Shown here piece after piece: positions 1 through 38,946 of a stretch of DNA of 38,946 nucleotides (positions within the stretch are counted from its first letter, which is position 1; the number at the start of each line of letters is the position of its first letter). The notes beneath the pieces were generated by a model, which worked only from the letters and a program-made list of their open reading frames with translations, searched no databases and had not been told where the DNA came from. Origin of the DNA: Desulfobulbaceae bacterium (lineage in GTDB: Bacteria; Desulfobacterota; Desulfobulbia; Desulfobulbales; Desulfobulbaceae); the NCBI GenBank assembly GCA_011391865.1, contig JAABPV010000025.1, positions 1 through 38,946 of the forward strand, in the 5' to 3' direction. The position numbers and the translations under genes are program-made.

Positions 1-175
1 AACTCGCAACACGCCTCTTTATTGTTCGCTATAATCTCAAATTAAGGGCATCACTTTCTATTTAGCCACCACCTCATATTTTAGTGCTATAATTTTAAGT
101 TGTTTATATTATTTGCAACATGCAAAAATTGATAAAGTTGGCTTTCCGTACGCAGGTGCTTCTGTGTGCTTGTAC
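1..175. other. AT-rich upstream region without a recognisable gene
   Basis: I see no gene here. The stretch is AT-rich and holds two TATAAT hexamers (30-35 and 88-93), but neither has a convincing -35 box at 16-18 bp. It is probably the upstream part of the STAS gene's regulatory region, or the tail of an intergenic region that begins outside the window. Confidence 0.4.
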
Positions 176-204
176 TTGACGGGGGGTATATTTTTTTGTA
201 TTCT
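176..204 (+). promoter_or_regulatory. sigma-70-type promoter of the STAS gene
   Basis: The -35 box TTGACG (176-181) and the -10 box TATTCT (199-204) are separated by exactly 17 bp. The spacer is almost entirely homopolymeric: a G run (181-186, its first G belonging to the -35 box), TATA, then seven T (191-197). Transcription would start near 211, leaving about 90 nt of leader before the ATG at 301. Confidence 0.6.
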
Positions 205-300
205 TAAAAAGGAATGAGAATGAATATCATTAACTGGCTCGGAAACAACATACTGGCAGCACGCCGCAACGCGGGTTGGGCCAGCAGAGGAGATATAAAA

Positions 301-741
301 ATGGAAATTATCAACTACACAGTAGTCCGCTGCGGAGCGAAAACAGACCGGCTGGAGGGAGCTTCCGCAAATTCTTTCAGAAAAGCCATGTTTCAAAATG
401 TGGCCAGAACTGTTCAGCCAGGCTGCTCTGTCATTCTTGACCTGCATGGTGTGAATCACATTGATGACAACGGCTTGGGGGCCATTCTGTCAGTCATGCA
501 GGCGATGCAGGAGAAAACCGAGTTCCTAATTTGCGGTGTCGGCGAAAATTTGAAAAAAATATTTCAGCTAACCCGCGTTGACGGTGTGCTGCGAAGCTAT
601 GAGAATATCGCTGAGGCCGAGCATGAAGCTTGGCGCAGAATTCAAAAGAAGCGGGCTGGCGCACAGAACAAATCCTCCATACAGAAGATCATCGAGTACC
701 TGAAACCACCGTCTCATCGAGCAGCTGGCACCGTCCATTGA
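301..741 (+). CDS. STAS-domain protein (anti-sigma-factor-antagonist-like)
   Basis: This is a single STAS domain of 146 residues with a basic, probably disordered tail. The core segment VILDLHGV followed by HIDDNGLGAIL matches the strand and helix that carry the phosphorylated serine in SpoIIAA/RsbV proteins. Here the DSSG signature reads DDNG (residues 55-58), so Asn replaces the phosphorylatable Ser. The protein may therefore not be switched by an anti-sigma kinase, or may act only as a binding module. The start at 301 follows AGAGGAG (286-292) at a good distance and begins directly at the domain. In-frame ATGs at 214 and 220 would add 27-29 residues and cannot be excluded. A promoter (176-204) and a strong terminator (767-796) make it a single-gene unit. 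No kinase or phosphatase partner lies nearby. Confidence 0.8.
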   Translation: MEIINYTVVRCGAKTDRLEGASANSFRKAMFQNVARTVQPGCSVILDLHGVNHIDDNGLGAILSVMQAMQEKTEFLICGVGENLKKIFQLTRVDGVLRSYENIAEAEHEAWRRIQKKRAGAQNKSSIQKIIEYLKPPSHRAAGTVH

Positions 742-766
742 CCAGCCTTTTGCTTGAATTCAGTCA

Positions 767-796
767 AGGCAGTCCGAAAGGACTGCCTCTTTTTTT
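767..796 (+). terminator. Rho-independent terminator of the STAS gene
   Basis: A perfect stem, AAGGCAGTCC/GGACTGCC (8 paired bases) with a GAAA tetraloop, is followed by TCTTTTTTT. It lies 25 bp after the STAS stop codon. Confidence 0.9.
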
Positions 797-804
797 GAAA
801 TATC

Positions 805-2727
805 TCATCCCGCCAGTTTTTCTTTTATGCTCGGAAACAGCCGCATGTCCGTGTGCGGCAGGAAAAGCGCGGCCATGTAGTGCTGCATGAAGTCCTGATT
901 CTCGGACAGCTCCATGTTGGTCATCAGCTGTCGTACGCCTTCCCGCTCGCGGAAGCGGTTCATGTCGCTCATGCTGATCTGACAGCCGAGGAGCGAGGCG
1001 TTGCCGAGGTAGTAGAAATGCTCACGGTCAATGTCCGGCAGCAGGCCGATGCAGATCGCCTGCTCCAGATCAAGATAGGCCCCGAAGTTGCCCGCCAGAA
1101 TCACCTGATCTAAATCAGCAAAGCTGAGGCCGACTGACTCCAGCAAAGTCTGATAGCCTGCGTACATCGCGCCTTTGGCCCGCATCAGGTTGTCTATATC
1201 CACCTCAGTCAGGATAATGTCCTCGCCGATCATTGAGTTGTGCTTCCAAGCAAGGACGTACTCCCAGCCGCTGCTGCCTTCGCGGACGCGCGGCGTGTCG
1301 AGGTCATTCCGAAACTTGCCCTGCTGGTCAATGACTTTATTCTCCAGCAGCTCGGCGACAATGGCGATCAGGCCGGAGCCGCAGATGCCGCTCGGCTTGG
1401 TCTGGCCCACGGTGACTAACATCGGCTCCAGTGTTTCCGGGTGAATCTGGAATTTCTCAATCGCCCCGGCTGAAGCCCGCATTCCGTACTGGATGCCGCC
1501 GCCCTCAAAGGCTGGTCCGGCGGAGCAGGCCGCGCAGACTAACCAGTCCTTGCCGCCGACCACGATCTCGCCGTTGGTGCCAATATCTATAAACAAGCTC
1601 ACCTTGTCCGACTTGGCCATCTGGCAGGCGTGCACACCGGAAACGATGTCTCCGCCGACATAAGAGGCGATGCAGGGATACAGGAAAAGCCGGGTGGACG
1701 GATGGGCGTGGATGCCCAGCTCTGCGGCGCGGGTGAGGGGAAACTCGCTCACGCTGGGCACATACGGAGCCTCGCGCAGATATTTCGGATCAATGCCCAA
1801 GAGCAGATGGGACATCACCGTGTTGCCTGCGGCCATCATGTAGGCGATGTCTGACGGGCTGATGATCAGCTGGCGGCAGATGTCCTCGATGATGCTGTTG
1901 ATGGTAGCCACGACCTTGGCCTGCAAGGCTTTCAGGCCGCTGGGGCGGGCCGCGTAGATGATGCGTGAAATGACATCCTCGCCAAAGCTGATCTGGCCGT
2001 TGTAGGCGGAGGACTCCGCCAGTACCTCGCCGCTGTGCAGGTCGAGCAGCACGCCGGTGCAGGTGGTGGTGCCGATGTCAACCGCCAGACCGTAGAGCTT
2101 GCCGGTGGTGTCGCCCGCCTCAATGTCAATGATGCGGAACGGATCGCCTTTATGCCGCCCGCGCAGGAAGAGGAGTGTCACTTTCCAGTCCGCCTCGCGC
2201 AGAGTCTTGGGCAGATAGGTGATGAGCTGCGGCAGGTCGTAGTAAGGATCGCGCGGATCAGGCCAATGCTGGCGGATGCCGCGCATGACCCGCTGCATGT
2301 CGGCGATGTTGTCCTCGATGGTCGGCGGCGGCAGCTCCAAGTAGAGCTTGCTCACCGGCGGATCAACCTTCCACGTGCCGACCAAGCTGTCCAAGGCTTT
2401 GGCGGAGATGGTGCGGGTGGTTTTCGGCTTGCGCTTGAGAGCCTTGCCGCCTTTGGTGGTCAGCTCCGGGATAGTCACTTCCACATCCGACTCCACCACC
2501 GAGCGGCAGGCTAACCGGAAGCCCTTGTCCCAATCCTCCTGCTTGAGATTGGCCTTGTCCGAGCGCACCTCGCCCTTGACCAGCACCTTGCATTTGCCGC
2601 AGACTCCGTCGCCGCCGCAGCAGGCGTGGACATAGACTCCGGCCTTGGCGGCGGCGGCCAGCAAATTCTCGCCCTGATTGACAAGAGCGGTGATGTTCTC
2701 AGGCAGAAAGGTGACAGCGCGCTTCAT
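805..2727 (-). CDS. RACo-like 2Fe-2S/ASKHA protein (DUF4445), corrinoid-protein reactivase family
   Basis: The 640-residue protein starts with a plant-type ferredoxin domain. Cys37, Cys43, Cys46 and about Cys74 (CX5CX2C, then a distal Cys) would hold a 2Fe-2S cluster. A middle linker follows, then an ASKHA ATPase fold with the phosphate loop YGLAVDIGTTT and a second loop LFIDIGTNGEIV. This is the layout of RACo and DUF4445 proteins, which use ATP hydrolysis to drive reductive reactivation of Co(II) corrinoid proteins. The partner here is unknown, since no methyltransferase or corrinoid protein gene lies in the window. The start at 2727 begins at the ferredoxin domain and has GGAG 6 nt upstream. 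The open frame continues upstream to 2865, but that extension is the 21-bp repeat array and is not included. It lies downstream of the CBS gene, separated by that array. Confidence 0.85.
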   Translation of the reverse strand: MKRAVTFLPENITALVNQGENLLAAAAKAGVYVHACCGGDGVCGKCKVLVKGEVRSDKANLKQEDWDKGFRLACRSVVESDVEVTIPELTTKGGKALKRKPKTTRTISAKALDSLVGTWKVDPPVSKLYLELPPPTIEDNIADMQRVMRGIRQHWPDPRDPYYDLPQLITYLPKTLREADWKVTLLFLRGRHKGDPFRIIDIEAGDTTGKLYGLAVDIGTTTCTGVLLDLHSGEVLAESSAYNGQISFGEDVISRIIYAARPSGLKALQAKVVATINSIIEDICRQLIISPSDIAYMMAAGNTVMSHLLLGIDPKYLREAPYVPSVSEFPLTRAAELGIHAHPSTRLFLYPCIASYVGGDIVSGVHACQMAKSDKVSLFIDIGTNGEIVVGGKDWLVCAACSAGPAFEGGGIQYGMRASAGAIEKFQIHPETLEPMLVTVGQTKPSGICGSGLIAIVAELLENKVIDQQGKFRNDLDTPRVREGSSGWEYVLAWKHNSMIGEDIILTEVDIDNLMRAKGAMYAGYQTLLESVGLSFADLDQVILAGNFGAYLDLEQAICIGLLPDIDREHFYYLGNASLLGCQISMSDMNRFREREGVRQLMTNMELSENQDFMQHYMAALFLPHTDMRLFPSIKEKLAG

Positions 2728-2765
2728 GGACAGCTCCGGGGTGAACGGGCAAAGGTGGCGTTTCA

Positions 2766-3117
2766 GAACAGATGCGGCATCATAGCACACTGGGAGCGGT
2801 TCGGCAACGGGGAGCCTGCCGCCCCTGGGTCTTTCAGAAGCCCGCTTTTGGATCTCCACTGCCAAACAGAGAACCTTCTTGGCTCGGCTATGAGGGTTCT
2901 CTGCCGACTACGGAACGTCCGTTGTTAAGCCGCGAACATCCTTGGCCGACTTATGAAGGTCCGCTGCTCACTTTTGGACGTTCCCGGCTTGGCCAAGAAC
3001 GTCCATAGCCGAGCCGGGAAGATACGCTGCCGAGCTGCGGACATCATCAGCTTGGCCGTGGATGTCCGCAGCTAAACTGGGAACATACCTTTCAGGCTGC
3101 CGACGCTTAACGGGAAC
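2766..3117. repeat. 21-bp tandem repeat array 1 (between the CBS and RACo-like genes)
   Basis: The whole spacer between the two minus-strand genes consists of imperfect 21-bp units in unbroken register. Unit starts are 2850, 2871, 2892, 2913, 2934, 2955, 2976, 2997, 3018, 3039, 3060 and 3081; weaker units extend back to 2766 and one more reaches 3122. Conserved blocks are GAACGTCC (or its complement GGACGTTC) and GCCGAGCT (or AGCTTGGC), about half a unit apart. Both orientations occur, so units have dyad character. No indel was seen over at least 12 units although the units are strongly diverged. The array begins at the CBS stop codon and ends just before the Shine-Dalgarno of the next gene. 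Confidence 0.85.
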
Positions 3118-3576
3118 CTACTTTCCCGCCGCAATCATGCGGATGATGTCCGATTTGCCGATCACGCCGACGAGCTGGCCGTTCTCATCCAGCACCGGTA
3201 AAGTGTGCACCTTCTTTTCGGCCATCAGGGTGGCGATTTCCTCCACCGGCGTGTCCTGCCCCACAGTGACCGGATCGGCGGTGCAGATGTCGGCCACCGT
3301 GCTTCCGGCCATTTTCCGCAGCTCCCGCTCCATCTTGTCCGGGGCTTCTAAAAAAATGAAGGAATCAAGAATCGCCAAGGCCGTGGGGATATGCACCTTT
3401 TTATTTTGGAAGATCAGGTCGCTTTCTGTGACCACGCCAATCACCTTGCCGCCGCCGTCCACCACCGGTGCGCCGCTGATCCGGTTTTCTGAAAAAATGC
3501 GGGCCAGCTCGCGCACGGCGGTGTCCGAGGTTACGGCGATCACATTCGCGCTCATCAGGTCTTTTGCTTGCAGCAT
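3118..3576 (-). CDS. CBS-domain pair protein
   Basis: The 152-residue protein is made only of two CBS motifs, about residues 1-65 and 90-150. Both carry the typical core (RISGAPVVDGGGKVIGVVTESDLI and VHTLPVLDENGQLVGVIGKSDII, each shown here in part). Such Bateman modules bind adenosine nucleotides such as AMP, ATP or SAM and regulate partner proteins. There is no attached effector domain, so it is a stand-alone energy or ligand sensor of unknown target. AGGAG lies about 8 nt before the ATG. It follows nnr by 38 bp and precedes repeat array 1, so nnr and this gene are likely co-transcribed. Confidence 0.85.
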   Translation of the reverse strand: MLQAKDLMSANVIAVTSDTAVRELARIFSENRISGAPVVDGGGKVIGVVTESDLIFQNKKVHIPTALAILDSFIFLEAPDKMERELRKMAGSTVADICTADPVTVGQDTPVEEIATLMAEKKVHTLPVLDENGQLVGVIGKSDIIRMIAAGK

Positions 3577-3614
3577 ATGCTATTCTCCTTGCAGCGCAGG
3601 CGCGCGGCCTTTTT

Positions 3615-5204
3615 TTATTTGAAAATACGCATGAAAGCCAGCGGCAAGGCCGCCGCCAGCTCTGAGGCGGTGAAGCCTCGGCTCTTCGTTTCCGCCAGCA
3701 GGTCGCCAGCCAAGCCGTGCAGAAAAACTCCGGCGGCTGCCGCATCCCACGGCGAGTGCCCTTGGGCCAGCAGGCCGCCGATCAGCCCGGCAAGGACATC
3801 GCCGGTGCCGCCCACAGCCAAGCCGCTGTTGCCGCTGCTGTTGACTGCCCAGCGGCCTTTGCTGGAGCAGACCACAGTGCCCGCGCCTTTCAGCACAGTG
3901 ATGATCTCGTTCCCGTCTTTAATCTCCGCGCCGTTCTGCCAGCTGGCCGCCCGGAGCCGGTCAGCCTGAACAACCCCGATATCTTTGATCCCCATCAGCC
4001 GGGCCATCTCGCCGGGATGCGGCGTGAGGACACGCGGCCCGGCGCTGCCCGCCATGCAGAGGGGCCGCTGGGCCAGCAGGTTGAGCGCGTCCGCGTCAAA
4101 GACAACAGGCTGCTTCAGCCTGCGGTGCAGCCGCCGCACCAGCTCGCCGGTTTCCAATTCCAAGCCGAGGCCAGGCCCCATGACCACCGCCTCCTTGTTC
4201 TCGGCCAGAGTGCTGATCAAGTCACAGTCTGCCTCAGAGAAGGTTTTCTCCGAATGCGGCATGGGCACGGTCATCGCTTCGGGCAGAGCGGCTTCAAAGA
4301 TTGGATTGAGGGCGGCGGGCACAGCCATCGTCACCAAACCGCAGCCGCTGCGCAGGGCGGCATGGGCAGCCAGCAGGGCCGCACCGGTCTTGCCCTCCGA
4401 GCCGGCGACAATCAGCAGGTGGCCGAAGGTGCCTTTGTGGCCGGATTTGGGCCGTGGCCGCAGCAGAGCGGCCACGCTCCGCTGTTCGAGGAGGATGCCG
4501 GGCAGGCAGGCCGCCTCCACCGCCTGGGGCGGAATGCCGATGTCCGCCACCTCCAGCCTGCCGACCTGCGGCCCGCCGTGCAGAAAATGTCCCGGCTTGG
4601 GCAAGCCGAAGGTCACGGTCAGATCCGCCCGCACCGCCTCGCCGAGCGGCATTCCAGTCCTGCCGCAAAGGCCGGAGGGGATGTCCACAGCGACCACAGG
4701 CCAATGCCGCTGTCTGGCAAGATCGTTGATGAACCGCACGGCGGCGGCGAAGCGTCCTTCCAGCGGGCGGCGGAGGCCGGTTCCAAAAAGTGCGTCGACA
4801 AGGCTGTGCGCAGGCCGGTCAAAATGGAGTCGGCGGATGCGCTCCTCCGTTTCCCGCAAATCGGCTTCCTGCCGAATCACGCAGCTGTGCAGACCGAGCT
4901 TGGCGCAGATCGCCGCGTTCACCGCCGCGTCGCCGCGCAACTGGTCCGGCTCGGTCAGAAAGACCAGCAGGGGCACGCCGCCGCGCTGCGCAACGTGGCG
5001 GGCGATGACCAAGCCGTCGCCGCCGTTGCTGCCAGTCCCGACAAAGACGCAGACGCTTCTGTCCGCCACCGGGCCAAACGCCGCCTCCATCCGCTCGACA
5101 ACTGCGCGGCCAGCATTCTCCATCAGCACGAGGCCGGGAATGCCGAAGTCCTCGATCGCGGCCCGGTCAAGGGCCTGCATCTGCTCCGGGGTGGCGAGCT
5201 TCAT
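3615..5204 (-). CDS. nnr: bifunctional NAD(P)HX epimerase/dehydratase
   Basis: The 529-residue protein repairs hydrated NADH and NADPH. The N-terminal NnrE (YjeF_N) epimerase domain covers about residues 1-215, with GTGSNGGDGLVIAR as its nucleotide loop. The C-terminal NnrD ADP-dependent dehydratase domain covers about 235-525, with TPHPGEMARL and the catalytic GGTGDVLAGLIGG segment. The length is typical of fused bacterial Nnr. Its ATG overlaps the stop of a 27-codon ORF (ATGA), so translation may be coupled. It lies upstream of the CBS gene. Confidence 0.93.
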   Translation of the reverse strand: MKLATPEQMQALDRAAIEDFGIPGLVLMENAGRAVVERMEAAFGPVADRSVCVFVGTGSNGGDGLVIARHVAQRGGVPLLVFLTEPDQLRGDAAVNAAICAKLGLHSCVIRQEADLRETEERIRRLHFDRPAHSLVDALFGTGLRRPLEGRFAAAVRFINDLARQRHWPVVAVDIPSGLCGRTGMPLGEAVRADLTVTFGLPKPGHFLHGGPQVGRLEVADIGIPPQAVEAACLPGILLEQRSVAALLRPRPKSGHKGTFGHLLIVAGSEGKTGAALLAAHAALRSGCGLVTMAVPAALNPIFEAALPEAMTVPMPHSEKTFSEADCDLISTLAENKEAVVMGPGLGLELETGELVRRLHRRLKQPVVFDADALNLLAQRPLCMAGSAGPRVLTPHPGEMARLMGIKDIGVVQADRLRAASWQNGAEIKDGNEIITVLKGAGTVVCSSKGRWAVNSSGNSGLAVGGTGDVLAGLIGGLLAQGHSPWDAAAAGVFLHGLAGDLLAETKSRGFTASELAAALPLAFMRIFK

Positions 5205-5284
5205 TGGCCGCTGCGGCAGGCGCGTTGCAGAATTTTCGCGATTTCTTTTCGGGATGTCATTCGCCTGCGAAGATTATCAGCCAT
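5201..5284 (-). CDS. 27-residue ORF translationally coupled to nnr
   Basis: A short ORF starts at ATG 5284-5282, seven bases after GGAG. It encodes a basic peptide beginning MADNLRRRMTSRKEIA and ends in a TGA that overlaps the nnr ATG. A good ribosome site and an ATGA junction suggest real translation, either as a leader peptide coupling translation into nnr or as the relic of a lost gene. I recognise no family. Its coding status is not proven. Confidence 0.4.
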   Translation of the reverse strand: MADNLRRRMTSRKEIAKILQRACRSGQ

Positions 5285-5398
5285 GATTCCGCTCCTGTTG
5301 CATCTGCAAAAAAGCAAAGCAGACATTGGGTTTGATCCAGCTCGCCAACCTGTGGCTGGCCGCGCGGCTGGTTCGGATGAAGCTGCGTCAGCGCGGGC

Positions 5399-5650
5399 AG
5401 TCCCGCTCCGATCGTTTCAAGGCAGCCTCCTTTTTTCCGCGCTCAAGCCCTGTTTTAAAAAGGACAGGCCCTTTTCTTAAAAGGACGCGCCCTTTCAGAG
5501 AAAGCTCTTTTCCTTTTTTAAAAAAGGCCATCTGCTTTTAACGAAAGGCCACGCCCTTTTTTTAATAAGGCGGCTTCCTTAACGAAAAAGACCTCTCTCT
5601 TTAAAAAAAGGCGCGGGCCGCCGAAAAATTGAGACCGGCTTTTCAAGCAA
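5399..5650. repeat. 21-bp tandem repeat array 2 (between the HigA-like gene and nnr)
   Basis: Twelve 21-bp units in exact register (starts 5399, 5420, 5441, 5462, 5483, 5504, 5525, 5546, 5567, 5588, 5609, 5630). The conserved pattern is AAAGG, a GC-rich centre, then CCCTTTT and a T-to-A junction such as TTTTTTAAAA. Each unit is an imperfect palindrome of the form AAAGGnC-centre-GnCCTTT. A- and T-tracts recur every 21 bp, which predicts intrinsically curved DNA. The flanking genes both run on the minus strand. The stretch 5285-5398 shows no clear units and no gene. Confidence 0.8.
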
Positions 5651-5699
5651 ATACAGGTATTTTCTTCCAGCGTGGCCGTACTTCCTCGCCTACTCCTGC

Positions 5700-5990
5700 T
5701 CAAGCTGAAAGCGCGGCAGCCACTGCTTGAGGATTGACAGCAGCGATCTTCAGCAAGGCCCGCGCTGGGCCTTCGGGCGAGCGGCGGCCTTGCTCCCAAT
5801 TCTTCAAAGTGGAAAGACTGACCCCAATCATCAGCGCGAACTCTGCCTGCGATTTATGCAGATTGCTCCGAATCTCTTTGATGTCCGCCGGAGCAAAGTC
5901 AAAGATTCGTTCTGCCTTCATCTCGCCGCGCCGGATTTGTCCAGCCTGCTTGATGCTTTCAACCAGATTGTCAAAATCATGCTCTTTCAT
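5700..5990 (-). CDS. HTH (XRE-type) antitoxin, HigA/NadS-like
   Basis: The 96-residue protein has an N-terminal segment that would cover the toxin and a helix-turn-helix at about residues 35-80 (SQAEFALMIGVSLSTLKNWEQGRRSP). That pattern is typical of HigA/NadS-type antitoxins, which bind their own operator and neutralise a RelE-like toxin. Its start overlaps the toxin stop by 4 bp (ATGA), so the pair is one operon in toxin-first order, as in higBA. Repeat array 2 begins about 50 bp downstream. The family call is firm; the exact subfamily is not. Confidence 0.85.
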   Translation of the reverse strand: MKEHDFDNLVESIKQAGQIRRGEMKAERIFDFAPADIKEIRSNLHKSQAEFALMIGVSLSTLKNWEQGRRSPEGPARALLKIAAVNPQAVAAALSA

Positions 5991-6304
5991 GCCAGCTCCT
6001 CCGTGACAAGACGGCTCAATATCTTCAGTTGATCAGCAGTCAAATCTTCTTGTTTGTTTTTTGCGTACAGATACAGCATGTAAAAAGATTCCGCATTGCT
6101 GTCCCAAAAGTAGATAACTCGCAGCCCGCCTCGTTTTCCACTCCCTTTCATCGCCCAGCGGATTTTGCGCAAGCCGCCTGATCCTTGCATGACCGCTCCC
6201 TGCTCAGGCCGCAGCAGCAAAGCAATCTGCAAGGATTTATACTCCTCATCGGCAAGCAATGCCTGCACCTGCTTCGTGAAAATGGGCGTTTCAATGAATC
6301 TCAT
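5987..6304 (-). CDS. RelE/HigB-family toxin
   Basis: The 105-residue protein matches the RelE/ParE-fold HigB group in size and in the segments GLRKIRWAMKGSGKRGGLRVIYFW and YLYAKNKQEDLT (given in part). These toxins are ribosome-dependent mRNA endonucleases. The ATG at 6304 is preferred over a TTG at 6319, since the domain starts at MRFIETPIF. No clear Shine-Dalgarno is visible. It overlaps the antitoxin gene by 4 bp. The pair sits downstream of gyrB on the same strand. Confidence 0.85.
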   Translation of the reverse strand: MRFIETPIFTKQVQALLADEEYKSLQIALLLRPEQGAVMQGSGGLRKIRWAMKGSGKRGGLRVIYFWDSNAESFYMLYLYAKNKQEDLTADQLKILSRLVTEELA

Positions 6305-6345
6305 TGCATTGTACGTCAATAGCGCACTTTAATCAACCGAACCTC

Positions 6346-6370
6346 CGGGGCAGTTCACAGAACCGCCCCG
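6346..6370 (-). terminator. possible terminator hairpin downstream of gyrB
   Basis: An inverted repeat, CGGGGC..GTT/AAC..GCCCCG, with one internal mismatch and a 5-nt loop, lies 12 bp after the gyrB stop and before higB. It lacks a T run, so it may be a Rho-dependent or stabilising hairpin rather than an intrinsic terminator. Confidence 0.4.
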
Positions 6371-6381
6371 ACTACAGAACC

Positions 6382-9300
6382 TCACACATCCAGCTCCGAA
6401 ACCTCCAGCGCATGATTCTGGATGAACTCGCGCCGTGGCTCGACCTTGTCGCCCATCAATGTGACAAAAAGATCATCGGCAGCCTCGGCATCCTCAATTC
6501 TGACGCGCAGCAGGGTGCGGTTGGCCGGGTTCATGGTCGTTTCCCAAAGCTGCTCCGGGTTCATCTCGCCCAAGCCTTTGTAGCGCTGCAAATGGCTGCC
6601 CTTGAAGGTTTCCTCGCGCACCACGCGGATCAGCTCGCGCCAGTTTTTCGCCGGAATCTCCTTTTCCTCGCCCTTGATGACCGTGAAACCGCTGCTAAGG
6701 AATTGCCTGATTGCAGGATGCAGCTCAAGAGCGTGGCGATATTCGGGAATCAGCGGGATATGCGGCCCGATGATCGCGCGGGTGTGGGCCAAGCCTTGAA
6801 AGGCTGCCTCCGCCTCAAAGCAACTGGGCCGGGTCGCGCAGACGCGGATGCCGCTCGTGACCGCATCAATGCTGGCGAGTTTATCCAGCAGCCCGTGCAG
6901 GAACGCCTCCTCCTTGAACTGGTCGGCGGAATGGACATCGTTTTCGAGCAGGAAGAGGGTGAGCTGCTCCTGAATGTTCATCCGCTCCAAGAAGGTGCTG
7001 ATGCGCTCGAACAGGGTGAGCTTCTTCAGCGTGCTGACCAGCTCTTGCCCGGCCAGTACGCTGCCGTTCTCCAAGCGGACTTGGACAAACTGGGCCGCTT
7101 GGTCGTAAAGGTGGCTGTTCAGCGCGTCCTCATTGAGGAAATACTGCTCCTTCTTGCCCCGGCCCAAGCGGTAGAGCGGCGGCTGGCCGATATACACATA
7201 CCCTTGCTCCACCAGCGGCAACATCTGGCGGTAGAAGAAGGTGAGGAGCAGCGTGCGGATGTGCGCGCCGTCCACGTCCGCGTCGGTCATGATGATGATC
7301 TTGTGATAGCGCAGCTTGCTCGCGTCAAACTCCTCCCGCCCGATGCCGGTGCCCATTGCGGCGATGAGCTGCTTGATCTCCTCGGAGTCGAGTATCTTGT
7401 CAAAACGGGCTTTCTCCACATTCATGATCTTGCCGCGCAACGGCAGGATAGCTTGGATGGAGCGGTCGCGGCCTTGCTTGGCACTGTTGTGAACAAACAC
7501 GCCGCTGGCTAAAGCGAAGTTGTGCGTGTTCGGCACTTCGATGTCATAGACATCTATCTGCTCCGGCAGCTTCTCGACTGAAACGACGCGGTGGTTGTAA
7601 TTACTGACCGCCTCCAGAGCGCGTTCAGCATTGTTGTCAAAATACCGCTGGCAGAAGCTGTCAAAGCGCAGCAGCGATTTGTCCTTTGTGGCAATACGGT
7701 GCTGGCGATAGCCTTCCAGATCAACTGTTCCCGGCTGCACTTCATGCCGTTTTAACGTGGCTAAAGTTTTCCGGTAATACGTCTGCTGCAACGCAGCTTG
7801 GCGGCGGGCGCGGAACTCCGCTGTCCACTGCTGCTGGGTTTTTTGACTGCGCCAAGCCAGCAAATCTGCATCATCCCATTGCTCTTTCGCCTTTCGTGAC
7901 TGCTCCGCACGGGCTTCCGGGTGTTCTTCAAAATAGGAACGCACTCTCTCAGACTGCGCCTGCCGGTTTTTCTCAGTCTGCCAGTAGATTCGCTGGGCCT
8001 CATTCAACTGCGCGGCATTCTCTTGGCGGTAGGTTTCGTTGCCGCTGTAGAACTCGCGCCATTTTTCCAGCATGAAGGCTTTATACGCCGCATCATCCCA
8101 TTGCGCTTGAGCACGTTCAGAAAGCATCTGCCGCATTTCCGGCTGCGACATGCGCTGGCTCATTTTCTCCCGGAACGCCTCGCTTTGACGAGCAGCTTTG
8201 CTCTTTTCGATCACATCAGGCCGCCGCAGTGTCTGATCAGCGTGCTGACGATGCAAAGCCAGATGCTCCTCAGCCGGAAGCCGCCGAATATTGGAGGGAT
8301 TGTTGTTGTGTTTGTTGAAGTCCAGATGATGACGGTGATCACCCGCCTCTGACGAATACACGCCCTCTTTCCGGTTGTAGCGGTCAGCCAGCATGTGGGT
8401 GAAAAGCCAGCGGTCAGAGCAGGATTCCCAGACCATTTCGTAGCCGTCAATGGTGATGCCCGGCTCTGTCATGTCCGAGAGCTTGCGGTACAGCGGCATC
8501 ACAGAAGAGCCTGCGGCGAGCTGCTCTGCCGGGCAATACGTCCCGTCACGGAGCAGGAAGCGATGATCCGGGGTGCAGATGATCTGCTCGCCGTTGTCCA
8601 GCGTCACTTGCACAACATCCTGCTGCCGCTTGGTCAGGCGCGGATGCAGAATTTGCTCCAGACCGATCTTGCCGTCCGCTTGGATGGTGTAGCAGAAATG
8701 CTCTTTGCCCTGCTCTTGCTCGACGATCAGCTCCAAAAAGCTGAGAGCGCGGCCATCAGCTAACGCCACTTTTGTGTCGCCCGAAAAGCAGCCTCCGGCC
8801 GAATCGCCCTCGACGAGAAACAGCTCGCGTTCCGCCGGATTCTTGGACTGGCACTCAGCTAATTTTCCTGCCATCAGCAGAGAAATGCCGTCCTTCTTGC
8901 GCGACAAATCCCGCGCTTTCCGCGCCGCTTCTCTGGCCCGCGCCGCCTCGACCGCCTTGCTGAGAATCTGCCGCGCCACCTGCGGGTTGCGCTCCAAGTA
9001 ATCACCAAGCTGCTCGGTGCAGATTGAAGCGACAATGCCCTTCACCTCCGAATTGCCCAGCTTGGTCTTGGTCTGGCCCTCAAACTGCGGATTTGGCACC
9101 CGCACCGAAATGATCGCGGTCAGGCCCTCGCGCACGTCGTCGCCCTCCATCTTCTCCTTCATGTGCTTGGGCACAATGTCGTCGGTGGCGTACTTGTTGA
9201 TGCACTTGGTCAGCGCGGCGCGGAAGCCCGCCACATGCGAGCCGCCTTCGCGGGTGTTGATGTTGTTGACAAAGGAAGCCAGCCGTTCAGTGTAGCTGTC

Positions 9301-10086
9301 CACATATTGCAGACAGACCTCAACCTGCACCTGCTCCTGCTCGCCTTCGAGAAAGATCGGCTGCGGATGAATCGGAGTGCGGTTGCGGTTGAGATGCTCG
9401 ACGTATTCAACCACGCCGCCCTCGTAATGAAACAGGTCTTCGGCCCCGCTCTGCTCGTCCTTCAGGGAAATGTGAATGCCCCGGTTGAGGAAGGCCAGCT
9501 CGCGCAGCCGGTTAAGGACGATTTCATACTTGAAAGCGACGGTCTGGGTGAAAATCTCCGGGTCTGGCTTGAAGGTGATGGTGGTGCCGGTGTGCTCGCT
9601 GGTGCCAACCACTTCCAGCTCGCTGGTCTTCGCGCCGTAAGAGAAGGTCTGGCGATAGAGCTTGCCGTTGCGCCGCACGTCAGCGGTGACATGGGTGGAG
9701 AGCGCATTGACCACGGACACGCCGACACCGTGCAGGCCGCCAGAAACCTTGTAGGAAGAATGGTCGAACTTACCGCCTGCGTGCAGCGTGGTCATGACCA
9801 ACTCCAGCGCGGTCATGTTCTCAGTGGGATGCTTATCGACCGGAATGCCGCGTCCGTTGTCTTCGACCGAGCAGGAGCCGTCTTCCAAGAGGATCACGCT
9901 GATCCGGTTGCAGTATCCGGCCAGAGCCTCGTCAATCGAGTTGTCGACCACCTCGTAAATCAGGTGATGCAGCCCTTCCTCCGCCGTGTTGCCGATATAC
10001 ATGGACGGACGCTTGCGCACCGCCTCAAGCCCGTCAAGAACCTTGATCTGATCCGCCCCGTAGGACGTGTTCTGCTGTTCGCTCAC
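6382..10086 (-). CDS. gyrB: DNA gyrase subunit B with in-frame intein
   Basis: The precursor has 1234 residues. Removing the intein (433-867) leaves 799 residues, normal for GyrB. The N-terminal GHKL ATPase shows VRKRPSMYIG, DNSIDEALAG, EDNGRGIP and GGLHGVGVSVVNALS. The TOPRIM domain shows ELFLVEGDSAGG, split by the intein from SAKQGRDR, followed by the metal-binding MTDADVDGAHIRTLLLTFF. The C-terminus ends in the usual GDKVEPRREFI region. GyrB and GyrA introduce negative supercoils; gyrA is not in the window. The start codon is GTG, with AAGG upstream. sppA lies downstream of its promoter side (10229), and the higBA-like pair follows gyrB on the same strand. The protein can function only after splicing, because the intein interrupts the catalytic TOPRIM glutamate loop. 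Confidence 0.97.
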   Translation of the reverse strand: MSEQQNTSYGADQIKVLDGLEAVRKRPSMYIGNTAEEGLHHLIYEVVDNSIDEALAGYCNRISVILLEDGSCSVEDNGRGIPVDKHPTENMTALELVMTTLHAGGKFDHSSYKVSGGLHGVGVSVVNALSTHVTADVRRNGKLYRQTFSYGAKTSELEVVGTSEHTGTTITFKPDPEIFTQTVAFKYEIVLNRLRELAFLNRGIHISLKDEQSGAEDLFHYEGGVVEYVEHLNRNRTPIHPQPIFLEGEQEQVQVEVCLQYVDSYTERLASFVNNINTREGGSHVAGFRAALTKCINKYATDDIVPKHMKEKMEGDDVREGLTAIISVRVPNPQFEGQTKTKLGNSEVKGIVASICTEQLGDYLERNPQVARQILSKAVEAARAREAARKARDLSRKKDGISLLMAGKLAECQSKNPAERELFLVEGDSAGGCFSGDTKVALADGRALSFLELIVEQEQGKEHFCYTIQADGKIGLEQILHPRLTKRQQDVVQVTLDNGEQIICTPDHRFLLRDGTYCPAEQLAAGSSVMPLYRKLSDMTEPGITIDGYEMVWESCSDRWLFTHMLADRYNRKEGVYSSEAGDHRHHLDFNKHNNNPSNIRRLPAEEHLALHRQHADQTLRRPDVIEKSKAARQSEAFREKMSQRMSQPEMRQMLSERAQAQWDDAAYKAFMLEKWREFYSGNETYRQENAAQLNEAQRIYWQTEKNRQAQSERVRSYFEEHPEARAEQSRKAKEQWDDADLLAWRSQKTQQQWTAEFRARRQAALQQTYYRKTLATLKRHEVQPGTVDLEGYRQHRIATKDKSLLRFDSFCQRYFDNNAERALEAVSNYNHRVVSVEKLPEQIDVYDIEVPNTHNFALASGVFVHNSAKQGRDRSIQAILPLRGKIMNVEKARFDKILDSEEIKQLIAAMGTGIGREEFDASKLRYHKIIIMTDADVDGAHIRTLLLTFFYRQMLPLVEQGYVYIGQPPLYRLGRGKKEQYFLNEDALNSHLYDQAAQFVQVRLENGSVLAGQELVSTLKKLTLFERISTFLERMNIQEQLTLFLLENDVHSADQFKEEAFLHGLLDKLASIDAVTSGIRVCATRPSCFEAEAAFQGLAHTRAIIGPHIPLIPEYRHALELHPAIRQFLSSGFTVIKGEEKEIPAKNWRELIRVVREETFKGSHLQRYKGLGEMNPEQLWETTMNPANRTLLRVRIEDAEAADDLFVTLMGDKVEPRREFIQNHALEVSELDV
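7486..8790 (-). mobile_element. GyrB intein with HNH homing endonuclease domain
   Basis: The 435-residue insert starts at Cys1 (CFSGDTKVALADGR, block A), has the block B motif TPDH (residues 74-77 of the intein), and ends with DVYDIEVPNTHNFAL, ASGVFVHN and +1 Ser (blocks F and G, His-Asn|Ser). The splicing residues are intact. The insertion lies between GDSAGG and SAKQG, a known GyrB intein site; the terminal blocks resemble the Synechocystis GyrB intein as I recall it. The middle carries an HNH-type motif, HRHHLDFNKHNNNPSNI, followed by repeated charged helices (SKAARQSEAFREKMSQ and alike) resembling NUMOD3 DNA-binding modules. With an apparently complete nuclease motif, the element may still be mobile. 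Confidence 0.93.
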
Positions 10087-10142
10087 TTGCTTGCCTTCTC
10101 TGAAGAATTTATACGGAAAACGGCATGGTTATAATGCGGCGT

Positions 10143-10164
10143 GCCGCATCCTGCCGGAAGCGGC
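10143..10164 (-). other. hairpin in the gyrB leader
   Basis: An inverted repeat GCCGC(a/t)TCC..GGA(a/t)GCGGC with a short loop lies about 57-78 bp before the gyrB GTG. A TATGAT hexamer (10167-10172, minus strand) is directly upstream, but its -35 partner is poor. The hairpin would sit at the 5' end of the gyrB transcript if that -10 is used. Confidence 0.35.
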
Positions 10165-10228
10165 TCATCATACCATATTTCTGCTGAAAACGGGGAAAAA
10201 TCTCCTGTTTTGGCCCGTCAGAAGCGGG

Positions 10229-12082
10229 TTAATAGGAGAGCGGGGCAGGGGGCAGCAAAGAATGGCTGTAAAGATGCTGCGGGTCGTTCTGAAGAAGAAA
10301 ATTCTGCTGCGGAACAAAACGGCTGAGTAGCTGCTCAACGCGGTTGAGCAGCTGCGGATTGCTGCTGGAGGAGAGAGCAAGATTGGTCATGCGCAGGCTG
10401 CGCAGGAACATTTCCGCCGGACTGAAGTCCTCCTCGACCGGCGCGGCCTGATCCGCAGGCAGACCGGCCAATTTGGCGGCGGCGGCCACTGCGTCATTGA
10501 GGCCGCCGAGCTGGTCGGCCAAGCCCAGCTCAAAGGCGGTCGCGCCGTCCCATACTTGGCCTCCGGCGATTTTTTCCACATCCTCGCGGTTCATTTTCCG
10601 TCCTTCGGCGACAATGTCGAGGAAGCGGCGGTAGCCCTGCTCAACTTGGGTCTGAATGGCCCGGCGGAAATTTTCCGGCAGGGGCCGGGCGATGTTTCCG
10701 GCTCCAGCCAGCTCAGTGGTGCCAATACCGTCGCTGTAAATGCCCGCCTTGGCCAAGGTTTTCTCAAAGGTGGGAAGAAGGCCGAAAATGCCGATTGAGC
10801 CGGTGATTGTATAGGGCGAGGCGACAATCCGGTCAGCGGCGGCGGCGATCCAATAGCCGCCTGAAGCGGCGGCGGATCCCATGGACACCACCACCGGCTT
10901 GCCCGCCTTGCGGAGCAGCAGCAGCTCCTGTCGGATCAATTCTGACGCGAAGGCGCTGCCGCCGCCGCTGTCAATGCGCAGCACCACCGCCTTCACCTGC
11001 GAATCCTGCCGCAGCTTGCGGAGCTGGCGCACCAGCACGCCGGAGCCAATCTGGTTCTCGCCGCCCTCGCCATAGACGATGTCGCCCTGCGCGGTGAGGA
11101 TGGCCACCCGGTCTTTATCGGACGGCGGACTGCTACTGACAGCGTTCAGGTAGGCGCTGAAATCAATCTGCTTGAAATCGCTGTCCTCATCCGTGCCGCC
11201 GCCGACCAAGCCGCGTAGGTGGCCGCGCAGTTCCTCATCGCTTTTCAGGCCGTCAATTAAGCCGCTCTGCTGGGCCATCAGGGCGGCATCTCCCCCGGCA
11301 GCCTCCAGCCGCTCGGCCAGCCTGTTGACCACGTTCTGAAATTCCTGCGGGGTCATGCGCCGCTGCTTGGCGATGTCGCTGCTGAAGCTGTCCCAAAGGC
11401 GGCCCAGCCAGCGGCTGCTGTTCGTCTTGGCTTCCGGCGACATGTCTGTGCGCAGGAACGGCTCCACAGCGGATTTGAACTCGCCGACCCGGAAAACGTG
11501 AAAGGTGACTTCCAGCTTGTCCAGCAGCTCACGCAAATAAAAGCTGAAAAGGCCGAAGCCGGTCAGGCCCACTTCCCCCATCGGATGGAGATAAATTTCA
11601 TCGCTCCACGCGGCAAGGTAGTATTGTCCTTGGCTGTAGTTGTCAGCGGCGGCGATGACCCGTTTGCCTGCGGCACGAAATTCGGCTATGGCTTGGCCGA
11701 TGTCGCGGAGCTGATCCAGCCCGGCCTGCTCCAGCTGGTCAGGCAGAATGACCAGCAGTTTGATCCGGCTGTCTTTGGCCGCCGCCCGCAGGCCGCTGAT
11801 GATGTCTTGCAGGAACAGCTCCTTGCGCTGCGGGGCCTTGCTAAACAGGCCGCTCAATTCCTCGGCAGGATTAACCGGCAGCTTTTTCTCTAAAATGCTG
11901 CCACGCGGAGCAAGCACCAAAGCCGCGCCGTCCGGCACTGCCGCCGGTTTGGTCTGCCGATGCAGCGAGGCCGCGCCAAAAATCACAGCGGCGACGACAA
12001 AGAGGACACTGGCGGTGAAGCAGATGCTGGCAAGGGCCGTGAACCGCCAGACCCAGCGGAGAAGAGAGATGAGTCGTTCCAA
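10229..12082 (-). CDS. sppA: signal peptide peptidase SppA, 67 kDa type
   Basis: The 617-residue membrane-anchored serine protease degrades cleaved signal peptides. One N-terminal transmembrane segment lies at about residues 12-38. Two tandem S49 domains follow. The general base is Lys203 (VGEFKSAVEPF) and the nucleophile is Ser407 (SMGSAAASGGYW), matching Lys209 and Ser409 of E. coli SppA. Length and both domains match the long SppA form. It follows the response-regulator gene on the same strand, with a GC-rich hairpin between them. Confidence 0.95.
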   Translation of the reverse strand: MERLISLLRWVWRFTALASICFTASVLFVVAAVIFGAASLHRQTKPAAVPDGAALVLAPRGSILEKKLPVNPAEELSGLFSKAPQRKELFLQDIISGLRAAAKDSRIKLLVILPDQLEQAGLDQLRDIGQAIAEFRAAGKRVIAAADNYSQGQYYLAAWSDEIYLHPMGEVGLTGFGLFSFYLRELLDKLEVTFHVFRVGEFKSAVEPFLRTDMSPEAKTNSSRWLGRLWDSFSSDIAKQRRMTPQEFQNVVNRLAERLEAAGGDAALMAQQSGLIDGLKSDEELRGHLRGLVGGGTDEDSDFKQIDFSAYLNAVSSSPPSDKDRVAILTAQGDIVYGEGGENQIGSGVLVRQLRKLRQDSQVKAVVLRIDSGGGSAFASELIRQELLLLRKAGKPVVVSMGSAAASGGYWIAAAADRIVASPYTITGSIGIFGLLPTFEKTLAKAGIYSDGIGTTELAGAGNIARPLPENFRRAIQTQVEQGYRRFLDIVAEGRKMNREDVEKIAGGQVWDGATAFELGLADQLGGLNDAVAAAAKLAGLPADQAAPVEEDFSPAEMFLRSLRMTNLALSSSSNPQLLNRVEQLLSRFVPQQNFLLQNDPQHLYSHSLLPPAPLSY

Positions 12083-12093
12083 GGGGATAAACG

Positions 12094-12115
12094 GCGGCGG
12101 GGCAGTCCCCGCCGC
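12094..12115 (-). terminator. GC-rich hairpin between the response regulator gene and sppA
   Basis: A perfect 9-bp stem, GCGGCGGGG/CCCCGCCGC, with a 4-nt loop lies 4 bp after the response regulator stop and 12 bp before the sppA start. There is no T run, so it may be a partial terminator or a processing and stability element; it lies over the sppA ribosome-binding region. Confidence 0.5.
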
Positions 12116-12118
12116 AGC

Positions 12119-12478
12119 TCAGTCGAGATATTTGTGCACCGCCGCTTTGAGGTCGGCGGTGTTGGCGGACTTGACGATGTATTCGTCCGAAGCCCATGCG
12201 CCGAAATCCTGCTTATATTCCGGGTAGGCGGAGCTGAGAATCACCGGCAGGCCAGAATTGCGCTCCTTCATCTGACGCAGCACCTCAATGCCGTTCATGC
12301 CTGGCATGTTGATGTCAAGAATGACCAAGTCCGGCGGCGCGGCCTCAAACTGACGCAGGGCCAGCTCGCCGTTCAGAGCCGTCTCCACAGCGAAGCCCTC
12401 TTCCTCCAGCTCCTCGCGGTACAGGAAGAGGATGACTTCCTCATCATCAACAATCAGTATCTTTTTCTTCTTTTCCAC
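12119..12478 (-). CDS. single-domain response regulator (CheY-like)
   Basis: The 119-residue protein consists only of a receiver domain. The acidic pocket is Asp11-Asp12, the phospho-acceptor Asp55 (DLVILDINMPGMNG), the switch Ser83 and the conserved Lys103. There is no output domain, so it must act through protein contacts or as a phosphorelay step. No histidine kinase is nearby, and the partner cannot be inferred. It lies between galT and sppA, all on the minus strand. Confidence 0.92.
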   Translation of the reverse strand: MEKKKKILIVDDEEVILFLYREELEEEGFAVETALNGELALRQFEAAPPDLVILDINMPGMNGIEVLRQMKERNSGLPVILSSAYPEYKQDFGAWASDEYIVKSANTADLKAAVHKYLD

Positions 12479-12517
12479 AGCGGCCTCCTTGATTGTTCCG
12501 CAGCCCTTGTCACGCTA

Positions 12518-13519
12518 CTATATCTGGGCTTCGCGGAGATAGCGGCAGGCATCTTCCGGCGGCATCGGATTGATGTAAAAACCGGTGCCCCATTCAAAAC
12601 CGGCGATACTGGTCAGCTTGGGCACGATCTCGAAATGCCAGTGATAATGCTCCAGCGGTCTGGAGCGCAGCGGCTGGGTGTGCAGGACGAAGTTGTAGGG
12701 GATGCCGGGAATGCAGGCATCCAGCCGCCGCAGGGTCTCGGAGAAAATGTGAGCCAGATCGGAGAGCGAAGCTTCGTCTTGCTCAATATACGATGAGTTA
12801 TGCTTTTTCGGCAGTATCCACATCTCAAAGGGCGTGCGCGGGGCAAAGGGAGTCAAGGTGACGAAGCGGCTGTTCTCACAGACCAAGCGCACTTTCTGCT
12901 GCACTTCCTGACGGATGATGTCGCAAAAAACGCAGCGGTCTTTGTAGCTGTAATACTGCCTGCTGCCGTCCAATTCCGAGACCAGCATCCTCGGCATGAC
13001 CGGCAGGGCGACGAGCTGGGAGTGGGAATGCTCCAGCGAGGCACCAGCGGCGCGGCCATTGTTCTTGAAGACCATGACGTAGGAAAAACGCTCGTCCTTG
13101 GACAGATCAGCGATGCGCTCTTTGAAGGCCCGGAAGGTGAGCATCATCTGCTGCTGCGGCAGGAAACTGAAGCGGGCGGCGTGATCCGGGCTTTCAATCA
13201 CCACCTCGTGCGCGCCGATGCCGTTCATCCGGTCGTACAAACCCTCGCCCTGCTTGTCCAGCTCACCTTCAATCACGAGGGCCGGGTACTTGTTCGGCAC
13301 CACCCGCAGCTGCCAGCCGGGCGTGTTGGCATGTTGGCCGTGGCCCCGGCCATAAACCAGCACCTCCGGCGGGGTGGTGCGCTCATTGTCCGGGCAAAGC
13401 GGACAGAAGCCGCCCGTTGCTTCGTGGCAGTCCACCGCGAAATCGCTGGGCCGCTTGCTCCGCTCTCTGGCGATGATGATCCAGCGTCCGAGAATCGGGT
13501 CTTTCCGCAGTTCAGGCAT
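12518..13519 (-). CDS. galT: galactose-1-phosphate uridylyltransferase family protein
   Basis: The 333-residue protein has the GalT double-HIT layout: an N-terminal zinc site (CPLCPDN), a catalytic segment with ASLEHSHSQLVALP in place of the E. coli HPHGQ form, a second Cys pair (CVFCDI), and a C-terminal EHYHWHFEIVP. In the Leloir pathway GalT exchanges UMP between UDP-glucose and galactose-1-phosphate. The HSHSQ version occurs in GalT-like proteins of many bacteria and archaea, some of which may use other sugar phosphates. No galK or galE is adjacent, so substrate specificity is not secured by context. It starts 3 bp after the dksA stop, which indicates co-transcription. Confidence 0.88.
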   Translation of the reverse strand: MPELRKDPILGRWIIIARERSKRPSDFAVDCHEATGGFCPLCPDNERTTPPEVLVYGRGHGQHANTPGWQLRVVPNKYPALVIEGELDKQGEGLYDRMNGIGAHEVVIESPDHAARFSFLPQQQMMLTFRAFKERIADLSKDERFSYVMVFKNNGRAAGASLEHSHSQLVALPVMPRMLVSELDGSRQYYSYKDRCVFCDIIRQEVQQKVRLVCENSRFVTLTPFAPRTPFEMWILPKKHNSSYIEQDEASLSDLAHIFSETLRRLDACIPGIPYNFVLHTQPLRSRPLEHYHWHFEIVPKLTSIAGFEWGTGFYINPMPPEDACRYLREAQI

Positions 13520-13522
13520 GGC

Positions 13523-13885
13523 TCATCGTCCTATATTTTTTTCCCGCTGCTCCTGCTTGATCTTGCAGTCGATGCAGTGCGTGGCCACTGGCCTAGCCTC
13601 CAGCCGCTTGAGGCCGATTTCTGCCTCGCAGTCTTCGCAGATGCCGTAGTCGCCGCTGTCAATCCGGGCGAGGGCTTCGTTGATCTTTTCCAGCAGGTGC
13701 TGCTCGCGGCTGCGCAGACGCAGCTCGAAGTTGCGATCCGACTCCAGCGTGGCGCGGTCGGTGATGTCCGGGGTGTTGAACTGATGATCCGTCATCTCTG
13801 AAATTGTCTGCTCCACATCAGAGACGATTTCCCGCTTCATGTTTTCCAGCATCGCTCTAAATTTCTGCAATTGTTCGCTGTTCAT
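13523..13885 (-). CDS. dksA: DksA/TraR-family RNA polymerase-binding protein
   Basis: The 120-residue protein has the coiled-coil hairpin of DksA and a C-terminal zinc finger with Cys83, Cys86, Cys104 and Cys107. The coiled-coil tip carries the DxxDxA signature (Asp40-Ile-Thr-Asp43-Arg-Ala45), which distinguishes active DksA from many relatives. DksA works with ppGpp on rRNA and amino acid promoters. It is shorter than E. coli DksA (151) but of normal size for this phylum. AAGGGG precedes the ATG. It lies between moaC and galT in the same run. Confidence 0.92.
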   Translation of the reverse strand: MNSEQLQKFRAMLENMKREIVSDVEQTISEMTDHQFNTPDITDRATLESDRNFELRLRSREQHLLEKINEALARIDSGDYGICEDCEAEIGLKRLEARPVATHCIDCKIKQEQREKNIGR

Positions 13886-13916
13886 TGCCCCTTTCGCTCC
13901 CTTTTTTCAGTCTAGC

Positions 13917-14402
13917 TCATCCTGCGGCCCGGCTGAACTCGCCGCTTCTGCCGCCGCTTTTTTTCATCAGGCGGATTTTGGAAATCTCCATTCCCTTGTC
14001 CACGGCCTTGCACATGTCGTAAATGGTCAGGGCGGCGACGGAAACCGCTGTCATGGCCTCCATCTCCACCCCGGTTCTGCCGGTGATGCGGACGCTGGCC
14101 TCAATGACGATGCCGCAGCACTTGTCATCAAAGGCAAAGGCGACCTCCGCCCCGCTAATGGCCAGCGGATGGCAGAGCGGAATCAGGGCTGAAGTCTGCT
14201 TGGCGGCCATGATGCCCGCCAGCCGGGCCACGCCGAGCACGTCGCCCTTTTTCATCGTCCCGGCCTTGACCATCGCGTAGGCTTCCGGGCAAAGAAAAAT
14301 CCGGCCCTCGGCCACGGCTGCGCGCTCAGTCTCGGCCTTGCCGCCCACATCCACCATCCGCGCTTGGCCTGCGGCATCAAAATGAGTGAATTCAGCTGTC
14401 AC
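13917..14402 (-). CDS. moaC: cyclic pyranopterin monophosphate synthase
   Basis: The 161-residue MoaC converts 3',8-cyclo-7,8-dihydro-GTP to cPMP in molybdenum cofactor synthesis. Typical segments are [17 protein letters not shown] (partial), the catalytic ALIPLCHPL and [20 protein letters not shown]. It starts with GTG, which overlaps the dnaJ stop (GTGA), so translation is likely coupled. No other moa gene lies in the window. Confidence 0.96.
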
Positions 14403-15526
14403 TCTTGCTCCTTTTCCCGACTGCCCGTGAAACCGTGCAGCATCCGGGCGAAAAAGCCCTCTTCTTCTTTGCCGTTAAGCCCTTCAAATTCTTGGAGCAG
14501 CTCTTTCTGTCTGCTGGTCAAATTGGCCGGAGTCTGCACCTGCACCTCAACAATCATGTCGCCAGCAGAACGCCCCCGCAGGCCGACTATGCCCTCGCCG
14601 CGCAGGGTGAACTGCTCGCCGGACTGAGTGCCGGGTTTGATCTTCAGCTTGGCCGTGCCGTTGACGGTGGGCACATCCAGCTCGCAGCCCAAAGCGGCCT
14701 TGACCATCGAAACCGGATAACGGAGGTAAACCGTCTGATCGTCCCGGACAAAATATTCGTGCTCTTTGACGTGGATAACCACGTACAAATCGCCGGAATG
14801 ACCGCCACGGCGGCCTCCCTCGCCCTTGCCGTTCAGCCGCATCCGCGAGCCGGTGTCCACACCGGCGGGAATCTTGAGCAAAACTTTTTCTTTCTTTCGC
14901 ACCAGCCCTTCGCCGTGGCAGTCGCCGCAGGGATCGGAAACGGTCTGGCCTGCGCCCCGGCAGTGCGGGCAGGTTGAGCTGACCTGGAAAAAGCCCTGCG
15001 AGCGGGTCACTTGCCCCCGGCCCTTGCAGGTTGAACAGGTCTGCGGCCTGCTGCCGGGCCGTGCGCCGCTGCCCTCGCAGGTCCAGCAGGTTTCCGGCTT
15101 TTCAATCTCAACCTCCTTCTCCACGCCGTGGGCCGCGTCCATGAAGGAGATTTCCAAATCATAGCGGAGGTCGCTGCCGTGCGTAGGGGCACTGGGGTCG
15201 CGCTGCTGCGCACGCCCGCCGAAGCCGCCGAACATGCCGCCAAACATCTCGTTGATATGGGAGAAAATGTCTCCCATGTCGCCGGGGCCTGAATAGCCGC
15301 TGCTCTTCAGGCCATCGTGACCGTAGGCATCGTAAACCTGCCGCTTTTTCGCGTCGCTGAGAACCTCGTATGCCTCGGCAGCCTCTTTGAAGTGGGACTC
15401 TGCCTCTTTGTCGCCCGGATTGCGGTCCGGGTGATACTGCATGGCCAGCTTCCGGTATGCCTTCTTTATGACATCCCCGTCCGCGCCGCGCGGCACACCG
15501 AGAATTTCATAATAATCTCTGCTCAT
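14399..15526 (-). CDS. dnaJ: chaperone protein DnaJ
   Basis: The 375-residue Hsp40 has the full type I layout: a J domain (residues 1-70) with HPDRNPGD, a Gly/Phe-rich linker (about 75-115), a zinc-binding cysteine-rich domain with four CxxCxGxG-type repeats ([33 protein letters not shown]), and the C-terminal substrate domains. It stimulates DnaK ATPase; dnaK and grpE are not in the window. It lies 6 bp after rpoZ and overlaps moaC by 4 bp. Confidence 0.97.
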
Positions 15527-15532
15527 AGCCGC

Positions 15533-15799
15533 CTATGCCTGCTCATCCTCGTCCGCCATGTCCGTCACCGACTGATCCCGCGCCCGGCGCTGGGCGGGCA
15601 GCTCGCCAATGTTGGCGAAGGTAACTCGGCCTGACGCGATTTCGCGTAGGGTCATGACCACTTCCTTATTCTTGCCGCCGACTAAAAACGGCTCGCCGTT
15701 GCGGTGCTGGCGGATGCGCTCCACCGCCAGATGGACAAGGGCGAAGCGGTTGTCGTCGCCGACTTGGTCAAGGCAGTCTTCCACTGTGATACGGGCCAT
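15533..15799 (-). CDS. rpoZ: RNA polymerase omega subunit
   Basis: The 88-residue protein starts [21 protein letters not shown] and contains LREIASGRV, both diagnostic of omega, which helps assemble the beta' subunit. The open frame runs far upstream, but the ATG at 15799 matches the family start and has GAGGAG 6 nt before it. A promoter (15843-15871) and a small leader hairpin (15816-15838) lie just upstream, so rpoZ may lead its own transcript into dnaJ and moaC. Confidence 0.95.
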
Positions 15800-15842
15800 A
15801 TGCGCTCTCCTCAAACAGGGTGCCGAGCAGGAACCCTGAAAT

Positions 15843-15871
15843 ATAATATCTGGTTTTGCAGCGAATGTGAA
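15843..15871 (-). promoter_or_regulatory. promoter of the rpoZ-dnaJ-moaC run
   Basis: On the minus strand TTCACA (15871-15866) and TATTAT (15848-15843) are 17 bp apart; each box has one mismatch to the sigma-70 consensus. Transcription would start near 15836, about 37 nt before the rpoZ ATG, and include a CAGGGT/ACCCTG hairpin (15816-15838). Confidence 0.55.
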
Positions 15872-15881
15872 ATCGAAAAAA

Positions 15882-17267
<1,386 letters not shown>

Positions 17268-17269
17268 TC

Positions 17270-17298
17270 AATATAGCCGAGAGAACGAAAAAAGTCAA
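17270..17298 (-). promoter_or_regulatory. promoter of purA
   Basis: On the minus strand TTGACT (17298-17293) and TATATT (17275-17270) are exactly 17 bp apart, close to the sigma-70 consensus. The leader to the purA GTG would be about 75 nt. Confidence 0.7.
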
Positions 17299-17450
17299 AT
17301 TGAGCGCGTGTTTTTTGCGACAGGCCAGCAAGATTGCTTTGCTCCGGGCTTGCGGTGCCCTGTGTTCTGTGTTATGAAAAGCTATGTTCCGGCATCGGCA
17401 GGACAATGCCATTGCCGCCGCCTCGCCAGTCATCACCAAAGGAGGGAATT

Positions 17451-18605
17451 ATGAAACTGCGCGCCGTTCTTGCGGCCTGCCTGCTACTTTGCGCGGCAGA
17501 ACCGCAGGCCCATGAGATTCATCTGAAAAATGGCAAAATCATCGAGACGGAAACGGTCTGGCGGCAAGGGGATGCCGTGCTGTATGAAAAATACGGCGGC
17601 ACCATCACCCTCCCTGCACATCAAGTGCAGGAAATCAGCTACGCCAAGAATCAGAAAGCCGTGGAAACGCCGACAGCGAGCAGCAATCTGGCGGGCCAGC
17701 TCCGTGAACGTCTTCAGCCAAAAACTCCACTGGAGGAGGCAAGCCTGCGCACTTTGGCGGTGAAAACCGTGGTCGGTTTCGGCTCCGGTTTTTTCATCAG
17801 CGAGAACGGGCTAATTGTCACCAACAAGCATGTGGTGCGGGGCAGCGAGGAGGACACTGCCCAGATTCGCAAGCAAATTGATCAGTTCAGCGATGAGATT
17901 GGCGAATACGGACGGCAGCTCGGCCAGCTGCGGAAGAGCATCGATCAGCGGCAGAGCGATATCAGGCGGCACAGGGAAATTTTGCGCGAGGCCGAGATGA
18001 GCGGGCGGGCCGACGAACGGCAGCTCGCCTTGCGCAAGAAAGAGCTGGACGCATTTGAAGCCTCGTTGGCGGCGGATGAAAAAAGATATCGCGAGGCGCA
18101 GCGGGATTATGACAGCGTCAAAGGCAATGCGGACAGACAGGCCGAGCAGTTCCGGGACGGCCAGCGGCAGCTTGCCCGGCAGGATTCGTTTGAGGTCATT
18201 CTGGCGGATCAGACCAAGCTACACGCCAAGCTCTGCGCAATCAGCCCGGAGCATGATTTAGCTCTGCTGCAAATCGAAGATGCCGCCACGCCGCGCCTTG
18301 AGCCGGTCAAACGGGACAGCCTGACGCTGGGGCAGCAGGTCTACGCCTTGGGCAGCCCGGCGGATCTCAGCCTGCAAAACACTGTGACATCCGGGGTGCT
18401 GTCCGGCTTCCGGGCCAATTTCATCCAGACCAACGCCCAGATTTATCCGGGCAACAGCGGCGGCCCGCTGATCGATGAGCAGGGCCGCGTGATCGGGGTC
18501 AACACGATGAAGGAGCTGACCAGAAAATTCGAAGGACTGGGCTTCGCCATCCCGATAGAGACAGTTTTCGCTGAATTCAAAGAACACCTGCCGGAGTCTG
18601 ATTGA
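17451..18605 (+). CDS. secreted trypsin-like (HtrA-type) serine protease with coiled-coil insertion
   Basis: The 384-residue protein has a signal peptide (residues 1-20, ending PQA|HE), a small beta-rich segment (about 21-66), and a trypsin-like domain with His127 (TNKHVV), Asp269 (EHDLALL) and Ser336 (GNSGGPL). Between His and Asp lies an unusually long charged helical stretch, about residues 133-245, rich in Arg, Glu and Gln and probably a coiled coil. There is no PDZ domain. It likely acts in the periplasm on misfolded or specific substrates; the insertion could mediate oligomer or substrate contacts. The ATG at 17451 follows AGGAGG by 5 nt. It faces the membrane coiled-coil gene with only 3 bp between stop codons. 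Confidence 0.85.
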   Translation: MKLRAVLAACLLLCAAEPQAHEIHLKNGKIIETETVWRQGDAVLYEKYGGTITLPAHQVQEISYAKNQKAVETPTASSNLAGQLRERLQPKTPLEEASLRTLAVKTVVGFGSGFFISENGLIVTNKHVVRGSEEDTAQIRKQIDQFSDEIGEYGRQLGQLRKSIDQRQSDIRRHREILREAEMSGRADERQLALRKKELDAFEASLAADEKRYREAQRDYDSVKGNADRQAEQFRDGQRQLARQDSFEVILADQTKLHAKLCAISPEHDLALLQIEDAATPRLEPVKRDSLTLGQQVYALGSPADLSLQNTVTSGVLSGFRANFIQTNAQIYPGNSGGPLIDEQGRVIGVNTMKELTRKFEGLGFAIPIETVFAEFKEHLPESD

Positions 18606-18608
18606 AAA

Positions 18609-19265
18609 TCATTGCCGACGCTCCAGCAACGGCAGTCCGGCGGGCAAGGCTTCCTGATCATCAAGCGATTCCAGAAAAGCCTGATACTCCTCGCCGTCGA
18701 GGATGTCTTTCAGACGGAGCTTTAGCCGCTCCCGGCTCTCCTCCAGCAGGCGGAGCATATCCTCAGGGCTGGGCGGCGGAGCGTCCGGGGCGGCGGGAAA
18801 GGTTTTCTGCATCAGATCCAATTCCGCCTTGTAGGCCGCTTCCACGTCAGCTTTTTTTTTCGGCTCAAGACCGCTCATCCAGTCCTGCACGCGGACATGC
18901 TCCGGCTGCGCCTGCCTGCGGGCCTGAGCCAGCAAGGCCTTCTCCTTCAGCAGCGCGTCCGCCGTCTGCCGGACATCCTGCTCCCGCGCCTCCAGCATTT
19001 CGATCCGCCGCGACAGCGCAGCGAGCGCGTCTTCATTCTCCGGCAGCGCGGCCTGAACCGCAGCGGCGGCAGGTCGCCTGCCGCCGGTCTCCCGCACCTG
19101 CCGCTCCAGTTCGTCCAACCGCTGATGCAGCCGCGCTGTTTCAGCAGCCAACCGCTCTTGAACATCGTTCAGTCCACCGCCCTGCTGGTCGGCGAAATAT
19201 TGTCCTGACAGCCAAGCCAGCAGGACAAGGACGGCAGACTGGAGGATGAAAATTTTCCAAGACAT
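18609..19265 (-). CDS. membrane-anchored coiled-coil protein of unknown function
   Basis: The 218-residue protein has one N-terminal hydrophobic segment (about residues 4-24, FILQSAVLVLLAWLSG) and then almost only charged helix with heptad-like spacing (about 32-135 and 165-205), broken by a Pro-rich stretch (PDAPPPSPED). It would be a single-pass inner-membrane protein with a periplasmic coiled coil. I recognise no family. It begins 11 bp after the fabL stop, so it is probably co-transcribed with DUF362 and fabL, and converges on the coiled-coil protease gene. Confidence 0.7.
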   Translation of the reverse strand: MSWKIFILQSAVLVLLAWLSGQYFADQQGGGLNDVQERLAAETARLHQRLDELERQVRETGGRRPAAAAVQAALPENEDALAALSRRIEMLEAREQDVRQTADALLKEKALLAQARRQAQPEHVRVQDWMSGLEPKKKADVEAAYKAELDLMQKTFPAAPDAPPPSPEDMLRLLEESRERLKLRLKDILDGEEYQAFLESLDDQEALPAGLPLLERRQ

Positions 19266-19276
19266 GCCGGAGCTTG

Positions 19277-20029
19277 TCAGCCGCAGACGGCGTAGCCGCC
19301 GTCAACCACCAGCACTTGGCCGTGGATCATGGCCGCGCCGGGGCCGCAGAGGAAGAGGGCCAGATCCGCCACATCTTCCGGGGTCGTCAGACGGCCCAAA
19401 GGGGTGCGCTCAAGGGACTGTGAGATGATCTCGTCGCGGTTGGGGAATTTTTTCAGCGCGTCAGTGTCCACCACGCCCGCGCTGATGGTGTTGACAGTGA
19501 TGCCTCTTGGGCCAAGCTCAACAGCCAGATGACGCACCAGCGACTCCAAAGCCGCCTTGGAGGCTCCGACCACGGTGTAATTGGGCACTGCCCGCACCGC
19601 GCCGAGGCTGGAGATGGCCAGCACCCGCCCGCCTGCTGACATCAGCGGCGCCGCCTGCTGGGTCAGGGTGAGCATGGCCCGCGCATTGATGTCCATCGCC
19701 CAGTCCCAATGCCGCTGCGTCAGCTCCATCGCCGGCTTGAGCACGCCGGAGGCCGCGTTCGAGACCAGAATGTCCAGCCGCTGAAACTGCGCCCGGATTT
19801 CCTCAAACATCGCCCGCACATCCTTTTCCTCGGCCACGTTGGCCTTGATCACCAGACAGCGCACGCCGTGCCGCTCAACAGCCTTTGCCGTCTCCTCGGC
19901 ATCGCTGCGGTGACGGACGTAATTCACCACTATGTCCGCGCCGTGCTCGGCCAGACGCAGGGCTATGGCCCGCCCTATGCCGCGTGATCCTCCGGTAACC
20001 AAAGCCGCTTTTCCCCGCAGATCAAACAT
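19277..20029 (-). CDS. fabL: enoyl-[ACP] reductase III (FabL-type SDR)
   Basis: The 250-residue short-chain dehydrogenase has the N-terminal GGSRGIG cofactor loop, NAASG in strand 4, and an active site YTVVGASK. The Tyr-x6-Lys spacing, rather than the Tyr-x3-Lys of FabG, and the segments SNAASGVLKPAMEL and HWDWAMDINA point to FabL, the NADPH-dependent enoyl-ACP reductase of fatty acid elongation. It lies between a DUF362 gene and a membrane coiled-coil gene, all on minus. Confidence 0.88.
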   Translation of the reverse strand: MFDLRGKAALVTGGSRGIGRAIALRLAEHGADIVVNYVRHRSDAEETAKAVERHGVRCLVIKANVAEEKDVRAMFEEIRAQFQRLDILVSNAASGVLKPAMELTQRHWDWAMDINARAMLTLTQQAAPLMSAGGRVLAISSLGAVRAVPNYTVVGASKAALESLVRHLAVELGPRGITVNTISAGVVDTDALKKFPNRDEIISQSLERTPLGRLTTPEDVADLALFLCGPGAAMIHGQVLVVDGGYAVCG

Positions 20030-20151
20030 CCCTCATCTCCTGTCAAAATCTTTCACTCTGCTGTCAGCCGGCCAGACCGGAGCAGCGCGCTTCAAGGACT
20101 GTCGCTGCCGCTGAATGTACCTTGCGCGGCCTTTCTTTGCAAGGGCAAGGT

Positions 20152-21093
20152 TCACTGGCGGGCCGCCTGCCGTTGAAGCCGCAGCCGGTGCGCCGTGCTT
20201 TTAAAAAAACGGAACAGGCTGAAGCGGATGGGATTCAGCTGCTCTGGCACAAGAAAGCCCTTGACCTCAAGTTCCTCCGGTCGCAGCAGGGGAAAAGAAA
20301 GCTGCGACAGCTCGGCTCCGTTCAAGCCCGCCCGGCGGCAGACGGCCATGACCGGGCTTTGCTCAGGGGGAAGGCCGAGAACGCGGTGCAGCACTGCGTC
20401 AGCCGCGACCGGATTCATTGAGGCGGCGACAAGTCCGAGCGGAAACGGCTCGCCCCAGATCGGTCCGGTCTGATGCATGGCGACAACGCCGTCGACAAGG
20501 GTCAAAGAAGGCGGCAGAGCCAGCGGAATCTGCGCCAGCCGCCCACAGAAGCCGCCTTGCGGGCCGCCGTGGAGCATGTGCCACCACGGCTTACGCAGCC
20601 CGGTCAGGCAGCCGAAATAATTTTTCACCGCCAGCGTGATGCGGGTCTGGGCGTGCGCCTTGACTCTGGGCAGATTCACCAGCAGGTCGCAGTCAAGGGC
20701 CGCAGCAGCCAGCACAGCCGAGCCGCCGCCAGGCAGCCGCACCCTGCGTCCTTGTTTGAAATCAGCAGCCCGCACGCCGAGCGCGGCCAGCTCCTTGGTG
20801 ATGCCCATGACCCGCAGCACCATCTCGCCGGTGCCGAAGGCGGGCGAATCGCCAATGCTGACCCGCGCTCCGCGCTCCAGCAGCCAGCGGGCAGCGGCGA
20901 GGATGAACGCCCCTTCCGTACACGACAGCAGACTGTTTTTGGCCGCGATCAGGTTCGGCTTGAGCAGCACCTCAGTCGAACGCAGGCCGGGCAGCTCAAT
21001 TGCCGCCAGCACTTGCGCAAGGCCCTCGTCCAGCAGCGGCTGCTCATAGCTTGGGCAGCGAGTCAGAGCGACGGCGGTTGAGTCAAGACGCAT
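20152..21093 (-). CDS. DUF362-domain protein
   Basis: The roughly 313-residue protein matches DUF362: LLKPNLIAAK near the N-terminus, CDLLVNLPRVKAHAQTRITL and VKNYFGCLTG in the centre, and a DGVVAMHQTGP segment. It has no 2x4Fe-4S ferredoxin domain, which many DUF362 proteins carry at the C-terminus. Function is unknown. The start could be ATG 21093 or GTG 21102; neither has a clear Shine-Dalgarno. It precedes fabL by 122 bp and is separated from ftsH by a terminator. Confidence 0.8.
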   Translation of the reverse strand: MRLDSTAVALTRCPSYEQPLLDEGLAQVLAAIELPGLRSTEVLLKPNLIAAKNSLLSCTEGAFILAAARWLLERGARVSIGDSPAFGTGEMVLRVMGITKELAALGVRAADFKQGRRVRLPGGGSAVLAAAALDCDLLVNLPRVKAHAQTRITLAVKNYFGCLTGLRKPWWHMLHGGPQGGFCGRLAQIPLALPPSLTLVDGVVAMHQTGPIWGEPFPLGLVAASMNPVAADAVLHRVLGLPPEQSPVMAVCRRAGLNGAELSQLSFPLLRPEELEVKGFLVPEQLNPIRFSLFRFFKSTAHRLRLQRQAARQ

Positions 21094-21126
21094 GATATGC
21101 ACAGCGCAACAATTTGTTCCATCGCC

Positions 21127-21157
21127 AAAAAGAAAGGCGCAGGATCAACCCTGCGCC
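21127..21157 (-). terminator. Rho-independent terminator of ftsH
   Basis: On the minus strand GGCGCAGG/CCTGCGCC forms a perfect 8-bp stem with a 6-nt loop, followed by TTTCTTTTT. It lies 26 bp after the ftsH stop. Confidence 0.85.
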
Positions 21158-21183
21158 CCGCGTCCTGCCGCTGAAAAATCGGC

Positions 21184-23013
21184 TCAGGCCGCAGCTGGCT
21201 CAGGCCGCAGCGCACCGATGATCCGGTCGATGTCCTCCAGCGTGATCGTCTCCTTCTCCAGCAGCTCGCTGGCCACCGCTTCGAGGATGTCCTTGTTGTC
21301 GCGCAGCAGCTGTTCAGTGTCCGCAGCGGCGGCAAGGATCATCTCTTTCACCACCTCGTCAATGCGGCGGGCGGTGTCCTCGCTGTAGTCGCGGTGCTGG
21401 GCGATTTCGCGGCCAAGAAATATCTGCTCCTCCTTCTTGCCGTAAGCCAGCGGCCCCAGCTCCTCGCTCATGCCCCACTCGCAGACCATCTTGCGAGCCA
21501 AGTCGCTGGCGCGCTCAATGTCGTTGCCGGAGCCGGTGGTGATCTCGCCGAAGATGACCTTTTCGGCAGTCCAGCCGCCGTAGAGGATGCGCAGCGTATC
21601 GAGCAGAAACTGCTTGGAATGCGTGTACTTCTCATCCGTGGGCAGCTGCATGGTCAGACCTAACGCCCGGCCACGCGGAATGATCGTCACCTTGTGGATG
21701 GGATCGGTGCCGGGCAGCAGGCGGGCGACAATGGCGTGGCCTGCCTCGTGGTAGGCGGTGATCTTTTTCTCGCGCTCGGAAATGATCATTGATTTCCGCT
21801 CAGCACCCATCATCACCTTGTCCTTGGCCTTTTCCAGCAGCTCGTCGGTGATTTCCTCCGCGCCCTGCCGGGCCGCCATCAGGGCCGCCTCGTTGACCAA
21901 GTTTTCCAAATCCGCGCCGGAAAAGCCGGGGGTGCCGCGCGCGATCACCTCCATGTCCACCGAGGCGGCCATTTTGGTCTTTTTGGCGTAGATGTCCAAG
22001 ATCATCTGGCGGCCCTTGATGTCCGGGATCGGCACCACCACTTGGCGGTCGAAACGGCCTGGGCGGAGCAGGGCCGGATCAAGCACGTCAGGCCGGTTGG
22101 TGGCGGCGATGATGATCACTCCGTCGTTGGCGTTGAAGCCGTCCATCTCCACCAGCAGCTGGTTGAGGGTCTGCTCGCGCTCGTCATGACCGCCGCCCAA
22201 ACCTGCGCCGCGATGCCGCCCGACTGCGTCGATCTCATCAATGAAGATGATGCAGGGCGCGTTCTTCATGCCCTGCGTGAACAAATCGCGCACCCGCGAC
22301 GCGCCCACGCCGACAAACATCTCGACGAAATCCGAGCCGGAGATGGAGAAGAACGGCACCCCAGCCTCTCCCGCGATGGCCCTGGCCAAAAGGGTCTTGC
22401 CTGTGCCGGGCGAGCCGGCCAAAAGCACGCCCTTGGGAATGCGCCCGCCGAGCTTGGTGAATTTTTCCGGATCTTTGAGGAAGTCAATGATCTCCTCCAG
22501 CTCGGCCTTGGCCTCGTCAATGCCGGCCACGTCCTTGAAGGTGACTTTTGACTCGCCTTCCTCCTGCATCCGCGCCCTAGTCCTGCCGAAACTGAGCGGG
22601 CCGCCTTTGCCGCCCATCTGCATCTGGCGCATGAAGAAAACCCACACGCCGATCAGCAGCAGCATCGGGAACCAGGAGATGAAGATCGAGAGCCAGAGCG
22701 ACTCCCGGTCTGGCTCCTTCACGGTGATGTCCACGCCGGATTTGCGCAGCAGGGGCATCAGCTCCGAGTCGCGGGGAGTCATGGTGACAAAGGGGCGGCC
22801 ATCGACAGTGGTGCCGACCAGCTTGTCGCCCTTGACCATGACCCGGTTGATCGCCCCGCTTTCGACATTGAGCAGAAACTGGCTGTAGCCCATGTCAACG
22901 CTGCTGCCGACACTTTGCCTATCCGGCTCGGTGCCGAGCAGCTTGACCAGAACGACCGCCGTCAGGCCGATCACTAGCCACATGCTCAGATTTTTATAGA
23001 AGTTGTTGTTCAT
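21184..23013 (-). CDS. ftsH: ATP-dependent zinc metalloprotease FtsH
   Basis: The 609-residue membrane AAA+ protease has two N-terminal transmembrane segments (about residues 10-26 and 105-127) around a periplasmic domain. The AAA domain follows with Walker A GSPGTGKT (the usual form is GPPGTGKT), Walker [14 protein letters not shown] and the SRH region [17 protein letters not shown]. The zinc site is HEAGH. It degrades membrane and regulatory proteins. The C-terminus is of normal length. It follows carB by 68 bp on the same strand. Confidence 0.97.
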
Positions 23014-23081
23014 TCAGCTGCGAAGGGATTAGGTTGAGGCTTGCTTTCCGCCTTCAGGGCAAGATATGACCTCGCAGGCCC

Positions 23082-26306
<3,225 letters not shown>

Positions 26307-26339
26307 GGCGAACTGTGCGAAAATATTTAAGCTGACAGG

Positions 26340-26654
26340 CAGCGGTCCTTCTTAAAGAGAGAATGTTCTTTTGCTGGCTGCGAACAGCGCATTCCGGGCA
26401 AAAAATGTCTCATTCCCTGCTGGAAATGGCCCGTTTGACACTGGCAATGCCTTATTGCCAACAAGGAATGGCGCATTTCCACGTGCGAATGAGGCATTCC
26501 TTTTTGGCAACGCCTCATTCCTTGCTGCGAATGCCGCATTGCCAACTGGCAACGTCGCATTGCCAAGCGGGAATGGCCTGTTTCCAGCTGGCAGCGAGGC
26601 ATTTCCAGCGTCAAATGCGGCATTTCCAGCCGGGAACGCCTCATCGCCGCTGCT
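26340..26654. repeat. 21-bp tandem repeat array 3 (between carA and carB)
   Basis: Fifteen 21-bp units in exact register (starts 26340, 26361, 26382, and so on every 21 bp to 26634). Conserved blocks are GAATG, then GCATTtCC, then CCAnCTGG. Each unit has two dyad centres half a period apart: one inside GGAATGnnGCATTCC and one at CAGCTG. Because of this symmetry both strands have stop-free frames that encode similar heptapeptide repeats of the type G-N-A-x-F-P-x. No Shine-Dalgarno precedes those frames, so I do not call them genes. The array runs from the carA stop to about 33 bp before the carB ATG. Confidence 0.88.
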
Positions 26655-27762
26655 ATCTGCGCCCTTCCATCAGGCCGATGAAGCGGTCGAAGAGGTAAAC
26701 GGCATCGTGCGGGCCAGGCGCGTGTTCGGGGTGATACTGCACGGAAAAGGCGGGGTATTCTTTGTGCCGCATCCCCTCAAGGCTGCCGTCGTTGAGGTTG
26801 ATGTGCGTGACTTCGACGCTGGCGGGCAGGCTTTGCGGATCAACACAGAAGCCGTGGTTCTGCGAGGTGATCTCCACCTTGCCGGTCTGCAAGTCCTTCA
26901 CCGGCTGATTGCCGCCGCGATGGCCGAACTTCAGCTTGAAGGTGCTGCCGCCATAGGCCAAGCCGAGCATTTGGTGGCCAAGGCAGATGCCGAAAATCGG
27001 CTTCTTGCCGAGCAGAGCGCGGATGTTCTCGACCACGCCTGCCACGCCCGCCGGGTCGCCGGGGCCGTTGGAGAGGAACACACCGTCCGGGTTGAGGGCG
27101 AGCACGTCGGCAGCCGATGTCTTCGCAGGCACGACCAAGACGCTGCATCCCTTCTCAGTCAGAATGCGGAGCTGGTTGTATTTGATGCCGAAGTCATAAG
27201 CCACAACCTTGAACTTGCCGCCCGCCGGGAAGGCTTTGCTTTCGACCGGGCCGTTTGCGCTCCAAGCGTAGGGCTTGGCCGCTGTCACGCCCGCCACCAT
27301 GTCCTGGCCGACCAAGCCCGCCCAGTTCTTCGCCTTTTCCACCAGCGAAGCCTCATTCAGGTCTTCGGTGGAGATGACCGCCTTCATCGCTCCGCGCTTG
27401 CGGATGATCCGGGTCAGCATCCGGGTGTCGAAGCCCTCGATGCCGAGCACGCCGAACTTGCAGAGGAAGTCGGCCAGCGTGCCACTGGCGCGGTGGTTGC
27501 TCGGCACGGCCTGATATTCGCGCATCAGGAAGGCGCGGGGATGCGCGGCGGCGGATTCCATGTCCTCCGGGTTGATGCCGTAGTTGCCGATCAGCGGATA
27601 GGTCATCGTCACCATCTGGCCGGTGTAGGAGGGGTCGGTCAGAATTTCCTGATAGCCGCTCATGCTGGTGTTGAACACGATTTCCCCGGCTGCCTCGCCC
27701 GCCCCGGTGAAGGAGCGTGCAGGCAGCACAGTGCCGTCTTCAAGCGCGATTAGTGCTTTCAT
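26653..27762 (-). CDS. carA: carbamoyl-phosphate synthase small subunit
   Basis: The 369-residue CarA has the N-terminal small-subunit domain (ALIALEDGTVLPARSF, TSMSGYQEILTDPSY) and a class I glutamine amidotransferase domain with the Cys nucleophile in FGICLGHQMLG and the His-Glu pair in QYHPEHAPGP. It hydrolyses glutamine and channels ammonia to CarB. It starts 24 bp after the putative antitoxin gene. Its stop codon is at the edge of repeat array 3. Confidence 0.97.
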   Translation of the reverse strand: MKALIALEDGTVLPARSFTGAGEAAGEIVFNTSMSGYQEILTDPSYTGQMVTMTYPLIGNYGINPEDMESAAAHPRAFLMREYQAVPSNHRASGTLADFLCKFGVLGIEGFDTRMLTRIIRKRGAMKAVISTEDLNEASLVEKAKNWAGLVGQDMVAGVTAAKPYAWSANGPVESKAFPAGGKFKVVAYDFGIKYNQLRILTEKGCSVLVVPAKTSAADVLALNPDGVFLSNGPGDPAGVAGVVENIRALLGKKPIFGICLGHQMLGLAYGGSTFKLKFGHRGGNQPVKDLQTGKVEITSQNHGFCVDPQSLPASVEVTHINLNDGSLEGMRHKEYPAFSVQYHPEHAPGPHDAVYLFDRFIGLMEGRR

Positions 27763-27785
27763 ATAAATTGTTTTTCAGATTGAGA

Positions 27786-28019
27786 TCACCCGCTGTTGCG
27801 CTGCAAAGCAAAATGGCGCGGCGCAGTGTCAGTCGGATGCGATGATTTGTCAGCGGAGGGGGGATGAATTGGAGGCGCAACAACGTGACAGCCGGATTGA
27901 ATATGTTCTGCTTCTGACTTCTTCAAGTCTTCATAAATTGCCCGCAAGTCATAATTGAATTTAGCCGCGTGCGCTTCCCGGTTTTTCCTGACTTCTTGAA
28001 GAATTTCATCAGTCGGCAT
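27786..28019 (-). CDS. small putative antitoxin partner of the PIN toxin
   Basis: The 77-residue protein starts MPTDEILQEVRKNREAHAAK and continues FNYDLRAIYEDLKKSE. Short proteins of this type, with 'EEVR..REAHAAKFNYDL' signatures, often sit next to PIN-domain toxins. The C-terminal 30 residues are Pro/His-rich and look disordered. Its start overlaps the PIN gene's end by 11 bp. I infer an antitoxin role from size and context only. Confidence 0.65.
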   Translation of the reverse strand: MPTDEILQEVRKNREAHAAKFNYDLRAIYEDLKKSEAEHIQSGCHVVAPPIHPPSADKSSHPTDTAPRHFALQRNSG

Positions 28020-28491
28020 GGTCTTCTCCTAACAGTTCTTCAGGGGTGCAGATGAAAGGAAGAAACAGGTCTATTTCGTTCAAGTATGAGGAGATATTTC
28101 TCTGGATTTCAGGATTCGCGATGTGTTTGCAATTCCATGTCAGCAGATAGTCCACCTTGTGCACGGTTGCAATGGCAATATGCAGGCCATCCTCCGCCGC
28201 TTTTGCTGGAATTATTCCTCGTCCCAGCAGCGCAGCGGTTATCTGAAAGGCTTCTTCGGTGATCAATAATAATGAAAAAGACTTGGCAATCTCCAAACGT
28301 TTCAGTGCTGCTTCGGGATCGCCAGCGGCGCATTCTCGCAATACAGCCTCTGAAACCAGCAAGTCATACGCAAATCGTTTTTCCCACCATGCCGCAGTGA
28401 TCTGCTGATGCGCGGCACCGATAATAGTTTTGCTTGGTCTTGCTGTCAGATAGCTGATGACAGAGGTTTCAAGATAAACTCTGCGCTTCAT
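28009..28491 (-). CDS. PIN-domain protein, VapC-like toxin family
   Basis: The 160-residue protein begins MKRRVYLETSVISYLTARPS, the hallmark of a common PIN group, and has DGLHIAIATVHKVDYLLTWN with an acidic residue in the metal site. VapC-type PIN proteins are Mg-dependent RNases of type II toxin-antitoxin systems. The first acidic residue is Glu8 where many VapC have Asp. Its ATG overlaps the waaA stop by 4 bp (ATGA) and the antitoxin follows it. Toxin first is the reverse of usual vapBC order. Confidence 0.82.
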   Translation of the reverse strand: MKRRVYLETSVISYLTARPSKTIIGAAHQQITAAWWEKRFAYDLLVSEAVLRECAAGDPEAALKRLEIAKSFSLLLITEEAFQITAALLGRGIIPAKAAEDGLHIAIATVHKVDYLLTWNCKHIANPEIQRNISSYLNEIDLFLPFICTPEELLGEDHAD

Positions 28492-29756
28492 TGATTTCCT
28501 CTGATTTCCCGCATCACCAATTCCGCCTGCCGCTGCGCCGAACCCTGCTGGGATGCTGCCAACCGCTCCGCCGCCTGGCAGGTCTGCGCATACAGCCGCT
28601 CATCGCGCAGCAGGGCGGACAGGCAGTCTGCGAGACCTTCAGCGTGTTGTGCCTGAAAACCCGCACCCGCTGTCAGCACCAAATCGACCGCATCCTGATA
28701 ATCCTGCATAAACGGACCAAAGCAGACCGGCCTGCGCCAGCGCACCGGCTCCATGATGTTGTGGCCGCCTTTGTTGACCAAGCTGCCGCCGCAGAAGGTT
28801 ACATCACAGATGGCATAGAGATCGGCCAATTCGCCAAGCGAATCCACCAGCACGATGTCTTTGTTTTGGCCCTTAGCAGCGCAATCGGAGAACAGTTCGT
28901 ATTCCAGCCCGGCCTCATTGAGCAGCCGCCTGACTTCATCCAATCGCTTCAAGTGGCGCGGCGCGATGATCCAGAGCAGGCCGTCCGCTGTTTCCGCCCG
29001 CAGGCGGCGATAGACCGGCAGCAGTAATTCTTCTTCACCGGTGCGGGTGGAGCCGCAGATGAAAACCTTTTTGCTGTCCGGCTTGAGCAACTGCCGGTAT
29101 TTCTCCCGCATCGCTCCGGCATCGATGGGCGGCAGATCGTATTTCAGATTGCCGCAGACCTGCACCTGCTTCGCGCCCAGCTCACGGAACCGTGCGCCGT
29201 CCTGCTCGCCGATCACACCGACAGCATTGAAATTCCTAAGCAATTCAGCCATGAAGCCAGGCAGCAGCCGGTATCTGCGGAAGGAACGTTCCGACATCCT
29301 GCCGTTGAGTAGAAGCAGCGGAATCCCGGCCCGGCTGATTTCTTGCAGCATGGTCGGCCACAGCTCGGTTTCCAAGCAGACATAGGCATCGGGCCGCACC
29401 TCGCGCAAGGCGCGGCTCACCACCTGCGGCGTGTCGATGGGGGCTAATTCGCAGAGCACCTGCGGCAGCCGTGCACGGGCAGCTTCTCGGCCTTGCCGAG
29501 TCATGGTGGTTAAAAGAAAGCAGCTGCCGGGGAGTTGCGCCGTCAGCGCAGCGATCAAAACGCGGGCGGCCTGCACCTCGCCCACCGAGGCGGCGTGCAT
29601 CCAGATCAAGGGGCCGCTGTGCTGGAAAGTGTCTTGATATCTGCCCAGACGCTGCGCTGTTTCCCAGCCGGGCGCGGTGATGTTCAAAACAGGCAGGACA
29701 GCCGGAAGCAGGGCGTGAACAGCCGTGCCCAGTGTGCGGTAGAGAGTGTGCAGCAT
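28488..29756 (-). CDS. waaA: 3-deoxy-D-manno-octulosonic acid transferase
   Basis: The 422-residue GT30 glycosyltransferase adds Kdo to lipid A precursor at the inner membrane. Typical segments are WMHAASVGEVQAARVLI, PIDTPQVVSRALREVRPD, and the C-terminal FCGGSLVNKGGHNIMEPVRW. The N-terminus is hydrophobic (membrane anchor). The ATG at 29756 begins MLHTLYRTLG, as in the family; a TTG at 29807 would add 17 residues. The Shine-Dalgarno is weak. It overlaps the PIN gene by 4 bp and is divergent from the PPIase gene. Confidence 0.93.
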   Translation of the reverse strand: MLHTLYRTLGTAVHALLPAVLPVLNITAPGWETAQRLGRYQDTFQHSGPLIWMHAASVGEVQAARVLIAALTAQLPGSCFLLTTMTRQGREAARARLPQVLCELAPIDTPQVVSRALREVRPDAYVCLETELWPTMLQEISRAGIPLLLLNGRMSERSFRRYRLLPGFMAELLRNFNAVGVIGEQDGARFRELGAKQVQVCGNLKYDLPPIDAGAMREKYRQLLKPDSKKVFICGSTRTGEEELLLPVYRRLRAETADGLLWIIAPRHLKRLDEVRRLLNEAGLEYELFSDCAAKGQNKDIVLVDSLGELADLYAICDVTFCGGSLVNKGGHNIMEPVRWRRPVCFGPFMQDYQDAVDLVLTAGAGFQAQHAEGLADCLSALLRDERLYAQTCQAAERLAASQQGSAQRQAELVMREIRGNQ

Positions 29757-29882
29757 GAATATCCCGGCCTGTGCCGGTCCCGGCTGTCTTTTTTCTTCCC
29801 TTCGCAAAACAGGCTATTTAAACAGGATTGGCCCAGAACGTCAAGAGGGAAGCGGCGGCGGGCGGAAAAAATCAGGTTTTAC

Positions 29883-29911
29883 TTGACAGCAGCACCTGCA
29901 ATCTGTTACCT
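29883..29911 (+). promoter_or_regulatory. promoter of the cyclophilin-FKBP gene
   Basis: A perfect TTGACA (29883-29888) and TTACCT (29906-29911) lie 17 bp apart. The -10 box is weak. The leader would be about 65 nt. Confidence 0.5.
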
Positions 29912-29982
29912 GCCTTCAGCCCGCCGCTGTTTGCAGCGGAGGAGGTTTTCATCTCAACCAAACTGTTGCCGGAGGATTTTCC

Positions 29983-31077
29983 ATGACTGTGACTGCGCCC
30001 TTCATGCGTTTGTTGCCTGCGCTCGCGCTGGCCATGCTGTTTGTCTGCTCAGTGCAAACTGCCTCAGCTCAGACGCAGCCTGCGGCAGCACCATCAACCA
30101 CTCCAGAACCCAAGGAAACAACAATGAAAGACGGACTGTATGCGAAGCTCAAGACCAGCAAAGGCGATATCCTGCTGGAGCTGTTCTACGACAAGGCACC
30201 GCTGACGGTGATCAACTTTGTCGGCCTGGCTGAAGGCACACTGACCTATGGCGGCGCAACCAAGCCCACTGGCACGCGCTTCTACGACGGCCTCAAGTTC
30301 CACCGCGTGATCAGGGACTTCATGATCCAAGGTGGCTGCCCGCTCGGCACCGGCACTGGCGGCCCAAGCTACACCTTTGCCGACGAATTTGAGTCGCGGC
30401 TGAAGTTCACCGAGCCGGGCATTCTGGCTATGGCCAATGCCGGGCCAGGCACCAATGGTTCGCAGTTCTTCATCACCCATGTTGCCACGCCGCATCTGAA
30501 CGACAAGCACACCATCTTCGGCAAGGTGATAGAGAGCCAGAACATCGTTGATGCCATTAAGCAGGGAGATGTGATCAGCACTGTTGAAATCATCCGCCAG
30601 GGCGAGAAGGCGCAGCAGTTCCAGACTGACCAAGCTGCCTTTGATAAAGCTAAAGGAGAGATTGAGGCCAAGAATCAGGCTGGGGCTGCTGAAGGACAGA
30701 AGAAAACCGCGCTGCTGATCAAGAAACGCTGGCCCAAGGTGCAGTCAAACAAAGAAGGGCTGCATTGGGTGGTGGATAAGGCGGGACAAGGGGCAACGCC
30801 TGCGCCGGGTGCGCGGATCAGCGTCCACTACACAGGCCGCCTGCTGGAGAACGACAGAAAATTCGACAGCTCCTATGACCGGGGCGAGCCGATTCAGTTT
30901 GAGGTCGGCAGGGGCCGGGTCATTCCCGGCTGGGATATGGCCCTGAGCACGATGAAGCAGGGCGAGAAGCGCACCCTGATCATCCCGCCGAGCCTCGCTT
31001 ACGGTGCGCAGGGCGCGGGCGGTGTTATTCCGCCTAATGCGTGGTTAGTCTTTGATGTGGAGCTGGTGGAATTCTAA
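29983..31077 (+). CDS. secreted cyclophilin-FKBP fusion peptidyl-prolyl isomerase
   Basis: The 364-residue protein has a signal peptide (about residues 8-30, ending ASA|QT), a Pro/Ala linker, a cyclophilin domain (about 48-205; FHRVIRDFMIQGGCP, GTNGSQFFITHVATPHL, HTIFGKV), a charged linker, and a C-terminal FKBP domain (about 275-364; ISVHYTGRLLEN, VIPGWDMALSTMKQGEKR, PPSLAYG, PPNAWLVFDVELVEF). Both are complete prolyl isomerases, so it is probably a periplasmic folding factor. The ATG at 29983 has GGAGGA 7 nt upstream. A second in-frame ATG at 30124, with AAGGA (30112-30116) 7 nt before it, begins exactly at the cyclophilin domain (MKDGLYAKLKTS) and could give a cytoplasmic form. Confidence 0.92.
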   Translation: MTVTAPFMRLLPALALAMLFVCSVQTASAQTQPAAAPSTTPEPKETTMKDGLYAKLKTSKGDILLELFYDKAPLTVINFVGLAEGTLTYGGATKPTGTRFYDGLKFHRVIRDFMIQGGCPLGTGTGGPSYTFADEFESRLKFTEPGILAMANAGPGTNGSQFFITHVATPHLNDKHTIFGKVIESQNIVDAIKQGDVISTVEIIRQGEKAQQFQTDQAAFDKAKGEIEAKNQAGAAEGQKKTALLIKKRWPKVQSNKEGLHWVVDKAGQGATPAPGARISVHYTGRLLENDRKFDSSYDRGEPIQFEVGRGRVIPGWDMALSTMKQGEKRTLIIPPSLAYGAQGAGGVIPPNAWLVFDVELVEF

Positions 31078-31096
31078 ATCCAGCCCGAAACCAAGC

Positions 31097-31134
31097 AAGC
31101 CTTGGGCCGCCTGTTGGCGGTCCAAGGCTTTTTC
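31097..31134 (+). terminator. Rho-independent terminator of the PPIase gene
   Basis: A long stem, AAGCCTTGG..CCGCC/GGCGG..CCAAGGCTT, with a TGTT loop and a run of T, lies 20 bp after the stop codon. The region after it up to the birA stop (31135-31232) holds nothing I can identify. Confidence 0.92.
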
Positions 31135-31232
31135 TCATTGCACCTGCTGGCCGATGCAGGTTAACGCTTTTACTTGTCGAAATCTTTTTATTTAAATTAC
31201 TTATCTTGAACGACCAATCCAAAACCGCTATT

Positions 31233-31967
31233 TCATCTCAGGCTGACAGGATTCACATCTCCAGCCATCACCCGGAATTCTCTGCCGGATGAGTCAATTA
31301 CATACCGCCCGTCCTCGGCAAGCCCTGCGCCGACTGCCGCGATCATTCCTTCCCCGCTGTCATATTCCAGCGGCCTGCCGAGGAGATAATCCCACTGCCG
31401 CCATGCGGCCAGCACCGCCGTTTTGTCCGCCTTGAGCTGCTCCGCAGCGGCCAGCAGTTCCTCAACCAAGCCCGGCAGCAGCTCGGCAGGACTGACAGCT
31501 ACCGCGCCCGCCTCAGATAAGGTGATGATTTTGCTGCGCAGTTCCGGCGGAAATTCCTCCGGCAAAGCAGCAACGTTGATGCCGACTCCGATCACGACAA
31601 ATTCCGGTAGACCAGCCCGCAGCGGCCCGCTTTCAGTGAGGATGCCACCGAGCTTTCTGTCGGCAAGATAGAGATCATTCGGCCATTTGAGCAGCGGCTG
31701 CACACTGACTGCCCGGCTGATGCCCCGGCACAGCCCGACTCCAGCGGCCAAGGTCAGCAGCGGCAAATCCGCAGACTCCAGCTCTGGCCGCAGAATCAGC
31801 GAGAAATATAGGCCGCCAAGCGGCGAGCAAAACTGCCGCCCGCCGCGCCCGCGTCCGCCGCTCTGGCTGTCCGCCAGCACTGCCGTGCCCGCTGCCGCGC
31901 CCTGCCGGGCGAGGTCGAGGGCATGGCTGCTGGTGGAGCTGAGGACTGAAAAATGATGCAGCCGCAT
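31233..31967 (-). CDS. birA: biotin-[acetyl-CoA-carboxylase] ligase, monofunctional
   Basis: The 244-residue ligase attaches biotin to the BCCP subunit of acetyl-CoA carboxylase. It shows the biotinyl-AMP loop GGRGRGGRQF and the LLKWPNDLYL motif, then VVIGVGINV. It has no N-terminal HTH domain, so it is a catalyst but not a repressor. The ATG at 31967 overlaps the dnaN stop by one base (TGATG), indicating coupling; the frame open further upstream lies inside dnaN. Confidence 0.93.
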   Translation of the reverse strand: MRLHHFSVLSSTSSHALDLARQGAAAGTAVLADSQSGGRGRGGRQFCSPLGGLYFSLILRPELESADLPLLTLAAGVGLCRGISRAVSVQPLLKWPNDLYLADRKLGGILTESGPLRAGLPEFVVIGVGINVAALPEEFPPELRSKIITLSEAGAVAVSPAELLPGLVEELLAAAEQLKADKTAVLAAWRQWDYLLGRPLEYDSGEGMIAAVGAGLAEDGRYVIDSSGREFRVMAGDVNPVSLR

Positions 31968-33115
31968 CAGGCGATGGACGGCGGGCTGCTCAGTTTCATC
32001 GGCATGACGATGCCGAGAAAGCCGGGATCCGCTGCCGAGCTGATCAGGCAGGGGCTTTCGTCCGAGCTGACTGAGGCGGAAAGCGCGTCGCCTTCCAGCA
32101 CCGACAAAGCCTCGATGAAGTAGCGGCAGTTGAAGCCCATGCAAAGGTCGTGGCCGCTGTAGGTGATCTCAATCTCATCCCGCGCCGAGCCGAAATCTGC
32201 GTTATCCGAACTGAGAATCAGGCGGTTGCCTTGGGCCTCGAAGCGGATGGCGTGGAAGATGTCTTCGGTGAAGAGATTGATCCGCTTCAGCGATTCAAGA
32301 AAAAGATTCTTGTTGATGATCATGCTGTTGTCCTGCGGCAGCGAGCGCAGGATGTTCTCGAAATCCGGGAAATCACCTTCCATCAGGCGGATGATGAGAA
32401 CGGAGTTGTCGCTTTTCAGCACTAATTTTTTCTGCTCCACGCCCATCCGGCAGGTGTCCAGCTCTTCGCAGAATTTGCGCAGCTGCTGCACGCCCCGGCG
32501 CGGAATGAGGATGCTCTGGCCGAAATCCAACCCGGCCATTGCGGCGGCCTCGCGGTTCATGATGCTCAGACGGTGGCCGTCGGACGTGACCATCCGCAGC
32601 ATGGTCTTGCCCTCCACCTCGCGCTTTTGCAGCAGCGCGGCGGTGAGGTTGTACATGTTCTCGCGGTCAGCAGCGATGGAGAACAGCGTCTTGTCGATCA
32701 GGTCGCAGAGCGCTTCGGCCTCAATGTCCGCCAGTGCCTGCTCGTCGTAGTGCTCAAACTGGGGGAATTCCTCGCTCACCATGCCGGCGAGGCGGTAGGT
32801 GCTGCTGCCCGCGCTGATCCGCACCCAGTTTTTATCCTCCTCCTTGAAATTCACGGTCTCCGAGCGGGACTCGCGGGCCAGCTCGAAGAGCTTCTTCGCA
32901 GGCAGGGTCAGGCTGCCCTGCTCAAAAACCTCGGCGGAGACGGTCTGGCGCAGACTGACCTCCAAGTCGGTGCCGGTGAAAAACACCTCGTTGCTGCGCA
33001 CTTCCAGTAGGACGTTGGAGAGAATGGCTAATGTGCCCTTCTTGCTGGCGATGTTCTGCTGCGCGCTGACTGCGTCCAGCAGGTCTTTCCGGGCGATGTT
33101 GAAATTGAACGGCAT
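31967..33115 (-). CDS. dnaN: DNA polymerase III beta subunit (sliding clamp)
   Basis: The 382-residue clamp has three domains of about 125 residues. Typical segments are LPAKKLFELARE, IPRRGVQQLRKF and the C-terminal PMKLS region. It tethers polymerase III to DNA. AAGGAG lies 9 nt before the ATG. dnaA is not adjacent in the window; birA follows. A cluster of DnaA-box-like sites lies upstream (33150-33293). Confidence 0.97.
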   Translation of the reverse strand: MPFNFNIARKDLLDAVSAQQNIASKKGTLAILSNVLLEVRSNEVFFTGTDLEVSLRQTVSAEVFEQGSLTLPAKKLFELARESRSETVNFKEEDKNWVRISAGSSTYRLAGMVSEEFPQFEHYDEQALADIEAEALCDLIDKTLFSIAADRENMYNLTAALLQKREVEGKTMLRMVTSDGHRLSIMNREAAAMAGLDFGQSILIPRRGVQQLRKFCEELDTCRMGVEQKKLVLKSDNSVLIIRLMEGDFPDFENILRSLPQDNSMIINKNLFLESLKRINLFTEDIFHAIRFEAQGNRLILSSDNADFGSARDEIEITYSGHDLCMGFNCRYFIEALSVLEGDALSASVSSDESPCLISSAADPGFLGIVMPMKLSSPPSIA

Positions 33116-33149
33116 GACAACTGCTCCTTTGTTTATATAGAAAAGCTTG

Positions 33150-33293
33150 TTGATATTGGGGCTGTTAATTTGTTGATAAGCGGCCTAAGCTGCTGAATTC
33201 AATAAAGACAGCCTGTTGATAAGTTGTGAGTTCTTTTGTTGAAAACTCGCGCCGTTCCCGGCCTGCCCGCCAGTTATCAACACGTTTTCAACA
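33150..33293. promoter_or_regulatory. cluster of DnaA-box-like sites upstream of dnaN (candidate oriC)
   Basis: Three exact TTATCAACA sites occur: 33171-33179 (-), 33214-33222 (-) and 33274-33282 (+). Three near matches accompany them: ATATCAACA at 33150-33158 (-), and TTTTCAACA at 33237-33245 (-) and 33285-33293 (+). TTATCAACA differs from the consensus TTATCCACA by one base. The sites occupy the AT-rich 311-bp gap between divergent dnaN and the radical SAM gene, a typical setting for an origin or a DnaA-regulated promoter. Nothing else was recognised in the gap. Confidence 0.65.
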
Positions 33294-33426
33294 GGGGGCG
33301 GCGCAGGGGCTGAAGAAGAAAATATACCAATTCGCCGCCGTGGTGACGATCTTTTCTTCTCCTGCCGGTTGCAATTCCGCCCGGATTGAGGTAACTCTGC
33401 GGGGGAACTCAACCCCGCGCGCGCCC

Positions 33427-35088
33427 ATGCTCCATCTGATCAGCCTGAACTGCCGCTACACCCATTCCTGTCTGGCCCAGTTCTGCCTGCGGGCCGAACT
33501 GGAACGCCGCCTGCCGGAACTGCCTGTCCGTCTCAGCCAGTTCACACTCAACGACCCGTATTACGCGACCTTGCTGCGGATCAGCGGCCAGCCAGCCAAG
33601 GCCTTGCTCTTCTCGGTTTATGTCTGGAATCACGCTTATATCCGCCGCTTGACCGCTGATCTGGCCCGACTGCGGCCTGAGCTGCCGCTCATTCTCGGCG
33701 GGCCGCAGGCGGCGGCGATGACCGGGCTGCCATCTAACTGCACGGTTTTTATTGGCGAGATAGAAAGCGCGGCAGATGACTTTTTCCACGATCTGCGCTG
33801 TGGCAGACTGAAGCCTGTGTACAAGGCCGCGCCCAGCCACAGCTTTCCCTCGCCGTACAAGCCGGATGACTTCAGCACGCACCTGAAAAACCGGCAGGTG
33901 TATTACGAATCCTCGCGGGGCTGTCCGTTCTCCTGCTCGTATTGTTTGTCGTCCATTTCTAAAGGAGTGCGCCACAAGCCGCTGGAGCTGGTGAAAGAAG
34001 AGCTACGCGGCCTGATTGCCGCCAAACCGCTGATCATCAAATTTGTTGACCGTACCTTCAACGACAAGCCGGAACGGGCCGCCACGATTTGGCGCTTCTT
34101 GCTCGACGAGGGCCAAGGCGTTCGCTTTCATTTTGAGATTGCTCCTGACCGTTTCACCGAGGATCTGTTCGCTCTGCTGGAACAAATGCCATGCGATTTG
34201 TTTCAATTTGAAATCGGTATTCAGAGCTGCAATGCCGCGACATTGGCGGCTGTCCGGCGGCAGATGGATTTGCCGCAGGCTGAAGCGAACATCCGCCGCT
34301 TGATCGCGCTGAACAGCATTCACATTCACGCTGATCTTATTCTCGGCTTGCCTTTTGAAGACGCGGCCAGCTTCCGCCAGTCGTTCAACCGGGTTTTCTG
34401 CTGCCGCCCGCATCACGTTCAGCTCGGCCTGCTCAAGGTGCTGCCGGAAACCGAGATGCAGGCGCGGGCAACGGAATTTGGCCTGCTCCATTGCGCCGAG
34501 CCGCCCTATGATGTGCTGGCCACGCGCTGGCTGCCGCATGAGGAACTGCGCGATTTGTATGAATTTTGCGAATGCGCCGAGGCGTTTCACAACAACCGTT
34601 TTTTCCCCTCGCTCTGGGCGTATCTGCTTCAGCGCGGCGAGGAGCCGTTCCGCTTTTTCCACAGCCTGCTGGAACTCTGCCGCCAGCGCGGGTTCTTTCA
34701 GCTGGCGCAGACGCAGGTACTGATGAGCAGCCTGCTGGCCGAGTTGGCCCGGCAGCGTGGCGACGGCCCGCTGCTGCTGGAGCTGCTCCGCTACGACTGG
34801 CTGCGCTGCGGCCATCGTTTCCTGCCGGAGGATCTGTGCGCTGCGCAGCCGTCCGCGTTGCGCGACCGCCTGCGCCAGACTTTGCCGGAGGCGATTGAGG
34901 GCTTGTTCAGCAGCAGAACGCGGACGGAATTTCTCAAACAGACCAGCTTGCTGGAGCTGTCCGCCGAGGCGATGGCGGTTCTTGGCTTGGACGAAAGGGC
35001 GGACATCGTTGCTCTGCTGCCGGAGCAGACGGGCGGCGTACTGAAGCATTGCCGGGCAGTTGTATTGCCGGGGGATGAAAGGGGGTGA
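33427..35088 (+). CDS. B12-binding domain radical SAM protein (DUF4080 type)
   Basis: The 553-residue protein has an N-terminal B12-binding-like Rossmann domain (residues 1-130; ILGGPQA), a radical SAM domain with Cys166-x3-Cys170-x2-Cys173 (SRGCPFSCSYC), FVDRTFNDKPERA, and FEIGIQS, and a C-terminal helical DUF4080 region. The substrate of these proteins is unknown. The domain starts at the ATG at 33427, but the ribosome site is poor (GGGGGAA is too far upstream), and the frame is open back to 33226, so the start is uncertain. It runs divergently from dnaN, and the Roco gene follows after 5 bp. Confidence 0.85.
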   Translation: MLHLISLNCRYTHSCLAQFCLRAELERRLPELPVRLSQFTLNDPYYATLLRISGQPAKALLFSVYVWNHAYIRRLTADLARLRPELPLILGGPQAAAMTGLPSNCTVFIGEIESAADDFFHDLRCGRLKPVYKAAPSHSFPSPYKPDDFSTHLKNRQVYYESSRGCPFSCSYCLSSISKGVRHKPLELVKEELRGLIAAKPLIIKFVDRTFNDKPERAATIWRFLLDEGQGVRFHFEIAPDRFTEDLFALLEQMPCDLFQFEIGIQSCNAATLAAVRRQMDLPQAEANIRRLIALNSIHIHADLILGLPFEDAASFRQSFNRVFCCRPHHVQLGLLKVLPETEMQARATEFGLLHCAEPPYDVLATRWLPHEELRDLYEFCECAEAFHNNRFFPSLWAYLLQRGEEPFRFFHSLLELCRQRGFFQLAQTQVLMSSLLAELARQRGDGPLLLELLRYDWLRCGHRFLPEDLCAAQPSALRDRLRQTLPEAIEGLFSSRTRTEFLKQTSLLELSAEAMAVLGLDERADIVALLPEQTGGVLKHCRAVVLPGDERG

Positions 35089-35093
35089 GAGAA

Positions 35094-37706
35094 ATGGCAT
35101 CGAATGATTTAGAAATTATCAAAAAGATAGAAAAAACAACAGGTAAGCGGCTGCGCAGATTTAAAAGATTCAAGCCGTCTGAGCCGTGTTATGTTGTCAA
35201 TGAGCAGGAGCAGGTCTTAGCCCTGAATTTGTGGGATGCAGGTCTCAGCAATGCAGACTGCTATCTGGTCCAGCAGTTCGTCAATCTTCAGACGCTCGAT
35301 TTAAGCGGGAATCAGATCAGTGATTATTCCTTTCTCAAAGAGCTTGACCAGCTTCAGTGGCTCGATTTAAGCGGGAATCAGATCAGCGACATTTCCTTTC
35401 CCAAGCAGCTCGTTAATCTTCAGACGCTCTCTTTAAGCTGGAATGATATCAGCGATATTTCCTCTCTCCAGCAGCTCGTCAATCTTCAGTCGCTCGATTT
35501 AAGTTTTAATAAAATCTGCGATATTTCCTTTCTCAAAGAGCTTGACCAGCTTCAATGGCTCGATTTACGTTCTAATAAGATCATCAGGCTGCCGCAATGG
35601 ATTGCGGAGCATTCCCCTGAGATTGTTTATTCTACCAACCTGGATCAGAACACGATCAATGTCGGCGGCAATCCCCTGACTCATCCCCCGCCGGAAATCA
35701 TCCAACAAGGCCGTGAAGCCATCCGCGCTTATTTCCGCTCACTCGAAAAAGACGAGGCAGTGACGCTGCACGAAGCCAAGGTGCTGCTGGTCGGCGACGG
35801 CAAGGCTGGAAAAACCTCGCTGCTCAAACGGCTCCAAGGCTTGCCCTTTGATGAGCATGAATCCCAGACGCACGGCATCAACGTTCAGCCACTTTTAGGC
35901 AGCGAAATAGCAGGTTTTGCCAATCCTGACGAAGACTGCCGCCTGCATTTCTGGGATTTCGGCGGCCAAGAGATCATGCACGCCTCGCACCGCTTTTTCA
36001 TGAGCAAGCGATCTCTGTATATCCTCGTTTTAGATAGCCGCGACGACACCGGCAGATGTCATTGGCGTTGGCTTCGGCACATCGAGAAATATGGCGACAA
36101 GCCGCCGTGTATCGTGGCCATGAACAAGATGGATGCAAATCCGTCTTACAACATCGAGCAGAAGAGCATCAACTCCCGATTTCCTGCAATAGAAAACCGC
36201 TTCTTCCAAATCTCCTGCAAAAGCAATGACGGCCTGCCGGAATTAGTGCGCAGCATGGCCGCGTCTGTTCCGAAAACGCCGCTGTACGGCTTAGTGATCA
36301 GCAAATCGTGGCTGACAATTAGAAAGCGGCTGGAAACAGCGACCGAAGAGCAAAATTACATCAGCCGGGAGCAGTTCCTTGCAATCTGCAAAGAACACGG
36401 CGTGCAGGATGAGGAAAGCCGGATGACGCTGCTGAAGTTCCTCAATGATCTCGGCACGGTGCTCTTTTTTGAAAAGCTTAAACTTGCCGACATCTATGTG
36501 CTTGATCCGCATTGGGTGACAGTCGGGGTGTATAAAATCATCAATTCGGCAAAGACCAAAGATGGCCTTTTGCGCGAGGAGGATTTGGAATTCATCCTCA
36601 ATCAGGAGCCAGTCCGCGCCGATGAATATGACCCGGCCAAAAAAGCATTTGCCTACACGGTGCGGGAGCAGGAATATCTTGTCCGTATCATGGAGGAATT
36701 TGAGCTGTGCTACCGCTATGACAAGCACCTGCACATCCTGCCCAGCCAGCTGCCCAAAGAACCTGAACAGGAGCCGGAGCTGCGCGGCGGCAATCTGCTC
36801 CGCTTCATCATGGAATACGATTTCCTGCCGTCATCGCTTTTCCCGCGCCTCATGGTTCGCCTGAAAGAAGATATTCCAGACCGGCGGCAGCAGTGGCGGC
36901 ACGGGATGTATTTGGAAAACAAGCAGTTTGGCGTGCAGGCAATTGTCAGAATGGAGGAGCAAAGCAGCAGAATCACGATCAGCATTTACGGCGGGCCGCA
37001 CGATAAGCAGCGGTATCTGTGCGTGATTCGGCACCACATTGCAGGTCTTGGCTTTCAAGAGCTGAAGCCGAAAGAGCTGGTGCCGCTGCCGGGACACGAG
37101 GACGCGCTTGTGGAATATCAAGTTCTGCTTGGTCACGAGCAGGAGGGAATAGCTCAATACTTTGATGGAAAGCTGCGGAAATTCTTTTCTGTCTCAGAGT
37201 TGTTAGATAATATTGTCAGCAAACATGAACGAAGTAAGGAGGGGAATATTATGATTCATCTGGAAAATATCGGCAATCCGCAAATGACGCAGACGAACAG
37301 CCAGCAGCAATCTCAGCATCAGCAGCAGTCAGCCAATCTGCTCAAAGAGGCGCAAGGGCTGTTCCACAATCTGAAAGAGGATATCATTGCAGAAGCTGAC
37401 ATTGAATTCGATGATGCAAAGGAGAAGAAACGGGTAGAAAACGAGCTGACCAAGGCGGAAAAAGCTCTTGCCGAAGCGGAAAGCGCAGCCGCAGAAGGGA
37501 AGGAACCGGATGCCGCTGCAAAAAGCCGCTTGGAGGAATTCTTCACCAGCCTTGCCGACAAGAGTTCCCGCCTCGGCAAGCTGCTGGAATCTGTTGATCA
37601 AGGCGCGGAAAAAGTGAGAAAATTGGCCCGCACCTACAACAAGGTTGCCGAAAACATCGGCCTGCCTTCTGTGCCGCCGCTGCTGCTGGGCAAGGAGCAA
37701 GGGTGA
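35094..37706 (+). CDS. LRR-Roc-COR (Roco family) GTPase with C-terminal helical extension
   Basis: The 870-residue protein has five to six 22-residue leucine-rich repeats (about 43-168; LDLSGNQISDISF type), a Roc GTPase (about 227-390) with P-loop GDGKAGKTS, switch WDFGGQEIMHASH and NKMD, and a COR dimerisation region (about 400-700). The last 150 residues begin with a Gln-rich linker (QQQSQHQQQ) and continue as charged helices. Roco proteins cycle between monomer and dimer with GTP; bacterial targets are mostly unknown. The ATG at 35094 follows GGGGG by 8 nt. It starts 5 bp after the radical SAM gene, so they may be co-transcribed. A second ribosome site inside the gene (37235-37250) could express the C-terminal part separately. 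Confidence 0.9.
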   Translation: MASNDLEIIKKIEKTTGKRLRRFKRFKPSEPCYVVNEQEQVLALNLWDAGLSNADCYLVQQFVNLQTLDLSGNQISDYSFLKELDQLQWLDLSGNQISDISFPKQLVNLQTLSLSWNDISDISSLQQLVNLQSLDLSFNKICDISFLKELDQLQWLDLRSNKIIRLPQWIAEHSPEIVYSTNLDQNTINVGGNPLTHPPPEIIQQGREAIRAYFRSLEKDEAVTLHEAKVLLVGDGKAGKTSLLKRLQGLPFDEHESQTHGINVQPLLGSEIAGFANPDEDCRLHFWDFGGQEIMHASHRFFMSKRSLYILVLDSRDDTGRCHWRWLRHIEKYGDKPPCIVAMNKMDANPSYNIEQKSINSRFPAIENRFFQISCKSNDGLPELVRSMAASVPKTPLYGLVISKSWLTIRKRLETATEEQNYISREQFLAICKEHGVQDEESRMTLLKFLNDLGTVLFFEKLKLADIYVLDPHWVTVGVYKIINSAKTKDGLLREEDLEFILNQEPVRADEYDPAKKAFAYTVREQEYLVRIMEEFELCYRYDKHLHILPSQLPKEPEQEPELRGGNLLRFIMEYDFLPSSLFPRLMVRLKEDIPDRRQQWRHGMYLENKQFGVQAIVRMEEQSSRITISIYGGPHDKQRYLCVIRHHIAGLGFQELKPKELVPLPGHEDALVEYQVLLGHEQEGIAQYFDGKLRKFFSVSELLDNIVSKHERSKEGNIMIHLENIGNPQMTQTNSQQQSQHQQQSANLLKEAQGLFHNLKEDIIAEADIEFDDAKEKKRVENELTKAEKALAEAESAAAEGKEPDAAAKSRLEEFFTSLADKSSRLGKLLESVDQGAEKVRKLARTYNKVAENIGLPSVPPLLLGKEQG
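35280..35580 (+). repeat. 66-bp repeats encoding the leucine-rich repeats
   Basis: The LRR region is built of 66-bp units (22 codons) of two kinds that alternate: units containing CAATCTTCAGACGCTC (VNLQTL) and units containing CTTGACCAGCTTCA (DQLQWL). Near-identical stretches between units indicate recent duplication within the gene. Confidence 0.75.
37235..37253 (+). promoter_or_regulatory. internal ribosome-binding site and in-frame ATG in the Roco gene
   Basis: TAAGGAGG (37235-37242), complementary to the 16S rRNA 3' end, lies 8 nt before ATG 37251, in frame with the Roco protein. Translation from here would give a 151-residue protein (37251-37706) starting MIHLENIGNPQMTQ, consisting of the Gln-rich linker and helical C-terminal domain alone. 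The site is better than that of the full-length gene. Confidence 0.55.
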
Positions 37707-37727
37707 ACTTTGAGTGCCAAGGCGGGA

Positions 37728-37771
37728 CGCACCCCTGTGTTCGCCCTGATACGGGCAGGCACGGGGGTGCG
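37728..37771. terminator. hairpin between the convergent Roco and hisC genes
   Basis: CGCACCCC (37728-37735) pairs with GGGGTGCG (37764-37771), and inside that GTG with CAC and GCCC with GGGC. It sits between the two stop codons, so it could end transcripts from both sides, but no T run flanks it. Confidence 0.6.
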
Positions 37772-37776
37772 GATGC

Positions 37777-38844
37777 TTACCGATTCTGCCGGAGATAGTC
37801 CGCATAGACCTCGGCAAAGTGCTTGGTCTGCTCCAAGGTGCCGACATTCATGCGGAAACAGGTCTTGATTGCCGGGGCGACCATAGGACGCACCAAGATG
37901 CCCCGCGCTTTCAAAAAGGCGACGGCTCCGTCGCGGTCTTCCGGCTCAACCAGCATGAAATGCGCCGCGCCGGGATACTGCTTCACCTTGTTGGCGCGGA
38001 AAAAGGCTTCTAAATACGGCTTGGAGACCTGCATGGTCTCCTGCGGGAAACGCCGCCATTCCTCAGCAGCATCGTCAAGCTGCGCTCCGGCAGCAACCAA
38101 GGCGCAGGCGTTGACATCGAACGGCCCGCGCACCTTGTGCAGCTCGGCGGTCAGGGCGGGATGAGCGATGCTGTAGCCCAAGCGCAGGCCGCCCAGGGCA
38201 AAGGCTTTGGAGAAGGTGCGCAGGATGATCAGATTCGGGTACTCATCAAGCAGGCCCTGCGCGGTGGTGCCGGTGAACTCAAAGTAGGCCTCATCCACGA
38301 TCACAGGCAGGTCAGGCCGCAGCCGCAGCACTTCCTCAATCAGCTCCAGCGAGACCGACGCGCCGGTGGGGTTGTCCGGGTTGACCAGCACCGCCAGCTT
38401 AGTGGCCGGAGTGATCGCGGCCAGATAGTCGCGGCGCGGGAAGCGCAGCTCCGCATCATACGGAATGCCAGTCACTTTCGCGCCAATCACCCCGGCAATC
38501 TGAGTGAACATCGGAAAGCCGGGCTGGGCCAGCACCAGCTCGTCGCCCTCGCTGAGAAAAGCCCGCAGCACCACCTCGATGGCCTGATCCGAGCCGTTGG
38601 CAACCATGAGCTGCTCCGACGCGGCCTGGGTGTAGCGGGCCAGCTTGGGCAGGAACGCGGCGCAGTCCGGGTAGAGCGGGATGCGGTCGCTGTCAATGAA
38701 GTCCTTCAGGGCGGCCTTCACACAGCCCGGCAGCGGCAGCGTGTTCTCATTCAGATCAAAGCGCAGATAGGCCGTGCGGTCAATGTGCGACCACGGCGGC
38801 TTGTAGGTGGACAGCGCGGCGATTTGGGGTTTGACTTGGAGCAT
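37777..38844 (-). CDS. hisC: histidinol-phosphate aminotransferase
   Basis: The 355-residue PLP aminotransferase has FDLNENTLPLPG near the N-terminus, NPDNPTGASV, VDEAYFEF, and the PLP-lysine in LRTFSKAFALGGLRLGY. It converts imidazole-acetol phosphate to histidinol phosphate, and related HisC paralogues act on aromatic amino acids. The ATG at 38844 begins MLQVKPQIAALSTYKPP; a TTG at 38880 would add 12 residues. No other his gene is visible before the window ends. Confidence 0.93.
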   Translation of the reverse strand: MLQVKPQIAALSTYKPPWSHIDRTAYLRFDLNENTLPLPGCVKAALKDFIDSDRIPLYPDCAAFLPKLARYTQAASEQLMVANGSDQAIEVVLRAFLSEGDELVLAQPGFPMFTQIAGVIGAKVTGIPYDAELRFPRRDYLAAITPATKLAVLVNPDNPTGASVSLELIEEVLRLRPDLPVIVDEAYFEFTGTTAQGLLDEYPNLIILRTFSKAFALGGLRLGYSIAHPALTAELHKVRGPFDVNACALVAAGAQLDDAAEEWRRFPQETMQVSKPYLEAFFRANKVKQYPGAAHFMLVEPEDRDGAVAFLKARGILVRPMVAPAIKTCFRMNVGTLEQTKHFAEVYADYLRQNR

Positions 38845-38857
38845 GGTTTGTTTCTCT

Positions 38858-38896
38858 CTTATAAAGATCCGTGGATTCAAGTTGTAAGTGCAACTT
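38858..38896 (-). promoter_or_regulatory. possible hisC promoter overlapped by a dyad
   Basis: On the minus strand TTACAA (38887-38882) and TATAAG (38863-38858) are 18 bp apart. A perfect dyad AAGTTG-6 nt-CAACTT (38879-38896) covers the -35 box and could be an operator. Both are only plausible. Confidence 0.35.
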
Positions 38897-38946
38897 TTGC
38901 TGAGTTGAGAAAAGAGTGAGTTATGGTAACATGATGGCTCAATTCT

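Follow-up and report, generated by a model that had tools for sequence, protein, structure and literature searches.

Bacterial Roco proteins are standard models for LRRK2, the human Parkinson's protein, and most work treats them as one polypeptide chain that stops at COR. Known members such as Chlorobium tepidum Roco share an LRR-Roc-COR-A-COR-B architecture (PMC11052575, PMC6337361), in which COR-B is the dimerisation half of COR and bears the dimer interface. According to a 2019 review, prokaryotic Roco proteins consist of LRR-RocCOR and nothing further. Unlike these, the Roco gene on a 38,946-nucleotide stretch of DNA from a Desulfobulbaceae bacterium (contig JAABPV010000025.1, positions 1–38,946, henceforth termed the window) encodes an additional helical tail and appears to contain a probable second start. 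The locus thereby raises the question of whether one reading frame specifies two proteins, a complete Roco GTPase and a free copy of its C-terminal domain.

The use of an in-frame start to release a C-terminal domain as a separate protein is a known kind of gene organization, exemplified by Cas11, Rpn proteins and endolysins, and apparently new for Roco proteins: no report of an internal start in a Roco protein turned up in the literature searched, the coverage of which was incomplete. In the genes-within-genes RpnL/RpnS, an internal in-frame start with its own ribosome-binding site yields the C-terminal domain as a free copy, which binds the full-length protein (PMC10327210). The Cas11 small subunit arises from an internal start of cas8 or cas10d and supplies extra copies of the C-terminal domain of the large subunit (PMC11899642, PMC10212523). 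In two-polypeptide phage endolysins, the C-terminal part freed by an internal in-frame start forms multimers with the full-length protein (PMC9430671, PMC12203907).

Results

The open reading frame list and Pfam define a full-length LRR-Roc-COR gene with a C-terminal tail on the plus strand (35094–37706), encoding 870 amino acids from ATG 35094. An alternative GTG at 35085, upstream of this codon, would yield 873 amino acids; ATG 35094 is the best choice of start. Most Electrothrix orthologs keep the same MASND start, with MTSND or MVSND in two. The Shine-Dalgarno sequence of the full-length start, AAAGGGGGTGAG (35078–35089, plus strand), has a pairing energy of -15.0 kcal/mol, and the local mRNA folding energy is -4.5 kcal/mol, similar to that of the internal site described below. 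Leucine-rich repeats at the N-terminus (Pfam LRR_4, 4.9e-22; LRR_8) are followed on the same strand by the Roc GTPase domain (35778–36134; PF08477, residues 232–350, 3e-29), COR-A (36303–36725; PF16095, residues 407–547, 7e-34) and COR-B (36792–37211; PF25497, residues 570–709, 7e-22). The Roc, COR-A and COR-B matches far exceed the Pfam cut-offs and establish a Roco architecture with the same domain order as Chlorobium tepidum Roco.

Two observations concern the region upstream of this gene. A radical-SAM/DUF4080 gene (33226–35088) overlaps the Roco start region at GTG 35085 (35085–35096). Because the upstream gene ends inside this region, the arrangement suggests that the two genes are translationally coupled in the window, unlike in the Electrothrix loci. 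In five Electrothrix Roco genes (L011, 3393–3505, and also L013, L014, L015 and L016), the MASND or MTSND start is preceded by an open, conserved stretch (..GRFANRPYLCR..LLIQDTMASND) with a weak Shine-Dalgarno sequence; this stretch would be part of a longer N-terminus or else a conserved leader.

The candidate internal start lies near the 3' end of the gene. An internal Shine-Dalgarno sequence, TAAGGAGG (37235–37242, plus strand), is separated by the 8-nt spacer GGAATATT from an ATG (37251–37253, plus strand) that is in frame with the Roco open reading frame (35085/35094–37706) and followed by 151 codons up to the stop at 37706. The internal methionine is residue 723 counted from GTG 35085 and residue 720 from ATG 35094. 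These elements are as the preliminary description had them, which also called the Shine-Dalgarno sequence the strongest noted in the window. That statement holds among internal sites: its pairing energy of -12.6 kcal/mol is the best among the 617 internal in-frame NTG codons of 22 genes in the window. Overall it does not hold, as the gene's own start pairs more strongly. The mRNA from -30 to +30 around ATG 37251 is likewise the least structured of the 617 (-4.4 kcal/mol; mean -17.9).

The pattern TAAGGAGG-N4-10-ATG occurs once in the window against 0.05 occurrences expected from shuffled sequences. Across the whole 2.8-Mb genome, AAGGAGG-N5-10-ATG is found 121 times compared with 18 for a reversed control pattern, and most such sites are therefore probably genuine starts. 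Still, a few chance internal in-frame AAGGAGG-ATG sites are expected per genome, and the sequence by itself is no proof. No promoter-like match was detected on the sense strand just upstream of ATG 37251, so that the full-length transcript probably serves as the template for internal initiation. Elsewhere in the window, an AAGGAGG-N5-ATG element at 17439–17453 points to ATG 17451 as the likely start of an open reading frame listed from TTG 17334.

The site was proposed to sit at the border between COR and a Gln-rich linker plus helical tail, and domain boundaries and structure prediction bear this out. COR-B ends at residue 709 (Pfam), 13 residues ahead of the internal methionine. In the AlphaFold model of the COR-B-tail fragment, a low-pLDDT, Gln-rich linker (37239–37310, plus strand; fragment residues 160–183) connects two folded domains; this linker is predicted to be disordered (pLDDT <50) and begins at the internal methionine, where pLDDT is 27–29. 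From this arrangement, the free product would correspond to a whole domain. The predicted free tail protein (37251–37706, plus strand) comprises 151 amino acids with a mass of about 16.5 kDa (at 110 Da per residue), most of which is predicted by AlphaFold to form a conserved helical bundle (model helices 10–136; 37278–37658, plus strand; mean pLDDT 88).

Of all parts of the protein, the tail is the most conserved among the orthologs, with a mean column identity of 82% vs 57% for the whole protein. The stretch from COR-B to the tail is variable and contains indels. Searches of Pfam and NCBIfam gave no useful family match for the tail. Comparison with the PDB returned a best Foldseek E value of 0.7 and VIA Z scores no higher than 9.3, comparable to those of generic helical bundles. 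PADLOC models did not match the window protein and gave weak LeoBC matches in homologs.

Conservation of the start region was assessed in seven orthologs, comprising the window gene and six Electrothrix genes. The residue at the internal start is methionine or valine in all seven, and the codon is always ATG or GTG despite indels in the flanks; valine is encoded by GTG in all three cases (usage 0.28). The sequences preceding these codons are AAGGAGGGGAATATT-ATG, AAGGAGAACGTAAC-ATG, AAGGAGGAACGCATT-ATG, AAGGAGCGTATT-GTG, AAGGAGGAACGTATT-ATG, AGAGGGGATTAATATT-GTG and AGAGGGGATAAAACTT-GTG. Homologs retaining Lys-Glu-Gly while losing the purine-rich codons had been named in advance as the pattern that would speak against an internal start; the orthologs display the reverse. 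L013 has lost KEG (KDKE), yet carries AAGGAG 6 nt before GTG, and L012 and L014 encode KEE with AAGGAGG 8 nt before ATG. In L015 and L016, the site is offset by two alignment columns, and its Shine-Dalgarno sequence is both weaker and spaced farther from the start codon.

To compare sites, we used a score defined as Shine-Dalgarno pairing minus local folding energy, the folding term having entered the score after it was seen in the window. By this score, the internal site is the best ATG or GTG in each of the seven orthologs (1 of 22–32 per gene), and in Electrothrix it outscores the gene's own start. Its mean over the seven orthologs is -5.2, compared with +4.5 for the best of 67 control columns, which are conserved RTG positions from five gene families of the same bacteria.

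Outside this set, the internal sites of three distant homologs from Zixibacteria, KSB1 and Desulfobacterales (L019, L020 and L022) also rank first, with GAGGT/AGAGGT 8–11 nt before the start in L019 and L020. The Alteromonadaceae genes L021 and L023 keep the methionine, but have neither a Shine-Dalgarno sequence nor open mRNA; L025 lacks an RTG codon, as does the broken copy L024, and the start region is unremarkable in L074, L079 and L089. The site is thus not a property of the whole tail family, and the predicted internal start belongs to cable-bacterial genes plus a few others.

Whether conservation exceeds codon constraint, as the preliminary description asked, was addressed by synonymous recoding, and the answer depends on the quantity compared. 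Shine-Dalgarno energy alone is significantly better than in synonymous variants only in the window (p 0.013–0.019) and not in the Electrothrix orthologs (p 0.14–0.51). With folding included, the score gives p 0.003 in the window and 0.001–0.28 in the other orthologs, and these values are similar when calibrated on 182 other sites. The combined p is 0.009–0.018 when one member per close pair is used and the discovery sequence is left out, and 0.0007 when all testable lineages are counted, also those lacking the site. These p values are to be read as indicative because the folding term was chosen after the window result, and the homologs available for the conservation test are few and related. 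A general codon comparison gave no signal of synonymous-site constraint at the COR-B/tail junction. Taken at this level, codon usage appears to lend modest support to an internal start.

Discussion

These data lead us to lean, with moderate confidence, towards a real, conserved internal start in the Roco gene. The proposal that the gene could also yield a free 151-residue tail is strengthened to that extent by an initiation region conserved in 7/7 orthologs and ranking first in three distant homologs. The gene probably makes the whole protein plus a free copy of its tail, with in vivo use of the site being what we infer from sequence.

A possible, though doubtful, alternative is that the Lys, Glu, Gly, Asn and Ile codons after COR-B happen to produce a purine-rich, weakly folded mRNA, with Met or Val kept by protein constraint, and that there is either no second product or incidental noise. 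Shine-Dalgarno energy alone, which is not significantly better than in synonymous variants of the Electrothrix orthologs, and the general codon comparison are both compatible with such a coincidence. Moreover, about half of 23 Roco paralogs with unrelated tails contain, at the same border, a Shine-Dalgarno-like stretch of similar energy before an ATG or GTG, a caution that Lys/Glu/Gly-rich boundaries easily mimic such signals. Folding nevertheless separates these look-alikes, which lie in structured contexts (-10 to -21 kcal/mol), from the ortholog sites, which lie in open mRNA (-2 to -8 kcal/mol). A coincidence also sits poorly with first rank in all seven genes, with the outlying position relative to the 67 control columns and with a combined score that beats synonymous variants.

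It is improbable that the methionine is instead an unused relic of a gene fusion, in which an ancestral operon of a Roco gene and a tail gene lost the intervening stop. Such an origin would fit the methionine directly ahead of the tail in most homologs, whose linkers differ, and the resemblance of the residues that follow to protein N-termini (MVETK, MSGEHH, MADESK, MGDKIN). Nonetheless, a search of roughly 1,500 genomes and of plasmids and viral contigs found no stand-alone tail gene, and an unused Shine-Dalgarno sequence should have decayed at 30–60% protein divergence. Shine-Dalgarno-like sequences have also been proposed to slow elongating ribosomes, although this is contested, and the location right at a domain border would suit a pause that lets COR-B fold before the tail emerges. 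Pausing requires neither a conserved ATG or GTG at initiation spacing nor open mRNA, both of which are present, and we regard this explanation as slightly more improbable still.

Under the favoured reading of a genuine internal start, ribosomes initiating at 35094 would make the full LRR-Roc-COR-tail protein, while others loading directly at TAAGGAGG and ATG 37251 on the same mRNA would make the free tail. Because the free tail would have the same sequence as its counterpart in the full protein, it may co-assemble with full Roco or compete for the same partner, and thereby set the stoichiometry or activity of Roco. If free tails bind one another, they could influence how Roco assembles. We hold a role in co-assembly or control with less confidence than the internal start itself, and this applies to any given role. 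Only tentatively do we suggest that in cable bacteria and a few other phyla the Roco GTPase is routinely accompanied by a separate tail subunit translated from an internal start, and works as a two-size assembly in which free tail sets the GTPase or dimer state and which perhaps belongs to an immune-like system. If a second start does supply a free tail, the Roco constructs used for structures miss a natural partner, the free tail could take part in regulating the monomer-dimer cycle, and a GTPase joins the short list of bacterial genes with two proteins in one frame.

The resemblance to Rpn proteins, Cas11 and endolysins is one of working principle. As in RpnL/RpnS, a ribosome-binding site in a Lys-Glu..Met context is present in the Roco gene. 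Rpn proteins are nuclease toxins that carry a hypervariable repeat tail, and their genes contain an internal promoter (PMC10327210); here, by contrast, the body is a GTPase, the tail is the most conserved part and an internal promoter was not detected. Identity with the RpnL/RpnS toxin-antitoxin system was rejected, since Pfam identifies LRR-Roc-COR and no nuclease and the tail, at the column identity given above, is not hypervariable. Like the cas genes, the Roco gene would gain extra copies of a C-terminal domain from its candidate start; the Pfam scan of the Roco protein found no Cas or Cascade large-subunit domain, contradicting membership in Cas8/Cas11. Endolysins, which are cell-wall lytic enzymes without a GTPase, use the kind of in-frame internal start that is predicted here.

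The window genome encodes the tail once, and six Electrothrix genomes from that family, among them Candidatus Electrothrix aarhusensis (MTKO01000064.1), also encode it; in every case it is fused to an LRR-Roco. From this kinship, we infer that the window genome is that of a cable bacterium belonging to the same GTDB family as Electrothrix and to another genus. No gene neighbourhood common to the window and Electrothrix loci and no conserved neighbour were found, and genome searches, plasmids and viral contigs gave no partner gene of the tailed Roco. Distant fused copies occur in Zixibacteria, KSB1, Alteromonadaceae, Desulfobacterales, Anammoxibacter and another deltaproteobacterial bin. An in-frame stop interrupts the Anammoxibacter gene (L024, 3730–6372), whose C-terminus is also aberrant.

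Cable-bacterial genomes contain up to seven Roco genes each (L040–L062). In most of these paralogs, the C-terminus is one of two other short tails, SEGEKMLALA.. or QPKDKEEL.., and the SEGEKMLALA.. type has its own GAGGG..ATG directly after COR-B. Other Roco tails with such sites could behave in the same way in weaker form.

More distant relatives of the tail, recognizable by the motif YNxIAQWxGLPxVPxPF, end other large and small proteins (L076, L077, L080, L081, L082, L083 and L085) in genomes of Algicola, Desulfobacterales and Anammoxibacter. The shorter open reading frames among them (L080, L082 and L085) have other N-terminal parts. As its relatives end several other proteins, the tail seems to be a mobile C-terminal module.
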